Part shown: piece after piece, positions 1 to 64,000 of the stretch
Layout: each line of letters opens with the position of its first letter
Numbering within the stretch: position 1 is the first letter of the stretch
Assembly: GCA_913056455.1 (NCBI GenBank)
Contig: CAJXMJ010000001.1
Span: 1,240,001-1,304,000, forward strand
From: an uncultured Fodinibius sp.
GTDB lineage: Bacteria; Bacteroidota; Rhodothermia; Balneolales; Balneolaceae
DNA: 64,000 nt
Reading direction: 5' to 3'
Notes under the pieces: generated by a model
Told to the model about the DNA's origin: nothing
Databases searched by the model: none
What the model saw: the letters and a program-made list of their open reading frames with translations, nothing else
Made by a program: the position numbers and the translations under genes

Positions 1-535
1 TTATGTTAAATCCTTCTCCGCCCCTCTTTTTTGTGATAATATTGACAACTCCTCCAATAGCTGAAGATCCATAAAGCGTACTGTGCGATCCGCGGACAAT
101 TTCTATCCGCTTTATTCCAGTAAGTGAAAGCTCCGAAAGGTCAATGGAATTATTATTGGTAGAGGGATCACTGATTCGAACGCCATCAATCAATACAACA
201 GAATGATTGGAATTAGCATTACGGATAAATCCCTGCTGTAATGAACCCGGGGTTTGCCCCGCTCCTATCATGTGCACACTCTGCTGTTGCGCCAATAACT
301 CACTGACGTTTGTATAAACAGCATTCTGAATTTCATCCTGTGAAATAACAGTCACATTGCGCCCCACCGATTGTGGCGACTGTTCGTACTTGCTGGCACT
401 AATAATAATTTCGTCCAGCTCATAGATTGTGGTATCGGCTTCTACATTATGCTGTTGAGCCATTGTTGGCGTGGTAATCCAAAGAAAAGCCATCAAGGCA
501 AATAGCCCTGAGGATAATCGTTTAATAGTGTTCAT
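1..535 (-). CDS. btuB: TonB-dependent vitamin B12 receptor, N-terminal part (runs off left edge)
   Basis: Outer-membrane TonB-dependent receptor, very probably for cobalamin. Only the first 178 residues lie in the window. They show a signal peptide (Met-Asn-Thr-Ile-Lys-Arg, a hydrophobic stretch, cleavage near TMAQ-Q) and then a plug domain with the typical order: a YELDEIIISASK TonB-box-like segment, a GAGQTPGS region, VVLIDGVRISD, RIEIVRGSHSTLYGSSAIGG and VVNIITKK. The start is the ATG at 535; an in-frame stop 12 nt upstream rules out a longer protein. The ribosome-binding site is weak. The upstream region carries a cobalamin riboswitch and the preceding genes are btuFCD, so B12 is the expected substrate. 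The family call is seen in sequence; the substrate is inferred from the riboswitch and neighbours. Confidence 0.93.
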   Translation of the reverse strand, partial: MNTIKRLSSGLFALMAFLWITTPTMAQQHNVEADTTIYELDEIIISASKYEQSPQSVGRNVTVISQDEIQNAVYTNVSELLAQQQSVHMIGAGQTPGSLQQGFIRNANSNHSVVLIDGVRISDPSTNNNSIDLSELSLTGIKRIEIVRGSHSTLYGSSAIGGVVNIITKKRGGEGFNI

Positions 536-564
536 AATTAAGTATTAAGGTTACAAATGATGAT

Positions 565-636
565 TTATTCATCACTCGTACCTTTGGGTATAAAACTTGG
601 AAGGTATAAATACGCTCTGATAGCCAGAAACGACAT
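565..636 (-). CDS. Possible 23-codon leader ORF between riboswitch and btuB
   Basis: A short ORF (MSFLAIRAYLYLP..., stop TAA) begins 15 nt after the GGGAG motif in the loop of the riboswitch expression-platform hairpin; a nearer purine-rich GAAGAG ends 3 nt before the ATG. In the sister riboswitch the same hairpin sits 13 nt before the btuF start. By analogy, the regulated ribosome-binding site here would serve this ORF, with btuB starting 29 nt after its stop. A small hairpin (TGATGA and TCATCA arms, 558-574) spans the stop codon. Whether it is translated is inference; no homology is recognised. Confidence 0.3.
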   Translation of the reverse strand: MSFLAIRAYLYLPSFIPKGTSDE

Positions 637-645
637 TTACTCTTC

Positions 646-663
646 GCTTTTCTCCCGAAAGCT
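646..663 (-). promoter_or_regulatory. Expression-platform hairpin (P13-like) of the btuB riboswitch
   Basis: On the minus strand, arms AGCTTT and AAAGC(G) enclose the loop CGGGAGA, which contains a Shine-Dalgarno-like GGGAG. The loop can pair through CGGG with CCCG of the aptamer L5 loop (790-795), as in translational cobalamin riboswitches. The same hairpin recurs upstream of btuF. Confidence 0.75.
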
Positions 664-677
664 ACGAATGCTGTGCG

Positions 678-845
678 TTGGCAGGTCTTCTGGCTTGTTC
701 CGCTTTTGACAACCTTCCCGTCCCATCCCGGTACAACCGAGAGAAACAGTGGTTCAAGAAAGATCAAAAGGTTATGGAACTCACAGCATCGGGGAATGCT
801 CCGGATTTTCCCGAAAATTATCGAGAGCACCGGATTCCCTTTTAA
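678..845 (-). promoter_or_regulatory. Cobalamin riboswitch aptamer upstream of btuB
   Basis: Reading the minus strand, the order is GGGAATCCGGTGC, a GGGAAAATCCGGAGC segment, the P5 hairpin GCAT-TCCCCG-ATGC, a CCACTG box and finally the diagnostic B12 box AGCCAGAAGACCTGCC at 695-680. This is the classical adenosylcobalamin aptamer order. It lies 3' of btuD and 5' of btuB, so it most likely represses btuB when cobalamin is plentiful. The 402-base region between btuB and btuD is otherwise occupied only by the leader described separately. Confidence 0.94.
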
Positions 846-937
846 TCCCATCCCGAAAATATGTCGAGGATGGGAACCAATGCACGGGTCGAAAATACGA
901 GGCACACCGAATAAATCAAAACCTATTGGGATAATTT

Positions 938-1960
938 CTAATTCTTTCTCAATGCACCTAACAGATCTTTTATTGAGGAATAAGAATGCTCCTCCTTTTC
1001 TGAAATGATTTTCCACAAGAACGTTTCTTGCTTTGAATGAGCCTCAACCTTGAGAGACGTTCCATTCTTTTCGACCACCTCATAACCTTCACGCTCAAGT
1101 GCTCGTCGGGTCCAGAATACTGGGACAGCATCACCGGTTAAATAGATAGGCTCTTTATCCGGATTATGCAGTGTAAAAGAGCCAGTACTACGATCAAAGT
1201 CAAAGCTGTCTTTTTCAAAAACAGCCTCAAAGGTGCCATCTAACACAAGGTCTTCGGGTGTCCCTGTTATTACTTTTCCATCACGACTAATGAGCCACAA
1301 GGTATCGGCAGCCTTGAGAGCCAAATCTAACTCATGGGTCGATAACAAAATACCCTTTTTGGTATGATGGGCCAGCTTTCGCAACAAGCGAATAATTTCT
1401 ACCCGGTTCGGCAGATCCAGGTGAGCTGTAGGTTCGTCGAGCAATACGGCAGAAGTATCTTGGGCCAGTGCCCGTGCAATCATTACTTTTTGCCGTTCAC
1501 CGTCACTGAGATGCAATACATCCCGGTCAACAAACTGTTCAATCCCCGCAGAGGCAATAGCCCATTCCACGATCTCTTCATCTTTTTTATTAAGCGATCC
1601 AAACCAACCGGTATAGGGCGATCGCCCAAAAGCCACTAATTCATATACACTGATGTTCCCTATCGTAATACGATCAGTCAAAACGGTACTTACTTTTTGC
1701 GCAATCGTTTTTACACCGAATTTATTCAACTGTTTACCGTTCAACAGGACCTCTCCATCCAATGGATAATGTAGGCCGGCCAGCGTTCGAATCAACGTAG
1801 ATTTTCCCGATCCATTGGGACCCAACAGGCACACAACTTGTCCACCCTGCAGCGCCACATTTATGTCGGAGGCCACAACCGTAGCAGACTTCCGTCCTTT
1901 TGGCGGAAATCCAATATCCAATTCGTTGGTCGATATGATGGAAGACTGTTTACTCATCAA
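938..1960 (-). CDS. btuD: Cobalamin ABC transporter ATP-binding protein
   Basis: ATPase of the B12 importer, 340 residues. It has Walker A (GPNGSGKST, about residues 48-56), a slightly altered signature LSDGERQ (usually LSGGQ/LSGGE), Walker B with VLLDEPTAHLD and the switch histidine in STHE. BtuD/FecE-type subunits are usually about 250-270 residues; this one carries an extra C-terminal stretch of some 80 residues containing FTLHNPDKEPIYLTGD and a predicted alpha/beta segment that I do not recognise. Its start overlaps the btuC stop by 4 nt (ATGA), consistent with translational coupling. It sits downstream of a cobalamin riboswitch, which supports B12 over ferric siderophores as substrate. 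The family is certain; the role of the extension is unknown. Confidence 0.93.
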   Translation of the reverse strand: MMSKQSSIISTNELDIGFPPKGRKSATVVASDINVALQGGQVVCLLGPNGSGKSTLIRTLAGLHYPLDGEVLLNGKQLNKFGVKTIAQKVSTVLTDRITIGNISVYELVAFGRSPYTGWFGSLNKKDEEIVEWAIASAGIEQFVDRDVLHLSDGERQKVMIARALAQDTSAVLLDEPTAHLDLPNRVEIIRLLRKLAHHTKKGILLSTHELDLALKAADTLWLISRDGKVITGTPEDLVLDGTFEAVFEKDSFDFDRSTGSFTLHNPDKEPIYLTGDAVPVFWTRRALEREGYEVVEKNGTSLKVEAHSKQETFLWKIISEKEEHSYSSIKDLLGALRKN

Positions 1961-3036
1961 AATGAAGCCTGCAGGTTTTTGCGCTGAATGATTACCCAGA
2001 TAACAACGGGCGATCCTACCATCGATGTAACAGCACTAATGGGCAGCGTAGTTGTCGATCCCGGTACTTGGGCAACAATGTCACAAGCAAGTAATAAAAT
2101 CGCTCCCATCAATAGAGTAGCTGGAATTAACACACGATGATCGTTTGTGCCCATCAAAGACCTGGTAAGATGAGGTACGGCGATGCCCACAAATCCGATG
2201 GGCCCACAAAATGCGGTGATGCCTCCCGCCAACAAACTGGTACTCACAATAATCCAGATTCGAGAGCTAAAAACCGATAGTCCCATGCTTCGTGCATAAT
2301 TTTCTCCCAATAACAAGCCATTCAGCGGTTTTGAAAGTGCCATTGCTATTCCGCCCCCAATCAGTGTTATCACCGCTAAAATCCACAACTGATCAAGTGG
2401 AACCCCCCCAAGGCTTCCAAACGTCCAAATAAGGTAATCCTGAATCTGCTCGGGTCTGCTGAAATACTGCCAGATGCTTACCAGGGCGATTGTCAGGTTC
2501 CCGATCATTAATCCGATAATCAACAACGTTACATTGTCACGAACTTTAATTGATATAAGAAGTATCAACAGTAAAACGCCAGCCGCCCCCAAACTGGCAG
2601 CAATTACAATCATCCAACTGCCGAACGCCGACAGCTGTTGAATAGCAAAGATGCTGGTAATGGTTCCTCCGGCCAACATTACAATGGCTACCCCGAGACT
2701 TGCTCCTGCCGTAATACCCAGCACCGACGGACCGGCCAGCGGATTGCGAAAAAGTGTTTGCATTAGTAATCCCCCTACTGATAATGCGCTGCCTGCTAAA
2801 ACGGCTGTTACTGCCCGGGGAATACGGATATTAACAATTATTTTATTCCAGGCTTCACTGGTCGCTTCCCCTCCTATCAAAATTTGGACAATATCACTCA
2901 GAGGAATATCGACGGATCCTAAGGCCAAGTTCAATAGTAAAAGACCTATAAGACCAATAATAAGCAGTCCAAAATACAGCGGACGAATCCCTGTCTTATG
3001 TCGTGGTGTTATGTCTGTACGTTCGTTCGCCATCAA
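1957..3036 (-). CDS. btuC: Cobalamin ABC transporter permease (FecCD family)
   Basis: Inner-membrane permease of the B12 importer, 359 residues, about ten membrane segments. Family landmarks are visible: RIPRAVTAVLAGSALSVGGLLMQ, NPLAGPSVLGITAGAS and a C-terminal GPIGFVGIAVPHLTR, where the coupling region contacts the ATPase. Length matches BtuC/FecC proteins. Its first codons overlap the btuF stop by 4 nt and its stop overlaps the btuD start by 4 nt, so btuF-btuC-btuD is one tightly coupled operon. The FecCD fold serves both siderophores and B12; the upstream cobalamin riboswitch decides for B12. Confidence 0.94.
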   Translation of the reverse strand: MMANERTDITPRHKTGIRPLYFGLLIIGLIGLLLLNLALGSVDIPLSDIVQILIGGEATSEAWNKIIVNIRIPRAVTAVLAGSALSVGGLLMQTLFRNPLAGPSVLGITAGASLGVAIVMLAGGTITSIFAIQQLSAFGSWMIVIAASLGAAGVLLLILLISIKVRDNVTLLIIGLMIGNLTIALVSIWQYFSRPEQIQDYLIWTFGSLGGVPLDQLWILAVITLIGGGIAMALSKPLNGLLLGENYARSMGLSVFSSRIWIIVSTSLLAGGITAFCGPIGFVGIAVPHLTRSLMGTNDHRVLIPATLLMGAILLLACDIVAQVPGSTTTLPISAVTSMVGSPVVIWVIIQRKNLQASF

Positions 3037-4217
3037 TCAATTTTCTGATAATAATAGAGCTTGTGATCAGGCAGCAATTGCGGGTGGAAAATTTTAATAA
3101 GGTCTGCCAATATTATTTCGGGATGCACCACGCCCGACTCCCAGAAATCATTGCCGCCGGAGGGACTCATCCGTCTGTTATTATTATAGATTTTCCCCGT
3201 TTTAAATGGCTTAAAATCCTTAAACCGAGAATCTTTTGCTAAAATATCCTCTTTAGTTTTTGCTGCACCGGGATGGATCCAGATATCTGCTTCTAATCCA
3301 ATCTCGTAAATTACTTCAAAACTCTTGCGGAGTCCGCCCGTCTCATCCGAACCAAACCAGGGGTAATCGGCTCCGGCATCTTTTAAAAATTGCGCAGTAA
3401 AGCTTTCTCCACCCGATACAAACCAGGCTCCTTTGTATGGCATATTATTAATAACCGTAGGCTTTTCGCCTATGCCATCTACCATTGATTTAAGGCGATT
3501 ATATTCATCAGCAACCGCGTTGAATTTTTGATTTACCAACTCCTCCTCATTCAGCAAAGCAGCCAAAACTTTAATCCATTCGGCCTTTCCGAGCGGTGTA
3601 GTTTCCAGCCACTCGGAATTGACCATCACATTAATATCAGAATCCATCAAGACCTTAACATTATCGAATTGTGAAGACTGTCCGCCCGAAATCATCAGCA
3701 GATCCGGATCCATTGCCAATATTTTTTCCTTATTCAACTCTCCATGGGGTAGACTTACCATTTTTCCCTTCTCCAATCGACTTCGAATATCCTTGCTGTA
3801 AACATAATCCGCCCCTACCATCCCAGTAAGAATGTCGGTCGCGTTAAGCATTTCTGCCAACCCTATATGGGTTGTCGATGTCGTCAACAGGCTTTGTATG
3901 GGGATGGGTATTTCCGTCGTATTCTCAATCTCTACCTCATCAGTAATATCACGCGGTACCAGTGAATATCTGAGGGTGTCTACCTGATCCTGAAAGGGTT
4001 TAAGGATCTCCAGCAATTTATAATTCTTGTGATAGGTAATCCGGAATCCCTCAGCATATTCCGCATGTACAGAATCAGCAAATTGTACTTGCTTGATATT
4101 GTTAGAATGTGATTGGTGATCAGCTTGTTTTTCAGGTTCACATCCACCAACCAAAAGGGACATAATCAAACATCCCAAAAAAAGTATAGGTCTGTAAAAA
4201 AAGCGTATGTTTTTCAT
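3033..4217 (-). CDS. btuF: Cobalamin-binding lipoprotein of ABC transporter
   Basis: Substrate-binding protein, 394 residues, with a lipoprotein signal (lipobox LVGGC, lipidated Cys near residue 26), so it is membrane-anchored in the periplasm. The body is the BtuF/FhuD helical-backbone type: a HIGLAEMLNATDILTGMVGADY segment in the first lobe, DPDLLMISGG, then GESFTAQFLKDAGADYPW and EADIWIHPG in the second lobe. It is the first gene after the second cobalamin riboswitch: the ATG at 4217 lies 13 nt after the GGGAG held in the riboswitch hairpin loop, which fixes the start. Cobalamin as ligand is inferred from that control and from btuC/btuD/btuB alongside. Confidence 0.92.
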   Translation of the reverse strand: MKNIRFFYRPILFLGCLIMSLLVGGCEPEKQADHQSHSNNIKQVQFADSVHAEYAEGFRITYHKNYKLLEILKPFQDQVDTLRYSLVPRDITDEVEIENTTEIPIPIQSLLTTSTTHIGLAEMLNATDILTGMVGADYVYSKDIRSRLEKGKMVSLPHGELNKEKILAMDPDLLMISGGQSSQFDNVKVLMDSDINVMVNSEWLETTPLGKAEWIKVLAALLNEEELVNQKFNAVADEYNRLKSMVDGIGEKPTVINNMPYKGAWFVSGGESFTAQFLKDAGADYPWFGSDETGGLRKSFEVIYEIGLEADIWIHPGAAKTKEDILAKDSRFKDFKPFKTGKIYNNNRRMSPSGGNDFWESGVVHPEIILADLIKIFHPQLLPDHKLYYYQKID

Positions 4218-4223
4218 GGATTT

Positions 4224-4242
4224 AGCTTTTCTCCCGAAAGCT
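4224..4242 (-). promoter_or_regulatory. Expression-platform hairpin (P13-like) of the btuF riboswitch
   Basis: Minus-strand arms AGCTTT and AAAGCT form a perfect 6-bp stem around the loop CGGGAGA. The GGGAG in the loop is the only good ribosome-binding site for btuF. CGGG can pair with CCCG in the L5 loop of the aptamer (4364-4369), so cobalamin binding would hide the site. It is the same hairpin as at 646-663. Confidence 0.82.
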
Positions 4243-4259
4243 TGTTTCCGTCATCAATA

Positions 4260-4420
4260 CCGGCAGGTCTTCTGGCTTACTCCACTTTCGACAACCTTCC
4301 CGCCCCGATCATTATCAGGACAGTGGTTTATGAAGGATCAAAAGCTGTTGGAGCTTACAGCAGCGGGGACTGCTCCGGACTTTCCCATAAGTATTTAAGA
4401 GCACCGGATTCCCATTTTAA
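4260..4420 (-). promoter_or_regulatory. Cobalamin riboswitch aptamer upstream of btuFCD
   Basis: Minus strand order: GGGAATCCGGTGC, GGGAAAGTCCGGAGC, P5 hairpin GCAG-TCCCCG-CTGC, a CCACTG box and the B12 box AGCCAGAAGACCTGCC (4277-4262). Compared with the btuB riboswitch, the P5 stem differs by a compensatory change (GCAT/ATGC against GCAG/CTGC) while the loop is unchanged, which supports the fold. The remaining 4421-4631 region up to the divergent amidase gene must hold both divergent promoters, but I see no clear promoter motif. Confidence 0.95.
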
Positions 4421-4631
4421 CTGTATCTCGAAGGAAATACAGACCTGTATTGAATCAGTAAGTAAAAATTATATTCTGTGACTGATAATAACGGTATTAA
4501 TATTGAGAAGCCAATTTAGAATAAACTGATGATGAGCTTACCTCAAAAGATTAAAGCATGTAATATTGCTTCCATTTCTGTATCACTCTTTTATATTACC
4601 ATTCTAACTTTTCACTAATTTAATTACTGCT

Positions 4632-6296
4632 ATGATCAAACGATTTGGCATACTCTCCCTAGGCTTAATGCTTGGATTTGTACTGGCTTTTACTTCCGTC
4701 CATTTTTTAAATGATGATATTACTCCACAGGTTATCTCCGAAGCCTCGAAATTAATCGGCATTGATTTCACTGCGGCAGAACGTGATTCAATGATTGCCG
4801 AACTCGAAACCAGTCGAGAATCATTTCAAAGTATTCGTAATCTTGAACTGGATAATAGTGTTCCTCCAGCACTGAATTTCAACCCTATTCCCCCAGGCAA
4901 AATGATTAGCAAAGTAGAGCAAGCTAATGATTGGAATTTAGCGAAGAATATTACCCTTCCGGATCAACGATCTGAGCTGGCATTTTACACCGTTGAAGAA
5001 CTTGCATCATTAATTAAACAACAGAAAATTTCTTCGGTTGAACTCACTAAATTCTTTCTCGATCGCATTGACCAATATGACGACACGCTTAAGGCCGTTG
5101 TGACTGTCACTGAAGAGATGGCCTTGGATCAAGCCAAAAAGATGGACCAAGAACTTGCTGACGGGAACTATCGGGGACCATTGCATGGTATTCCATACGG
5201 GCTTAAAGATCTATTTGCAGTAGAGGGGTACAAAACTACCTGGGGAGCCGCTCCCTACCAAGACCAACAAATAAACAGAACAGCAACCGTCGCTAAAAAG
5301 CTGGAAGAAGCCGGGGCAGTATTAATTGCTAAAACCACATTGGGAGCTTTGGCCTATGGCGATGTATGGTTTGGCGGCACAACCAAAAATCCGTGGAATC
5401 TGGAACAGGGCTCAAGTGGATCATCCGCAGGTTCAGCAGCGGGTACTTCAGCCGGCCTCTTTCCTTTTGCGATCGGAACCGAAACCTGGGGCTCGATTAT
5501 TTCTCCATCCAACAGAACTGGAACAACCGGATTGCGCCCTACCTTTGGACGCGTAAGCCGGCATGGCGCTATGGCATTAAGCTGGAGCATGGACAAGGTT
5601 GGCCCAATCACTCGTTCAGTTAAAGATGCTGCTCTCGTTTTTGAAGCCATTCATGGTCCCGATGGGAAAGATCAATCGGTTTTTGACCTTCCTTTTATTT
5701 ATAAATCGGACATTAACATTAGAGACCTCAAAATCGGATATCTGAAATCTGCTTTTAAAAGTGATTATGATAATCGCAAGCGAGACAGCCTCAGCCTGGC
5801 AAAACTGGAAGGACTCGGTGCAGAGCTTGTACCCATCGAACTGCCGGATTATCCTGTCTCAGATCTAAATTTCATTTTAACGGCTGAAGGGGCTGCCGCT
5901 TTTGATCAGCTTACTCTTAGTAACAAAGATGATCAGATGGTCCGACAAGGGAAGTCTGCTTGGCCAAACTTATTTCGAGCGGCACGCTTTATTCCGGCTG
6001 TAGAATATATTCAAGCAAACCGTGCCAGACAGGTGCTCATCCAGAAAATGGATTCGGTAATGCAGCAAGTAGATATGTACGTCTCCCCCACCTTTGGGAG
6101 TAATAACCTCCTGCTCACTAATTTGACGGGCCATCCTTCTGTTATAGTCCCCAATGGTTTTACGGATGAAGGACAACCCACAAGTATCACTTTCGTTGGC
6201 GACCTTTTTGATGAAGGGCTTATCTTAGGAGTTGCGGAAGAATATCAGAAGGCAACGAATTTTCATACCAAACTTCCCGAAATGTTTGCCCAATAA
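4632..6296 (+). CDS. Exported or membrane-anchored amidase (amidase signature family)
   Basis: Amide-bond hydrolase of the amidase signature family, 554 residues. The Ser-cisSer-Lys triad is visible: Lys in GLKDLF (about residue 192), the Gly/Ser-rich loop QGSSGSSAGSAAG (cis-Ser about 264) and the nucleophile in TETWGSIISPS (Ser about 288). The N terminus (about residues 7-25) is a hydrophobic signal or anchor, followed by a 90-residue region before the catalytic domain, so it probably acts in the periplasm or at the membrane. It is transcribed away from the B12 operon and stands alone, with no pathway partner nearby. Substrate cannot be told from sequence; family members act on aryl, fatty-acid and peptide amides. 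It is not GatA, because it is exported and lacks gatB/gatC neighbours. Confidence 0.88.
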   Translation: MIKRFGILSLGLMLGFVLAFTSVHFLNDDITPQVISEASKLIGIDFTAAERDSMIAELETSRESFQSIRNLELDNSVPPALNFNPIPPGKMISKVEQANDWNLAKNITLPDQRSELAFYTVEELASLIKQQKISSVELTKFFLDRIDQYDDTLKAVVTVTEEMALDQAKKMDQELADGNYRGPLHGIPYGLKDLFAVEGYKTTWGAAPYQDQQINRTATVAKKLEEAGAVLIAKTTLGALAYGDVWFGGTTKNPWNLEQGSSGSSAGSAAGTSAGLFPFAIGTETWGSIISPSNRTGTTGLRPTFGRVSRHGAMALSWSMDKVGPITRSVKDAALVFEAIHGPDGKDQSVFDLPFIYKSDINIRDLKIGYLKSAFKSDYDNRKRDSLSLAKLEGLGAELVPIELPDYPVSDLNFILTAEGAAAFDQLTLSNKDDQMVRQGKSAWPNLFRAARFIPAVEYIQANRARQVLIQKMDSVMQQVDMYVSPTFGSNNLLLTNLTGHPSVIVPNGFTDEGQPTSITFVGDLFDEGLILGVAEEYQKATNFHTKLPEMFAQ

Positions 6297-6319
6297 TAAT
6301 TCCTGAACTTTGTTTTCAA

Positions 6320-6352
6320 AGGCTGCATAGTTAATACTGTGCAGCCTATTGT
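6320..6352 (+). terminator. Probable terminator after the amidase gene
   Basis: Arms AGGCTGCA (6320-6327) and TGCAGCCT (6340-6347) form a perfect 8-bp stem with a 12-nt loop, followed by a modest T-rich tract. It lies 24 nt past the amidase stop. Confidence 0.5.
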
Positions 6353-6476
6353 ATTCATCTTCTCTCACAGCTGTCCTGCCCTCCCTTAAAAAAATCCGTA
6401 ACATTTTTTTGGTACTGTCCGTAATGCAAAACAGATAGTTCTTAATTGGAAACCTTTCAAAATCAGAAAAATTTAC

Positions 6477-7532
6477 ATGAAGACGTTATCAAATTGGGTT
6501 GTTTTAGGAGTACTGTTTTGCCTGTCAATTATGGCCAGTTCTTGTGGTTCAGAATCACAGTCAAAAAATGTAAGTGATGAGGATTCCACTTCTGCTATTC
6601 CTGTTGAAATTGCCAAGGCTACGAACGGCGATATTTCAGCATATTACTCGAGCACAGCTACACTTGAAGCTGAAAATAAATCTACGGTGGTATCCAAAGT
6701 CCGGGGAATGGTAACAGAAATCAGGGTCGAGGAAGGCGATTTTGTAAATGCAAATGAAGTCCTTGCCCAATTGGAAGATGAACAGTTGGAATTAGAAGCA
6801 CAGCGGGCCAAGGCTACTATGGACCGCCTCTTGAATGAACTGGATAGAAAGGAAGAATTGTTTAAGAAAAATCTTATTAGCGCCCAGGAATTTGAAAACG
6901 CTAAATATGAGTATCAAGCCCAAAAATCAGAATATGAACTTGCCCAATTAAAAATAAAGAACTCAAAAATCCGAGCCCCGATCAGCGGAGTTGTTTCGGA
7001 TCGACTCATCAAGGTTGGCAATATGATTAACACCGATCAGGAAGTCTTTGAGGTAACCGATTTTGATCCCATACTGGCCGTTCTTAAAGTCCCGGAGCAT
7101 GAAATGTCAAAAATACAAAAAGGTCAGCAAGCCCTGTTGCAGGTGGATGCTATCAAAGATGATACTTTTCAAGGAAAGGTACTTCGCGTAAGCCCGACAG
7201 TGAATCCACAAACGGGCACTTTTGAAGTCACTGTTTCTATCCGGGATGAATCCAAGCAGTTAACACCTGGGATGTTTGGTCGCGTGCGTATTGTTTACGA
7301 CACCCATCAAAACGCTCTTATGATTCCCAAGAATGCCGTTATCGAAGAGGACGGAATGAGCAGTGTGTATGTTATCAAAAATAGCATGGCTTACCGCCAA
7401 AATATAAATACCGGATACTCTAATGGAGATAATATTGAAGTACTCGAGGGGCTGGCTCCATCCGACACGGTGGTAACCATAGGACAAAGCAGTCTGCAAG
7501 ACAGCGCTTTGGTCGAAATTGTATCCTTATAA
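6477..7532 (+). CDS. RND efflux periplasmic adaptor (membrane fusion lipoprotein)
   Basis: Periplasmic adaptor of a tripartite efflux pump, 351 residues, HlyD/AcrA family. It has a lipoprotein signal with lipobox ASSC (Cys about 23), the first lipoyl half (KVRGMVTEIRVEEGDFV), an alpha-helical hairpin of roughly residues 105-160, the second lipoyl half (KIRAPISGVVSDRL) and beta-barrel and membrane-proximal domains. The stop is 37 nt before the first of two RND pump genes, so the three form an operon. No outer-membrane TolC-type gene follows; the channel must be encoded elsewhere. Substrate cannot be predicted. Family assignment is firm. Confidence 0.93.
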   Translation: MKTLSNWVVLGVLFCLSIMASSCGSESQSKNVSDEDSTSAIPVEIAKATNGDISAYYSSTATLEAENKSTVVSKVRGMVTEIRVEEGDFVNANEVLAQLEDEQLELEAQRAKATMDRLLNELDRKEELFKKNLISAQEFENAKYEYQAQKSEYELAQLKIKNSKIRAPISGVVSDRLIKVGNMINTDQEVFEVTDFDPILAVLKVPEHEMSKIQKGQQALLQVDAIKDDTFQGKVLRVSPTVNPQTGTFEVTVSIRDESKQLTPGMFGRVRIVYDTHQNALMIPKNAVIEEDGMSSVYVIKNSMAYRQNINTGYSNGDNIEVLEGLAPSDTVVTIGQSSLQDSALVEIVSL

Positions 7533-7569
7533 CAAACAGCAGCTTATCATTATCTAAAAGGGATTCACT

Positions 7570-10500
7570 ATGAAATTGATTGACTTTTCCATCAGACGCA
7601 AGGTAACCATTGCAATGTTTACCATCGGCATTATCCTTTTTGGGATGGTTTCTCTCAGCCGCTTAAATATTAACCTGTTGCCGGAACTCAGCTATCCTAC
7701 CCTCACCGTTCGAACTGATTTTGAAGGAGCTGCTCCTGCTGAAGTCGAAAACCTGGTGAGCAAACCTATTGAGGAAGCTCTGGGAGTTGTAAAGAATGTA
7801 CAGCAGGTCCGCTCTATTTCTCGATCCGGCCAGTCTGATGTTACCCTGGAATTTGCTTGGGGTACCGACATGGATTTCGCCAGTATTGATGTTCGCGAAA
7901 AGCTCGATGCCCTACAGCTTCCGTTAGAAGTAGATCGCCCGGTTATTTTACGCTTTGACCCCTCCCTGGATCCCATTATGCGGTATGCTTTTTACATAAA
8001 AGATAAAAGCCCGGACCAGCCCCAAAACGTCAATTATGCCAGTTATCAAAAAGAGGAGTCAAAATCACAAATCAGTAAACTCAAGCAGCTGCGGCGTTAT
8101 GCTGATGAACAGATCAAGAAGGATCTTCAATCTGCATTGGGGGTAGCCTCTATCAAAATAAGTGGTGGCCTGGAAGAAGAAATCGAAGTGGCTGTCAATC
8201 AGGATCGTATGTCACACCTTGGCATTTCGATTGATCAAATTTCCCAAGTATTGGGAGCTGAAAATGTAAATCTCTCTGGAGGTCGTTTAGAGGAAGGCAC
8301 ACAACAATATTTGGTGCGGACGCTCAATCAGTTTCAATCTGTCGAGGATATCAAAGAGGTAGTAATCAGCAGTCAGAACGGCAATCCCGTCTATTTAAAG
8401 GATCTTGCTGAAATATCCCAAAGCTATAAAGAGCGAGAAGCTATAACCCGCCTTAATGGTCAGGAGGCCGTCGAAATAGCTATTTACAAAGAAGGCGATG
8501 CCAATACGGTGAATGTAGCCAAAAATGTAGAGGCACAGATGGATAATCTCTCTGAACGCCTTCCTGAAGGTATGGCAATGACAAAGGTATTTGATCAATC
8601 TACATTTATTTCTTCAGCAGTGAGCGAAGTCGTTAATGCAGGAATAATTGGCGGCATTTTAGCCATTATTATTCTATATCTGTTTCTTCGAAATCTTTGG
8701 GCAACCGTAATTATTTCCCTGTCAATACCCGTATCGGTCATCGCCACTTTCAATCTGATGTACGGCAATGATATTACCCTTAATATCATGTCATTGGGCG
8801 GGATTGCACTGGGCATTGGCTTACTGGTTGACAACTCCATTGTGGTGCTTGAAAATATTGCGCGTCACCGCGAGATGGGCAAAAATCCCCTAAAAGCCGC
8901 TAGTGATGGCGCGGGAGAAGTAGGTATGGCCGTGGTTGCTTCTACCCTCACAACCATTGCTGTATTCTTTCCGCTTGTCTTTGTGCATGGCATTGCCGGA
9001 CAACTTTTCCGTGATCAGGCGCTGACAGTAACGTTCTCCTTACTTGCTTCTTTGGTCGTAGCAATCACCTTGATCCCAATGCTTTCATCGTTGGCAGGAC
9101 GCGAAAAATCAGAAATTAAAAAACCAGAGCTGAAAAAACCTAAAACAAAAGTAGGTAGCTGGATGCGAACCGCCCGGATCTTCATTTTTGAAACCATTCC
9201 AAGTTATATCATAAAAGGCGGTTCTAAAGTTATCAGCGTTATCAGTAAGGGAGCCATGTTCGTTTTGAATCCTATGTTAAATGCTTTTGAAAAATGGTTT
9301 GACTCATTGGAAGATAAATATCCCACTGTTTTGCGATGGTCATTACGCCACCGTTTTGCAGTAATTGCCTTTGCATTTTTGAGTCTTATGGGCTCACTTA
9401 TGCTAGTACCACAGCTGGGTATGGAACTTATACCCTCCCTTTCGCAAGGGGAATTTAACGTAGAGTTTAATCTTCCTCCGGGAACTCCTATCGAACAGAC
9501 CGATCGGGCCCTGCAGAAGGTTCAGCAAGCGGCCGGTGACATTGATCCCATTCTAACAACCTTCGCCGTCGCGGGGACCGGTAATCAGATGGATGCCAAT
9601 CCCAATCAAGGTGGGGAAAACTGGGGTGAACTGAATGTTACGTTAGCAAGCGGTGCGGGACGAGCCCTGGAAGAAAGCACGATGGATGAGCTACGCACTG
9701 ATTTGCAGCGTATACCCGGCTTAAACTACAAGTTTTCGCGACCAGCCCTGTTTACGTTTAAAACTCCGGTCGAGGTCGAAATATCGGGTTATAACCTGGA
9801 AGACCTGAAAAAGGTTAGTGATAACATTCTCCAAAAAATGTCATCCAATGGACGCTTTGCAGACGTAAAGTCAACAATGGAGCAAGGCAGTCCTGAGATT
9901 CAAATTACTTTTGATCGCCCCAAGGCGGCATCACTTGGCTTGCAAGTCCATGAAGTTGCTGATGTGGTCGTCAGTAAAGTGCGAGGAGATGTCGCAACAC
10001 GATATTCGTGGAGAGATCAAAAAATTGATGTTCTTGTCCGTGCTAAAAAACAGGATCGCTCGTCAATCGAGGATATCCAAAATATTATCATCAATCCCAA
10101 CAGTGAGTCACCCGTTCCGCTATCAAGTATTGCAAATGTACAGGTTGATACTGGGCCGAGCGAAATTCGAAGAGCAGCACAACAGCGCGTTGCAATTGTA
10201 TCTGCAAATTTAAATTACGGCGACCTTGCTACTGCTGCGGATGAAATTCGCACTATCATCGATGAAACAACAATTCCAATGGGCATACAAGCACAAATAA
10301 CCGGTCAAAACGAGGAAATGGCAGATTCATTCCGTTCACTCCTTTTTGCTCTGTCACTTGCAGTATTTCTGGTCTACCTGGTAATGGCTTCACAGTTTGA
10401 GTCGCTGCTCCACCCCTTTATCATCCTGTTTACCATTCCCCTGGCATTGGTTGGCGCCATCCTTGGTTTGTGGATTACCGGATCCACGATAAGCGTTGTC

Positions 10501-10857
10501 GTATTTATCGGGTTAATTCTGTTGGCCGGTATTGTGGTAAATAATGCTATTGTACTTATTGATCTTATTAACCAATACCGCGAGCGGGGAATGAACAAAA
10601 TCAAGGCCATCCTTGAGGGAGGTAAATCGCGACTTCGCCCTATCATTATGACAACACTGACAACCACGCTCGGACTGTTACCGTTAGCTATAGGATTTGG
10701 GGATGGTGCTGAATTACGAGCACCGATGGCAATCACAGTTATTGCAGGACTCATCATCTCGACCCTGCTTACCCTTATTGTGATCCCCACGATGTACGCT
10801 ATTATGGATCGCAAAGTGTATAAGAAACAACCGGCAATAGAACAATCAGATAACTAA
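7570..10857 (+). CDS. RND-family efflux pump, first of tandem pair
   Basis: Inner-membrane proton-driven exporter of the AcrB/hydrophobe-efflux group, 1095 residues with the usual twelve membrane segments and two large periplasmic loops. The N terminus (FSIRRKVTIAMFTIGIILFG) and the first-loop start (LLPELSYPTLTV) are typical. In TM4 the charge-relay motif reads LLVDNSIVVLEN, so the AcrB Asp-Asp pair is Asp-Asn here. A Lys/Pro-rich insert (KKPELKKPKTK, about residue 520) precedes an amphipathic stretch between the two halves and makes the protein about 60 residues longer than AcrB. The small gap to the next RND gene and the shared adaptor suggest co-expression, possibly a mixed trimer like MdtB-MdtC. 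Substrate unknown. Confidence 0.94.
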   Translation: MKLIDFSIRRKVTIAMFTIGIILFGMVSLSRLNINLLPELSYPTLTVRTDFEGAAPAEVENLVSKPIEEALGVVKNVQQVRSISRSGQSDVTLEFAWGTDMDFASIDVREKLDALQLPLEVDRPVILRFDPSLDPIMRYAFYIKDKSPDQPQNVNYASYQKEESKSQISKLKQLRRYADEQIKKDLQSALGVASIKISGGLEEEIEVAVNQDRMSHLGISIDQISQVLGAENVNLSGGRLEEGTQQYLVRTLNQFQSVEDIKEVVISSQNGNPVYLKDLAEISQSYKEREAITRLNGQEAVEIAIYKEGDANTVNVAKNVEAQMDNLSERLPEGMAMTKVFDQSTFISSAVSEVVNAGIIGGILAIIILYLFLRNLWATVIISLSIPVSVIATFNLMYGNDITLNIMSLGGIALGIGLLVDNSIVVLENIARHREMGKNPLKAASDGAGEVGMAVVASTLTTIAVFFPLVFVHGIAGQLFRDQALTVTFSLLASLVVAITLIPMLSSLAGREKSEIKKPELKKPKTKVGSWMRTARIFIFETIPSYIIKGGSKVISVISKGAMFVLNPMLNAFEKWFDSLEDKYPTVLRWSLRHRFAVIAFAFLSLMGSLMLVPQLGMELIPSLSQGEFNVEFNLPPGTPIEQTDRALQKVQQAAGDIDPILTTFAVAGTGNQMDANPNQGGENWGELNVTLASGAGRALEESTMDELRTDLQRIPGLNYKFSRPALFTFKTPVEVEISGYNLEDLKKVSDNILQKMSSNGRFADVKSTMEQGSPEIQITFDRPKAASLGLQVHEVADVVVSKVRGDVATRYSWRDQKIDVLVRAKKQDRSSIEDIQNIIINPNSESPVPLSSIANVQVDTGPSEIRRAAQQRVAIVSANLNYGDLATAADEIRTIIDETTIPMGIQAQITGQNEEMADSFRSLLFALSLAVFLVYLVMASQFESLLHPFIILFTIPLALVGAILGLWITGSTISVVVFIGLILLAGIVVNNAIVLIDLINQYRERGMNKIKAILEGGKSRLRPIIMTTLTTTLGLLPLAIGFGDGAELRAPMAITVIAGLIISTLLTLIVIPTMYAIMDRKVYKKQPAIEQSDN

Positions 10858-10875
10858 AACGGAGGAACTGCTGTT

Positions 10876-13800
10876 ATGAAATTTACTGATCTTTCGTTAA
10901 GACGGCCGGTAACTACAATGATGGTTTTTATCAGCTTCGTGATCATCGGGATCATTGCCAGTCGTATGGTACCGCTGGAATATTTTCCGGATATTTCCTT
11001 TCCCGGAGCATATATTAGTGTCCCCTATCAAAATTCGACACCGGAAGAAGTGGATCGCAATATTACACGCCCCATTGAAGAGGCTATTGCCACTATTAGC
11101 GGCATTGAACGCATTAGCTCAACCTCCAGTGAAAACCAGGCCGGGATCTTCGTACAGTTTAAAATGGGATCAGATATAAGCCTGAAAGCAATGGAGTTAA
11201 AAGAAAAAATAGATGGCATCCGTAATCAGCTTCCGGATGATTTAGAACGTTTTACCATCAATAAATTTTCTGCGCAGGATAATCCGATGATGAACCTGCG
11301 CATTTCCAGTGAGCGAGACCTTTCCAACGCCTATGATCTGCTAAATCGTAACCTTAAACAGCGCATTGAACGCATTCAGGGAGTAGCAAAAGTAGATCTG
11401 TATGGTGTTGAGAAAAAACAGATTAGAATTGAACTGATCCCCGAGCGACTCAAATCCCACAATATAAATCTTAATGAGCTGGCCCAAACATTGCGGCAAA
11501 GCAATTTTTCGGTAACAGCCGGAAAAATTGAAGACGCCGGAAAACGATATCTGGTACGTCCAACTGGAGAAATTACAGAACCGGCTGAATTCGCCAATCT
11601 TGTTGTCGGCCCCGACAATCTAAGGCTAAGAGATATTGCAACCGTTGGTTATGGAAGCCCGGAACGGGACTATGGTCGTCATCTTGATCAAAAATATGCC
11701 ATTGGACTGGATGTATTTAAAGAGTCCGGTGCCAATACCGTGGAGGTTGGCGATCGCGTAATAGCAGAAATTGATGAAGTGAATAAACTGCCCGAGATGC
11801 GTGGGATCAACATCTTCGAAATGCACAATCAGGCAACGGGAATCATTAGTTCGCTTACCGAACTATTTAAAGCAGGACTATTAGGTGCACTATTCTCTAT
11901 CATCATTCTCTACCTGTTTTTGCGGCGTATCAGTACAACGCTAATTGTAGCACTGGCTGTCCCTTTTTCATTGATTGTTACCCTAGGCCTGCTCTATTTC
12001 ATGGAACTATCGCTCAATATCCTTTCCATGATGGGGTTAATGCTCGCGGTGGGTATGCTGGTCGATAATGCTGTTGTGGTAACCGAAAACATCCATCGCA
12101 ACCAAAATATGATGGATGATAAAATCGAGGCTGTAAAACGTGGCGTAAAACAGGTAGGAATGGCTGTTACCGCAGGAACATTAACAACAATAATTGTATT
12201 CCTGCCCAATATTATCAGTGAAGATTCGATGATTGCAATTCAGCTTTATCATGTTGCTATCACCATTATTTTGGCACTCACGGCCTCCCTCTTAATTTCA
12301 CTTACTGTTATTCCTCTGTTAACCTCCAAAATTTCGCCTCCTGAAAAAAAAGAACAAACCGATTGGGTTGATCGTCTGCAAAATTGGTATGGTGGTATGT
12401 TAAGCTGGCTACTCAAGCGCAGATACCTATCAGTAGCATTAATTTTAGGTACTCTTTTAAGCGTTGCTATACCAATGAATGCGGTAAATGTAGAGATGTT
12501 TGGAGGCTCAGAATCGCGGGAACTTAGATTGCATTACCATCTTAATGATACCTATACCCTTGAGACAGTCGAGGAATCAGTAACTCGTGTTGAGGAGTAT
12601 CTCTATGCCAATAAAGAAGAACTCGAAATTGATGCCGTGTACTCGTATTTCGAAACTGGCTCCGCAACTTCTACCATTCTTTTAACAGATGAGGACGACG
12701 CTCAAAAAGATGTTACCCTCATCAAAGAAGAAATAGAAGAACAAATGCCAAAACTTGCAATTGGCGAACCATCTTTTGAATACCAAGACCGGACCGGCGG
12801 TGAGCAACTGCGCGTTTTTGTTATTGGAGAATCTACAGAAGTACTGACAGATCTTGCTGAGGAAGTTGAGCGACGCCTAAAAGATATTCCGGGTTTAGCC
12901 GATGTACGATCAGAAGCCGAAACCGGCACCGAAGAGGTTCAGGTTCAGGTAAATCGAGAACGAGCACGTAATATGGGCGTTTCATCCCAACAAGTGGCCC
13001 GCCTGGTTTCCAACTCAATGCGGGGAATGAATTTACGGCGGGTCCGTAGTGAGCACGGGGAAACAGATGTCGTTCTGGCTATTCAGGAATCTGATCGAGA
13101 GACTATTGAGGATCTAATGCAGTTACCGGTTAGTGTTGGGAATGGAGAATCTGTGCAACTTGCATCTCTGGCCGATTACAAAATGGATCGCGGACCCCGA
13201 ACCATACAACGAGAAGATCGGCAAACATCGCTGGGAATTACAATCAACCTTGACGGTATCACAATGGACAAGGCCCAAGAGCGGATCTTCCCTGTTTTAA
13301 ATCAAATCAATTATCCTTCCGGCTACGGTTGGAGCAAAGGTCGAAGCTTTGAACGTGATCAAGAAGCTATGGACGAAATGATGGTCAATATTCTTTTAGC
13401 GATGTTTTTAATCTATCTGGTGATGGCATCACTCTTCGAATCAGTTCTTTTTCCCTCAAGTATTATCACCTCCATCTTTTTTGGAATTGTCGGGGTCTTC
13501 TGGTTCTTCTTTATTACCGGAACAACGTTCTCGTTTATGGCAATGATCGGCATTCTCATTCTAATGGGTATCGTGGTTAACAATGGAATTGTACTAATAG
13601 ATCATATTCATCAACTTCGTGAAATGGGACTATCCAGATTTGAAGCGATCATCAAGGGCTGTAAAGATCGTATGCGTCCCATTTTGATGACTGCTGGAAC
13701 AACGGTACTTGGGTTAGTTCCTCTCTGCTTTGGAACAACCCAAATTGGCGGTGATGGCCCACCCTATTTCCCAATGGCACGGGCTATCGTCGGCGGGCTC

Positions 13801-13908
13801 ACCTTTTCTACCGTTGTTACTCTTGTTATTTTACCGGCCATATATCTTATACTTGATGATGTAAAATTATGGGGTAATAGAATTTGGCGAAAAGGACGTA
13901 GCAACTAA
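10876..13908 (+). CDS. RND-family efflux pump, second of tandem pair
   Basis: Second inner-membrane RND exporter, 1010 residues. It starts FTDLSLRRPVTTMMVFIS, has LEYFPDISFPGAYISVPY in the first periplasmic loop, TM4 motif MLVDNAVVVTEN and TM10-11 motif GIVVNNGIVLIDHIHQLRE. A GGAGGA ribosome-binding site lies 9-10 nt before the ATG, only 18 nt after the first pump, so translation is linked. It is clearly diverged from its neighbour, so this is an old paralogue pair, not a recent duplication. Each half is full length and both keep an Asp-Asn TM4 motif. It is likely part of the same efflux complex as the adaptor upstream. Confidence 0.93.
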   Translation: MKFTDLSLRRPVTTMMVFISFVIIGIIASRMVPLEYFPDISFPGAYISVPYQNSTPEEVDRNITRPIEEAIATISGIERISSTSSENQAGIFVQFKMGSDISLKAMELKEKIDGIRNQLPDDLERFTINKFSAQDNPMMNLRISSERDLSNAYDLLNRNLKQRIERIQGVAKVDLYGVEKKQIRIELIPERLKSHNINLNELAQTLRQSNFSVTAGKIEDAGKRYLVRPTGEITEPAEFANLVVGPDNLRLRDIATVGYGSPERDYGRHLDQKYAIGLDVFKESGANTVEVGDRVIAEIDEVNKLPEMRGINIFEMHNQATGIISSLTELFKAGLLGALFSIIILYLFLRRISTTLIVALAVPFSLIVTLGLLYFMELSLNILSMMGLMLAVGMLVDNAVVVTENIHRNQNMMDDKIEAVKRGVKQVGMAVTAGTLTTIIVFLPNIISEDSMIAIQLYHVAITIILALTASLLISLTVIPLLTSKISPPEKKEQTDWVDRLQNWYGGMLSWLLKRRYLSVALILGTLLSVAIPMNAVNVEMFGGSESRELRLHYHLNDTYTLETVEESVTRVEEYLYANKEELEIDAVYSYFETGSATSTILLTDEDDAQKDVTLIKEEIEEQMPKLAIGEPSFEYQDRTGGEQLRVFVIGESTEVLTDLAEEVERRLKDIPGLADVRSEAETGTEEVQVQVNRERARNMGVSSQQVARLVSNSMRGMNLRRVRSEHGETDVVLAIQESDRETIEDLMQLPVSVGNGESVQLASLADYKMDRGPRTIQREDRQTSLGITINLDGITMDKAQERIFPVLNQINYPSGYGWSKGRSFERDQEAMDEMMVNILLAMFLIYLVMASLFESVLFPSSIITSIFFGIVGVFWFFFITGTTFSFMAMIGILILMGIVVNNGIVLIDHIHQLREMGLSRFEAIIKGCKDRMRPILMTAGTTVLGLVPLCFGTTQIGGDGPPYFPMARAIVGGLTFSTVVTLVILPAIYLILDDVKLWGNRIWRKGRSN

Positions 13909-13937
13909 CACTATATATACTCCAAGTTACAGATTAT

Positions 13938-13974
13938 ATCCCCGATGCTTTGGAAGTATCGGGGATTTGTTTTA
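13938..13974 (+). terminator. Rho-independent terminator of the efflux operon
   Basis: Arms ATCCCCGAT (13938-13946) and ATCGGGGAT (13958-13966), with extra CTT/AAG pairing inside, are followed by TTGTTTTATTT. It lies 29 nt after the second RND gene and before the thioesterase gene. Confidence 0.82.
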
Positions 13975-14029
13975 TTTCAGATACCCAACAGATTGTTTAC
14001 TTTCCTTTTTTTGAATTAATAGTAATACA

Positions 14030-14761
14030 GTGAGCGATATAACTTTTCAGGAGACCTTCAAAATCCGGGCATCAGAAATTGACTTCAATCAGCGGGCAAC
14101 CCTTCCCGCTATTTGCAATTTGCTACAGGAAGTAGCAGGAAATCACGCCCGTGAGCTCGAGTTTGATATCACGGACCTGCAAAAAGATAAACTCACCTGG
14201 GTATTGCATCGGCTTCATGTACAAATGGATCGTTTCCCCGAATGGAGAGAAACAATTACGATAAAAACCTGGCCTTCCAGCGGTGATGGACTGCGGGCCT
14301 ACCGGGATTTTTTAATAATGGATGAAAACGGCAATATCATCGGTAAATCGTTGAGTTATTGGCTCATCATGAATATCAAAAGTCGTCGGCCCGCTCGCAT
14401 TCCAAAAAAGATACTTGAGATGGCTCCTGAGAATGCGAATCATGTTCTACCCGTCACTGATGCCACTTTTCCTGAAATAGACCAACCGGACTATTTGGAA
14501 GAGTTTGAAGTTCGAAAAACAGATCTTGATCTCAATCGACACGTAAACAATGTTCATTTTATAGAATGGGCTCTCGCATCTTTACCAGACGATGCTACTG
14601 TAAATGAAATTGATATACAATTTACGGCTGAATCAGTTTGGGGTGATACTGATATAGTAGAAGTAAAAGAGCAATCAGCCAATTCCAACAAAAAATCTTT
14701 CAATTATCAAATCCGAAGAGCATCCGACGACAAAGTTTTAGCTAAAGCATCCTCAAATTAA
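14030..14761 (+). CDS. Acyl-ACP thioesterase (FatA/FatB-type, double hotdog)
   Basis: Releases free fatty acids from acyl-ACP in the cytoplasm. At 243 residues it matches bacterial acyl-ACP thioesterases made of two hotdog folds. The first hotdog shows ICNLLQEVAGNHA and LHVQMDRFPEWRETI, with WPSSGDGLRAYRDF; the second shows the signature RKTDLDLNRHVNNVHFIEWA, whose Asp/Asn/His residues form the usual active site. The start is GTG at 14030, chosen because the conserved N terminus (FQETFKIRASEID) begins just after it and no ATG precedes it. It is monocistronic, between two terminators. With the LuxC/LuxE-like pair and the acyl-CoA ligase elsewhere in the window it could feed fatty-acid pools, but there is no operon link. 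Confidence 0.88.
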   Translation: MSDITFQETFKIRASEIDFNQRATLPAICNLLQEVAGNHARELEFDITDLQKDKLTWVLHRLHVQMDRFPEWRETITIKTWPSSGDGLRAYRDFLIMDENGNIIGKSLSYWLIMNIKSRRPARIPKKILEMAPENANHVLPVTDATFPEIDQPDYLEEFEVRKTDLDLNRHVNNVHFIEWALASLPDDATVNEIDIQFTAESVWGDTDIVEVKEQSANSNKKSFNYQIRRASDDKVLAKASSN

Positions 14762-14796
14762 AATACCCGACACCTTGAAGAATGCCGGGTAGTAAA
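14762..14796. terminator. Bidirectional terminator between convergent genes
   Basis: Arms TACCCG (14764-14769) and CGGGTA (14786-14791), flanked by A-rich sequence on one side and AGTAAAAA on the other. On the minus strand the stem is followed by TTTTAATTT, so it should end the aldo/keto reductase transcript; it may also end the thioesterase transcript. Confidence 0.55.
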
Positions 14797-14825
14797 AATG
14801 GTCTTATATTGCTCTCAATAGAAAC

Positions 14826-15644
14826 TTATCCCCAGTCGGGTGCAAAACTTGGGTCTACGAGACGCATCGATTTTTCAAGTTGGTCAATACGTTCAAAATC
14901 CTCATCCTCAAGATAAAAATCGAAGACTTCGAAATTCTCACGCAGATGCTCTTCACTTGAAGCTTTGGGAATAGCAACAACATTTTCCTGCTCAATTAAC
15001 CAGCGAAGTGAAATTTGAGCCGGAGATTTGCCGTACTTTTCAGCAATCTCCTGCAGATCCTCATTTTCCATTACCTTGCCTTGTGCCAAAGGACTATATG
15101 CCGTAATCATAATATCATTTTCAATGGCGTAATCCAGCAGATCAAGCTGATCAATAAAGGGGTGGAATTCGACCTGGTTACAAAATATTGGAGCACGGAT
15201 TTCTTCTTTTACTTTGGTAAGCAAATCCAAGGGAAAGTTACTGACACCAATGTTCATCGCCTTTCCCTGATCACGCAATACCAGCATGGATTCAATCGTA
15301 GCACGTAAATCATACTGATCATTGGGCCAGTGAATCATAAGCAAGTCAACATAGGGAGTATCTAACTGTCGCAGTGTCTCCTCGGTAGATTGAAGCACAT
15401 CATCGGCTTCAAGATTCGTATGCCAAATTTTTGTACTGAGGAAGATATCTTCGCGAGGCACGTTTGAAACGTTAAGCGCCTCCGCTATCGCTCGCTCATT
15501 TTTGTACATTTGTGCCGTATCAATATGTCGATAGCCGATATCAAGTGCCTTTCGTACTATTTGTGAACACTCTCTGTCGTGAAGTTTATATGTTCCAAGA
15601 CCAATTTCGGGCACTTCAAGACCCTGAATATTTTTGTATTGCAT
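14826..15644 (-). CDS. Aldo/keto reductase
   Basis: NADPH-dependent carbonyl reductase of the AKR superfamily, 272 residues, cytoplasmic. The catalytic tetrad is visible: Asp and Tyr in DTAQMYKNE, Lys in STKIWH and His in LLMIHWPND; the nucleotide-binding end shows IPKASSEEHLREN. It closely resembles bacterial 2,5-diketo-D-gluconate reductase-type enzymes (AKR5 group), whose real substrates are usually small aldehydes and ketoesters such as methylglyoxal. GGAGTACTCC lies about 12 nt before the ATG. It is a single gene, oriented towards the thioesterase. Family firm; substrate unknown. Confidence 0.9.
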   Translation of the reverse strand: MQYKNIQGLEVPEIGLGTYKLHDRECSQIVRKALDIGYRHIDTAQMYKNERAIAEALNVSNVPREDIFLSTKIWHTNLEADDVLQSTEETLRQLDTPYVDLLMIHWPNDQYDLRATIESMLVLRDQGKAMNIGVSNFPLDLLTKVKEEIRAPIFCNQVEFHPFIDQLDLLDYAIENDIMITAYSPLAQGKVMENEDLQEIAEKYGKSPAQISLRWLIEQENVVAIPKASSEEHLRENFEVFDFYLEDEDFERIDQLEKSMRLVDPSFAPDWG

Positions 15645-15947
15645 TTGTATTAAAAGGAGTACTCCATTCTTGTTAGGATTAAAATCACTTTTTAAACAGT
15701 TTGAGGTACTGTATGATTCACTGAAAATAGAGAAAGTAGGTTAGATCAAAAAATCTATTCTCTATCAGGTGGTTTTTATTACATATATTATTTAAATATC
15801 GCTAAAATTCTCACTCCTCTATCAGTGAACTTCAGTTCCAAGTCTAAAGTAATACAATCTGTACCAAATAATGATCAGGTTTAGTGATTAATTATTTAAG
15901 GAAGAAAATAAGAAATACTAATAAAAGCTGTTTTGTTTTTTCCAGAT
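15645..15947. other. Intergenic region with no recognised gene
   Basis: About 300 AT-rich bases between the reductase start and the 3' end of the large secreted protein gene, both on the minus strand. It should hold the reductase promoter and the terminator of the secreted protein gene, but I see no convincing hairpin with a T tract and no ORF with coding character. Confidence 0.6.
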
Positions 15948-18929
15948 CTATTTGATCAAAGTCATCTTTCGTGTAAATACCCTGTTTCCCACTTCAAAAC
16001 GAGCAATATAAATACCACTCGGCATATTACTCGCATTCCAGGTTTCTTCGTGTGTTCCCGCCTCTACCATTCCATCAACTAAGGTAGCAACCTTTTGTCC
16101 AATCATATTCCAGATCGTCAGTTTTACTTCCGTATCCTCAGCAATTTCGTACGGAATAGTTGTCGTAGGGTTAAATGGATTAGGATAATTCGGATTCAAC
16201 TTGATAGATTCGGGAAGGTCTTCCCCATTTGATATTTCTGCGTTTGGGTTTACAACAAGCATAAACCTGGAAAATCTTTCACTGGCTTTACGTTTATTCA
16301 AAAGACCTTGATTTTCAGCCGACTTATTTTGTTCGTTTGATAAAATGTTGAACTGATACTCCTGAGCAGTACGGAGATCAATTTCCCTATCCATTTTCTC
16401 ATCAATAAGCCAGACATCCCATTCATTGGGAAGATCATCAATATTATCCCATCTGAAAGTCAACCTCGTACGCCCACTTGCATCAAAAGAAAGAGGGATT
16501 TCCAAATTGCTTTCCAAATCCTCAGGCAAAACACTTTTTTGCAAGTGGTTCTCTCCATATCTACCAAATAAATTGATTGAACGGGGATTCAGTGACAGTA
16601 ACTTAAAGGCATCAAAACGATCTATATCTATCGTGCCATTTTTATTAAATTCGAGATAAAAAGCATCAAAATTATCCTCACCATGTAGTTCTACATTAAA
16701 GGCAAAGGACTCTTCCAGGTTATTCCTGTAAAATTCGGTCTCGGTTTCTGCCTTTAATACACTTTTATCAAAAGTGAATGTTTTATTATTTATTTCATTT
16801 GTAAATCGTACAAAAAATGCTTGAAAAGGAGGGATTACATCACCATAAGATAAGGTATTAAATTTTCCATTGCCGCCGTCTGCTTCATGGTCCCACACAT
16901 AGATATTTGCATTTACACCCGGATCAACGTCTTCCAAAGCATCAATTAAAGCTTCAACAGAAATATCCGTTGCAAAAGGATTTCCAAGAAGATTCCAGCC
17001 TTCATCTCCGTCTATTCCATTTTCTCCATTAGAATTATTTGCGGAAACGGTAACATTTACCGTATTGCTGTTTTCATTTCCATTGGCGCTAATAATTTTG
17101 GGAAACCCGCCCTGTATACCCTCCTTATTAGGGGCATCATCTTCAAACATATACACTATATATCCCTTTCCCGGAGACATATTACTTGACATGTCAGTAG
17201 GAGTTAAAAATGACTTCTGTTCCTCAGACCAACCCGCCAAAGTAAAAGCGCCGGAAGGATCATCTGATCCGGGAACCCCCTGCATTTGTAGTTTGCCAAA
17301 TAGATCGGCAAAAGAGGTATTTTCGGTAGGCGTTGAAATCATTCGCCATCCCGCCGAACCTCGAATGCCAACTGCATATTTTGAGCCAAAGGCTTCTCCA
17401 TCTACTTTAGTGCCGGGAGAATATAAGGCATCATTATCACTAACTGTTGAATGTTCTACAAAGTCACCGACAGCTTCAGAACCTCTGACAATTGACTGGT
17501 TATTATCTGCAGAAGGATAATCTAAGCGCATTATTTCATTACCCCCAGAATCCTCAAGCCGTATTGTACCGCCGTTAACCAAATTTAGCGTTACAGATTC
17601 GTTACTGCCCTGAATCAATGCACCGCCATAGTTTCTTTCGGGAATGACCTCATCATTTCCAAAAAGTACTAACGCACGATTGGCCGATAAAATAGTACCG
17701 TCAGGGAACGTGTGCTTTAGACCGGATTCATCGAAAACTTTCCATCCACTAATATCAATATCAGAATCCTGGTTATTTACAATTTCAATAAATTCATCAT
17801 TAATAGTTCCCCTACCACCTCCATCTGAAGGATTCGTATATACTTCATTAATCACGATATCAGGAGCATCATCATCTTCAATGGTAAGCGTTAATCTATT
17901 CGGACCAATGATCGTCCCGTTGGAAATATGTTGAAGATGGAAAACAGCTTTTTCTGAATTTTCAAATTCAGCATCATCTTCTAAGTTTAACGTAACCGTT
18001 TTGATGGTGCCATCCCCTTCGCTATCATCAAAGCTGATGGTTTCGGTATCGAATTCGTTTCCTACCTTATTATAAAAATCCTCATCACTTTTGGCTGTAC
18101 TCGAAGCACCCAAATAAGCTATATCCACCTCTACTGCCTTGCTATTGGATTCCACTAATTCTACTCTAAGTTCTGCAGTACCACTATTCTCAAATACCTT
18201 AATCGATGATTCAGCAAATGCAACAGTGGGAAGATCAACTATTGAAAAGGAAGAAGTGTTAAATAGTATACCTTGTTCCCCTAATCCATCTGTGGTTGAC
18301 CAGTTACCCTCAACTTTTTGGATTTCTTCTTTCAGGCTTGAAACGGCCCCTCTTCTTGTGCCAATATATTCTCCATTCGCATTGTCACTACCTCCGATAT
18401 TAGAAAGAGCAGTAATACCATTAGTTAACCCTGTATTATCCAATTCACCAATATCCCAACTACTGTCATTAGTAATAGCAAACAAAAAAGTGGAAGGCGT
18501 ATCTTCAGGCTCATCGTCAGATGAACTTACATAAAAGTATAGCTCGTCATCACCATTTGTTAAATCAAAATTACCTGACACGTGAGAAACCGTTCCCCCG
18601 TCAGAAGCTGTTTTAGAATCAGGATTAATTACAACTACATCCCCAGTATTAAAACCATCCGAGGGTACCGTATAAGAATATACTCCCTCATTTTCGCTAA
18701 AACTTTCAGAGGTGGCATCCCAAGAACGATCGGTGAAATAAATGGTTGTTCCGGAAGCAATATCAACAAATGTCGTTAATGCAAAGTCATGATCTCCATC
18801 CGCATTATATCCAATAACAGCTATATCTCCGGTAGACTGGCTATAGCCCTCCTGCAGGGCAAAACCCAAAAGGAGTGCAGATATAAAAAATAATTTTAGA
18901 AAAGAACTTCTCAGTAGCCCTATTCCCAT
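15948..18929 (-). CDS. Secreted Calx-beta / lamin-tail protein with type IX sorting tail
   Basis: Large exported protein, 993 residues. It has an N-terminal signal peptide (cleavage near GYSQ-S); a region of about 200 residues with AVIGYNADGDHDFALTTFVDIASG, seen in bacterial lamin-tail-linked secreted proteins; a Calx-beta domain (about 235-350, ending LTLTIEDDD); a lamin-tail domain (about 355-480: DIVINEVYTNPS, DEFIEIVNN, ISGWKVFDESG); a long beta-rich region; and a C-terminal 80-residue sorting domain with LNPNYPNPFNPTTTIPYEI and MPSGIYIARFEVG. The tail marks export by the type IX (Por) system and surface attachment or release. No enzyme motif is recognised, so an adhesive or structural role is the best guess. 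It is a lone gene on its strand. Confidence 0.85.
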   Translation of the reverse strand: MGIGLLRSSFLKLFFISALLLGFALQEGYSQSTGDIAVIGYNADGDHDFALTTFVDIASGTTIYFTDRSWDATSESFSENEGVYSYTVPSDGFNTGDVVVINPDSKTASDGGTVSHVSGNFDLTNGDDELYFYVSSSDDEPEDTPSTFLFAITNDSSWDIGELDNTGLTNGITALSNIGGSDNANGEYIGTRRGAVSSLKEEIQKVEGNWSTTDGLGEQGILFNTSSFSIVDLPTVAFAESSIKVFENSGTAELRVELVESNSKAVEVDIAYLGASSTAKSDEDFYNKVGNEFDTETISFDDSEGDGTIKTVTLNLEDDAEFENSEKAVFHLQHISNGTIIGPNRLTLTIEDDDAPDIVINEVYTNPSDGGGRGTINDEFIEIVNNQDSDIDISGWKVFDESGLKHTFPDGTILSANRALVLFGNDEVIPERNYGGALIQGSNESVTLNLVNGGTIRLEDSGGNEIMRLDYPSADNNQSIVRGSEAVGDFVEHSTVSDNDALYSPGTKVDGEAFGSKYAVGIRGSAGWRMISTPTENTSFADLFGKLQMQGVPGSDDPSGAFTLAGWSEEQKSFLTPTDMSSNMSPGKGYIVYMFEDDAPNKEGIQGGFPKIISANGNENSNTVNVTVSANNSNGENGIDGDEGWNLLGNPFATDISVEALIDALEDVDPGVNANIYVWDHEADGGNGKFNTLSYGDVIPPFQAFFVRFTNEINNKTFTFDKSVLKAETETEFYRNNLEESFAFNVELHGEDNFDAFYLEFNKNGTIDIDRFDAFKLLSLNPRSINLFGRYGENHLQKSVLPEDLESNLEIPLSFDASGRTRLTFRWDNIDDLPNEWDVWLIDEKMDREIDLRTAQEYQFNILSNEQNKSAENQGLLNKRKASERFSRFMLVVNPNAEISNGEDLPESIKLNPNYPNPFNPTTTIPYEIAEDTEVKLTIWNMIGQKVATLVDGMVEAGTHEETWNASNMPSGIYIARFEVGNRVFTRKMTLIK

Positions 18930-19056
18930 ACACTATTCATTAGAAAATGGACAATTTCATGACAGTATAACATTAACTAATTACGTGTTTTTCGCAATCT
19001 TTATCAAAAAATTAGCGTGCTATATATTACGTTACACATTTTTTAACAAAGAAGGG

Positions 19057-19956
19057 TTACAATCGCTGTAACCGACTCTCACTTTTCTTTTTTAATATAC
19101 CCAGTACGTTGCTATCCATAGTAATAATCATCTCATATTTTTCTCGTGCCAACGCAAGCTGATTTGTCTTTTCCAACAGACGCGCCCTGTTAAATTGGAA
19201 TATGATATTTTTAGGATAACGACTGCATAACTCTTCTAAGTGATTCAATGCTTTTTTATTCTGTTGCTCTCGTTCATACAAATAGGCCAGAATCATTTGA
19301 GCATCATTCCTTACGTAGCTCTTCGACTGTGCGGCTTTTTCCAATGCGTCAAAACCCTCCTGCATATCTGCCGACATCCCTATCATATTAGTAACCCACT
19401 TCAAGCCGTTGGGTACACTCCCCACCATATAATAAAACATACCCTTTCCAATTAATGCTTTAGGATCATTGGCATCGAGTGCCAAAAGCTGACGAGTATA
19501 TGTGAAGCCCTCCATCCCGCTTTGCAGAGCTTCCTTATAATTCTTTTCGGCAGCCGCAACTAAACTCCGGTATCCATACAAACCACTAAGCATCAATACC
19601 ATGGTAGTGTCACTCGAATCTTTATTGAGCTTTTCCTTACTCACCTTTATGGCTTCCTGTGACTTGGATAGAAACTGTTCAGCAGTTTGCTTTGTACGAC
19701 CGCCAAAATAGTACTTCCAGAAAGGAATCATCGATTCAAAAAAGTAAGCGCGCGAGTCATCAGGCTTATCCTGTCGAAGCTCTTTAAATACAGCCTTAGC
19801 TTCTACCCAGTCAGCCCGATAAAAAGCGTCAATCCCTTCCTCCAATTTCTGTTCATAGGACAAAGAATCTGAATGAACATCAGTCGGGGCAGCATATAAA
19901 TCATTTGAAATAATACTACATGCAATTAAAAGCCATGCCAAGCGAATTTCAGTCAT
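19057..19956 (-). CDS. Exported tetratricopeptide-repeat protein
   Basis: 299 residues with a signal peptide (LAWLLIACSIISNDLYAAP) followed by helical repeats. TPR-like units include YEQKLEEGIDAFYRADWVEAKAVFKEL, NYKEALQSGMEGF, ALIGKGMFYYM and a C-terminal pair NKKALNHLEELCSRYP and LALAREKYEMI. The Cys in the signal region has no proper lipobox, so it is probably a soluble periplasmic protein. A central hydrophobic segment (GMFYYMVGSVPNGLKWVTNMIGM) recalls outer-membrane TPR proteins of Rhodothermota/Balneolota. It follows the symporter operon on the same strand but a hairpin separates them. No partner is evident; function unknown beyond a protein-interaction scaffold. Confidence 0.75.
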   Translation of the reverse strand: MTEIRLAWLLIACSIISNDLYAAPTDVHSDSLSYEQKLEEGIDAFYRADWVEAKAVFKELRQDKPDDSRAYFFESMIPFWKYYFGGRTKQTAEQFLSKSQEAIKVSKEKLNKDSSDTTMVLMLSGLYGYRSLVAAAEKNYKEALQSGMEGFTYTRQLLALDANDPKALIGKGMFYYMVGSVPNGLKWVTNMIGMSADMQEGFDALEKAAQSKSYVRNDAQMILAYLYEREQQNKKALNHLEELCSRYPKNIIFQFNRARLLEKTNQLALAREKYEMIITMDSNVLGILKKKSESRLQRL

Positions 19957-19983
19957 ATGCTTAGGCTAACAGGATTCTTATGA

Positions 19984-20011
19984 AAACACATCATTTAACA
20001 GTGATGTTTTT
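19984..20011 (-). terminator. Possible terminator after the symporter gene
   Basis: Arms ACATCA (19988-19993) and TGATGT (20002-20007), extended by A/T pairs with one mismatch, followed on the minus strand by TGTTTTC. It lies about 60 nt after the symporter stop and 30 nt before the TPR gene. Moderate to weak. Confidence 0.4.
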
Positions 20012-20069
20012 GTGATGCAAGTTAGAGAGCCTAAACATTACATCTCAATAAATAAGTTCAAACGAACTG

Positions 20070-21380
20070 TTAATCGTCATCAAGATGCATTTCACCCAAT
20101 AAGCCTTCGCTATGGGCAACAGCCACCGAAACTGCGGCATCACCGGTTATATTAACCGCCGTTCTGCACATATCCAGGATTCTGTCAACTCCTAAAATAA
20201 GAGCAATACCTTCTACAGGAACCTGTATAGCCTGCAAAACGATGACCAGCATAATAATTCCTGCGCCGGGTACTCCGGCCGAACCTATAGATGCCAATGT
20301 AGCAGTAAGCACGATTGTTATCTGCTGAGCAATTCCTAAATCCATTCCCAATGCCTGAGCAATAAATACCGCAGCTACCGCCTGATAAAGGGAAGTTCCG
20401 TCCATATTAATAGTAGCCCCAATGGGCAGTACAAAGCTGGAAACTTCCTCATCTACACCTACATTTTTTTCGACGCGCTCCATTGTTACCGGTAGCGTAG
20501 CCGCACTGGAGCTGGTACTGAATCCCAAAAGCATTGCGGGACGAATAGCTTTGAAAAAGTCACGCAACTTCATCTTACTAAAAAGCTTAAACAGTCCGGA
20601 ATAAACAATCATCAGGTGCAAAAACAATCCCAATACCACCACAAAAGTGTACCAGAATAAAGCTCCCAACAAATCTAAGGCCTGTCCAATATCATCACCC
20701 GCAAGATCTACAATCACCCCCGCCATAAGGGCAAAGACCCCATAGGGAGCTACTTTCATTATCAAATCTACTATCTTGATGATGACTTCATTCAAAGAAT
20801 CAAAAAAGTTAACCAACGACTTACTTTTCTCCGTCGGAATCTGCATAAGACCAATCCCCATAAGAAGAGCTACAAATACAACCTGCAGCATATTGCCATT
20901 GTCAGAAGCCGCCTTGAAAAAGTTCTCAGGAACAATATCCACCAAAAATGTCATCGGACTTCGATCCATAACTTCCCGGGCAGACTGGTCAGCGCCCTCA
21001 ATATTATCCTGATATCCGACCATAAGTTGTTCTTGGGTTTCAACCGGAAGAAAGTTGCCGGGCTGAATAATATTCACCAAGGTCAATCCAATCGTAATCG
21101 CCAGCATAGTAGTAACAATATATATGCCAATAGTTTTTCCGCCCATTCTTGAAAGTTTGGCAATATCGTTTAGGCTGGTCACCCCTACAATAAGAGAGGC
21201 TAATATTAGGGGTACCGCAATGAGCTTCAACAGATTTATAAATATGGTACCGATAGGTTGTATATAGTCTACCGTAAAGTTAGATAAACCGGCAACGCTG
21301 GCCACCAATCCCCATATTAATCCCAATACAAGTCCAATGATTATTTGCCAATGTAGTCGCTTATACCATACTTTTTTCAT
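20070..21380 (-). CDS. Dicarboxylate/amino acid:cation symporter (DAACS family)
   Basis: Inner-membrane Na+- or H+-coupled uptake carrier for glutamate/aspartate or C4-dicarboxylates, 436 residues, glutamate-transporter fold. Key motifs are the HP1 serine-rich loop STSSSAATLPVTMERVEKNVG, the TM7 ion-binding motif NMDGTSLYQ, the HP2 loop GSAGVPGAGI and TM8 LILGVDRILDMCRTAVNITGDA, where Asp and Arg contact substrate. The Arg in DMCRTAVN is typical of acidic-amino-acid carriers. Its start overlaps the DUF92 gene by 4 nt, so they are co-translated. Family certain; exact substrate not. Confidence 0.93.
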   Translation of the reverse strand: MKKVWYKRLHWQIIIGLVLGLIWGLVASVAGLSNFTVDYIQPIGTIFINLLKLIAVPLILASLIVGVTSLNDIAKLSRMGGKTIGIYIVTTMLAITIGLTLVNIIQPGNFLPVETQEQLMVGYQDNIEGADQSAREVMDRSPMTFLVDIVPENFFKAASDNGNMLQVVFVALLMGIGLMQIPTEKSKSLVNFFDSLNEVIIKIVDLIMKVAPYGVFALMAGVIVDLAGDDIGQALDLLGALFWYTFVVVLGLFLHLMIVYSGLFKLFSKMKLRDFFKAIRPAMLLGFSTSSSAATLPVTMERVEKNVGVDEEVSSFVLPIGATINMDGTSLYQAVAAVFIAQALGMDLGIAQQITIVLTATLASIGSAGVPGAGIIMLVIVLQAIQVPVEGIALILGVDRILDMCRTAVNITGDAAVSVAVAHSEGLLGEMHLDDD

Positions 21381-22186
21381 GCAAAAAACAGTTTTAAAAT
21401 TATTGCCAGTACGCCGCCGATCCCTGTCGAAATGGTATTTACCAAATTGTTCGAAAAGGCAATTTCTTCATTAATTACCGGAAGCGTTACCGAACGTTTA
21501 TTCTGTTGAAAAAGAGCACCAAGATAAGAATCAAAAAGACATCCCAAAACAGCAGCCCCAAAAATGAGTATAAAAACGGAAAAATGAAGTGAAAAAACGT
21601 AAACACTAACCCCGGAAATCATTGTTGCAGCCACAAAACCTGCTGTGGTTCCCTTAATGCTTACTCCTCCATCCGTTCCGGGTTTCACATGTTCAAAGTT
21701 TGTAATCAGATAGGTATGTTCTGGAGTTCTACTACCCAGCTCTGTAGCCCACGTATCAGCGGTGGCTGTAGCAATCACAGCTATGGCTCCGACGAAAAAT
21801 ACAGGAGTATTAAAAACGGTGCCACATATAAGGAATACAACCAACCAAAATCCATTCGCCCATACTTGCAACCCGCCTCTTCTTGCACTTTGTGAAATAT
21901 TTTCAGCTCGCCATTTGGATCGGTCGGAAATGATAACACTGCTCAAAAAAAACAGTAATAACAGGCCGGCTAACTTCCATCCCCCAAGACCAAAAGTAAA
22001 GGTGCCAATAACAATGGCTGAAAACATACCATCAAGTGACAGTCCTCGAAAAACAAAAGCCGAAAAAGAAAAAAGAGTGGCCAATAATACTCCAAGCAAT
22101 ATATTCCATTGCTGTGATGTATTGGCAGCAGTAATGAATATGACAACCGCTGTAAATAGAAATAAAGCGTTCAGCTTGCGATCCAT
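21377..22186 (-). CDS. DUF92 family membrane protein (TMEM19/VTE6-like)
   Basis: 269-residue polytopic membrane protein. Diagnostic motifs of DUF92 are present: ARRGGLQVWANG, a central TATADTWATELGSR, and PGTDGGVSIKGTTAG, then CLFDSYLGALFQ. Plant and cyanobacterial relatives (VTE6) phosphorylate phytyl phosphate, and the family is distantly related to polyprenol/CTP-dependent kinases, so a lipid-phosphate kinase role is possible. That is inference from the family, not shown here. It lies between the DUF3098-like gene (20-nt gap) and the symporter (4-nt overlap) on the minus strand; the symporter link does not explain its role. Confidence 0.85.
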   Translation of the reverse strand: MDRKLNALFLFTAVVIFITAANTSQQWNILLGVLLATLFSFSAFVFRGLSLDGMFSAIVIGTFTFGLGGWKLAGLLLLFFLSSVIISDRSKWRAENISQSARRGGLQVWANGFWLVVFLICGTVFNTPVFFVGAIAVIATATADTWATELGSRTPEHTYLITNFEHVKPGTDGGVSIKGTTAGFVAATMISGVSVYVFSLHFSVFILIFGAAVLGCLFDSYLGALFQQNKRSVTLPVINEEIAFSNNLVNTISTGIGGVLAIILKLFFA

Positions 22187-22206
22187 CAGCCCAAGTCAAA
22201 AGGTTG

Positions 22207-22449
22207 TCAGGATGTTTCTGATGAGTTCTGATCATGTTTCAGAATAGCAACAATAACCGCTGCATAACCACTCATAATAACAATCGGAGAAACATAGAGG
22301 GATATAAAACCTTCTACTTCATTCTCGAGGTACATTGCAGAAAAGCCAACAATAACCAAGAATAATCCCAATGCCAGTACTTTATAGTTCCAGGCATCGA
22401 AAATCATCGGTTGCTTAGAACTACTTCGCCTGTGTTTTTGTGATCCCAT
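22207..22449 (-). CDS. Small two-helix membrane protein, DUF3098-like
   Basis: 80 residues with a basic, Ser-rich N terminus (KHRRSSSKQP) and two hydrophobic helices: YKVLALGLFLVIVGFSAMYL and YVSPIVIMSGYAAVIVAIL. The pattern of a short cytoplasmic start, IFxxxNYKxLxLGLxxIxxGF and a final GY-xx-AIL resembles the Bacteroidota DUF3098 family, which often sits near cell-division or undecaprenyl-phosphate genes. It is the first gene of the operon with DUF92 and the symporter. Function unknown; the family match is by eye. Confidence 0.7.
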   Translation of the reverse strand: MGSQKHRRSSSKQPMIFDAWNYKVLALGLFLVIVGFSAMYLENEVEGFISLYVSPIVIMSGYAAVIVAILKHDQNSSETS

Positions 22450-22710
22450 TATGATTAATCATTTTAAATATGTTGACAATGAATGAACAATGTAACGAAA
22501 GCCTATCTATTATCTTTCATTACAATTCAGCGGCTAAAGTAACGATTGATTTATTGAGCTACAAAAATACTGTTAAAACTCAAAAATACATCCCCTTAGA
22601 TTTCCAGATCTCATTGTAGTAGATAGTTATTATTTTACATTACCGCTTTACATTTTCTCTTTGTATATGGAACTATTGATTTAATTATTGCCAAATTAAC
22701 CTCTTTCATT

Positions 22711-23319
22711 TTGAAAACCATTATCCTTGCGTCCGGAAGCCCCCGACGGAAAAAGCTTCTGCAAAAAATTGGTTTTGACTTTACAGTTCATGCCAGCGAT
22801 GTCCCCGAAGACTATGAGTCTCATTGGTCAGCAAGCAAAATTGTAGAAACTCTTGCCCATCGTAAGGCCCGAGCCGTATCATCACATTATGGTAATGCGC
22901 TAATTATTGGTGCTGATACCATTGTGACTTTTAATGATAAAATTCTTGAAAAACCGTCCACTCCTTCCGAGGCAACTATCATGCTGCAACAACTGAGTGG
23001 TAATTCTCATAAGGTGCTAACAGGAGTATCATTATTAAAAACAGACAGCTCAAACAAGATAACCGATAGTACAACGTTTATTGAGACAACAAATGTTATA
23101 TTTGGAGACTTGCCTTCAAAACTGGTTAACGCTTATATAGAAACAGCAAACCCAATGGACAAAGCCGGCGCATATGGCATTCAGGATGCCCACGGTGCAC
23201 TTTTCGTGAAAGCAATAGAAGGAGACTATTACAATGTAGTGGGATTTCCGCTCCACAGATTTTATAATACGATGAGATCATTTGCACCGGAGTTCCTGTC
23301 CCAGTCCAAAACTTATTAG
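22711..23319 (+). CDS. maf: Maf family nucleotide pyrophosphatase
   Basis: Cytoplasmic house-cleaning enzyme that hydrolyses non-canonical or excess nucleoside triphosphates (dTTP/UTP-type Maf) to monophosphate and pyrophosphate; 202 residues. The N-terminal motif ILASGSPRRKKLL, IIGADTIV with its catalytic Asp, KPSTPSEATIMLQQLSG and DKAGAYGIQD are all present. The start is a TTG at 22711: the conserved MKTIILASGSPRR begins there, and no ATG is available. It is 7 nt upstream of an exported TPR gene and 3.3 kb before mazG, another nucleotide-sanitising enzyme, on the same strand. The intergenic region before it (22450-22710) is AT-rich, with one weak inverted repeat. Confidence 0.93.
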   Translation: MKTIILASGSPRRKKLLQKIGFDFTVHASDVPEDYESHWSASKIVETLAHRKARAVSSHYGNALIIGADTIVTFNDKILEKPSTPSEATIMLQQLSGNSHKVLTGVSLLKTDSSNKITDSTTFIETTNVIFGDLPSKLVNAYIETANPMDKAGAYGIQDAHGALFVKAIEGDYYNVVGFPLHRFYNTMRSFAPEFLSQSKTY

Positions 23320-23326
23320 TATTCCG

Positions 23327-25264
23327 ATGACTCTTAAATTCTTTTTAAAAAGAATCCTGCTTTTGGTTTTTATTTCAACCGGAATACTATACCCTCAGGC
23401 GGTACATGCCCAACAAAATGAAGCCTATTTTAAAGCTGATCAGCTGCTGAAACAACAAAAATATGAGGAAGCGGCTAAACAATTTAAGCAACTATATAAC
23501 AATGAGCACCGCTACTTGTATCTTAGTAAACTTACCCAAAGCCTGATTAATCTCAAGGAGTATGAACGAGCAATTGCAATAACGAAACAAGCAGTTGAAA
23601 ATGGAAGACACCGTCCCCAAGCAAAAATCCGATTAGGAGCATTATATCATATCAGCGGTGACATTGAGCGTGGAATACAAACCTGGGACGAAATCCTCAA
23701 GGACTATCCAAACAATCAGCAAGTATATTTGCGCGTTGCCCGTACAGCCAGCGATCGGAAAGAGTACCAAAAGGCTATTGCCATTTACAAAGAATTACAA
23801 TCTCGGTCGGGGCAATCAAATCTTATTTCTTCAGAACTCGGGGAAACGTACATGCAGGCGGGCAGTTATGAGCAGGCAATCCGTGAGTTCTTGGGACTAG
23901 TGCAACAGAATCCCGATCGGTTAGGTTATGTTCAGCGTCGTCTTATGCGTTTCAGGGATGATTATATTTATGACATAGCTATTCTGGAAATTTCTGACTT
24001 TTTAGATGAGCTCCCTCCCTCCCATCCCAGTTATAATAATCTCCAACAGTTAGAAATTTGGCTGCTGATGGAGCGGAAGCTTTTTGAACGTGCAGTGGCA
24101 ACAGCAAAAAATATTGAACAGCAATCATCCACTCTTACCTATAGCCTGTACAATATTGGATCCAAATTACTGGCTGAGCAGAAGTTTGAGTTGGCGGAAG
24201 AAGCGTATTCCTTTTATATAGATAATGATGTGGTCCCACTTAAAAACAGAAGCCGTGAAGAGCTGGCCAGCGTGTATATTCAGTGGGCAAAATACCTTGA
24301 GAATAACAACCTGGACCTCACATCAAAACCTTCTACTCTTTACCAAGAAGCTTTTTCTACGCTTAATAACATTCGTAATAATGCTCCCAACTATCATCGC
24401 ATGGATCAGGTCTTAACCACCCTAAGTGAATTATCACTGGATGTTCTCCATGCGCCTGATAAAGCTGAAAAGTTTCTTGCGGAGCTTGACAATTTTTCCG
24501 GCGAAGATCGCAACAAGGCCAATCAAGCATACATAAAGGGAAGACTACATCTTTATGAAAAAGAATATACTCGCGCCCGCCTATCATTTTCAAAAAGCAA
24601 TAAACAAGAACGCATAGGAAACTTAGCCGAAAAAAACCGCTATTACCTTGCATTGACTGACTTTTTTGCCGGTGATTATGAATTTGCCAAAATTCAGCTG
24701 AATGCACTCGAACGACAGACCACTTCATATTATGCCAACGATGCTGTTCAGCTCAGGCTCTGGATTCAAACAGGATTACAGGCAGATAGCACAGGGGCAA
24801 AAATTGAGCCTTTTGCTAAACTTATTGAACATCACTCACGCGGCGAACAGCAGCAAAGCATCGCCATCCTGGCGCATCTCTTTCAAAACGATCGTTACAA
24901 TCCCTTACTCGGATACGCTCTGCTTGAATCAACAGCCGTTAAAAAGAAAAAGAATGCTCCTTTTCTTTATCGAGCCTTAACGACTTATTTAGAAACACAG
25001 GGGGGCAACTCCGCACTTCAGGAACAGCTTATGTGGGCTAAAATACGGATGGCCGATCAGCTGGTAACCAACAATGATCTCAAATTAGAACAGTTGTCCA
25101 CTGAAAACCAACCCAAATCTTTTAGCGATAAATCGATCAATATTCCACAAAAAGTTGATCAGCTGTTACCCCTTTACGAAGAACTTTTATTGCAATTCCC
25201 CAATGGATTTTATGCAACTTTTGCACGCGATCGCATTCAAGAACTTGAAGAAATACAGGTCTAA
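23327..25264 (+). CDS. Exported TPR-repeat protein, maf operon
   Basis: 645 residues from the ATG at 23327. I prefer this start over the upstream TTG at 23282 because it gives a clean signal peptide (TLKFFLKRILLLVFISTGI, cleavage near VHAQ-Q) and begins 7 nt after the maf stop. The mature protein is almost entirely helical repeats of the TPR type: YFKADQLLKQQKYEEAAKQFKQL, YERAIAITKQAVENG, AKIRLGALYHISGDIERG, YQKAIAIYKEL, ETYMQAGSYEQAIREF, and later FELAEEAYSFYIDN and YTRARLSFSKS. It is likely periplasmic. The next gene starts 4 nt after its stop, so the two are surely co-translated. A scaffold or assembly role is likely; no specific partner is known to me. Confidence 0.8.
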   Translation: MTLKFFLKRILLLVFISTGILYPQAVHAQQNEAYFKADQLLKQQKYEEAAKQFKQLYNNEHRYLYLSKLTQSLINLKEYERAIAITKQAVENGRHRPQAKIRLGALYHISGDIERGIQTWDEILKDYPNNQQVYLRVARTASDRKEYQKAIAIYKELQSRSGQSNLISSELGETYMQAGSYEQAIREFLGLVQQNPDRLGYVQRRLMRFRDDYIYDIAILEISDFLDELPPSHPSYNNLQQLEIWLLMERKLFERAVATAKNIEQQSSTLTYSLYNIGSKLLAEQKFELAEEAYSFYIDNDVVPLKNRSREELASVYIQWAKYLENNNLDLTSKPSTLYQEAFSTLNNIRNNAPNYHRMDQVLTTLSELSLDVLHAPDKAEKFLAELDNFSGEDRNKANQAYIKGRLHLYEKEYTRARLSFSKSNKQERIGNLAEKNRYYLALTDFFAGDYEFAKIQLNALERQTTSYYANDAVQLRLWIQTGLQADSTGAKIEPFAKLIEHHSRGEQQQSIAILAHLFQNDRYNPLLGYALLESTAVKKKKNAPFLYRALTTYLETQGGNSALQEQLMWAKIRMADQLVTNNDLKLEQLSTENQPKSFSDKSINIPQKVDQLLPLYEELLLQFPNGFYATFARDRIQELEEIQV

Positions 25265-25268
25265 TACC

Positions 25269-26537
25269 ATGCTACGTTCTTTTTTGATATCCTTGTTATT
25301 TATTCTTTTTGCAAGCCTGCCGGGATTGGCTCAGGACAAACTCTTTATTCCTATGGATGCCTCCCAAACCAATCATCTTAAAGCGTATGGCATCATTTTC
25401 AACAACCTGCAGGATGGTAACTCCTCACAGTGGTTGCTCAATTACAAAGGCGGCAGCTTTATGACGAACTACTCCGAAAAGCTCGCTAAAAAGTCTCGTC
25501 TTAGAAACGTAAAAATCAAGATAGTTTCAAATTCCGAGGCTGCCCAAATCATCAGTCAGGTAGAACAGTCCAACGCCAATACCTCTGTTATACAGCTCGA
25601 TAAAGCCCCCAAAATTGCTGTCTATACCCCCAAACAAGCCCTCCCCTGGGATGACGCTGTTACTCTGGCCCTAAACTATGCAGAAGTTGAATATGATAAA
25701 GTCTGGGATCCTGAAGTGCTCAATGGTGAACTTTCAAAATACGATTGGCTGCACCTGCATCACGAAGATTTTACAGGCCAGTATGGTAAATTCTGGGTCT
25801 CATCACGCAATCAGCCGTGGTACATTAAACAGGTACGCAAAATGGAGGCTATGGCCAATGAATTAGGTTTTAACAAAGTAAGTAATGAGAAAAAAGCGGT
25901 TGCAGCTAAAATTAAAGAGTATGTCGGTAACGGCGGATTTATGTTTGCAATGTGCTCGGGTACGGATACCTTCGACATTGCCCTAGCAGCACAGGACGTG
26001 GATATTGTTCCAACCCAATTTGACGGTGACCCCATGGACCCGAAAGCCCAACAGAAACTTAACTTTGAGAATACTCTGGCCTTTACTGATTTTGTACTCA
26101 GTACTGATCCTGCAGAATATGAACACGCCAATATTGATGTACCCGTACAATTAGATGAAGTAGATCAATCAATTGACTTTTTTACGCTCTTTGAATTCTC
26201 GGCCAAGTGGGATCCGGTACCCACCATGCTTACCCAAAACCATGTTAGCAGCATCCGCGGTTTTTACGGACAAACAACCGCATTCCAGAAGGATAAAATC
26301 AAAGAATCAGTTGTTATTTTAGGCGAAAGTCCCGGCCGGGATATGGTTAAATATATCCACGGTAACTATGGACAGGGAACTTTTACTTTTTATGCCGGAC
26401 ACGATCCCGAAGATTATACGCACCGCGTCAACGATCCACCGACCGACCTGAGTTTGCATACGAGCAGTCCCGGCTATCGACTGATTTTAAACAACATCTT
26501 ATTTCCTGCTGCAAAAAAGAAAAAACGTAAAACCTAA
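25269..26537 (+). CDS. Exported protein with amidotransferase-like core, function unknown
   Basis: 422 residues from the ATG at 25269, directly after the TPR gene stop. The signal peptide is LISLLFILFASLPGLAQ-D. The mature protein has a segment (KIAVYTPKQALPWDDAVTLALNYAEV), a strongly conserved-looking WLHLHHEDFTGQYGKFW, and GGFMFAMCSGTDTFDIALA, where Cys sits at a nucleophile-elbow-like position as in class I glutamine-amidotransferase folds. A further MVKYIHGNYGQGTFTFYAGHDPEDY region resembles ThuA/BPL-like amidotransferase-fold proteins. From memory, relatives in this phylum are often labelled asparagine synthetase B; nothing here supports that reaction, as there is no ATP-pyrophosphatase domain. 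It is basic-tailed (KKKKRKT). Probably periplasmic, acting with the TPR protein; function unknown. Confidence 0.72.
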   Translation: MLRSFLISLLFILFASLPGLAQDKLFIPMDASQTNHLKAYGIIFNNLQDGNSSQWLLNYKGGSFMTNYSEKLAKKSRLRNVKIKIVSNSEAAQIISQVEQSNANTSVIQLDKAPKIAVYTPKQALPWDDAVTLALNYAEVEYDKVWDPEVLNGELSKYDWLHLHHEDFTGQYGKFWVSSRNQPWYIKQVRKMEAMANELGFNKVSNEKKAVAAKIKEYVGNGGFMFAMCSGTDTFDIALAAQDVDIVPTQFDGDPMDPKAQQKLNFENTLAFTDFVLSTDPAEYEHANIDVPVQLDEVDQSIDFFTLFEFSAKWDPVPTMLTQNHVSSIRGFYGQTTAFQKDKIKESVVILGESPGRDMVKYIHGNYGQGTFTFYAGHDPEDYTHRVNDPPTDLSLHTSSPGYRLILNNILFPAAKKKKRKT

Positions 26538-26545
26538 TTCAGACA

Positions 26546-26606
26546 ATAGAAGTCGGATGTTCGAATTTTGAATTTTTTGTGCAAATAAGACTCATCTAAC
26601 TTCTAT
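26546..26606. repeat. Imperfect inverted repeat between amidotransferase-like gene and mazG
   Basis: Arms ATAGAAGT (26546-26553) and ACTTCTAT (26599-26606), with inner GATG/CATC pairing, enclose an AT-rich core (TTCGAATTTTGAATTTTTT). The downstream sequence repeats the CTAACTTCT motif. It could be a weak terminator or a dispersed intergenic element. Confidence 0.4.
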
Positions 26607-26632
26607 CTTCAAACCTCTAACTTCTTAAAAAA

Positions 26633-27409
26633 ATGGCAGATAACAGAGAACCTACTCACAACTTCGATGATCTTGTTGACATCGTAGAAATTCTTCGTGA
26701 CGAATGTCCGTGGGATCGCAAACAGACCCACCAAAGTATTAAAGATAATCTGATTGAAGAAGCATACGAGGCCGTTGAATCTATTGACAATGAAGATTTT
26801 GAAGAACTGCAAAAAGAACTGGGGGATGTGCTACTGCACGTTGTATTTCACAGTCGTATAGCCGAGCAGACAGATACCTTCTCTATCAGCGATGTGATTT
26901 ATTCCATTCAAGAAAAACTAATTCGCCGCCATCCCCATGTATTTGGGGATGAAATAGCTGAGGATGAAGAGCAAGTGGCCGAGAACTGGGAAAACATAAA
27001 AATGAAGGAAGGGAAAACCTCTGTGTTGGATGGGATTCCCAAACAGCTCCCCGCCCTCATTCGCGCCCAGCGTATGCAGGAAAAAGCAGCAAATGTGGGC
27101 TTCGACTGGCCAGAATTCTCTCAGGTTTGGGAAAAAATTGAAGAGGAGCTTCAGGAATTTAAAGAAGTTTTGGAAGACGGTGATTCACAAAAAAGTCGCG
27201 AAGAGTTTGGCGATCTTCTTTTCTCTTTAGTAAATGCCGGCCGCTTTTTTGACCTCAACGCCGAAGACAGCCTGCGATCTACGAACAAAAAATTCACCAA
27301 GCGATTCCAATATATCGAAGAACAGCTTAATCAAGAGAACAAAACGTTATCTGATGCAACGCTGGAAGATATGGATAAGCATTGGAATCAAGCCAAAGAG
27401 ACAAAATAG
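26633..27409 (+). CDS. mazG: Nucleoside triphosphate pyrophosphohydrolase MazG
   Basis: Full-length, two-domain MazG, 258 residues, which hydrolyses (d)NTPs to NMP and PPi in the cytoplasm and is known in E. coli to affect ppGpp and damaged-nucleotide pools. The N-terminal domain shows DECPWDRKQTHQSIKDNLIEEAYEAVESI and EELQKELGDVLLHVVFH, carrying the EExxE and ExxD metal-binding motif. The second domain repeats this as KIEEELQEFKEVL and EEFGDLLFSLVNAGRF. The C-terminal EDMDKHWNQAK is typical. The start ATG follows an A-rich stretch with no strong ribosome-binding site. It lies on the same strand as maf, which has a related housekeeping role. Confidence 0.95.
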   Translation: MADNREPTHNFDDLVDIVEILRDECPWDRKQTHQSIKDNLIEEAYEAVESIDNEDFEELQKELGDVLLHVVFHSRIAEQTDTFSISDVIYSIQEKLIRRHPHVFGDEIAEDEEQVAENWENIKMKEGKTSVLDGIPKQLPALIRAQRMQEKAANVGFDWPEFSQVWEKIEEELQEFKEVLEDGDSQKSREEFGDLLFSLVNAGRFFDLNAEDSLRSTNKKFTKRFQYIEEQLNQENKTLSDATLEDMDKHWNQAKETK

Positions 27410-27459
27410 CCTATAGCAAATCTTCGATTTAAGACTAAAAAGTATTAAATTTATCGTCG

Positions 27460-27547
27460 TCAGGTAAACGCTGTTAACCTAACTTTCGTTATTTAACTGA
27501 ATCATCGGGTTTATTGGTTGATAGCGTTCAACTTATGCCTGATTTTT
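27460..27547 (+). terminator. Long imperfect hairpin with T tract before citrate synthase gene
   Basis: The left arm (27460-27479: TCAGG, TAA, ACGCT, then TTAACC) pairs with the right arm (27516-27542: GGTTGA, AGCGT, TTA, CCTGA) with small bulges, then TTTTT at 27543-27547. It is either the mazG terminator or a structured leader of the citrate synthase transcript, whose start codon is 68 nt further on. Confidence 0.5.
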
Positions 27548-27615
27548 AGATCTGTTTTTATTACATTTAACCGAAACAAAAAGTATATATTCAACCCAAA
27601 ATTTCGGAGTATAGA

Positions 27616-28779
27616 ATGGCTGAGAGTACAAATACAGAAATTGACTTAAGTCAGTATCCGCACATAAATCAAGGACTTGCAGGCATCGTAGCCTTTAGCA
27701 GTACCAAAAGTTTTATCGACGGACAAAAAGGTGAACTTATATATGCCGGATACGACATCGACACGTTGGCTGAAAATGCGAGCTTTGAAGAAGTTTGCTT
27801 TCTTTTATGGAATGACCGGCTTCCTAACCAAGAAGAATTGGATGCGCTGAATACAAAGCTCCAAAATAATCGAGAGTTACCCGAACCGGTTTTAAACTAC
27901 ATTGAAAGCACCTCCAAAAATGCCGAGCCCATGGCCGTGCTTCGCACAGCTGTTTCTATGCTCGGAGACTTCCACGAAGTACAAACTGATGATGTCAAGG
28001 AATTTCGCATCAATCAGGCCATTTCTATTACCGCAAAAATTCCTACCGTTATTGCGGCCTTTGATCGTGCACGCAATAACAAAAATATTGTAGCTCCTCT
28101 CGATGAAAAAAGCACAGCCTATAATTTCCTTTATATGCTCAATGACGAAGAGCCGGGCGAAAAGGCTGAGCAAACCATGAATCTTTGCCTGATTTTACAC
28201 GCAGAACATGGCATGAATGCTTCTACCTTTACTAACCGGGCTATATGTTCAACTGAATCAGATATGTATTCTTCAGTAACAGGCGCCATCGGTGCTCTTA
28301 AAGGGCCGCTGCATGGGGGAGCAAACCAGCAGGTTATGAACATGCTGTTGGATATTGAAGAAAAAGATGCTGATCCCGTTGACTACGTACATGGTCGTCT
28401 GGAGCGTAAGGAAAAAATTATGGGTTTTGGTCACCGCGTTTATAAAACGATGGATCCACGGGCTCGAATTTTGCGCGGAATGTCTCAAGAACTTTCCGAA
28501 GAAACAGGACATGAAAACCTGTATGAATGGTCAGAGGCTATTCTCAAAACAATGAAGGACGAAAAGGATATTGATCCTAATGTTGATTTCTTCTCAGCTA
28601 CCGTCTATTACTCAATGGGAATAAAGCCTGACCTTTACACTTGTATATTCGCTATGAGTCGCGTCTCTGGATGGACAGGACATTATATAGAGCAAGCCGA
28701 AAACAATCGTCTCGTTCGTCCGCGCGCTCTTTATGTCGGCGACAAAAATAAAGAGTGGGTTTCCGTTGAAAACCGATAA
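27616..28779 (+). CDS. gltA: Citrate synthase
   Basis: Condenses oxaloacetate and acetyl-CoA to citrate, the entry step of the TCA cycle; 387 residues, cytoplasmic. The catalytic triad is visible: His233 in GPLHGGANQ, His273 in MGFGHRVYK and Asp324 in NVDFFSA. The length and the N terminus (GLAGIVAFSSTKSFIDGQKGELIYAGYDI) resemble the shorter, dimeric Gram-positive/archaeal-type citrate synthases and methylcitrate synthases more than the E. coli allosteric hexamer. Without prp genes nearby, citrate synthase is the better call. GGAG precedes the ATG by 6 nt. It has its own terminator and a structured upstream region. Confidence 0.93.
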   Translation: MAESTNTEIDLSQYPHINQGLAGIVAFSSTKSFIDGQKGELIYAGYDIDTLAENASFEEVCFLLWNDRLPNQEELDALNTKLQNNRELPEPVLNYIESTSKNAEPMAVLRTAVSMLGDFHEVQTDDVKEFRINQAISITAKIPTVIAAFDRARNNKNIVAPLDEKSTAYNFLYMLNDEEPGEKAEQTMNLCLILHAEHGMNASTFTNRAICSTESDMYSSVTGAIGALKGPLHGGANQQVMNMLLDIEEKDADPVDYVHGRLERKEKIMGFGHRVYKTMDPRARILRGMSQELSEETGHENLYEWSEAILKTMKDEKDIDPNVDFFSATVYYSMGIKPDLYTCIFAMSRVSGWTGHYIEQAENNRLVRPRALYVGDKNKEWVSVENR

Positions 28780-28803
28780 CTTTTGATTGATCCTATATAA
28801 AAT

Positions 28804-28832
28804 AAAAGCCCCGACACTCCGGGGCTTTTTTA
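28804..28832 (+). terminator. Rho-independent terminator of gltA
   Basis: Perfect stem AAAGCCCCG (ending 28813) and CGGGGCTTT (from 28820) with a 6-nt loop and a T tract, 25 nt after the citrate synthase stop. Confidence 0.92.
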
Positions 28833-28867
28833 TTTTAAACAACCATTTTAGCTAACCCATTAGCACT

Positions 28868-30295
28868 TTGAAATTGAAAGAAATCCAGCAGAAACAACTT
28901 TCGAATTTAATAACCTCTGCCAAACACACCGACTTTGGCAAAAAAAATGACTTCGAATCTATACAGGGATTCCAGGATTTTACCGACCGCCTCCCGATCT
29001 GTTTTTATGAAAATATCCAATCTCAGATAGAGGAACTCAAACAGGGAAAACAGGATATATTCTGGCCGGGCAAAGTGGACAAATTTGCTGTTTCTGCGGG
29101 TACATCGGGTGAAGGCAAGCATCTGCCATTAACAGAAGAGCGCCTGGAGTCTGATCGGTCTTTCATGCGTAAAGTTGTGCGCAGCTATATCGTCCAGCGG
29201 CCTAATATTTTTGATCTGTGGGGTAAACATATCAGTATTCCCGGTACCCTTGAGCAAAAAGAACAATATCAAATCGGTGAAATCAGTGCTTACACTGCAC
29301 AAAATGCTCCTTGGTGGTTGTCCCCATTCCAAATCATATCACCGACAAAACTCAGCCAGCTACCTTTTAATGAGAAAGTAAATCAAACAGTAAAGGAAGC
29401 TATCAATAGTGATGTCCGCGTAATTACAGCCGTGCCCAGTTGGATTCTTACTATGTTTAAACGCGTTCTTGATGAGACCGGAGCAAAAAGCATCAAAGAG
29501 GTTTGGCCCAACCTTTCACTTTTGGTTTGCGGAGGCGTAAAATTAGCCAATTATAAACCTCATATCGAAAATCTACTAAACAAACCAGGGGTCGACTTTA
29601 TTGAGACATATGGGGCATCTGAAGGGTATTTTTCTTTTACGGATAAGTTGACTAAAACAGATATGAAGCTCGTAGTGGATAACGGCATATTCTACGAATT
29701 CATCCCTAATCCCCTACCCGATCAGGAATCCATGGCTATACAGGAAACGGTACCACTCTGGGAGGTAAAGCCAAATACCCCTTATGCTATGCTCGTTACT
29801 ACCAACTCCGGTTTGTGGCGATATGCCCTAAACGATATTTTGGAATTCACCCAAACTAATCCACCACGAATTAAAGTGATGGGAAGGGTTAGTGAAATGC
29901 TCGATGATTACGGTGAAGCCCTATACGCCTATGAAGCCGAAGAAGCCTTGCAAAATATTTCAAAAGAAATGGATATAGAAATCGGCAACTTTACGATTGG
30001 TGCTACACTTCAGGAAGGAGCATCTGCCCCACAACATTTTTGGTTTATCAGAACACAAGAACAACTCCACCGTGATACATTAGATCGACTTGCAAAGAAA
30101 ATAGACCAAGAGGTATGCGAAATTAACAGGCACTATGCGATTCGCAGAGAAAGTGATGCCCTGGGGCTGCCAAGCGTTTATTCTATCTCTCAACAACAAA
30201 TTAACAACTGGCTGGCAAGCAAAGGAAAAGATAAAGCACAGGGCAAACTGCCATCTATTTTACGAGATGAAGAAGATATAACCTTCTTTAAATAA
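28868..30295 (+). CDS. GH3 family acyl-acid amido synthetase-like protein
   Basis: 475 residues related to plant GH3 auxin/jasmonate amino-acid conjugating enzymes, which adenylate a carboxylic acid and transfer it to an amino acid. Visible motifs are the nucleotide loop SAGTSGEGKHLPLTEERL, the central YGASEGYFSF (acidic nucleotide-binding motif), and WRYALNDILEFTQTNPPRIKVMGRVSEMLDDYGEAL, the typical hinge. The start is TTG at 28868: an in-frame TAA 15 nt upstream and no ATG leave no other option. It lies after the gltA terminator. In bacteria of this group the substrate is unknown; auxin conjugation should not be assumed. Confidence 0.85.
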   Translation: MKLKEIQQKQLSNLITSAKHTDFGKKNDFESIQGFQDFTDRLPICFYENIQSQIEELKQGKQDIFWPGKVDKFAVSAGTSGEGKHLPLTEERLESDRSFMRKVVRSYIVQRPNIFDLWGKHISIPGTLEQKEQYQIGEISAYTAQNAPWWLSPFQIISPTKLSQLPFNEKVNQTVKEAINSDVRVITAVPSWILTMFKRVLDETGAKSIKEVWPNLSLLVCGGVKLANYKPHIENLLNKPGVDFIETYGASEGYFSFTDKLTKTDMKLVVDNGIFYEFIPNPLPDQESMAIQETVPLWEVKPNTPYAMLVTTNSGLWRYALNDILEFTQTNPPRIKVMGRVSEMLDDYGEALYAYEAEEALQNISKEMDIEIGNFTIGATLQEGASAPQHFWFIRTQEQLHRDTLDRLAKKIDQEVCEINRHYAIRRESDALGLPSVYSISQQQINNWLASKGKDKAQGKLPSILRDEEDITFFK

Positions 30296-30404
30296 GATCC
30301 TTTCCCATTTACAGGATTACTTTTTTGATAGAGAACTATTTTTATACTTCAATCTCCTCCAGTACTCATCAACTTCAATTAGAAGCCATTAATTTATTGA
30401 ATAC

Positions 30405-31346
30405 TTACCACACGTATCCCCTAATAAAGAAGAGGATATAAATCAACACTAAGACAACTCCACTCCATCGAGAAATAGATCTCTGAATCATTAAGAGCGC
30501 AATAAACAATACTGTGCCCAGTGATACGGGCAGATAAAAGCTAAAGACTTCGGAGCTTATAGGTACCGGGCGAACTAAGGCAATAATTCCTGCATTACAC
30601 AAGAAAAACGCCAATACAGATCCCACCACATTTCCAAATGCTATTTCAGGGCGTCCTTTTAGGGCTGCTGGCAACTCACGGGCCACCTCTTCAATACTTA
30701 CTAAAAGTGCAATAATTGTTATCCCAAATAGGGTATCAGATAGGCCAAATCCAACCATAAGTTCTCTTGACGACCAAACTACCCACTCACTACCAACGAT
30801 AATTGCTACCAGCGATCCTGCCAGCATGGTAATCGATTGCCACCGACTCAAATCTGTGCCCTCTTCTATAGCTTCAGCAGCTTCACCAGTAGGACGAACC
30901 TCTAACCCTCTTCGTGCAAGATAAATCAAATTCCACACAGCCATACAGTATCCAAGTAATAAAATAATCCCATCGAAACGAGACAACTCCCCATCGAAAC
31001 TGAGTACTCCAAATAATACCACTGCAGCAACTGTTAAAAGCGGGATCTGCATTGGAACTTGCTCAAATTTCATCGGGGCAATAACCGCCGTAATCCCAAG
31101 GGCCAAAGCCACAGCTACCATTGCCGATCCTATAATAGTACCAACAACAATACCGGTAACCCCCTCATAAGATGCCACCGCTCCCAATCCCAGATTTTCC
31201 GGATCAAATCCAATGACAATAACGCTGATTAAAAAAGTAGAAATTCCAAGTTTGGCAGACGTACCGACTGTTGCCTCGACCAACTTCTCAGAAAAAAAGA
31301 CGATCATCAGAATCCCGGCTATAAAAACGAATAAAGAAAATATCAC
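30405..31346 (-). CDS. Divergent Na+/Ca2+ exchanger-like (CaCA) membrane protein
   Basis: 313-residue inner-membrane protein with about ten to eleven hydrophobic helices arranged as two inverted halves. Each half has a degenerate alpha repeat: IGFDPENLGLGAVASYEG...GTIIGSA in the first and SIEEVARELPAALKGRPEIAFGNVVGSV in the second. In classical exchangers these read TSxPEL...GNxxGSN; here acidic residues are kept but the final Asn of GSN is lost in both halves, so ion selectivity may differ. A soluble loop (RRGLEVRPTGEAAEAIEEGTDLS) links the halves. It is a single gene. Family by fold and motif; the transported ion is not certain. Confidence 0.78.
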   Translation of the reverse strand: MIFSLFVFIAGILMIVFFSEKLVEATVGTSAKLGISTFLISVIVIGFDPENLGLGAVASYEGVTGIVVGTIIGSAMVAVALALGITAVIAPMKFEQVPMQIPLLTVAAVVLFGVLSFDGELSRFDGIILLLGYCMAVWNLIYLARRGLEVRPTGEAAEAIEEGTDLSRWQSITMLAGSLVAIIVGSEWVVWSSRELMVGFGLSDTLFGITIIALLVSIEEVARELPAALKGRPEIAFGNVVGSVLAFFLCNAGIIALVRPVPISSEVFSFYLPVSLGTVLFIALLMIQRSISRWSGVVLVLIYILFFIRGYVW

Positions 31347-31452
31347 AATATTCTATCAGTAAGCTTTAATCTTGAGTTTTCTTTGTAAGGAGTTTCCCAT
31401 TTTTTTAAAAAAACTCCAATATATTGTTAGCCGATTATATATAATAGTTAAT

Positions 31453-31492
31453 ATAAAAAAGGCTGGGAATCTATAAGATCACCAGCCTTTTG
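31453..31492 (-). terminator. Rho-independent terminator of leuS
   Basis: Arms AAAAGGCTGG (31457-31466) and CCAGCCTTTT (31482-31491). On the minus strand the stem is followed by TTTTTTATAT. It lies 35 nt after the leuS stop. Confidence 0.85.
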
Positions 31493-31525
31493 AAACCAAT
31501 TTATCCGGTTATCCGGTAAGTAATC

Positions 31526-34126
31526 TTACTTTACCACCAGATTTACAATGCGTTCCGGGACAAAAATCTCTTTCACAAGATTTCCATCCTCAAGATACTT
31601 CTTAACGTTTTCCTCTGATTTTGCCTCAGAAAGCACAAACTCCTTATTCTTGGCTTTCTCCCGCGGTACATGAATTTCTCCACGAACTTTACCATTCACC
31701 TGAACAGGATATAACTGCGTATCAGATATCAGGTATTCCTCATTAAACTCCGGCCAGTCGACATAAGCAATACTCTCATCATGTCCGAGTTTCCGCCAAA
31801 GCTCTTCAGCAATGTGCGGCGCAAAGGGAGACAACAATTTAATAAACTGCTCCAATATTGGTTTTGGATGTTCCTCCCATTTATTGGCCTCATTGATGAA
31901 AATCATCATTGCTGATATTGCCGTATTAAATGATAGATCTTCAATATCTCCGGTTACTTTTTGGATACATTCATGGAGCACTTTTAACTGCTCTTTAGAA
32001 GGGGAAGCTTCAGTTACAGATTCATTCAACTCGCCACTGTCCTCATCAATGATCAAACGCCAGACACGTCCCAAGAAACGATAAACACCGTCTACATCTT
32101 TCGTGCTCCAGGGTTTTACTTGCTCCAGAGGCCCCATGAACATCTCGTACAGGCGCATTGAATCTGCCCCGTACTGATCAACGATATCATCCGGATTCAC
32201 AACGTTGCCACGGGATTTAGACATCTTGTGGGCTTTTGAATCCACCGTAATCTCTGTGTCTTTGATCACGAATTCATCACCCTGTTTTTCAACCTGATCT
32301 TCACTCAGCTTTACACGCTCCACATCCTCAACCTCGTCAGCAATATCGGCCGAGATCCAATTACCATCTTTTTTGAAGCCTGTAAATTCCACTTCCCCGA
32401 GAATCATCCCCTGGTGTACCAGTCGCTGGAATGGCTCTTTAGTAGAAACTACGCCACAATCATACAGCACTTTGTGCCAGAACCGTGCGTACAATAAGTG
32501 CAACACGCTGTGCTCGGCACCACCGACATACATATCCACCGGCATCCAGTAATTTTCTTCATCCGGATCCACAGGACCATCCTCAAATTCAGGGCTACAA
32601 TAGCGCAGATAATACCAACATGAACCCGCCCATTGAGGCATGGTATTCGTTTCACGCTTGGCCGGCTTCCCGGTTTCAGGGTCTTCGGTATTTACCCAAT
32701 CAATCGCTTTAGCCAGAGGCGGTTCACCGTCTTCGGTAGGCTCAAAATCATCCATCTCGGGCAATGTAACCGGCAAATCATCTTCTCTTACCGGTTTGGG
32801 TTCTCCATCCACGTGGATAATAGGAAACGGTTCCCCCCAATAACGCTGGCGTGAAAATAGCCAATCGCGGAGTTTATAGTTAACAGCTTTTTCACCTTGC
32901 CCAATATCCTCGAGCCAATTCGTAATTCTTTCAATGGCTTCATCAACCGACAATCCATTCAGTGAAATATCATCATTTTCAGAGTTGACCATCGTCCCCT
33001 CTTCCGTATCGGTATAAGCGCCTTCAGAGACATCTCCCCCCTCTACAACTTCGACAATATCCAGATCAAACTTTTTCGCAAACTCCCAGTCACGGTCATC
33101 ATGCCCGGGTACCGCCATAATCGCTCCGGTACCGTAGGTCACCAATACATAATCCGCAACCAGAATAGGAATCTCTTCTCCAGTCGCCGGATTAATAGCA
33201 CTTACACCGGTAAAAACACCTGTTTTCTCATCACTCAGCTCGGTACGCTCCAAATCAGACTTGCGCGCCGCTTCTTCCTGATACTCTTTTACCGCTTCTT
33301 TTTGATCTTCAGTTGTAATCTTATCAACTAAATCGTGTTCCGGTGCCAATACCATATAGGTAGCTCCAAAAATCGTATCCGGACGCGTAGTAAACACGCG
33401 AATCTCCTCGTCATACCCCGAAACTTTAAAATCAATATTGGCCCCGATTGATTTTCCGATCCAATCACGCTGCATCTTCTTGGTTGACTCAGGCCAGTCC
33501 AGATCATCTAAACCTTCAAGCAGGCGATCGGCATATTCGGTAATCTTCAACACCCACTGACGCATAGGCTTTTTAACAACGGGGAAACCGCCTACTTCAC
33601 TTTTGCCGTCGATCACTTCCTCATTCGCCAGAACGGTCCCCAGCTCGGGGCACCAATTTACAGGCACATCATCTTCGTAGGCTAACCCCTTCTCATAAAG
33701 CTTCAGAAAAATCCACTGCGTCCACTTATAATAGTCCGGATCGGTTGTATTGACTTCGCGATCCCAATCATAGCTGAACCCCAGATCCTGCAGCTGCTCG
33801 CGAAAGCGGTCTACGTTTTTTTGGGTCGTTTCCCGGGGATGGGTCCCGGTCTTCACGGCATATTGCTCAGCCGGTAAACCAAATGCATCCCACCCAATGG
33901 GGTGTAATACGTTAAAGCCGTTCATTCGTTTGTAGCGCGCCAGAATATCAGTAGCAGTATACCCTTCCGGATGACCTACGTGCAGTCCCGATCCACTGGG
34001 ATAAGGAAACATATCCAACACGTAGTACTTGGGCTTGTCGTGATCTTCCGGCGTTTTAAAAGTCTTATTTTCCTGCCAATATTCTTGCCACTTGGATTCA
34101 ATATCTTCTGGCTTATACGAGCTCAT
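31526..34126 (-). CDS. leuS: Leucyl-tRNA synthetase
   Basis: Charges tRNA-Leu with leucine; class I aminoacyl-tRNA synthetase, 866 residues, the normal bacterial length. The HIGH motif is HVGH (about residues 49-52) within [16 protein letters not shown], and KMSKS appears as [15 protein letters not shown]. The CP1 editing domain shows [23 protein letters not shown] and [16 protein letters not shown], the latter containing the Asp that limits mischarging. The protein is rich in Asp and Glu, in keeping with a mild halophile. It is a single gene with a clear terminator. No oddity seen. Confidence 0.98.
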
Positions 34127-34190
34127 TCAATCGTTTTTTAGTCTTTGATATTAATTGTTTACCAAACTAAAATGCAAATAATACTGAGGG

Positions 34191-34246
34191 AGCAGATTTT
34201 TACAGATTTATTCTCTGTTCTTATAGTCGCAATCTGCTTAATCTGC
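34191..34246. repeat. AATCTGC-type intergenic repeat / inverted repeat
   Basis: AGCAGAT (34191-34197) faces ATCTGCT (34232-34238), followed at once by another ATCTGCG, with CAGATTTA between. Tandem and inverted AATCTGC words resemble intergenic repeats I recall from several Bacteroidota; family membership is inference. It lies between leuS and the Na/Pi gene. Confidence 0.4.
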
Positions 34247-34309
34247 GTTTTATTACCTATTCTTTAGTCGCCAAAGATAAGCAAAAATTGGACTGGTTTG
34301 AAGAGGAGA

Positions 34310-36049
34310 TTATCCCCTCTCCTCAATCACCCTTTCGTAGGCAGCTTTAACCTTAACACCGGCAAGCGCTTCATTTACGTTAAACAGATGATCCCCAATT
34401 TTTTCTAATCGGTTAAGGTAATCAAGAAAGACAAAGCCTACTTCATTGGAATAAGTATTTTTTTCGAGTTGAGAGTAATGAAATTCCAGTAAATCATCAC
34501 GACAGTCATCAATAGCATCTTCGATGTCAATTGATTTATCAAGATTAATCTCCCCTATTTCCTTATCCAGGTTCTCCCGAACATTTCGAATAGCATCATG
34601 CACTAAATCAAGCAGTTCATTTAACTTCTTCATTGCAGATTCAGGGAGTTCTCGACCCTCACTTTGCATTCGCTCAAAAGTTTTAGACATCTGAAAATAG
34701 ATATCCGCCACTCGCTCAAGATCATTAATCATGCTGTGCATCCCACGTATACGACGTGTAGCATCTTCAGTAAGATTATAACTGGAAATTTTAGTAAGGT
34801 ACTCAGCAATTTCCAATTCAATATTATCAGTGATCGCCTCTCGTTTTTCGATTTTATCCAAGAACTGATCCTGCCGGTTTTGCTTATTAAACAACAATCC
34901 CTGCATGCTGAAGTGCATCTTCTCAATAAGCTTAGCAAACAACTGGATCTCTTTATGTGCTTGAGACATTGATAATTCAGGAGAAGACATCATTCCCGAA
35001 GAAATGTACTGCAATCGGTGCTGTGTATCCTCTTCTTCTTTCTGATACCTTTCCACCAGACGAACGATGTAGGGCACAAATCCAACGAGTAACAACACAT
35101 TGAGCACATTAAATACCGAATGAAAAAGGGAAAGAGCCAACGTAGCATTAGCCCGTCCGATTTCACTTGTGGCATGAAGAATAGACCCGGACTCTGGGAC
35201 AAAATAGCTCATCAAGGAATCAATCCCCATCAAAAATGGATCAATTAGAATCATCATCCAGATTACGCCAAACATATTAAATACAAAGTGGAAACGGGCG
35301 GCCCGTTTGGCATACACATTACCTACCACAGCGGCAATATTTGCAGTTACGGTAGTTCCAATATTTTCACCCAACACCATTGCGGCCGCTATCGGGAAAT
35401 CAATCCACCCCTCGAACAACATAACCAGTGTAATTGCCATGGCTGCCGAGGATGACTGGGTAACCAGAGTGAGTACTGTACCGGCAATCACAAAAATAAC
35501 AATAGATGCAAATCCAAACTCTGTAAATTGATCCAGAAACATAAACATTTCCGGGTTTTCCTGGATATTGGGCACCCCATTTTTAATAAAATCGAGCCCG
35601 ATAAATAAAATACCGAAACCAATCATCGCTTCGGCAAGGTTACGCAGCTTTTCACGGCCGAAAAAAATAAAAGGGAAAAAGACACCAATTAACATCATGG
35701 CAACCGAAGTAATCTGCATCTTAAATCCAAAAATGGAGATCATCCAGGCGGTAACCGTTGTCCCGATATTCGCCCCCATTACCACTCCTGTTGATTCCAT
35801 AAATGTAATCAACCCGGCATTCACAAAGCTCACTACCATTACGGTAGTCGTAGACGATGACTGGGTAATGGATGTAGTAGCAAAGCCGGTCAAAATGCCT
35901 CTAAACCTCGTACTGGTCATCCCTTTGAGTATAGCCCGAAGCTTATTACCTGCAATTTTCTGGAGGCCATCACTGAACACCTTCATCCCATAAATAAAAA
36001 TTCCCAATGCCCCAATAAGCTGCAGAAAATCCCAAAACGTATAAGTCAT
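34310..36049 (-). CDS. Na/Pi cotransporter family protein with PhoU-like tail
   Basis: 579-residue membrane protein of the NptA/YjbB type, mediating Na+-linked phosphate movement (import in animals, proposed efflux in E. coli YjbB). The two inverted repeats carry QSSSTTTVMVVSFVNAGL with GANIGTTVTA and QSSSAAMAITLVMLFEG with GENIGTTVTA, the standard transport motifs. After about residue 340 comes a cytoplasmic helical PhoU-like region (IQLFAKLIEKMH, RRIRGMHSMINDLERVADI, YLNRLEKIGDHLFNVNEAL), which often couples such carriers to phosphate sensing. It is a single gene, divergent from the methyltransferase gene. Direction of transport cannot be told. Confidence 0.92.
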   Translation of the reverse strand: MTYTFWDFLQLIGALGIFIYGMKVFSDGLQKIAGNKLRAILKGMTSTRFRGILTGFATTSITQSSSTTTVMVVSFVNAGLITFMESTGVVMGANIGTTVTAWMISIFGFKMQITSVAMMLIGVFFPFIFFGREKLRNLAEAMIGFGILFIGLDFIKNGVPNIQENPEMFMFLDQFTEFGFASIVIFVIAGTVLTLVTQSSSAAMAITLVMLFEGWIDFPIAAAMVLGENIGTTVTANIAAVVGNVYAKRAARFHFVFNMFGVIWMMILIDPFLMGIDSLMSYFVPESGSILHATSEIGRANATLALSLFHSVFNVLNVLLLVGFVPYIVRLVERYQKEEEDTQHRLQYISSGMMSSPELSMSQAHKEIQLFAKLIEKMHFSMQGLLFNKQNRQDQFLDKIEKREAITDNIELEIAEYLTKISSYNLTEDATRRIRGMHSMINDLERVADIYFQMSKTFERMQSEGRELPESAMKKLNELLDLVHDAIRNVRENLDKEIGEINLDKSIDIEDAIDDCRDDLLEFHYSQLEKNTYSNEVGFVFLDYLNRLEKIGDHLFNVNEALAGVKVKAAYERVIEERG

Positions 36050-36231
36050 TATTCGTTTATTTTAGTGCTGATCAATATTTGCATGACTACTGTATCCCAG
36101 AAAAAGACGCGGGGAAATATAACGGAAATCAATATTTTTTAATAGAAATAATCTAATTCAAATTGATACCGCTGGTATTAACCAACACATTGTTTATACT
36201 GTTTTTGAACAGGAGTTAAATTTCACAAATA

Positions 36232-36876
36232 ATGACTATCCCAAATTTTAACAAGCTTGTAAAGCGAGGATATATCATTTTTCTGGTGCTTTTTGCAACG
36301 GCTTCTCTTTGTTGTGCCCAAGCACCGGGAAACCAATCTGACGTCAATTGGCTAATTGAAGTTCTTAATATCGAAGATGGATTGACTGTTGCCGATATTG
36401 GAGCAGGATACGGTGATCAAACACTGGCTATTTCTCAACACATCGGTTCTAAAGGCACGATCTATAGCACCGAACTGGGAACAGAATCAGTTAAGGAATT
36501 AAGACAATCTGTTGAAAATACTGACTTCTCAAATATAACAGTGCTGAAGGGACATCCTGATCGAACTAACCTCCCAAAAGAATGTTGTGATGCCATCTTT
36601 TTGCGACGCGTATACCATCATATCACTAATCCAAAAGCCTTTAACAACAGCCTCTTTACATCTCTAAAGCCCGGCGGACGTTTGGCCATTATTGACTTCA
36701 AACCCCGGGGATCCGAAGCCGATCCGGATGGACGAGCATCCGGCAGCCAGCATGGAGTAACGGCAGATACGGTCGTTAAAGAACTTAGGCAAGCTGGGTT
36801 TTCGCTTATAAGCACAGAAGAAGGAGTCGGAAGAGATATCTATGTGGTTATGGAAAAACCATCGAAGAACTCCTGA
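36232..36876 (+). CDS. Exported class I SAM-dependent methyltransferase-like protein
   Basis: 214 residues. The N terminus is a clear signal peptide (KRGYIIFLVLFATASLCCAQ-A), and the rest is a Rossmann methyltransferase: motif I VADIGAGYGDQTLAI, an acidic residue in IYSTELG (motif II), CCDAIFLRRVYHHI (motif IV area) and FTSLKPGGRLAIIDFKP (motif V/VI). The Cys pair at the cleavage site does not fit a lipobox. S-adenosylmethionine is not normally present in the periplasm, so its activity there is puzzling. It is 102 nt upstream of a small cupin gene on the same strand. Substrate unknown. Confidence 0.82.
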   Translation: MTIPNFNKLVKRGYIIFLVLFATASLCCAQAPGNQSDVNWLIEVLNIEDGLTVADIGAGYGDQTLAISQHIGSKGTIYSTELGTESVKELRQSVENTDFSNITVLKGHPDRTNLPKECCDAIFLRRVYHHITNPKAFNNSLFTSLKPGGRLAIIDFKPRGSEADPDGRASGSQHGVTADTVVKELRQAGFSLISTEEGVGRDIYVVMEKPSKNS

Positions 36877-36978
36877 TTTTTTATCGCAAATACCCTGATT
36901 CCCCATATTTCTTTTACCGTTCGGTATTTCTATTTAGATTGTCTGTACTAATGCCCATCAAACGAACGGAGGTTGACT

Positions 36979-37302
36979 ATGAGTTACGGACACGTAAAGT
37001 CGGGAGATCCGATCAACCTACAAACACTGCGCGAAGAGTTAGATGTGGATACTTCGTATGCGTTGGTAAAAACTGATCGCATGGAGGTTATCCGCATGGC
37101 ACTACCCAAAGGTAAAACGGTTGAAGAACATTCGGTTGACAGTGAAATATCAGTCTTGTGCTTGAAAGGAGAAATATATTTTGATATTGATCATGAAGCA
37201 CAAACCTTAACACCCGATGATTGGCTTTACTTAAATGCCCGCCAACCTTTTTCTTACAGTGTCAAAGAGGAAACTATTCTGCTGGTTACCATTATTTTTT
37301 GA
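36979..37302 (+). CDS. Small cupin-fold protein
   Basis: 107 residues from the ATG at 36979, chosen because GGAGG (36968-36972) is 6 nt upstream; a TTG two codons earlier lies too close to that site. Single cupin barrel: MEVIRMALPKGKTVEEHSVDSEISVLCLKGEIYFDI as motif 1 and LTPDDWLYLNARQPFSY as motif 2. The usual HxH metal pair is reduced to a single His (EEHSVDSE), and the motif-2 His is missing too, so metal binding and catalysis are doubtful. It may be a small-molecule sensor. It has the best ribosome-binding site in the neighbourhood. Function unknown. Nothing else is recognised in 37303-37562. Confidence 0.75.
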   Translation: MSYGHVKSGDPINLQTLREELDVDTSYALVKTDRMEVIRMALPKGKTVEEHSVDSEISVLCLKGEIYFDIDHEAQTLTPDDWLYLNARQPFSYSVKEETILLVTIIF

Positions 37303-37562
37303 AAACAACGATCTCAATAAGCAATACCAAAAATTGTATATATCCAAAGGTGTGATAAAAACTCATTTGACTGACCTACGTTTACTTTGATAGAATTGTA
37401 TAAAGCTTGGAAAGTAAAATTGGATTAAAAAAATGAACGGTATTTTTGAAATCAGTTTAAACGTATAGTCCAATGAATTTTAAAGAATCCTTAAACGCTT
37501 GATCTATGTATCCAAAAATTTTATAGTTTCTTATCATTATTCCTTTAACCAACCACATTAGT

Positions 37563-40500
37563 ATGAAAGTAAGACTCAGCTCTTTACTATTCGTTATTCT
37601 CTTTGCAGTGGGAACTATGTCTTTGTCTGCACAAGATAATGCTAAGACAGTTTCAGAAGCGAACTATAATGGTCTCGAATTTCGCAATATAGGTCCGGCC
37701 CTGTTTTCGGGACGTATTGCAGATATTGATATTCATCCCAATGATGACGACATCTGGTACGTTGCTGTTGGTTCTGGCGGCGTTTGGAAGACCACGAATG
37801 ACGGTGTAACCTGGGAGCCAATCTTTGACAGTCAGTCTTCATTTTCCATCGGCAGTGTTACTATAGATCCGAACAACCCGAACACTGTTTGGGTGGGCAC
37901 TGGCGAAAACGTTGGAGGACGTCATGTTGGATATGGCGATGGCATCTACAAAAGTACCGATGCCGGTAAGACGTGGAAAAATATGGGACTCAAAGAGTCA
38001 CAGCATATTTCGCGAATCATTGTCCATCCTGAAAATTCGGATATAATTTGGGTTGCAGCACAAGGTCCTCTGTGGAGCAGTGGAGGTCAGCGAGGCCTCT
38101 ATAAATCTACCGATGGTGGGGAAACCTGGGAAAAGAAACTCGGCGGTAACGAATGGACCGGCGTTACGGATATAGAAATTGATCCACGCAATCCTGATAG
38201 AATGTACGCTGCAACCTGGCAGCGCCAGCGCATTGTACCCATTTATGTTGGCGGTGGCCCGGGGTCTGGTATCCATAAAAGTACTGATGGCGGCGAAACT
38301 TGGAAAGAAATCAAAAACGGTATTCCGGAAAATGTTGGAAAAATCGGAATGGATATCTCCCCGCAACAGCCAGATATCGTTTATGCTGCCATTGAACTTG
38401 ACCGGCGCAATGGCGGTGTATTCAAATCTGAAGACCGGGGAGAATCCTGGAAAAAAATGTCGGATGCTGTAGGCGGCGGAACCGGTCCGCATTATTATCA
38501 GGAGCTTTATGCCTCTCCCCATCATTTTGGAACGCTTTATCTAATGGATGTGGTCACGGAGGTGTCCACAAATCACGGAAAAACATTTGAAGAGATCCCG
38601 GTTGCCAATAAGCATGTTGACGATCATGCCATGGCATTCAAAAAAGATGAACCTGATTATTTAATGATCGGTTCTGACGGGGGTATATACGAATCTCATA
38701 ACTTGGGTGAAGATTGGGATATGGTAAGAAATTTGCCGATTACCCAGTTCCACAAAATCTATGTTGACGACGCCGAGCCTTTCTATAATGTTTATGGCGG
38801 TACTCAGGATAATGGTTCTCAAATGGGACCCTCACGTACCGATAATGAACGAGGAATTGCAAATCGCGACTGGAAAAAGACATTGGGGGCTGACGGACAC
38901 GATGGTGCCACCGAACCCGGAAATCCCAATATTTTCTACGGTGAATATCAGCAGGGCGTTCTACATCGTGTGGACAAAAAAACCGGCGATGCCGTATTGA
39001 TACAGCCACAACCTGACCAAGGTGAAGAATACGAGCGTTTTAACTGGGATTCTCCCGTAGAAATAAGTCCCCACAATCCTACAAAACTTCTGTTTGCTTC
39101 TCAGCGCGTTTGGGTCACAGAAGATCGCGGAAATACCTGGGAGGCAATCTCCGGTGATTTGACGCGTGGTGACCAAGAGCGCCTGGAATTTCAAATTATG
39201 GGCAAACAGCGCAGCTGGGACAATGCTTGGGATGTAAATGCAATGTCGGACTATAACACCATTACTTCACTTTCCGAATCGCCACTGCAAGAGGGATTGA
39301 TTTATGCCGGCACCGATGATGGACTCTTTCAGGTCACTACAAACGGCGGTGAAAGCTGGCGTGAAGTAGAGTTAGGTAATATTGATGGCGTTCCTAAGAC
39401 AGCCTTTGTGAATGACATTAAGGCTAGTTTGTTTAATAAGAACACAGTCTATCTGGTGCTTGACAATCACAAATACGGAGACATGAGTCCGTATATTCTT
39501 AAAAGTACCGACCAGGGCAAAAGCTGGGAAAGCATCAGTGATGATCTTCCCGAAGATCACGTGGTCTGGCGAATTGTACAGGATGATGTCAATAAGAACC
39601 TGATGTTTGCCGCCACTGAATTTGGCGTGTTCTTTACTGTTGATGGCGGAGAAGAGTGGACGAAATTGGAAAGCGGCATGCCAACTATTGCCATCCGTGA
39701 TCTTGTAATTCAGCGACAACATGATGATCTGGTTGCAGGATCATTCGGACGAGGAATTTTCATCCTCGACAATTATGCACCACTTAGAGAAGTGAGTCCG
39801 CAGATGCTGGATCAACAGGCGAAGCTCTTTGAAGCACGTGATGCATTCTGGTATGTGCCTGATCAGGAAGTAGAAAATCTCGGGGCTAACTTCTTTACTG
39901 CTAAAAATCCACCTTTTGGAGCCGTATTTACTTACTACCTTAAGGATGACCTTCAATCACTCAGAGAACAGCGGCTTGAACGAGAAGAAGAACTCGGTGA
40001 TAATGAAGACGTACCCTTCCCTGGCTGGGATAATCTGGAGGCCGAAAAACGTCAAGAAGGTCCCAAAGTTATTCTGACGATCAGAGACAGTGACGGTAAT
40101 GTCGTTCGGAAAGTAGAAGGACCTACATCGTCTGGATTCCATCGCGTTAACTGGAACCTTCGGTATCCATCCAAAGATATCGTAGAGCTTGAGCAAGAAG
40201 AAGGCGGATGGTACGACGGAGGCTTTATGGCTACGCCCGGTACCTATACAGCAACACTTTCTCAAAAAGTGCTGGGAGAAGTCAAGCAGCTTTCGGAGCC
40301 GGTGGAATTTGAAGTTAAGCCACTTCGTGAAGGTACGCTTGAACGCGCCTCAAATACAACCATCGATGAGTTCCGAGAAACGCTGGAAACATTCCAGCAA
40401 AACTTGACGCAGACCGAAAACACACTTGAGAAGCAACTCAATCGTGTCAACGCCATGAAAACCGCGCTATCCAGAGCTTCACAAGAAGATACTGTATTGG

Positions 40501-40802
40501 CAAAACGACTGCACGAGGCTCGTATCCAGCTGCTTGATCTTAAGAAGCAGATGGACGGCAGCGAAGCCAAGCAAGAAATCGGTGAACGTACGCAGGTAAC
40601 CCCCAGCTCTCGTCTGTATGTGGGTTACAACGCCCTTGGATCAACATATGGGCCTACGCCGATGCATGTAAATACGATTGAAGCAGGCCGAGCCGAACTG
40701 GATACAATCCAACAGAATCTGAACCAGTTCGTAGAAAATGTAATGCCCGAACTCAATCAAGCACTTGAAGCTACAGATGCACCACCGATTGAGGACAATT
40801 AA
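37563..40802 (+). CDS. Secreted BNR-repeat / VPS10-like beta-propeller protein
   Basis: 1079 residues with a signal peptide (FVILFAVGTMSLSAQ-D). The first 750 residues are beta-propeller blades with many Asp-box (BNR) motifs: GGVWKTTNDGVTWEPI, GIYKSTDAGKTWKNM, GLYKSTDGGETWEK, GVFKSEDRGESWKKM, VTTNGGESWREV and LKSTDQGKSWESI. The pattern resembles sortilin/VPS10 domains. A beta-sandwich region follows (VILTIRDSDGNVVRKVEGP), then a coiled-coil-like segment (ETLETFQQNLTQTENTLEKQLNRVN). Databases often call such proteins glycosyl hydrolases, but no sialidase active site (RIP motif, Arg triad) is visible, so binding or peptidase-associated roles are as likely. It is a single gene with its own terminator. 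Confidence 0.85.
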   Translation: MKVRLSSLLFVILFAVGTMSLSAQDNAKTVSEANYNGLEFRNIGPALFSGRIADIDIHPNDDDIWYVAVGSGGVWKTTNDGVTWEPIFDSQSSFSIGSVTIDPNNPNTVWVGTGENVGGRHVGYGDGIYKSTDAGKTWKNMGLKESQHISRIIVHPENSDIIWVAAQGPLWSSGGQRGLYKSTDGGETWEKKLGGNEWTGVTDIEIDPRNPDRMYAATWQRQRIVPIYVGGGPGSGIHKSTDGGETWKEIKNGIPENVGKIGMDISPQQPDIVYAAIELDRRNGGVFKSEDRGESWKKMSDAVGGGTGPHYYQELYASPHHFGTLYLMDVVTEVSTNHGKTFEEIPVANKHVDDHAMAFKKDEPDYLMIGSDGGIYESHNLGEDWDMVRNLPITQFHKIYVDDAEPFYNVYGGTQDNGSQMGPSRTDNERGIANRDWKKTLGADGHDGATEPGNPNIFYGEYQQGVLHRVDKKTGDAVLIQPQPDQGEEYERFNWDSPVEISPHNPTKLLFASQRVWVTEDRGNTWEAISGDLTRGDQERLEFQIMGKQRSWDNAWDVNAMSDYNTITSLSESPLQEGLIYAGTDDGLFQVTTNGGESWREVELGNIDGVPKTAFVNDIKASLFNKNTVYLVLDNHKYGDMSPYILKSTDQGKSWESISDDLPEDHVVWRIVQDDVNKNLMFAATEFGVFFTVDGGEEWTKLESGMPTIAIRDLVIQRQHDDLVAGSFGRGIFILDNYAPLREVSPQMLDQQAKLFEARDAFWYVPDQEVENLGANFFTAKNPPFGAVFTYYLKDDLQSLREQRLEREEELGDNEDVPFPGWDNLEAEKRQEGPKVILTIRDSDGNVVRKVEGPTSSGFHRVNWNLRYPSKDIVELEQEEGGWYDGGFMATPGTYTATLSQKVLGEVKQLSEPVEFEVKPLREGTLERASNTTIDEFRETLETFQQNLTQTENTLEKQLNRVNAMKTALSRASQEDTVLAKRLHEARIQLLDLKKQMDGSEAKQEIGERTQVTPSSRLYVGYNALGSTYGPTPMHVNTIEAGRAELDTIQQNLNQFVENVMPELNQALEATDAPPIEDN

Positions 40803-40830
40803 TCATTACCTCAATTACATTCATTTAATA

Positions 40831-40864
40831 AATAAAGGGACGCTGAAGCGTCCCTTTATTATTT
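40831..40864 (+). terminator. Rho-independent terminator of the BNR-repeat gene
   Basis: Near-perfect stem AATAAAGGGACGCT against AGCGTCCCTTTATT, with a tight loop, then ATTT. It lies 28 nt after the stop. Confidence 0.9.
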
Positions 40865-41002
40865 GATAGCAGTTAGAGAAGGATATCACTTAAACTAATT
40901 AAACAACTACTTCAATATATTTACATATCTACACCTTCAGGGTTCCGATAAAGTGCTCGACGTTCCGTTCAGCACCTCAAAAGGCAGCTTGTGTAAGCAA
41001 TG

Positions 41003-43450
41003 TTATTCAGCTGCGTGGTTCATTAAATTTTCTTCGAGTTTGCTGATTGAATGCAATGTTTTTAGCATCGAATCGGGGGTGACTGAAATCGTATCTATCC
41101 CATTGGATACCAAAAACTCCGCAAAATCAGGAAAGTCTGAAGGCCCCTGTCCACAAATTCCTACTTTAGTACCCGTTTTTCGCGCTTTCTCTAACAGCAT
41201 TAAGATCATGCGTTTAACCGCCATATTTCGCTCATCATAGATGTGGGCCACCAGCGACGAATCACGATCAAGCCCCAGCGTAAGTTGGGTTAAATCATTA
41301 GATCCAATGGAAAAACCATCGATATGTTCAGCAAATTCTTCAGCCATCATGATATTCGAAGGAAGTTCAGCCATCAAATACACCTCGAGTCCGTTTTCAC
41401 CGCGTTTTAATCCATATTCGACCATCGTCTCCAATACTTTTTCCAGCTCCTCTGGCGTCCGACAGAATGGAATCATCACTGTAATATTTGTTAATCCATA
41501 TTCATCACGCACCCTCTTTATGGCTTTACATTCCAAACCGAAAGCCTCCTTGTAGGCATCAGAATAGTAGCGCGATGCTCCCCGCCAGCCAATCATCGGA
41601 TTTTCTTCCTCCGGCTCAAAATGGATACCGCCTACCAGATTGCGATACTCATTTGATTTAAAATCGGAGAACCGCACAATCACCCGATTTGGATAAAAAG
41701 CAGCCCCAATATACGCTATGCCGTATGATAGTTTTTTGATGAAAAAATCTGCTTCATCTTCGTATCCAAACGTAATCTCCTCGATTTTTTTGGTGAGTTG
41801 CTCATCTCCAATTTCACGATGATGCAGCAGGGCCAGCGGATGGGCATTAATAAAATTGTTGATAATAAACTCTTCGCGGGCCAATCCTACCCCTGCATTT
41901 GGCACCTTGCTAAATTTAAAAGCCATATCGGGTGATGCCACATTAAGCATGATAGGTGTTTTAGTGGTCGGCAAATCGGAAAGACGATGGTTTTGCTCCT
42001 CAAAGGCAATGGCTCCATCATACACCTTTCCGGTACTCCCCTCGGCACAAGAAACCGTAACAGTAGATCCGTTTTCTAATATTTTTGTTGCTTTTTCGGT
42101 GCCCACCAACGCCGGTATCCCCAGCTCCCGAGCTACAATTGCTGCATGACACGTCCGTCCTCCCTTATTGGTGACAATGGCTGATGCTTTTTTCATCAGC
42201 GGCTCCCAATCCGGATCGGTCATTTCTGTGACCAACACTTGACCCGCTTTAAATTCGACCTCATCAGCCGAACCGTCTCGACCATCAAGTGTGTGAATAG
42301 TTTTCACTTCTCCACAACCAATACGATCCCCCACCGCAGTACCTTCTATAATAAGCCGTTCATGACGATTTTTGTCTTTGATATGAAACTCTGTTAAGCT
42401 GTCTACTTCCTGATTTGAGTGAACAGTCTCGGGACGGGCCTGTACGATAAAAAGTTGATCGGAAAGTCCGTCATAGGCCCATTCTACATCTACGGGGGTC
42501 CATCGGCCATTTCGTTCCGTATAATAGTTTTCAATTTCAACAACCCATTTGGCAAGTTGTAAAGCCTGTGTATCATTCAAACAGAAGGACCGTCGCTGCG
42601 ATTCTTCCAAGCTAAGCTTTTTCGTAAGCTCATTAGGCTTATGTCCATAGGCCAATTTGTGGGTTTTATTTCCCAGCTTCTTCTCGATGATTGCATGTTT
42701 TCCCTGTGCCAAGGTGGGTTTAAAAATAATGAATTCGTCGGGTGATACTTCACCCTGAACCAACAGTTCCCCTAATCCAAAAGTACCATTTATAACTACT
42801 ACATTTTCAAAACCACTTTCCGGATCCAGAGAAAACGAAACGCCTGAAGCACCCAGATCGGAACGCGCCATTTTTTGAATCCCTACCGAAAGCTTGGCTT
42901 CCATGTGATCGAAGCCCGCCGATGTTCTGTAGGAGATGGCCCGGTCTGTAAAAAGAGAGGCAAAACAAGCCTTAACAGAATTAAGCACATTATTTGCACC
43001 GCGTACATTCAGAAAGGAATCTTGCTGTCCCGCAAATGAAGCATCGGGTAAATCTTCTGTCGTCGCAGAGGAACGAACAGCGACATCGGTCGCATCCTTT
43101 CCATATTTTTGAGAAAGCTCCACATACCGTTGTTTAATCTCCTCGCGCACCTCTTCCTCAAATTCACCGTCAAGAATCAGCTGTCGGATATGCATTCCCG
43201 TTTTACGAAGCTGTACAAGATCCTCCACATCTAACTGTTCAATGAGTCTTTTAATCTCTTTGGTGAGTCCATTTTGCTGCATATACCGATCATATGCATC
43301 TACCGTTAAAACAAATCCATCAGGCACATGGATACCCCGCTCAGTTAAATTACCTATCATCTCGCCGAGTGATGCATTTTTTCCGCCCACAAGGTTAACC
43401 ATATCCATATTTACATCTGAAAGATCCCGAATAATAGTGTTGGTAGCCAT
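41003..43450 (-). CDS. ppsA: Phosphoenolpyruvate synthase
   Basis: Makes PEP from pyruvate and ATP (AMP and Pi released), the entry to gluconeogenesis; 815 residues, cytoplasmic. The domain order is standard: the ATP-grasp pyruvate-phosphate dikinase domain (LVGGKNASLGEMI, VRSSATTEDLPDASFAGQQDSFLNV), the swivelling domain with phospho-His435 in GGRTCHAAIVARELGIPA, and the PEP-binding TIM barrel with IGWRGASRYYSD, FSIGSNDLTQLTLGLDRDS and KVGICGQGPSDFPDF. No DUF299-type regulator is adjacent. Without the extra pyruvate-phosphate dikinase subdomains and at this length, PpsA is the right call. About 240 nt with a strong inverted repeat separate it from the luxC-like gene upstream. Confidence 0.96.
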   Translation of the reverse strand: MATNTIIRDLSDVNMDMVNLVGGKNASLGEMIGNLTERGIHVPDGFVLTVDAYDRYMQQNGLTKEIKRLIEQLDVEDLVQLRKTGMHIRQLILDGEFEEEVREEIKQRYVELSQKYGKDATDVAVRSSATTEDLPDASFAGQQDSFLNVRGANNVLNSVKACFASLFTDRAISYRTSAGFDHMEAKLSVGIQKMARSDLGASGVSFSLDPESGFENVVVINGTFGLGELLVQGEVSPDEFIIFKPTLAQGKHAIIEKKLGNKTHKLAYGHKPNELTKKLSLEESQRRSFCLNDTQALQLAKWVVEIENYYTERNGRWTPVDVEWAYDGLSDQLFIVQARPETVHSNQEVDSLTEFHIKDKNRHERLIIEGTAVGDRIGCGEVKTIHTLDGRDGSADEVEFKAGQVLVTEMTDPDWEPLMKKASAIVTNKGGRTCHAAIVARELGIPALVGTEKATKILENGSTVTVSCAEGSTGKVYDGAIAFEEQNHRLSDLPTTKTPIMLNVASPDMAFKFSKVPNAGVGLAREEFIINNFINAHPLALLHHREIGDEQLTKKIEEITFGYEDEADFFIKKLSYGIAYIGAAFYPNRVIVRFSDFKSNEYRNLVGGIHFEPEEENPMIGWRGASRYYSDAYKEAFGLECKAIKRVRDEYGLTNITVMIPFCRTPEELEKVLETMVEYGLKRGENGLEVYLMAELPSNIMMAEEFAEHIDGFSIGSNDLTQLTLGLDRDSSLVAHIYDERNMAVKRMILMLLEKARKTGTKVGICGQGPSDFPDFAEFLVSNGIDTISVTPDSMLKTLHSISKLEENLMNHAAE

Positions 43451-43565
43451 TCTCTCGTAGTTTTTTTATTAGCAGAGGTGATTGTCAGCAACCATCCCTC
43501 TCATATTTTTTTAAAACGTAAATAACCTCAGGAACTCTCTTCTTTTTTGAGGCTGTCAGTAATTC

Positions 43566-43604
43566 GTAGTACAATATTATGTTAGATCTGCAATATTGTA
43601 CTAC
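43566..43604. repeat. Perfect 13-bp inverted repeat between luxC-like gene and ppsA
   Basis: GTAGTACAATATT (43566-43578) and AATATTGTACTAC (43592-43604) are exact inverse copies separated by 13 nt that contain AGATCT. No T tract follows on either strand, so it does not look like an intrinsic terminator; an operator or RNA leader structure for ppsA is possible. Confidence 0.7.
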
Positions 43605-43689
43605 TGATCATAGCTGATATATACACGCAATAAGTATATTGCTCAAATTCTATCTATCGCGCAACTATTTTTAAAAGATTAGATAAAAT

Positions 43690-44763
43690 TTAATCCTGAA
43701 GCCAAGTTAGGGTATCTACACCGTCGGGCTTCCAAGATAAAGAAGGCTGCTGGGCATTTTGCAATAACTCTACTTGCTGCTCCATTCCATCAATTGCTTT
43801 TTCAGAATCTGTGACATACACACTCTGCAGCTGTTTATCGAACTGTTCCGCAAACTCGGCGACCTTTGATTGATCCCCCTGTACCCAGTAACACACAAAA
43901 TCTTGATCAAACTCAAAGCCTCCCTCCTGTAGAAGAAAGTATTCGAGCCAAAGCTGCGGACGCTCAACGGCTTCGTTATAGGCAAACTGCTGCTTAATTT
44001 TTGGGGATGGGTACTCGTGCTGGGGGTTTTCGAGCCAGTAGGTTTTGACCTGGTCTGCTAACTCCCCTCTAATCTCATCCAGTGAGAACGGTGAAACGAC
44101 GATAGCCACCGATCGACATCCCATACCACCATATCGAAATATGGCTTCTGTTAAATCACTCATTGTCTGCTCATCTTTTCTGTCGAGATATGCCATCGAA
44201 AAGTGAGCAGTACGAATTAATAAGCGGGTATTCTCGTGGTTCAATGACAACTTCTCAATAGCTTCTTTCACTCCCGGCACTGATGATTCTGATCCGGCAA
44301 AAACAACGGCGTCATGCGGCATACCTTCAAAGTCATCCAGACGATGAGTCCATTGTACATCCATATCAGACCACATGTCAGTTTTCTTCACCTCATTCAG
44401 AAAGGTCGGGAGTAAATACGGATCCTTACGTGAAATTTTGCCGGTATAACGAGCACCGCTCAACAGTGTGGCAAACGCATCTTGAAAACCAACCAGCGGT
44501 AAATTTCCAGCGTGCAGGCACAGCACGTTTTTTTGGGATGCGTTAGATTCATCGCCTAATCCTGCACGATCGACCCACGCTTCTATTGCTGATCGACTGA
44601 TACTCTTATTTATTGCTTCAATTGCAAAATTGACATCCTCAAAACTAAAGTAACCCTCCCGCACTGTCTGATCAATGGCATCTTTTAGATAAAGATTGTC
44701 ACCAGAAAGCCAGTTTTGGGTAGCTTCAAGTAAAGTATTAATTCGTTTTTGGATGTCTGCCAT
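43690..44763 (-). CDS. Acyl-CoA reductase (LuxC-like)
   Basis: Predicted to reduce an activated fatty acyl group to an aldehyde with NADPH. 357 residues, shorter than the roughly 480-residue LuxC of luminous bacteria but similar to Bacteroidota members. It has the LuxC-type HAGNLPLVGFQDAFATLLSG nucleotide-binding segment, DAVVFAGSESSVPGVKEAI, and RYGGMGCRSVAIV with the putative acyl-accepting Cys216. It lies 57 nt downstream of a LuxE-like gene, so the pair likely forms a fatty-acid reductase; there is no luxAB or luxD nearby, so light emission is not expected. The aldehyde's use is unknown. Confidence 0.83.
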   Translation of the reverse strand: MADIQKRINTLLEATQNWLSGDNLYLKDAIDQTVREGYFSFEDVNFAIEAINKSISRSAIEAWVDRAGLGDESNASQKNVLCLHAGNLPLVGFQDAFATLLSGARYTGKISRKDPYLLPTFLNEVKKTDMWSDMDVQWTHRLDDFEGMPHDAVVFAGSESSVPGVKEAIEKLSLNHENTRLLIRTAHFSMAYLDRKDEQTMSDLTEAIFRYGGMGCRSVAIVVSPFSLDEIRGELADQVKTYWLENPQHEYPSPKIKQQFAYNEAVERPQLWLEYFLLQEGGFEFDQDFVCYWVQGDQSKVAEFAEQFDKQLQSVYVTDSEKAIDGMEQQVELLQNAQQPSLSWKPDGVDTLTWLQD

Positions 44764-44820
44764 GGGTTAAATCAATCTTTAAATTCTAAAACTTTCAGGG
44801 ATTCTTTTCACTGCTCCCAC

Positions 44821-45876
44821 TCAATCTTCATCAATCAAAAAATTACAGCCGCGTAGGTCTTTGGGATTCCAGCGTCCCAGTACCTGGAAACGTCCCTTGT
44901 TATCCATAACGCCCTTATCCGCCGTCAGCAAAAACGAACAGCTGTGTACATTTGCCAGATCAATAATGCCAATTACTCCCTCTTGGTATGGTGGTAGAAC
45001 CTTGTTCGGATTCTCGGGATTACGGATGGTAACCTGCATCCACGGAACGGTTGAAAACCATTTTCCCGAGGCATACGCCTGACTCAATAATTCTGCCATG
45101 CCGTATTCGGAATGAATGCGACTGCCATCCAATCCAAAACCTTTGGCCAACCTTTTATGAAGCTCCCCACGAGTAATTTCCCGGCGATGAGTTTTCATCC
45201 CCCCGGTTTCAACCACAATGCTATTAGAGGGTAAGTTGAAATCGTCAATCTCCAATAAATCCAGTAACCCAAAGGCTGCGCCAAATAAAATTAACTGTTT
45301 CCCCTGTCGCTGAACTTCTTTGATGGCATTGGGATTGACCGGCTCACCCAGTGGCAAAAATCGACTCAATCCACTGTTATCCTGATCAATAAGTTTCTGG
45401 ATCATGTAGATCAGCGACGAATGTGGGTTGCCCGCATAGCCGGGCGTATAGCCCCAAATTACCGCATTGTCCAAATCATAAAAGTGTTGAAAACCCTTTA
45501 AGAGCGACTGATCATACAGGTTAGCATCATGCACCTGATGAATGCTCCGTTGCATGTCGGAAGTACCACTGCTTTTGAATACAAGCTCCGTCTCCTGGCT
45601 GGGATGAGCAGTTACTGCCGCGTCTTTAAACGCCTTGATCGGTAGTAAAGGATAAGAGGTAATATCATCCCGAACTCGGTTTAAGATCTTTTCCTTTACG
45701 TTTTTAGATTCAGATTCTGAAACAAGTTCGGTTTCACACGAGGCTGATATGTCATCCAGTGCCACACAATACCTCCTATACACCGGATTGTGCTCAAACT
45801 GATATTCAAAAACCTGTAAGGCTATATCACTAAGAGATGAGGAATCATTAAATATTAATTGTTTCCATTCATCCAT
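44821..45876 (-). CDS. Acyl-protein synthetase (LuxE-like) / acyl transferase
   Basis: Predicted to activate a fatty acid as acyl-AMP and pass it to an enzyme Cys or to the LuxC-like partner. 351 residues. The adenylate-forming loop is ELVFKSSGTSDMQRS, followed by WGYTPGYAGNPHSSLIYM, the IVVETGGMKTHRREI segment and RIHSEYGMAELLSQAYA, with a C-terminal GRWNPKDLRGCNFLI carrying a conserved-looking Cys. It lies 40 nt after purB and 57 nt before the LuxC-like gene, all on the minus strand. Family firm; the exact acyl chain and acceptor are unknown. Confidence 0.84.
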   Translation of the reverse strand: MDEWKQLIFNDSSSLSDIALQVFEYQFEHNPVYRRYCVALDDISASCETELVSESESKNVKEKILNRVRDDITSYPLLPIKAFKDAAVTAHPSQETELVFKSSGTSDMQRSIHQVHDANLYDQSLLKGFQHFYDLDNAVIWGYTPGYAGNPHSSLIYMIQKLIDQDNSGLSRFLPLGEPVNPNAIKEVQRQGKQLILFGAAFGLLDLLEIDDFNLPSNSIVVETGGMKTHRREITRGELHKRLAKGFGLDGSRIHSEYGMAELLSQAYASGKWFSTVPWMQVTIRNPENPNKVLPPYQEGVIGIIDLANVHSCSFLLTADKGVMDNKGRFQVLGRWNPKDLRGCNFLIDED

Positions 45877-45915
45877 AAATTATTCCCCTTGACCCTCTTC
45901 AAAAGCATTCAAAAT

Positions 45916-47211
45916 CTATTCTAACCCCACCCGCTTAAAAATCCGATCCACGTTTCGGGTATGGTGATCCAGATCAAAAGCTTCATCAATTTCTTCTTCA
46001 CTGAGCTGTTCCTGCACCGTCTCATCGGCCTCTACCAGATCGCGGAACATCGTCTTCTCCTCCCAAGCTTTCATTGCCAAAGGCTGAACGGTGTCATAGG
46101 CCTTTTCACGAGACATGCCCGTATCAATGAGCTTATGCAGCACGCGCTGGGAAAAAGTTAATCCAAAAGTCTTATAGATATTATCATGCATATTATCTTC
46201 GAAGATCGTCAGCTTTTCTACTACACCAGAGAAGCGATTAAGCATGTAATCAAGTAAGATGGTAGTATCAGGCAGGATAATGCGCTCAACCGACGAGTGC
46301 GAAATATCACGCTCGTGCCAGAGTGGAATATTTTCGTAGGCTGACATCATATAGCCCCGAAGCACACGCGAACATCCCGAAATATTCTCTGAGCTTACTG
46401 GATTACGTTTATGCGGCATTGAAGAGGATCCTTTCTGTCCCTTTCGGAAAAATTCTTCCGCTTCCCGAACTTCACTGCGCTGCAGATGACGAATTTCCAC
46501 GGCCATCTTCTCCATGGTTGATCCAATCAGTGCCAAGGTTGAAATATAATCCGCATGACGATCGCGTTGCAGGGTTTGCGTTGAAATTGGAGCCGGGGAA
46601 AGTCCCAACTCTTCACAAACATAGGCTTCTACTTCCGGTGGGATGTTGGCAAAAGTTCCAACCGAACCACTCATTTTGCCAAACTCTACGTTTTCCGCCG
46701 CTTTCTCGAAACGCTCAAGGTTTCGCTTCATCTCTGCATACCAGAGTGCGCACTTGAGCCCAAAAGTCGTTGGCTCAGCATGCACTCCGTGCGTACGCCC
46801 CATCATTACCGTATATTTATGCTTTTGGGCTTTCTCAGCCAGCACATCAATAATTTGATGAATATCTTTTCGCAGAATCTCATTAGCCTGTTTCAGGCGT
46901 AGGCCGTTGGCGGTATCTACAACATCCGTGGAAGTAAGTCCGTAATGTACCCACTTTTTCTCTTCCCCAAGCGATTCTGAAACCGATCGCGTGAATGCCA
47001 CTACATCGTGACGGGTCTGCTTTTCGATTTCCTTAATCCGATCAACATCAAACGAGGCATTTTCGTAAAGCTTTTCGACATCTTCCTTGGGAATCTTCCC
47101 CAGCTTGCTCCATGCGTTGCAGGCAGCCAGCTCGACCTCTAACCAGGCTTGAAATTGGTTTTCCAGCGACCAGATATCGGCCATTTCTTTACGGGAATAT
47201 CGCTCAATCAT
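45916..47211 (-). CDS. purB: Adenylosuccinate lyase
   Basis: Acts twice in purine synthesis, releasing fumarate from SAICAR and from adenylosuccinate; 431 residues, cytoplasmic tetramer of the fumarase/aspartase superfamily. The signature [19 protein letters not shown] is present, with the catalytic Ser in the mobile loop, the conserved [12 protein letters not shown], and the general-acid region [15 protein letters not shown]. Length fits the short, Bacillus-type PurB. LuxE- and LuxC-like genes follow at 40 and 57 nt, a potential operon that is hard to rationalise metabolically. Confidence 0.97.
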
Positions 47212-47322
47212 TGCTAAAAAATTTGGGCTGTAATTAAATAGGAAGTTCGCCCAAAGATATCGGATTTTTTAACAAAAGTAAGAAGTAATGATTAATAAGT
47301 TATCAGCGATATTCGAGTAAGA

Positions 47323-48810
47323 TTATCGGCGTGGAATTTTAATCCAGCTCCCCTGTTCAACATGGGCACCAGATTCTATCTGGTTGAGAATCGCCACATC
47401 CTCAGACGTAATATCCATTGGCAAATCATCCACAAATACCGACAGCGACCGGGACTGATCTAACTTTTTTGTTTGCAATCGCACCGGCTCTCTATTTAGC
47501 TTATCCTTATCGGTAAGTTCCGAAAAAGAATAGCTTGTTTCTTCAAAAAACGGTCGATAATCCTCAAACTTTTGTGCCAGGCTGTAATTCGTAAACCGAT
47601 AAATGTTGCCATCATAGGCTACTCCATATACCAAAAATTTGTAGTTGGTCCCATCTTCAGTTGTAGCTATGGCAGTAGCCTCGTATCCACTTAATCCATT
47701 TTGCTGAACGGACTGCTGCGACTGAACCGTAAAACCATCCTGAGCTACATAATTCATAACCGAAGCTTTGGGCGAACCAGCTTCACTATCAATCTGCATC
47801 AGGGAAATAGCGTCCTGATTTTGATTGACAGCTGCTACCAGTGTAGGTTGATTGACAATTTCCCAAGTATCAGGATAATCAAACTGAAATTTCAACTCCG
47901 GATGATAAAAATTGCCATCTTCGGTAAATCCTTCTCGCGGATTTTGACCATAAACTATTCCATCAATCACGCTCATATACTCATCTGTATTTTCAATATC
48001 CTGTTCATATCCCTTTTGCTCCCATTGCTGTGCCAATTCCGGTATACGCTTGGCACGTTCCGAAGGATCGGGATGCGATGATTGCCAACTTGGAATACTT
48101 TGTCCCGATTGTTCTGAGATTCGTTCGAGCGCTGAAAAGAATCCTGCCCCATCTTCAGCTTCATAATGCTTCATCGCTGCATATTCTACCCCCAACTGAT
48201 CGGATTCCCGTTCATCATCCCTTCCGTAGCTTAGAAATAAAAACTGGGCCGCTTGACTCCCTAATTGAAGAACACTTTGTCCCGGTACTCCCAGCAACTC
48301 CTCACCGGCTACAGCGCCGCCAATAAGTGCAATTTGTCCCAATTGCTGTTCAAATGCTCGTTGGGATGCATGTCTCGCTGCCACGTGGGCAATTTCATGT
48401 CCCAATACCACTGCCAGTTGTGCTTCGTTTGTAAGATGAGCCAATAATCCCCGAGTAACGTAAATATAACCGCCGGGCAGTGCGAACGCGTTCACTACGG
48501 GACTGTTGAGTACCCGAAAATAGAACTCTGTATTTCGATACTTGGGATCGGTATCTTCGCGCCGCATGTGGCTTACTTCCAGTACTTTCTGACCTATGCG
48601 CTCAACATATTCCTGCACTTGCCCATCATCATATACACCATACTGTTGCTGAATTTGCTTATCCGCCTCTTTTCCAATTTCCAGCTCCTGCTGCCAACTA
48701 TACCCATAGGCCCTTTTTGAGCCGGTTATAGGACTTTTTTGAACCGTGCAAGAGCCAACAAAAAGTATCAGAAGGACAGCTGTAAAAAATAATCTCAGAG
48801 AAGACATCAT
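47323..48810 (-). CDS. M48-family zinc metalloprotease lipoprotein
   Basis: 495 residues. Lipoprotein signal with lipobox VGSC (Cys about 21) anchors it in the periplasm. The zinc site is HEIAH at about residues 138-142 within VVLGHEIAHVAARHASQ, with the third ligand Glu in DDERESDQLGVEYA, as in BepA/YfgC and LoiP. A conserved LNSPVVNAFALPGGYIYVTRG precedes it. After about residue 290 comes a beta-rich domain (FQFDYPDTWEIVNQ) and a final segment ending VEQGSWIKIPRR that recalls a LysM-like tail. Members of this group clear misfolded outer-membrane proteins, which is the likely role. It is located between purB and the DUF2779 gene on the same strand, with no overlap. Confidence 0.9.
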   Translation of the reverse strand: MMSSLRLFFTAVLLILFVGSCTVQKSPITGSKRAYGYSWQQELEIGKEADKQIQQQYGVYDDGQVQEYVERIGQKVLEVSHMRREDTDPKYRNTEFYFRVLNSPVVNAFALPGGYIYVTRGLLAHLTNEAQLAVVLGHEIAHVAARHASQRAFEQQLGQIALIGGAVAGEELLGVPGQSVLQLGSQAAQFLFLSYGRDDERESDQLGVEYAAMKHYEAEDGAGFFSALERISEQSGQSIPSWQSSHPDPSERAKRIPELAQQWEQKGYEQDIENTDEYMSVIDGIVYGQNPREGFTEDGNFYHPELKFQFDYPDTWEIVNQPTLVAAVNQNQDAISLMQIDSEAGSPKASVMNYVAQDGFTVQSQQSVQQNGLSGYEATAIATTEDGTNYKFLVYGVAYDGNIYRFTNYSLAQKFEDYRPFFEETSYSFSELTDKDKLNREPVRLQTKKLDQSRSLSVFVDDLPMDITSEDVAILNQIESGAHVEQGSWIKIPRR

Positions 48811-48888
48811 TTTCTTAATGAATTATGTTAGTAGTCAATAGTTATAAATATACGTAATTCCTAAATGTTCCTGTTAGACAATTTAATC

Positions 48889-50784
48889 TTACTCCATCTT
48901 TCTCTGCCAATGCTGGAAAATCATCATCATAGCCAGAGTATCAAGTTCACAATATTTTAGCAATGCATTTTGATAAGCTTCGTGCCTTGATTCATTCAAT
49001 TCCTGCGCAATCATCTTGCCATACACGACCATTGCTTCGGTGCCACGACGAATGGGGGAATCACCTGTCTCTGTCAAAATATTATAGGGGTTTCGGGCGC
49101 CCCCCTGTCCATCAGACTGCCACCAAATAATTTGATCAAAATTGCTACTTGAATAGGGTTTGGAGTAGATATCTTTTAAATATGAACTGTGGCTCATCAC
49201 CGATCGCAGAACATCTTTTATGCTCAACGAGCTCTCCATCTGCCTGTTATAATAAAAATTCTTTACCAAGCGACTTAAATCAGCAATATAAGGCGGCTGC
49301 GAATGTGAAGAGTCGGGGCGATTGATGATCTTTTCTATCCAGTTTATTAGCTGATTAGCATCCGAAATTTCATCTCGTTCATACTGCAATTCCGAACGAA
49401 TTGTTTTTAATGCATTTCGTTCAAAGTTAGAATATTGTACGATGGTACCTTCTTTGATATCCGGGATTCGTTTTAACCTTCTGATCAGCTCGTAGTTAGC
49501 GTATCCACTTTGTAAATCATCAATCCACTCACGATGTTTCCAATTTCCATCGTGATACAATGTATGACAAGAAAACTGGAAAACGACCAAATGATACGGT
49601 CGCCGATTTTTACGAACCGGTACCGCATAGTTACCCGCCTCAAAATCAAGAAAATGCAATGGAAACTGCCATCGATCAAGCTCATCAAATAATACGGGTC
49701 GAATTATTTCTTCAGGCACCTCTTTATCCTTCTTCTTATGGACCTGCAGTGCCTGACGCATTTCTTGTGAAATACGTCCTTCTGATTGAACAACACTTGT
49801 TGAACTAAAAATGGAATCGTCAGGAATGTCTTTCTGATCATAGTTGCCATTTGCAAGACGCCGATTCGTCCCGGGACCAATTAAATCAAAGATGTGATTT
49901 TCGGATGGATTTTCCTCTGACATAACCGACGACCAACATTCGTTAAATCCACTTTTATTTCCTTTTCCAAGTCTCTCCGGCTCAATACGAAATTCACAAC
50001 TTTTACACTTCTTCCCCACCTTAGATTCAGGTTTATCATTCCCAAAATACACCTTGGAAAGATAATGCAACGTCTTTTTCAAGGTAGATTCTGGCAAATA
50101 ATACTCAGCAAAATTTGACTGATTAATCAAGCTATTAACAACCTCAGTTACATTCAGCTTCGCCAACAACTCCTGATTTGAGGCATCAACAGATTCCGTT
50201 TTAGAACTATAATCCAACGGATCCAATAACAAGGGCAAATTATCGGTATACGCACTGCTCGACTTCTCCGGCATCACCAGTATCGCCTGAATATTCAGAT
50301 TGGAATGATTCATTTGTATTAAATACACCTGATAGGCGAAATCGAGCAGGTACTTTTCCCATTTGCTATTGATATGTCCTTTAGAGTCTGTAATCCGATG
50401 TTTACGAGAATCAAATGCCTTGGTTCGAACATAAAAAACCGTCAACTGATTGTCGGTTTTATGAACAATAGGTAACCGAGCCATCATCTGCTGGTGCTCA
50501 AAAACGGCATCAAAAAGTACAACCTCCTCTCTCTGTAATAACTCGGAGGTTTTATAAGCTGCTTTTTTTACTTGTTTCTCATCAATAAAAATTCCATTGG
50601 GATAAACAGAACGAGCTAATGCAGTAAGCAACCTCTTATTATAAACAGCATGCTTAATAAATGGTCGCGACCGCTGGTTCTGGGGATAATCCTGACGGTA
50701 GTAGTACAGCTTGACCGGACATTCCAAACCCGCACCAAAAAGATGTCGGGTCAAATATTTATCGCGATCTTTAAATCGTGCCAT
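48889..50784 (-). CDS. DUF2779 protein: Fe-S RecB-like nuclease remnant plus DEDD exonuclease-like domain
   Basis: 631 residues in two parts. The N-terminal half looks like a Cas4/RecB-type PD-(D/E)xK module: YLTRHLFGAGLECPVKLYYYR opens it, and Cys22, Cys260, Cys263 and Cys283 (CKSCEFRI, FNECW) could hold a 4Fe-4S cluster. Its active site looks degenerate: the ARxD position reads ARLP (residue 105) and the ExK position reads RTK (120-122). The C-terminal half (from about 370) is a DUF2779 RNase-H-fold exonuclease with Asp379/Glu381 in HFLDFEAG, Glu454 in SNFERNA, Asp501 and Asp614 in YCELD, so it looks intact. Its N terminus overlaps the murB 3' end by 14 nt. Cellular role unknown; DNA repair or defence is possible. 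Confidence 0.8.
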   Translation of the reverse strand: MARFKDRDKYLTRHLFGAGLECPVKLYYYRQDYPQNQRSRPFIKHAVYNKRLLTALARSVYPNGIFIDEKQVKKAAYKTSELLQREEVVLFDAVFEHQQMMARLPIVHKTDNQLTVFYVRTKAFDSRKHRITDSKGHINSKWEKYLLDFAYQVYLIQMNHSNLNIQAILVMPEKSSSAYTDNLPLLLDPLDYSSKTESVDASNQELLAKLNVTEVVNSLINQSNFAEYYLPESTLKKTLHYLSKVYFGNDKPESKVGKKCKSCEFRIEPERLGKGNKSGFNECWSSVMSEENPSENHIFDLIGPGTNRRLANGNYDQKDIPDDSIFSSTSVVQSEGRISQEMRQALQVHKKKDKEVPEEIIRPVLFDELDRWQFPLHFLDFEAGNYAVPVRKNRRPYHLVVFQFSCHTLYHDGNWKHREWIDDLQSGYANYELIRRLKRIPDIKEGTIVQYSNFERNALKTIRSELQYERDEISDANQLINWIEKIINRPDSSHSQPPYIADLSRLVKNFYYNRQMESSLSIKDVLRSVMSHSSYLKDIYSKPYSSSNFDQIIWWQSDGQGGARNPYNILTETGDSPIRRGTEAMVVYGKMIAQELNESRHEAYQNALLKYCELDTLAMMMIFQHWQRKME

Positions 50785-51823
50785 CCGAGGTCACAATATT
50801 AACTTCCGGAACGAGGGCAATACCAAACTGTTCTTTTACAGACTTTTTGATCTGATCAGCCAAATTCAAAATCTCTCCGCCAGTAGCTCCTCCATGATTT
50901 ACAATTACCAATGCCTGCTGTTTATAGGTCCCGGTATTCCCAACTACCTTTCCTTTCCATCCTGCCTCTTCAATCAGCCAGCCGGCCGGTACTTTGGTTT
51001 TATATTCTCCCATTTTGTAACCCGGCGCTTCAGGGTATTCCTCTTTGATGCGGTTGTAAATTTCATTTTTTACAATGGGATTTTTAAAAAAACTCCCTGC
51101 ATTGCCCAACAAATCGGGATTGGGCAGTTTACTATTCCTGATATCAATTACGATATCACTGATATCCCGAATCGTTGGTTGATCAAGATTTCGCTTCTCA
51201 AGCTCTGCCTGTATTGCTCCATACGAAGTATTTAACACAGGATTTTTAGACAGTTTTAAAACTACATTCGTAACAATAACAATTCCCTTAAGCTCTCCTT
51301 TAAATATACTATCGCGATAACCAAATTCGCAGTGCTCCTTTTCGTATCGTCGAGTCTCTCTACCCTCAATATCTACGGCCTCCAAATACTCGAAAACCTC
51401 TTGGAGCTCAACACCATAAGCACCTATATTTTGAATAGGAGCTGCTCCCACCGTTCCCGGAATAAGCGAAAGATTCTCAATACCTCCCCATCCCTGTCCT
51501 ACACAATACCGAACTGTTTGATGCCAGTTTTCACCTGCACCAATTTTTAGCCAGACATAGTCATCCGTTTCTTTGACTACCTCTCGTCCCTTTATCTCGA
51601 TATGCAGTACTAATCCATCAAAATCCTCCGCAAAAAGAACATTACTGCCACCTCCCAAGACCATAATTTTGAGTCCCTCTGTCTTTGGGTGTCGTAATAT
51701 TCCTTTGAGCTGGTGTTCCGATTCTACGGAGGCAAAATAGCGTGCCTTTGCAGAAATATTTAAAGTATTATGAGGTTGTAAATCGACATCAGTTTCCACC
51801 AGTGATTCAAAAGCGGTATTCAT
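50771..51823 (-). CDS. murB: UDP-N-acetylenolpyruvoylglucosamine reductase
   Basis: NADPH- and FAD-dependent reduction of UDP-GlcNAc-enolpyruvate to UDP-MurNAc, the second committed step of peptidoglycan synthesis; cytoplasmic, 350 residues. The FAD-binding region has IMVLGGGSNVLFAEDF and IENLSLIPGTVGAAPIQNIGAYG. The substrate domain has FGYRDSIFKGE, typical of type I enzymes like E. coli MurB, the catalytic Ser in LGNAGSFFKNPIV and a C-terminal LVPEVNIV with the catalytic Glu. It overlaps the DUF2779 gene by 14 nt and follows gldE by 30 nt, so transcription probably runs through all three. Confidence 0.97.
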   Translation of the reverse strand: MNTAFESLVETDVDLQPHNTLNISAKARYFASVESEHQLKGILRHPKTEGLKIMVLGGGSNVLFAEDFDGLVLHIEIKGREVVKETDDYVWLKIGAGENWHQTVRYCVGQGWGGIENLSLIPGTVGAAPIQNIGAYGVELQEVFEYLEAVDIEGRETRRYEKEHCEFGYRDSIFKGELKGIVIVTNVVLKLSKNPVLNTSYGAIQAELEKRNLDQPTIRDISDIVIDIRNSKLPNPDLLGNAGSFFKNPIVKNEIYNRIKEEYPEAPGYKMGEYKTKVPAGWLIEEAGWKGKVVGNTGTYKQQALVIVNHGGATGGEILNLADQIKKSVKEQFGIALVPEVNIVTSDGTI

Positions 51824-51853
51824 TTATTTAATATAGGCTATTTCATAAAATTA

Positions 51854-53224
51854 TTATGATTTTGGACGCTCCTGAACTTTAACGCGCAGCTTTTTCACCC
51901 TATTGTTTTTTACAGAATGGATCGTAAGTTCCATATCGTTATAGTAAACTCGTTCGCCAACATTAGGAATACGTTCCGTCAGATGATAAACAAGCCCTCC
52001 GAGTGTTTCATATTCATCATCTTCCGCGGTAAGCTCAAGATTTAGGATATCCTCCATATCATCGAGGTCGATCTTAGCATCAAAAATGTACACGCCACTT
52101 TTAAATTTTGTATAAAGACTTTCTTCCACATCATCATACTCATCAGATATTTCTCCGACAATTTCCTCCAGAATATCATCCAGGGTAATCAGACCCTCCG
52201 TACCTCCATATTCATCAACCACAATAGCGATATGCGTTTTTTCCTGCTGAAAATCGCGAAGCAGGTCATCCACTTTCTTAGTAGACGGAACAAAAAGGGC
52301 TTTACGTGCAATAGTTCGCCAATTTATCGTTGTCCGTTCAATATCCGAGTTTATATAAGGCAACACATCTTTTGAGTGGATAACTCCTAAAATATTATCC
52401 AAATCGTTCTCATAGATCGGCATACGCGAAAGGCCCTTTTCACGTATTAGCTGCAATACTTCGTTCAGGGAATTATCAGTAGAGATTGCAACAATATTAA
52501 CCCGTGACGTCATTATCTCACGAACTGTAGTCGTACCAAATTCAATTACATTTTCAATAATTTCCCGCTCGTCACTTCTAATAGACCCCTCCTGCTCACT
52601 CACTTCTGCCATCGTCATAATATCTTCGGAGGTCATCTTGCTGTCAGGTTTGGGCAATCGTTCTTCCAAACTTAGCGTACTGTTAGCGATAAGACTCGAA
52701 AGCGGAGTGAGTAGCTTAAATAATACATAAATGAAAGAGCTTACCTGCCGAGCACTTTTCAGAGGATTATTTATAGCAATTATTTTGGGCGTAATTTCAC
52801 TGAGAATTAGAATCATAAACGTTAAGACAACTACTTCCAACGTGTAAATTAAAACCTCTGAAAGCCCAAAATAGGCGACAATATTCCCCGCTACTACTGC
52901 TGCCAGAACCGACGCCACAATATTGGCGAATGTATTGCAAATCAAAATTGTAGCCAATAACCGTCGCGGATATGCCAGCATTTTAGTTATCTGGCGATCT
53001 TTGGAACCCTCTGTATCCTGATCAGTTAACAGATCTTGTTGATTAATAACTGAGAAAAAAGCTACCTCAGCACCTGAAAAAAGAGCAGAAAAAAGAAGTC
53101 CTAAACCAATTATAACAATCTGTATCGTTAGCGCTACAGGATCTATTGTAGAATCGATGAGAACAGATTCCCCTTGTTGGGAAATAAAATCGAAAATAAA
53201 CAGTAAACTACTCGGGTCGTCCAA
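51854..53224 (-). CDS. gldE: GldE-like CNNM/CBS-domain membrane protein (hemolysin C family)
   Basis: 456 residues. Order: an N-terminal hydrophobic part with the CNNM (DUF21) transmembrane domain of four helices (ALFSGAEVAFFSV, LAYPRRLLATILICNTFANIVASVLA, LILSEITPKIIA), then a CBS pair (REIMTSRVNIVAIS, LSRMPIYENDLDNILGVIHSKDVLPYI, VDEYGGTEGLITLDDILEEIVGEI) and a C-terminal CorC/HlyC transporter-associated domain (ETLGGLVYHLTERIPNVGE). The start is TTG at 53224, with no ATG near. The ssb-gldE pair is a known Bacteroidota arrangement in which gldE is linked to gliding/secretion genes, though no other gld gene is here. Relatives move Mg2+/Co2+; which role applies is not decided. Confidence 0.85.
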   Translation of the reverse strand: MDDPSSLLFIFDFISQQGESVLIDSTIDPVALTIQIVIIGLGLLFSALFSGAEVAFFSVINQQDLLTDQDTEGSKDRQITKMLAYPRRLLATILICNTFANIVASVLAAVVAGNIVAYFGLSEVLIYTLEVVVLTFMILILSEITPKIIAINNPLKSARQVSSFIYVLFKLLTPLSSLIANSTLSLEERLPKPDSKMTSEDIMTMAEVSEQEGSIRSDEREIIENVIEFGTTTVREIMTSRVNIVAISTDNSLNEVLQLIREKGLSRMPIYENDLDNILGVIHSKDVLPYINSDIERTTINWRTIARKALFVPSTKKVDDLLRDFQQEKTHIAIVVDEYGGTEGLITLDDILEEIVGEISDEYDDVEESLYTKFKSGVYIFDAKIDLDDMEDILNLELTAEDDEYETLGGLVYHLTERIPNVGERVYYNDMELTIHSVKNNRVKKLRVKVQERPKS

Positions 53225-53289
53225 CTACCTATTTTTAATTTTGAATTGTCTTAAAGCTATTGACTGTAATTATACAGTGCAAGAAAAGT

Positions 53290-53323
53290 AAAAGCGGCAA
53301 GGGATCGTCCCCGCCGCTTTTTT
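53290..53323 (-). terminator. Terminator between ssb and gldE
   Basis: Arms AAAAGCGGC (53290-53298) and GCCGCTTTT (53313-53321) flank a GC-rich loop. T runs exist on both strands, so it could work either way; for the ssb transcript it lies 30 nt after the stop. Confidence 0.75.
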
Positions 53324-53352
53324 AAGTTATGCTAAATATAATACGAATACCA

Positions 53353-53793
53353 CTAAAATGGTAAGTCGTCATCAATATCATCAAAATCCTCATTCAGATC
53401 GACATTGCTCGATACCGGTTGAGAATTATCCGGCTTTGGAGGAACATCGCCACCACCTTCACCTTTACTGTCAAGCATTGTCATAGTCAATGCCTTAATC
53501 TCAGTAGAGTATCGCGTTTGGCCCTCTTTGTCTTCCCACTTTCGTGTTTGAATAGGACCTTCGATATAAACCTGTGATCCTTTTTTTAGGTATTCCTGAC
53601 AAATTTCAGCCAAACGTCCCCAGGCCACCACGCGGTGCCATTCGGTGTTCTCTTTCCATTCGCCCTGTTTGTCTTTATAACGCTCAGAAGTTGCAACTGA
53701 TAAGTTGGCTACAGCTGTATTAGACTGTGTATAGCGCACGTCAGGATCTTGTCCCAATCGACCAATGATCATTGCTTTATTCAGTGAACTCAT
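53353..53793 (-). CDS. ssb: Single-stranded DNA-binding protein
   Basis: 146 residues, homotetrameric ssDNA-binding protein of replication and repair. The OB fold is clear: [69 protein letters not shown] short Gly/Pro-rich linker leads to the acidic tip DDDLPF, the docking site for partner repair proteins. It is followed by a terminator and gldE, the usual Bacteroidota order. An inverted repeat (53886-53906) lies upstream in the divergent region shared with the DUF2207 gene. Confidence 0.97.
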
Positions 53794-53885
53794 AATATTT
53801 CCTCGTTTATTTTTTATTGTTTCGTTCTAAAGGTAAGATATATTTTGGAGGAAATCCTTACAGAAAAAATTATAGGTTAACCCCT

Positions 53886-53906
53886 TACCTATTTTTATAA
53901 TAGGTA
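53886..53906. promoter_or_regulatory. Perfect 7-bp inverted repeat in ssb/DUF2207 divergent region
   Basis: TACCTAT (53886-53892) and ATAGGTA (53900-53906) with a 7-nt AT spacer; a related TATAGGTTAA lies just to the left. It is placed in the 198-bp divergent promoter region, 93 nt from the ssb start, as expected for an operator, but no regulator is known to me for it. Confidence 0.4.
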
Positions 53907-53991
53907 AAAAATTTATCCTTATTTTGAAATTGCGGGAGATGCATTACACTACATAGATAAACTTGAATATCATTTTAACTTAACTTTCATC

Positions 53992-55743
53992 ATGTGGATT
54001 AGGACATTCATACTTTCGATCATATTAATTGGAAGCTGTTTTCAGTCTATTTCCGCAAAGTCTTATGAAATCCCTGATGTTCGAGTCGAAATAACCATCA
54101 ACAAAGATGGTACTGTTCAAGTTACCGAACATTTAACATATGTTTTTGACGGATCTTTTTCTTGGGCAGAATACCAAATCCAACGACAGGGTTTTTCAGC
54201 AATTACAAATATCCAGATCCTAGAGAATGGAAACTCTTACATTAACAAAAATACAGAAACCCCTGGTACTTTTAGTGTTGCAAAAAATAATGAAGCAATT
54301 AAAATAACCTGGCACTATTCCGCGGAGGATGAAAAACGAACGTTTACGATATCCTATACTTTGCAGGGAGCGTTGACAGTCGGACCTGAATGGTCACAAT
54401 TTTTCTGGAATTTTTTATCTGCAGATAGAGATAAGTCTACGAATCAGCTTAATATTAATATTCAACTGCCCAAATCAACTTCAACTGACTCCCTTTTCAG
54501 TTGGACACGAGGCCCTAAAGGGCAATTTGACCTCCAACAAACAAGCGAGACGTTTACCATTGACGGTACGAATATTGATGACGACGAATTTGCAAAAGTC
54601 AGAGCTGTATTCCCTACTTCAGTTTTAAATAAGTCGCAAATTTCTGTTACGGATGCTCAATTCTCACTTACTCAGGCTCAAGAAGAGGAGAAAACATATC
54701 AACAGGAGCGCAATCAACAGATAGAACGTCAGAAATACCTCGATAATCTTTGGAAAACACTGAATTATGTAATTATTCTGCTTAGTGTGGGCATCTTCTA
54801 TGGGCTCTACCAAAAATATGGAAAACGACATCCTACCTCTCGATTTTCATCTACAGAAACAATCATGATACCGGGAGAAATTCGTCCGGCTACTATTGGT
54901 TGGCTTCTTCAGGGACGAAATATCACCAGTAATTTACTGATGGCTACAGTTCTTGATCTGGCCCGGCAGGGATATTTTAACATTCAAGAAGAACCCCCCG
55001 AAGAAGGCTTTTTAGCTAATGACAAGCCTACTTTTTCTATCGAGCGAATGGAAAAACAGCTGAATGAAGAGTTAAAGGGATGGGAAAAACAAATTGTCTC
55101 TTTTGTTGAACAACGTATCGATGATGGACACCATAAGTTACACCATATCTTTGAAGGAACTAATTCCGAGGTATCCTCTTGGTTTACCAAATGGAAGAAC
55201 AACTTTAAAGAATACGCATTTAACCAAAGCTGGATTGACAAACAAAGCTATACCGGATGCTACTGGAATATTGCCGTGCAATCATTCCTCGTGATAGCAA
55301 GTATTCCGGCCATCATCTATGCAGGTCCAGTTGGATTAATCGCTCTTTTTGTTACCATGTTTGCTTTGATATTTTCCTTCCTAATAATTCGTCGCACTCC
55401 CAAAGGAGAAGAAGTTTATCATGAATGGGACAAATACAAAGAAGGCCTTGAAAATGCTAAGGCACACAGTATTTCATCCAATAAGCTGGATAAACATTTT
55501 ATCTATGGGCTCGCTTTCAGTCTGGGAGAAAAAGAGCTCCAAAACATCATTACTACCAATACTGATGTAATGCCCGTTATTGCCTGGATTTCTTTTAGCT
55601 CAAGCACCAGTTCAGTAGCAAATGTAGCCAGTAGTTTTTCAACCCTCGGTGCAACAGGGGCCACTTCCTTTCCCGGAACATCTGGAGGTGCAGGAGCTTC
55701 TGCAAGCGCTGCAGGCGGTGGTGCTTCGGCAAGTGCAGGCTAA
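53992..55743 (+). CDS. DUF2207 membrane protein with Gly/Ser/Ala tail
   Basis: 583 residues. Signal peptide (FILSIILIGSCFQSISA-K), then a DUF2207 extracytoplasmic beta domain (VRVEITINKDGTVQVTEHLTYVFDGSFSWAEYQI, and WSQFFWNFLSADRDKS). A first membrane helix (TLNYVIILLSVGIFYGLY) leads to a cytoplasmic region with RPATIGWLLQGRNITSNLLMATVLDLARQGYF, typical of YciQ-like proteins; a helix pair follows at about 425-465, then KLDKHFIYGLAFSLGE. The final 60 residues are low-complexity Gly/Ala/Ser (GGAGASASAAGGGASASAG). Function unknown for the family. The stop overlaps that of the convergent acyl-CoA dehydrogenase. Confidence 0.85.
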   Translation: MWIRTFILSIILIGSCFQSISAKSYEIPDVRVEITINKDGTVQVTEHLTYVFDGSFSWAEYQIQRQGFSAITNIQILENGNSYINKNTETPGTFSVAKNNEAIKITWHYSAEDEKRTFTISYTLQGALTVGPEWSQFFWNFLSADRDKSTNQLNINIQLPKSTSTDSLFSWTRGPKGQFDLQQTSETFTIDGTNIDDDEFAKVRAVFPTSVLNKSQISVTDAQFSLTQAQEEEKTYQQERNQQIERQKYLDNLWKTLNYVIILLSVGIFYGLYQKYGKRHPTSRFSSTETIMIPGEIRPATIGWLLQGRNITSNLLMATVLDLARQGYFNIQEEPPEEGFLANDKPTFSIERMEKQLNEELKGWEKQIVSFVEQRIDDGHHKLHHIFEGTNSEVSSWFTKWKNNFKEYAFNQSWIDKQSYTGCYWNIAVQSFLVIASIPAIIYAGPVGLIALFVTMFALIFSFLIIRRTPKGEEVYHEWDKYKEGLENAKAHSISSNKLDKHFIYGLAFSLGEKELQNIITTNTDVMPVIAWISFSSSTSSVANVASSFSTLGATGATSFPGTSGGAGASASAAGGGASASAG

Positions 55744-57425
55744 TACTCCCAACCAATAAGGCTTTCAATCTGATCAACTTCTGGGGGATCATGTGGACTC
55801 AGTGCACTTTCAAATGTATCTGACAAGTAATCAAGTGCAATTTCAAATCGCTTTTTGTCCTCCAGTTGTTTCTCCTCAACAAGTAATGCCATCTGAAAAA
55901 GTCTGATTAATTGCTTGAACAACGGCTTGGCAGTGGCTTCGATTTGATCACGGTCATTCAGGACACTGATGTCTTTCCATATGGTTTTTGTTTCGGTCAG
56001 CTTCTCTGCTATAAGACCACCATAATCCGGTGATTGATCTGCGGCCTCTTGAATCATTTCAAAAATGATATCCAGTCCCCGGGATTTTTTGACAGCACGA
56101 AGGATATCCAACACAATAATATTTCCCGAACCCTCCCAAATTGGCAGCACATTGATATCTCGCAGTAATTTGGGCATTACAAAATCCTCGATGTAGCCGT
56201 TGCCTCCCATTAACTCCATGCATTCACGAACGCTGTAAACGGCATTTTCGGCTGACCACCACTTGGCCATGGGGGTGATCATTCGAAGGAGATGTTGCTC
56301 ATCCTTATTCCCTTTTTCAGCCGCATCCATTGCCCGCAACCCACGCCATACCAACAGAAAATCACCTATATATTTTGCCCCTAACTCGAGAAATTTTTCT
56401 CTGATGAGTGCATGGTCAACGGCTCGTTTTCCAAATGTTTTACGGTGGTTCAAGTACTGCCACGCCTCAATAATAGCACGGCGATTCCCAGCCAAGGCAG
56501 CCACCGAATTATAATTGCGTGATATGTTGATCATCCGCGCCATAATTTTAAACCCTTCCCCTTCTTTTCCGAGCCTTTTTCCAACCGTATCCTGGAACCG
56601 TACCTCAGCCGAAGCCATCGAGCGTACCCCCATTTTATCTTTCAGACGAATAATCTCCATCGGATTTCGCTCTCCATTTGGTAACTGCTTTTCTACAAGA
56701 AAAAGTGACAATCCACGAGTACCCTTTTCCAAGGTTCCAGTTCTGGCTAATGCCATAATTACATCTGCATTAACATTACTACAAAACCATTTTTCACCAT
56801 TCAATCGGTATTTATCTCCACTAACTTTTTCGGCTTCACACAAATTAGCGCCTACATCCGACCCACCTGATTTCTCGGTTAAAAACATAGCTCCCGAATA
56901 AATTTTGTCCCCCTCTTTAGCTGCCAGTTTTGGCAGAAGACGTTTTTTATCTTTCTCATCAGCAAACTCTTCAACCAAATAGGCTGCTCCGTCGGTCATA
57001 CAATGCGGACAGTATTGTCCCAATTCGCTCATCGCAAATAATTGTCCGAGGGCAAAACCCATTTGATGTCTATTGCCAATAAACGCTTGCTTTCTATCAG
57101 GATGATATTTTAAATAAAACATCTCCGATTCAGCCGCGACATCCATCAAGTCCCAATAGGCTGGATGAAATTCGATTTCGTCGATGTCTTTCCCGAACTT
57201 ATTGCGTTTTATAAGAATCGGTCCGTTTTTATCCGCCTTTTGTGAAAGCTCATCCATTTCATTTGCCGCAGTTTCACCCAACTGCCTTAATTTTCCATTT
57301 AGGAATTTTCTGGCCTTCTCAGAAAAATGTTGGTCGATGTAATTGCGGAGAATTGAATCAGACTTATAAAAATTTTGGCTTGTTTTAAAATCATCAGTCA
57401 GCACCTGGTTCTTTGGATGTGACAT
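55740..57425 (-). CDS. AidB-like acyl-CoA dehydrogenase
   Basis: FAD-dependent acyl-CoA dehydrogenase-family protein, 561 residues, longer than the usual 380-400 because of an AidB-type N-terminal domain and an extra C-terminal helical tail. Core motifs are YSGAMFLTEKSGGSDVGAN (FAD/substrate strand), GEKWFCSNVNADVIMALAR, the helical domain RRAIIEAWQYLNHRKTFGK and, characteristic of AidB, MELMGGNGYIEDFVMPKLLRDINVLPIWEGSGNIIVLDILRA. E. coli AidB is part of the alkylation-damage response and binds DNA; whether this copy does is unknown, since no ada/alkA genes are near. The N terminus is at 57425. It faces the DUF2207 gene with overlapping stop codons. Confidence 0.88.
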   Translation of the reverse strand: MSHPKNQVLTDDFKTSQNFYKSDSILRNYIDQHFSEKARKFLNGKLRQLGETAANEMDELSQKADKNGPILIKRNKFGKDIDEIEFHPAYWDLMDVAAESEMFYLKYHPDRKQAFIGNRHQMGFALGQLFAMSELGQYCPHCMTDGAAYLVEEFADEKDKKRLLPKLAAKEGDKIYSGAMFLTEKSGGSDVGANLCEAEKVSGDKYRLNGEKWFCSNVNADVIMALARTGTLEKGTRGLSLFLVEKQLPNGERNPMEIIRLKDKMGVRSMASAEVRFQDTVGKRLGKEGEGFKIMARMINISRNYNSVAALAGNRRAIIEAWQYLNHRKTFGKRAVDHALIREKFLELGAKYIGDFLLVWRGLRAMDAAEKGNKDEQHLLRMITPMAKWWSAENAVYSVRECMELMGGNGYIEDFVMPKLLRDINVLPIWEGSGNIIVLDILRAVKKSRGLDIIFEMIQEAADQSPDYGGLIAEKLTETKTIWKDISVLNDRDQIEATAKPLFKQLIRLFQMALLVEEKQLEDKKRFEIALDYLSDTFESALSPHDPPEVDQIESLIGWEY

Positions 57426-57479
57426 AATAAACCTCTCTGTATTTAATAATATTTTATAACGCTAATGCATTATAAATAA

Positions 57480-57510
57480 AATAAGGACGGGTTTATATCC
57501 CGTCCTTATA
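57480..57510 (-). terminator. Rho-independent terminator of pgk
   Basis: Perfect stem ATAAGGACGGG (57481-57491) and CCCGTCCTTAT (57499-57509), 7-nt loop, followed on the minus strand by TTTATTTAT. It lies 80 nt after the pgk stop. Confidence 0.88.
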
Positions 57511-57589
57511 GTCAAAATCCGGACCCGTAAAATAATACTGAGTTAAGCTCAGTACACTATTCAGGATGCCACGTTACATTCTCCAAGTT

Positions 57590-58783
57590 TTACTTATCCG
57601 TGAGCGCAACTACGCCGGGAAGATCTTTGCCTTCCAAAAACATCAGGCTGGCTCCACCTCCGGTAGAAACGTGTGATACTGCTTCTTCAAGCCCGGCTTG
57701 TTTAATAGCAGAGGCCGAATCACCACCACCAATGATCGTTGTTCCACCGAGCTTCGTTGATTCGGCAAGAGCTTCTGCAACGGCATTCGTTCCATCAGCA
57801 TAATTTTCCATCTCAAAAACACCCATGGGACCATTCCAGACGACCGTCTTGGCATTTTTTATGATATTACCAAATGAAATAGCAGTCTGCGGGCCAATAT
57901 CCACTCCCATCCAGCCGTCTTCGATCCCATCTTCATCAACGACTTTATGCTCGGCATCATTATTAAACTCCTTTGCTGCAACAGAATCGACAGGCAAGAC
58001 AAAATTTACGCCTTTTTCATCGGCCTTCTGCATCAGTTCTTTAGCTAAATCAATTTTATCATCCTCAACCAGCGAATCTCCAATGGGCAGTCCTTTGGCT
58101 TTATAGAATGTATAGGTCATACCTCCGCCCACAAGAATACTATCCACTTTATCCAACAGGTTTTCAATGACCCCTATCTTATCTGAAACTTTTGCGCCAC
58201 CCAGTATCGCTACAAAGGGACGTTTCGGATTATTAACGGAATCGTTTAAATATTTAATTTCTTTTTCTAACAAATACCCCGATACAGCTGGCTGTAGAAA
58301 ACGTGTTACCCCTGCTACCGAAGAGTGTGCCCTATGGCTGCTACCAAACGCATCATTACAAAACAGATCACCATGATCAGCCAATTGTTTACAAAATTCG
58401 TCGTCATTGGCCTTTTCACCTTTGTGAAAGCGTACATTTTCGAGTAAAATAATCTCCCCTTCCTTGGCCTTTTCAATAACAGATTTTGCTTTCTCTCCAA
58501 TACAATCCTCGGCAAAATATGCTTCTGTGTCAACCAATGTTTGCAAATGATCAGCTACCGGTTTTAAGCTAAGTGATTTGTCTACTTCTCCGCCAGGACG
58601 ACCTAAATGACTCATCAGGATGAGCTTTCCTCCATTCTCAATTACGTAGTTGATAGATGGTAATGCCTGTACGATCCGATTGTCATCACCAATTTCACCA
58701 TCTTTAATAGGCACATTAAAATCCACGCGCATTAACACTTTTTTGCCTTCCACCTGTACATCTTCAAGCGTCATCTTATCCAT
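57590..58783 (-). CDS. pgk: Phosphoglycerate kinase
   Basis: Transfers phosphate between 1,3-bisphosphoglycerate and ADP in glycolysis/gluconeogenesis; 397 residues, cytoplasmic monomer. The signature [16 protein letters not shown], the substrate loop SHLGRPGG, the [18 protein letters not shown] region and the nucleotide domain with [32 protein letters not shown] and the C-terminal [13 protein letters not shown]...[21 protein letters not shown] are all present. It lies 48 nt after an outer-membrane barrel gene and has its own terminator. With PpsA it supports both directions of lower glycolysis in this window. Confidence 0.97.
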
Positions 58784-58831
58784 AAGTAGCAGTAATTTTA
58801 AGCTGATTAATTAGTAGTTTCGCAGCTGAAT

Positions 58832-60286
58832 TTACCAGCTTATTGAAAGCCGTCCAAACCCACCATCAAACCAAGTCGGTTCGTCAATTATGTTATATGT
58901 TCCCCTGCCTGTCTGCTTATCTCCGTCCAGGTCGTATGATATTCCGGCAAGGAAATAAAAATGTTGGCTATACCTGTATCCAATTGTGTACGTAAGACGA
59001 GCATTATAATCTCTCACAATGCTGTAATTTCGTCTAAAATCAAAACTTCGTATACCGTTTTCATCTTTTGGTCCCTGGGGACGACTATATTCTGCGTGAA
59101 ACTCCAACCCCGTTTTAAATCCAGAATTGATGGGATCATATAATATTCTACTTTTTATACTGATAGGCTCCTCCAAGTAATCAAAAGGATCCCCATGTCG
59201 TATTATTTTTTTAGGAACTTTTTTGCCCTTTATTCGATCTCTGTTAAATCCATACCATAACCATTGTTCAAAACGAAAGGCTTGTAATCGCCCCATGGCA
59301 TATAATCCCAACTGATTTGTTATCTGCCAATTGCCGAACTTAAAATTATAATTAGAATCCAAAGTGGGCTTCCTTTTTAATTTTGAAAAAGTACGCTGAT
59401 ACGTTAATCCAACGGTATAAAGAGGGTGGTCATACTCAACCAATGCTCCCAAATAATGGGCCCACTCTTCATCGATATAGATACTGGTATCGGCATGCAC
59501 TTCTACTCTCTTGCGTGTGTACGTTTGCAAACCACCCAATATTTCAACTTTTAGTCTATTGTATTGTGGACTAGTATATTTCATTGAAAGTAGTTCCGGT
59601 CTATTGGAATATTGATGAGTAATATCATACCGTTCATTCCAAGAGTTTCGACCTTCTTCAGCTAAATCCTGAACAACATTACTGCCCCAATCCAAAATGC
59701 TTGCACTAACTTTCACCATCCCGTCATCAAAGTTTCCGTATCGATAGAAAAAAGTGGCATCGAGATCAGCTTTATACTGGCTAAGGGTATGACTCACGCC
59801 CAAATAGTGCTTACCAATAAGATTTCGGGTATAGCCCAAATGAAATAGAAATCGGTTTGCACGAATGTTTTCTGCATGATATCCATCAATAGAAATTTCA
59901 TCCTTCTCACTAATAGCAATATCACTTTTAATCGTATTTTCGATCGCAAATTCTGTAGCATTTAAACTACCAGTTGACATTCGGTAGGCATTTTCGGCTT
60001 GTTCAAAATTATAGTCCTGAAATAACGTATAGCGATACGTAATTAAATCCAGGTTGTGTTCGGGACTCATTTCGATAAGATGCTCGCGAAATAACCCTCG
60101 GTTAAAGTGAGTGCCTCCATAATTATGTGAGCGATCCAACATAAAGTTCCTAATCTGCTGTTCCCATCCCAGTAACGTAGCTGTCGAGGTAGAATCCTGT
60201 CCACTGGCAGTGTTAAACAGAGAGAGCTGAAAAACAAATACTAAGACACTCAAAAGTACAATTCTGGAAGAAAACTGATTTCCCAT
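58832..60286 (-). CDS. Predicted outer-membrane beta-barrel protein
   Basis: 484 residues. Signal peptide (LLSVLVFVFQLSLFNTASGQ-D). The rest has alternating aromatic/polar beta strands with many Tyr/Trp girdle residues (FLFHLGYTRNLIGKHYLGVSHTL, YLGALVEYDHPLYTVGLTYQ, GLEFHAEYS, ARLTYTIGYRYSQHFYFLAGISYDL) and ends in an aromatic-terminal strand (FGRLSISW), the usual barrel-assembly signal. It is perhaps 16-22 strands. I recognise no specific family. It is 48 nt upstream of pgk on the same strand and may share its promoter. Function unknown; a channel, or a protein working with exported complexes, is possible. Confidence 0.68.
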   Translation of the reverse strand: MGNQFSSRIVLLSVLVFVFQLSLFNTASGQDSTSTATLLGWEQQIRNFMLDRSHNYGGTHFNRGLFREHLIEMSPEHNLDLITYRYTLFQDYNFEQAENAYRMSTGSLNATEFAIENTIKSDIAISEKDEISIDGYHAENIRANRFLFHLGYTRNLIGKHYLGVSHTLSQYKADLDATFFYRYGNFDDGMVKVSASILDWGSNVVQDLAEEGRNSWNERYDITHQYSNRPELLSMKYTSPQYNRLKVEILGGLQTYTRKRVEVHADTSIYIDEEWAHYLGALVEYDHPLYTVGLTYQRTFSKLKRKPTLDSNYNFKFGNWQITNQLGLYAMGRLQAFRFEQWLWYGFNRDRIKGKKVPKKIIRHGDPFDYLEEPISIKSRILYDPINSGFKTGLEFHAEYSRPQGPKDENGIRSFDFRRNYSIVRDYNARLTYTIGYRYSQHFYFLAGISYDLDGDKQTGRGTYNIIDEPTWFDGGFGRLSISW

Positions 60287-60445
60287 TGATGATAGTCAAT
60301 CTTTTATATTACTTAATTATTTTTGACAAATAGGATATTCCAATATTTCCTATGGTAGTGTAAACTATCAGTACAGTCAAACTCTGTTTTTCTATCCAAA
60401 ATTAAATATCTTTGACTAATAAATTCCAACGCTAAAACAGGAGAT

Positions 60446-61609
60446 ATGGATACCGTTTATTTCGATCACGCTGCTACTACGCCCGTAGATGAGCGTGTAC
60501 TTGAAGCAATGACCCCTTACTTTACTGAACATTATGGAAATGCCAACTCTCCCCATGGGTTAGGTAATAATGCAAAAGTAGCTGTCGAGGAAGCAAGGGA
60601 AAATATTGCTGAAATGATCGGTGCCGAACCGGCTGAAATTATCTTTACAAGCGGTGGTACAGAAAGTGACAACAGTGCCATCAAGGGCGTAGTGAATGCC
60701 ACGGGTAAAACAGAAGTCATTACCTCTCCGCTTGAACATCATGCGGTGCTACATACCGCTGAGGCTTTAAAACGTCACGGTGCTAAGCCGGTGTATCTGG
60801 AACCAAATTCCAAGGGAATTATTACTGCAGAGAAAGTAGAGAATGCAATTAATGAAAACACAGCCATGGTATCATTGATGCATGTTAATAATGAAATTGG
60901 TTCCATCAATCCACTTCGAGAGATCAGTGAGGTTTGTAAAGAATGTAATATTCCCTTCCACTCTGATACCGTGCAAAGCGTTGGAAAAATTCCGGTAGAT
61001 GTAGATGAGCTCGGTCTTGATTTTCTGAGCATCAGCGGACATAAAATTTACGGGCCAAAAGGCATTGGCGTGATGTATATGCGTCATGCTACTCCATGGA
61101 TTCCCTGGATGCATGGCGGTTCGCAAGAACGACGGCGACGCGGCGGAACGTTAAATGTCCCAGGCATTATAGGCTTGGCCAAGGCAATGGAACTGGCACA
61201 AAACGAGATGGACGACCATCGTAAGCACTTTATTAAACTGCGCAAAAAGCTCATTAACGGCCTTGATGAAAAGTTTGGCGATCGCTATCACATTAATGGG
61301 GATACCGAGAATGGCGTACCTCATATCATCAATATCTCATTTCTGGATTCAAACGGGAATGGCATCGACGGGGAGATGCTCATTCTTAATCTTGATGTAG
61401 AAAATATTTGTGTTTCTAACGGCTCGGCCTGCACTTCCGGAGCCATGGAACCCTCACATGTGCTCAGCGGCATCGGACTCGAAAATGAGATTGCCAATTC
61501 AAGCATTCGTATAAGCCTTGGCAAACAAAATACACTTGAAGACATCGACTACTTTCTCGAGAAGATTGAAGTTGTCGTAGAACGCATGATGTCAACGGCA
61601 AAAGTATGA
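60446..61609 (+). CDS. Cysteine desulfurase (NifS/IscS type)
   Basis: PLP enzyme that takes sulfur from cysteine as persulfide for Fe-S clusters and tRNA thiolation; 387 residues, class V aminotransferase fold. Motifs: YFDHAATTPVDERV, the Lys200 PLP lysine in SISGHKIYGPKG, His98/99 in SPLEHHAVLHTAE stacking on PLP, and the sulfur-carrying Cys329 in SNGSACTSGAMEPSH, the long-loop group I arrangement. It is about the length of IscS/NifS. No iscU, iscA or mnmA genes adjoin; instead it overlaps a LOG-family gene by 4 nt. GGAG lies 6 nt before the ATG. Confidence 0.95.
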   Translation: MDTVYFDHAATTPVDERVLEAMTPYFTEHYGNANSPHGLGNNAKVAVEEARENIAEMIGAEPAEIIFTSGGTESDNSAIKGVVNATGKTEVITSPLEHHAVLHTAEALKRHGAKPVYLEPNSKGIITAEKVENAINENTAMVSLMHVNNEIGSINPLREISEVCKECNIPFHSDTVQSVGKIPVDVDELGLDFLSISGHKIYGPKGIGVMYMRHATPWIPWMHGGSQERRRRGGTLNVPGIIGLAKAMELAQNEMDDHRKHFIKLRKKLINGLDEKFGDRYHINGDTENGVPHIINISFLDSNGNGIDGEMLILNLDVENICVSNGSACTSGAMEPSHVLSGIGLENEIANSSIRISLGKQNTLEDIDYFLEKIEVVVERMMSTAKV

Positions 61610-62157
61610 GTTTCAAAAAGAGAGTCTGCGTTTATTGCGGATCCAAAACTGGAAATAACTCCTCCTTTATTCCACAAACCAAGGCATTAGGTCATGCCCT
61701 GGCATCTAACAAAATAGGATTGGTGTATGGTGGCGGATCGGTGGGACTAATGAATGAAATTGCCAATGCCACACTTTCGCGCGGAGGCCAAGTCCACGGT
61801 GTTATACCCCAGCACTTGTATGACATGGAGGTGGCGCACGAAAATCTCACTGCCCTACATATTACCGATACCATGCACGAGCGAAAAGCAATGATGGCCG
61901 AACTTTCAGATGCATTTATTGCCCTACCCGGAGGATTTGGTACATTCGAAGAACTGATGGAAGCCATTACCTGGTTGCAGCTTGGCATACACAAAAAGAC
62001 GGTGATTATATTCAATATTGATGGGTATTATGACAAACTGATCGAGTTTATCGACGAGGCAGTAAAAAGTCAGTTTATCACTGAGGATAATAGAACATTG
62101 CTGAAAACAGCAAACACCATCGAAGAATGCCTAAATCACCTTCCTTTTCACAACTGA
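61606..62157 (+). CDS. LOG family protein (TIGR00730-type nucleoside 5'-monophosphate phosphoribohydrolase)
   Basis: 183 residues, Rossmann-like fold. The hallmark motifs are LVYGGGSVGLMNEIANA, HERKAMMAELSDAFIALPGGFGTFEELMEAITW (PGGxGTxxE) and VCVYCGSKTGN at the start. Plant LOG enzymes split cytokinin ribotides to the free base and ribose-5-phosphate; bacterial relatives cleave AMP or cytokinin nucleotides. Its start overlaps the cysteine desulfurase stop by 4 nt (ATGA), so both are one translation unit. The opposite-strand gene ends 4 nt away. Substrate is inferred only from family. Confidence 0.92.
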   Translation: MSFKKRVCVYCGSKTGNNSSFIPQTKALGHALASNKIGLVYGGGSVGLMNEIANATLSRGGQVHGVIPQHLYDMEVAHENLTALHITDTMHERKAMMAELSDAFIALPGGFGTFEELMEAITWLQLGIHKKTVIIFNIDGYYDKLIEFIDEAVKSQFITEDNRTLLKTANTIEECLNHLPFHN

Positions 62158-62161
62158 TGGG

Positions 62162-62653
62162 TTAACCAAAGCTTGTTAGTCCCGGTTTATACCATCCTAA
62201 CAACGTGCTTATCACCACAAGTATATATACAACTATCGAACAGCAATAAGCAGCACTCCACTTTTTTAAAGCTTCAACTCTATCATCAGCTTTATTTTCT
62301 TGTATCCACTGGACAAGTTTTTTACTTCTTCTTAGATCGAAAATGATTAGAGCAAGAATGATTACAAAAATAAGTTGCTTCAACGCCAGCCAGGGATAAA
62401 GCTGAACATCAAACCATCCCCATTGCGGACCTTTAGGAATATTCGAAAGTACCCATCCTGAAATGATTATCCCTCCGGCGCCAACAATGGTGCCCCATTT
62501 TGCTAACCGACGCTCGGTTTGTATCAGTTGGTATGTAGTAGAAAGACTTTTTGCCAGATATATTCTAAAGCCATAGAGCAGACTTCCTGCAAACGCTCCA
62601 AACCAAATGAGATATGAAAGAATGTGAATCCACCGAAAGAGTTCATACAACAT
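62162..62653 (-). CDS. Four-helix membrane protein, CopD/DUF2269-like
   Basis: 163 residues, four hydrophobic helices with His residues near the first (LFRWIHILSYLIWFGAFAG), then KWGTIVGAGGIIISGWVL, LALKQLIFVIILALIIFDLRR and YCCSIVVYILVVISTLLGW. The pattern of HxxS/xxWxGA at the start of helix 1 resembles DUF2269/CopD-type proteins that may bind haem or copper, but the family call is by eye. It starts 11 nt after the acyl-CoA ligase gene on the minus strand, so it is probably the operon's last gene. Function unknown. Confidence 0.66.
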   Translation of the reverse strand: MLYELFRWIHILSYLIWFGAFAGSLLYGFRIYLAKSLSTTYQLIQTERRLAKWGTIVGAGGIIISGWVLSNIPKGPQWGWFDVQLYPWLALKQLIFVIILALIIFDLRRSKKLVQWIQENKADDRVEALKKWSAAYCCSIVVYILVVISTLLGWYKPGLTSFG

Positions 62654-62664
62654 TCGAACTTCTT

Positions 62665-64000
62665 TTAGTTGGAAAAAATATCATTAATCAGATGACCGTA
62701 TTTATCCTCAACTATTCGGCGCTTAATTTTCAATGTGGGCGTAAGCTCTCCGGTTTCAACAGTAAATTCATTCGGTACAATACGGAAATCCCTGATCTTT
62801 TCGTGTGATGCCAAATCCTTAGAATGACTCCGGACTTCTTTGCTATAAATTTTCTGCACCTCATCTTTTTGGATCAGATCTTCAATAGAATCATATTCAA
62901 TCCCTTCTTCCTCGGCATGTTCCTCAAGTGCCTCGAAATCCGGTACTATTAAGGCCGCCATATAGGGCTGACGTTCCCCGACGACTACCAGCTGATCAAT
63001 CCATTTGCTGGTTTTAAAAAGATCCTCAATCGGTCCCGGGTAAATATTTTTACCTCCTGCATTTACAATCATATGCTTGATCCGGTCAGTAATCTGAAGT
63101 TTTCCATCCACAAACTTTCCTACATCTCCGGTATGTAGATACCCATCATCATCAATCATTTCACGGGTGGCCTCATCATTTTTCCAGTATCCTTTCATCA
63201 CATTAGGTCCTTTACAAAGAATCTCACCCTGCTCGGAATTGTGATCGGTTGGATAATTTTCACCGCTGATCTCAGCAATAATTTTACTGTCCTCCAATCG
63301 CTGAATAGCGACCGTAACACCCGGCAACACCTTACCGACAGTTCCCATCTTCTCGTCACCATAAGTATTGCAACACATAACAGGCGATGTTTCAGTTAGT
63401 CCGTAACCCTCAATAATGTGAAGTCCTGCTCCCATAAAGAAATGGCCAATCTCGGCCGGTAATGCAGCCCCACCCGAAACAAAAAAGCGAATACGTCCAC
63501 CAGTGCGCTCTTTCAACTTATCAAAAACCAGTTTATCGGCCAGTTTCTTCTGCATTGAAACCAAACCACGCTCTCCATCAGCATATTTGCGACCTACTTT
63601 CTGGGCCCAATCAAAAATTTTCTGTTTAACAGCACTGCCCTCTTCTACACTTTTGGAAACAAGATTGTAAATCTTCTCGAAGAGTCGCGGCACACTCATT
63701 ATTATTGTTGGATGGGCCTCTGTCATATTTTTCGCCACTGTATCTACACTTTCAGCGTAATAGATCTCCGCACCGCCCGCCATCATTGCATAATAACCGG
63801 CCGTTCGTTCAAAGGAGTGACAAAGGGGTAAAAACGACAGGCAACGATCCGTTTCCATAATGTCAATGCGTTGGTGCGCTGCCTTAATATTACTCACAAT
63901 ATTTCGGTGTGTAAGCATGGCTCCCTTGGGCTTACCCGTTGTACCTGAGGTATAAATAAGCGTAGCCAGGTCTTCAGGCTCTATAGCCTTACTTCTTCGA
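62665..64000 (-). CDS. fadD: Long-chain fatty-acid-CoA ligase, C-terminal part (runs off right edge)
   Basis: Activates long-chain fatty acids to acyl-CoA through an acyl-AMP intermediate. The open frame continues to the window edge, so the N terminus is missing; Met at 63918 is internal, not the start. Visible motifs: the AMP loop YTSGTTGKPKGAMLTHRN just inside the edge, FLPLCHSFERTAGYYA, RFFVSGGAALPAEIGHFF, EGYGLTETSPVMCCN, the hinge DGYLHTGDVGKFVDGKLQITDRIKHMIVNAGGKNIYP and the C-terminal SHEKIRDFRIVPNEFTVETGELTPTLKIKR, whose late Lys is catalytic. This is the AMP-forming class with a FadD15-like architecture. It precedes the DUF2269-like gene by 11 nt. Confidence 0.94.
   Translation of the reverse strand, partial: RRSKAIEPEDLATLIYTSGTTGKPKGAMLTHRNIVSNIKAAHQRIDIMETDRCLSFLPLCHSFERTAGYYAMMAGGAEIYYAESVDTVAKNMTEAHPTIIMSVPRLFEKIYNLVSKSVEEGSAVKQKIFDWAQKVGRKYADGERGLVSMQKKLADKLVFDKLKERTGGRIRFFVSGGAALPAEIGHFFMGAGLHIIEGYGLTETSPVMCCNTYGDEKMGTVGKVLPGVTVAIQRLEDSKIIAEISGENYPTDHNSEQGEILCKGPNVMKGYWKNDEATREMIDDDGYLHTGDVGKFVDGKLQITDRIKHMIVNAGGKNIYPGPIEDLFKTSKWIDQLVVVGERQPYMAALIVPDFEALEEHAEEEGIEYDSIEDLIQKDEVQKIYSKEVRSHSKDLASHEKIRDFRIVPNEFTVETGELTPTLKIKRRIVEDKYGHLINDIFSN

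Follow-up and report, generated by a model that had tools for sequence, protein, structure and literature searches.

Two cobalamin riboswitches of one B12 transport locus share a kissing-loop contact and probably differ in their output

Two cobalamin riboswitches, RS1 and RS2, were analyzed in a B12 transport locus of an uncultured Fodinibius sp.; the DNA studied is a stretch of 64,000 nucleotides, here called the window (contig CAJXMJ010000001.1, positions 1,240,001 to 1,304,000). We propose, with a probability of roughly 0.62, that both riboswitches use one shared sensor contact, the pairing of loops L5 and L13, and that this contact leads to two outputs: RS2 would be a direct OFF switch and RS1 a relay. 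Two output designs would then stand on one common sensor within a single transport locus. The principle is known; the leader of RS1 is conserved and represents a variant of the platform for which no description was found in the open literature searched. The original prediction was a correct sighting of known riboswitches combined with one wrong generalization, namely that both carry an identical translational expression platform. The distance from GGGAG in L13 to the AUG is 13 nt in RS2 and 116 nt in RS1, and the 17-nt P13/L13 hairpin is the sole identical part of the two platforms. The shared hairpin is a shared contact, not a shared output.

Both aptamers were matched over their full length in a covariance-model search with RF00174, the check proposed with the prediction. 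Their scores (Table 1) compare with a gathering score of 31.5 bits, and RS1 and RS2 were the only matches both in the window and in the 3.28-Mb assembly. The search gives no position for P13, because the model ends at the 3' side of P1 and both matches stop before P13. Outside the Rfam model, L5-L13 complementarity and a P13 hairpin after P1 are present in both, and both precede B12 transport genes. RS1 and RS2 are real cobalamin riboswitches by these features, and they presumably bind cobalamin. The interval originally indicated, 4224-4420, loses the 5' end of the RS2 aptamer (the match extends to 4463) and omits RS1.

Table 1. Features of the B12 locus in window coordinates
Feature	Position	Strand	Remarks
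RS2 cobalamin riboswitch aptamer	4463-4245	-	RF00174, 106.5 bits, full model 1-189
RS2 P5/L5, GCAG-TCCCCG-CTGC	4373-4360	-	read from sequence; same P5 in 15 riboswitches
RS2 P13/L13, GCTTT-CGGGAGA-AAAGC	4241-4225	-	loop CGGGAGA 4236-4230; SD-like GGGAG 4235-4231; 13-nt spacer to ATG
btuF-like periplasmic binding protein	4217-3033	-	Pfam PF01497, 1.5e-18
btuC-like permease	3036-1957	-	PF01032, 1.9e-75; best NCBIfam match BtuC, below its cut-off
btuD-like ATPase	1960-938	-	PF00005, 1.1e-28; NCBIfam corrinoid ABC ATPase second to FecE, all below cut-off
RS1 cobalamin riboswitch aptamer	896-663	-	RF00174, 104.6 bits, full model
RS1 P5/L5, GCAT-TCCCCG-ATGC	799-786	-	read from sequence; same P5 in 6 riboswitches
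RS1 anti-P13 helix, 5' arm CATTCGTAGCTTTCGGG	670-654	-	P13 5' arm plus GGG of L13
RS1 P13/L13, GCTTT-CGGGAGA-AAAGC	662-646	-	loop CGGGAGA 657-651; invariant in 6/6 homologues
RS1 hairpin H2 in leader	640-606	-	contains ATG 636-634; ATG in 4/6, ATA in 2/6 relatives
RS1 relay strand CCCAAAGGTACGAGTG, anti-P13 helix 3' arm	588-573	-	15 pairs in 6/6 genomes
RS1 candidate output hairpin (H4ext)	583-548	-	ends 12 nt before btuB ATG
btuB, TonB-dependent B12 receptor	535-2	-	first 178 codons in window; 733 aa in full

RS2 stands before btuF-btuC-btuD, and RS1 occupies the gap between btuD and btuB. The btuB fragment carries a Plug domain (PF07715) and finds its best match in the B12 receptor family TIGR01779 (4.5e-33, under the whole-protein cut-off on a fragment). 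Two lineages of receptor, about 25-28% identical to each other, were seen in the btuB slot of the paired locus among L033-L043; both occur in a single genus, and each is accompanied by a riboswitch type of its own, a possible case of cassette exchange. The B12 locus is adjoined on the plus strand by an RND-type efflux-like set (6477-13908) of one membrane-fusion-like protein and two large transporters, judged from sequence only.

A cobalamin riboswitch was present in at least 118 of the 128 genomes of the order, and 152 distinct riboswitches among the order matches listed were compared, two of them from Bacteroidales/Bacteroidetes MAGs. L5 contained [N]CCCG in 150 riboswitches by pattern, and the remaining two have ACCCG in the sequence by eye. 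The hairpin loop L13 contained CGGG in 113 and CGGAGG in 39, which makes 152/152, a figure that depends on the motif, because the script sought CGG[GA] inside a hairpin; the 39 CGGAGG riboswitches retain just three contiguous CGG/CCG pairs with L5. The stem P5 itself has long been known. Its inner two pairs were TG/CA in 87, TA/TA in 42, AG/CT in 15, and AT/AT in 6 riboswitches (n = 150), and since they vary as paired combinations, the covariation of P5 is genuine. What had been predicted from RS1 and RS2 alone, a P5 stem changing from GCAT/ATGC to GCAG/CTGC around a constant L5 (UCCCCG), and the same downstream hairpin with CGGG of L13 facing CCCG of L5, was read from the sequence in both and recurs in their relatives. 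Kissing of L5 and L13 is experimentally established, and in the available part of one study the functional bases of one riboswitch are identified as CCG and CGG (PMC10653944).

The L13 loop was furthermore examined for its distance to the gene. Among the 55 CGGGAG loops of the survey, the automatically called start lay more than 60 nt away in 26, at 21-60 nt in 13, and at 15-20 nt in 12; an upstream ATG had been called in three, all of them RS2, and no start in one. A GGGAG loop alone is no evidence of a ribosome-binding site in these riboswitches; the G-rich L13 is explained by pairing with L5. Two easily confused roles of L13 are separated in this way, the G-rich loop being kept for the kiss with L5 and not per se a ribosome-binding site. 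A further riboswitch type was noticed in 9 of the 12 genus members (L003-L005, L007-L011, and L016) and in another genus (L006). There, P13 is followed by a hairpin and T-run which by eye resemble an intrinsic terminator; this type of the nine genus members was not found in the window's genome.

RS2 is most likely a direct translational OFF switch of the known type, because the spacing is kept, an added helix lies near the AUG, and a Shine-Dalgarno (SD) sequence is usable in this organism. All 15 riboswitches with RS2-type P5 precede btuF homologues (14 plus L036), and in 15/15 a spacer of 12-14 nt separates GGG(A/U)G from the btuF ATG. Spacing was measured to the first ATG after L13; automatic calls had taken an upstream ATG in L020, L037, L041, and L043. 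The SD-like motif in L13 thus stands at a fixed short distance from the AUG of the gene, as GGGAG in 14 loops and GGGTG in one (G018). In two relatives (L039, L123) the P13 stem is altered yet still paired, and in 13 of the 15 predicted folds an additional helix, 2-4 bp long, ends at the AUG or within a few nucleotides of it. SD-like motifs were found before 8 of 31 window genes, btuF included, as compared to 0/31 control stretches, the genes being ATG-start ORFs picked from 45; therefore, SD sequences can work here, but they are a minority choice. A 16S tail with anti-SD was found in three of the six relatives searched, the one inspected lying in a 16S-like context; in the window's own assembly, it was sought and not found. 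Upon binding of B12, the L5-L13 kiss would lock P13 and thereby hide the SD-like loop together with the approach to the start codon of btuF. The kissing loop with a ribosome-binding site in L13, originally predicted for both riboswitches, hence fits RS2 well but lacks support in RS1 with respect to btuB.

In RS1, 116 nt separate the end of GGGAG from the btuB ATG at 535, and this distance is 105-117 nt in six relatives, so L13 offers no SD at a fixed short distance from the AUG of the gene. A leader of about 140 nt is conserved in six genomes from three genera and precedes a btuB homologue in 6/6. In the two most distant members, identity to the window was 0.74 and 0.73 for the leader, 0.67 and 0.55 for the aptamer, and 0.53 and 0.60 for the first 150 nt of btuB. 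Leader and aptamer were about equally conserved in three close relatives (0.94/0.96, 0.96/0.94, and 0.85/0.79). The leader folds far better than shuffled sequences (z-score -4.19). A lax Rfam search of window positions 500-700 revealed no second RNA family; apart from a partial RF00174 tail, it returned two plus-strand matches with scores far under the gathering threshold.

RS1 model R1 matched 6/128 genomes of the order, 6/244 of the class, and 5/395 of a phylum sample (E ≤ 0.001, strict filters). Model R2 at E ≤ 0.1, also with strict filters, added three weak matches (G055, G249, and G498). They were rejected as RS1: of the three, G249 (L159) alone is situated at a cobalamin riboswitch, and this one belongs to the start-codon design described below. 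A scan with a 19-base pattern gave six contigs, three of which were RS1 loci already seen. One further contig, from Algoriphagus, is without riboswitch; the other two, from Bacteroidales/Bacteroidetes MAGs, share the P13 segment and were rejected, with no match to R1 and at most 15 bits with R2. In these MAGs (L152, L154), the RS1 P13 segment TTCGGGAGAAAAGCGAAGA is followed by an ATG about 30-40 nt downstream. One RS1-type leader (L148, in G034) belongs to a riboswitch that is absent among the RF00174 matches listed; therefore, other weak members may be missing from the RF00174 survey as well.

The RS1 leader contains one strand, the relay strand, which is complementary to the 5' arm of P13 and also to an output partner near the AUG. 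With the P13 arm it can form an anti-P13 helix of 15 bp, with one G.G mismatch and one bulged C, between strands 65 nt apart. This helix excludes P13 and likewise excludes the output hairpin, whose end lies 11-14 nt upstream of the btuB ATG in the six relatives. The aptamers, the hairpins, their spacing, and the conservation of both alternative pairings can be read directly from the DNA. Without B12, the P13 5' arm and GGG of L13 would pair with the strand 65 nt downstream, and the anti-P13 helix would keep the relay strand from forming a hairpin beside the btuB AUG. With B12, the kiss would lock P13 and free the relay strand, so that the hairpin AGGTACGARTGATGA/TCATCATTTGTAACCT could form, close the stretch immediately before the AUG, and probably lower the translation of btuB. 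This direction of regulation is assumed, because the downstream gene is btuB.

We read RS1 as a relay because the mutually exclusive pairings are kept and the two forced states are close in energy. The anti-P13 duplex was stronger than 500/500 shuffles in all six RS1 members; as in all shuffle counts given here, related sequences were treated as separate. In a control over the 152 riboswitches, for which the arm was shortened by one base and 200 shuffles were used, at most two shuffles were as strong in 5/6 RS1 as compared to 3/146 others. Pairing was kept in about 99% of cells in RS1 versus 34-52% in slid controls, and where the relay strand varies (A/G, at two positions), pairing with U persists in both alternatives. 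Folds forced into the anti-P13 helix and into P13 plus hairpin were 0-2.2 kcal/mol apart in 6/6, and 0.5-3.5 kcal/mol apart when 45 nt of btuB were added; folding covered the leader, with these 45 nt in one run, and was done without aptamer and kiss. The unconstrained minimum-energy folds speak against the relay, since the full anti-P13 helix appeared only in G037; in the five other members, GGG of L13 pairs with CCC and the output hairpin is kept. A different output state, P13 together with a CATTCGTA/TACGAGTG helix, was dropped because its forced folds lay 5.6-10.4 kcal/mol above P13 alone.

Conservation of this kind could also reflect common ancestry of a btuB cassette whose leader has no alternative folding. 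Just six RS1 members were found, their receptors are 54-88% identical to that of the window, and receptors in the same slot of other genus members are only about 25-28% identical where matches are detectable. Two-sided compensatory changes, whose absence also weighs against the relay, were found for neither alternative among the six relatives; 13 of the 15 anti-P13 pairs are invariant, and a column-shuffle control was uninformative. Against ancestry, the leader is better conserved than the coding sequence in the two distant members, and the conserved positions are those of both arms and of both alternative partners; we regard this explanation as quite improbable. It is likewise unlikely, though less markedly so, that RS1 acts mainly on transcription or on RNA stability, through access of Rho or RNase, with hairpins which merely organize the leader. 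A long leader would suit such a mode of action, and so would the start region: unpaired fractions showed the difference expected between the forced states only at -30 to -13 (0.49-0.72 versus 0.17-0.28), whereas at -12 to +12 they were about equal (0.54-0.69 versus 0.59-0.79), the supposed OFF state being the more open one in 3/6, which likewise speaks against the relay. Terminators speak against it. The RS1 leader of the window has no terminator-like site, and no T-run of five or more follows the last hairpin in the six aligned leaders. The original prediction was right in this respect for both riboswitches: no intrinsic terminator, that is a GC hairpin with T-run before the start codon, is predicted between aptamer and start codon of RS1 or RS2, and the terminator-like sites predicted on the minus strand lie inside the RS2 aptamer (4361-4344) or within coding sequence.

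Alternatively, both riboswitches may be direct, the L13 ribosome-binding site of RS1 serving a short upstream ORF which controls btuB. An ATG at 636, 15 nt after GGGAG, opens a frame of 23 codons in the window, and the aligned triplet is ATG in G000, G019, G018, and G034, with frames of 14-26 codons and nearly identical peptides in G000 and G019. A riboswitch-controlled translated leader upstream of ppe2 in Mycobacterium tuberculosis, described in the available part of PMC11260477, provides a precedent. The picture for a conserved upstream ORF of the ppe2 type is mixed, the triplet being ATG in four relatives and ATA in G014 and G037, and the G018 peptide has 14 codons and is out of register; for these reasons, the upstream ORF was not taken as the main reading. 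Furthermore, the bases of the ATG belong to hairpin H2, whose pairing is kept. We consider control by an upstream ORF quite unlikely, and the relay remains the preferred reading of RS1.

A sister design was found among the 39 riboswitches with CGGAGG in L13 (e.g., L013), 37 of which stand before btuB homologues. In most of them, a strand CGAAAGCTCAT has two possible partners, the P13 arm GGCTTTCG and the start ATGAGC; the sequences CGAAAGCT and GCTCAT overlap and serve alternative pairings, with the 5' arm of P13 or with ATGAGC at the start of btuB. The start codon, and not an SD, would be captured in this way, because the second codon AGC takes part. Of 112 order riboswitches that could be tested, 34 showed this start-codon relay, all with CGGAGG in L13, versus 15/2240 middle-shuffled runs. 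The phylum sample gave 2/65 (L159 and L255, both of family f26) versus 5/1300 shuffled, where L159, known from the R2 search, does not count as unbiased. The test was applicable to 112/150 riboswitches in the order and 65/98 in the phylum; the rest lacked a called hairpin or start, or the start was too close. The phylum set comprised 105 loci among the matches listed, 98 of them parsed by pattern, and consisted of 80 regions chosen for spread, 22 automatic ones, L159, L152, and L154. None of the start-codon relay riboswitches lies within the window, and RS1 itself gave 0/6, because its output hairpin leaves the AUG uncovered.

It may be, and we hold the odds to be about even, that B12 riboswitches of the order whose start lies far from L13 use a relay strand with two fates, capture of the P13 5' arm or closure of the translation start, the start region rather than an SD being the regulated element. 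RS1 would represent one version and GCTCAT/ATGAGC another, each version traveling with its btuB lineage, and the design would be shared by two riboswitches from a single further family of the phylum. If true, the relay strand would suit bacteria which often lack SD sequences. In any case, RS1 and its sister design offer concrete, testable schemes for the repression of genes without a Shine-Dalgarno sequence by a very common riboswitch.

No paper on a cobalamin riboswitch of Balneolaceae was found in the open literature searched, and the titles and abstracts listed there on the kissing loop and L13, btuB of B. thetaiotaomicron, Bacteroidetes, the antisequestor, and start codon and P13 contain no description of RS1-type leaders. 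The available parts of PMC11162775, PMC10653944, PMC11260477, and PMC9600662 served for comparison. A close parallel described there is the btuB riboswitch of Escherichia coli, in which, as proposed for RS1, an AdoCbl aptamer with kissing loop brings about translational OFF control, and an exchange between anti-SD and anti-anti-SD strands frees or hides the start region (PMC11162775, PMC10653944). Unlike in the E. coli system as presented in these parts, the P13 arm of RS1 has its partner 65 nt further downstream, and the output hairpin is located 11-14 nt upstream of an AUG without obvious SD. In the corrinoid riboswitch of Priestia megaterium metE, according to the corresponding sections of PMC10653944, CCG in L5 likewise kisses CGG in L13 and P13 competes with an alternative helix, but the platform ends in a terminator, which RS1 and RS2 lack. 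The ppe2 riboswitch of M. tuberculosis resembles RS1 in a proposed L5-L13 contact and in a short frame after the riboswitch SD, as reported in the accessible text of PMC11260477; the RS1 frame differs in having its ATG in just four of six relatives. A further parallel is the start-codon relay of the order itself: as proposed for RS1, the start region is closed by a downstream strand unless that strand pairs with the 5' arm of P13, but there L13 is CGGAGG and the strand covers the AUG (ATGAGC) itself.
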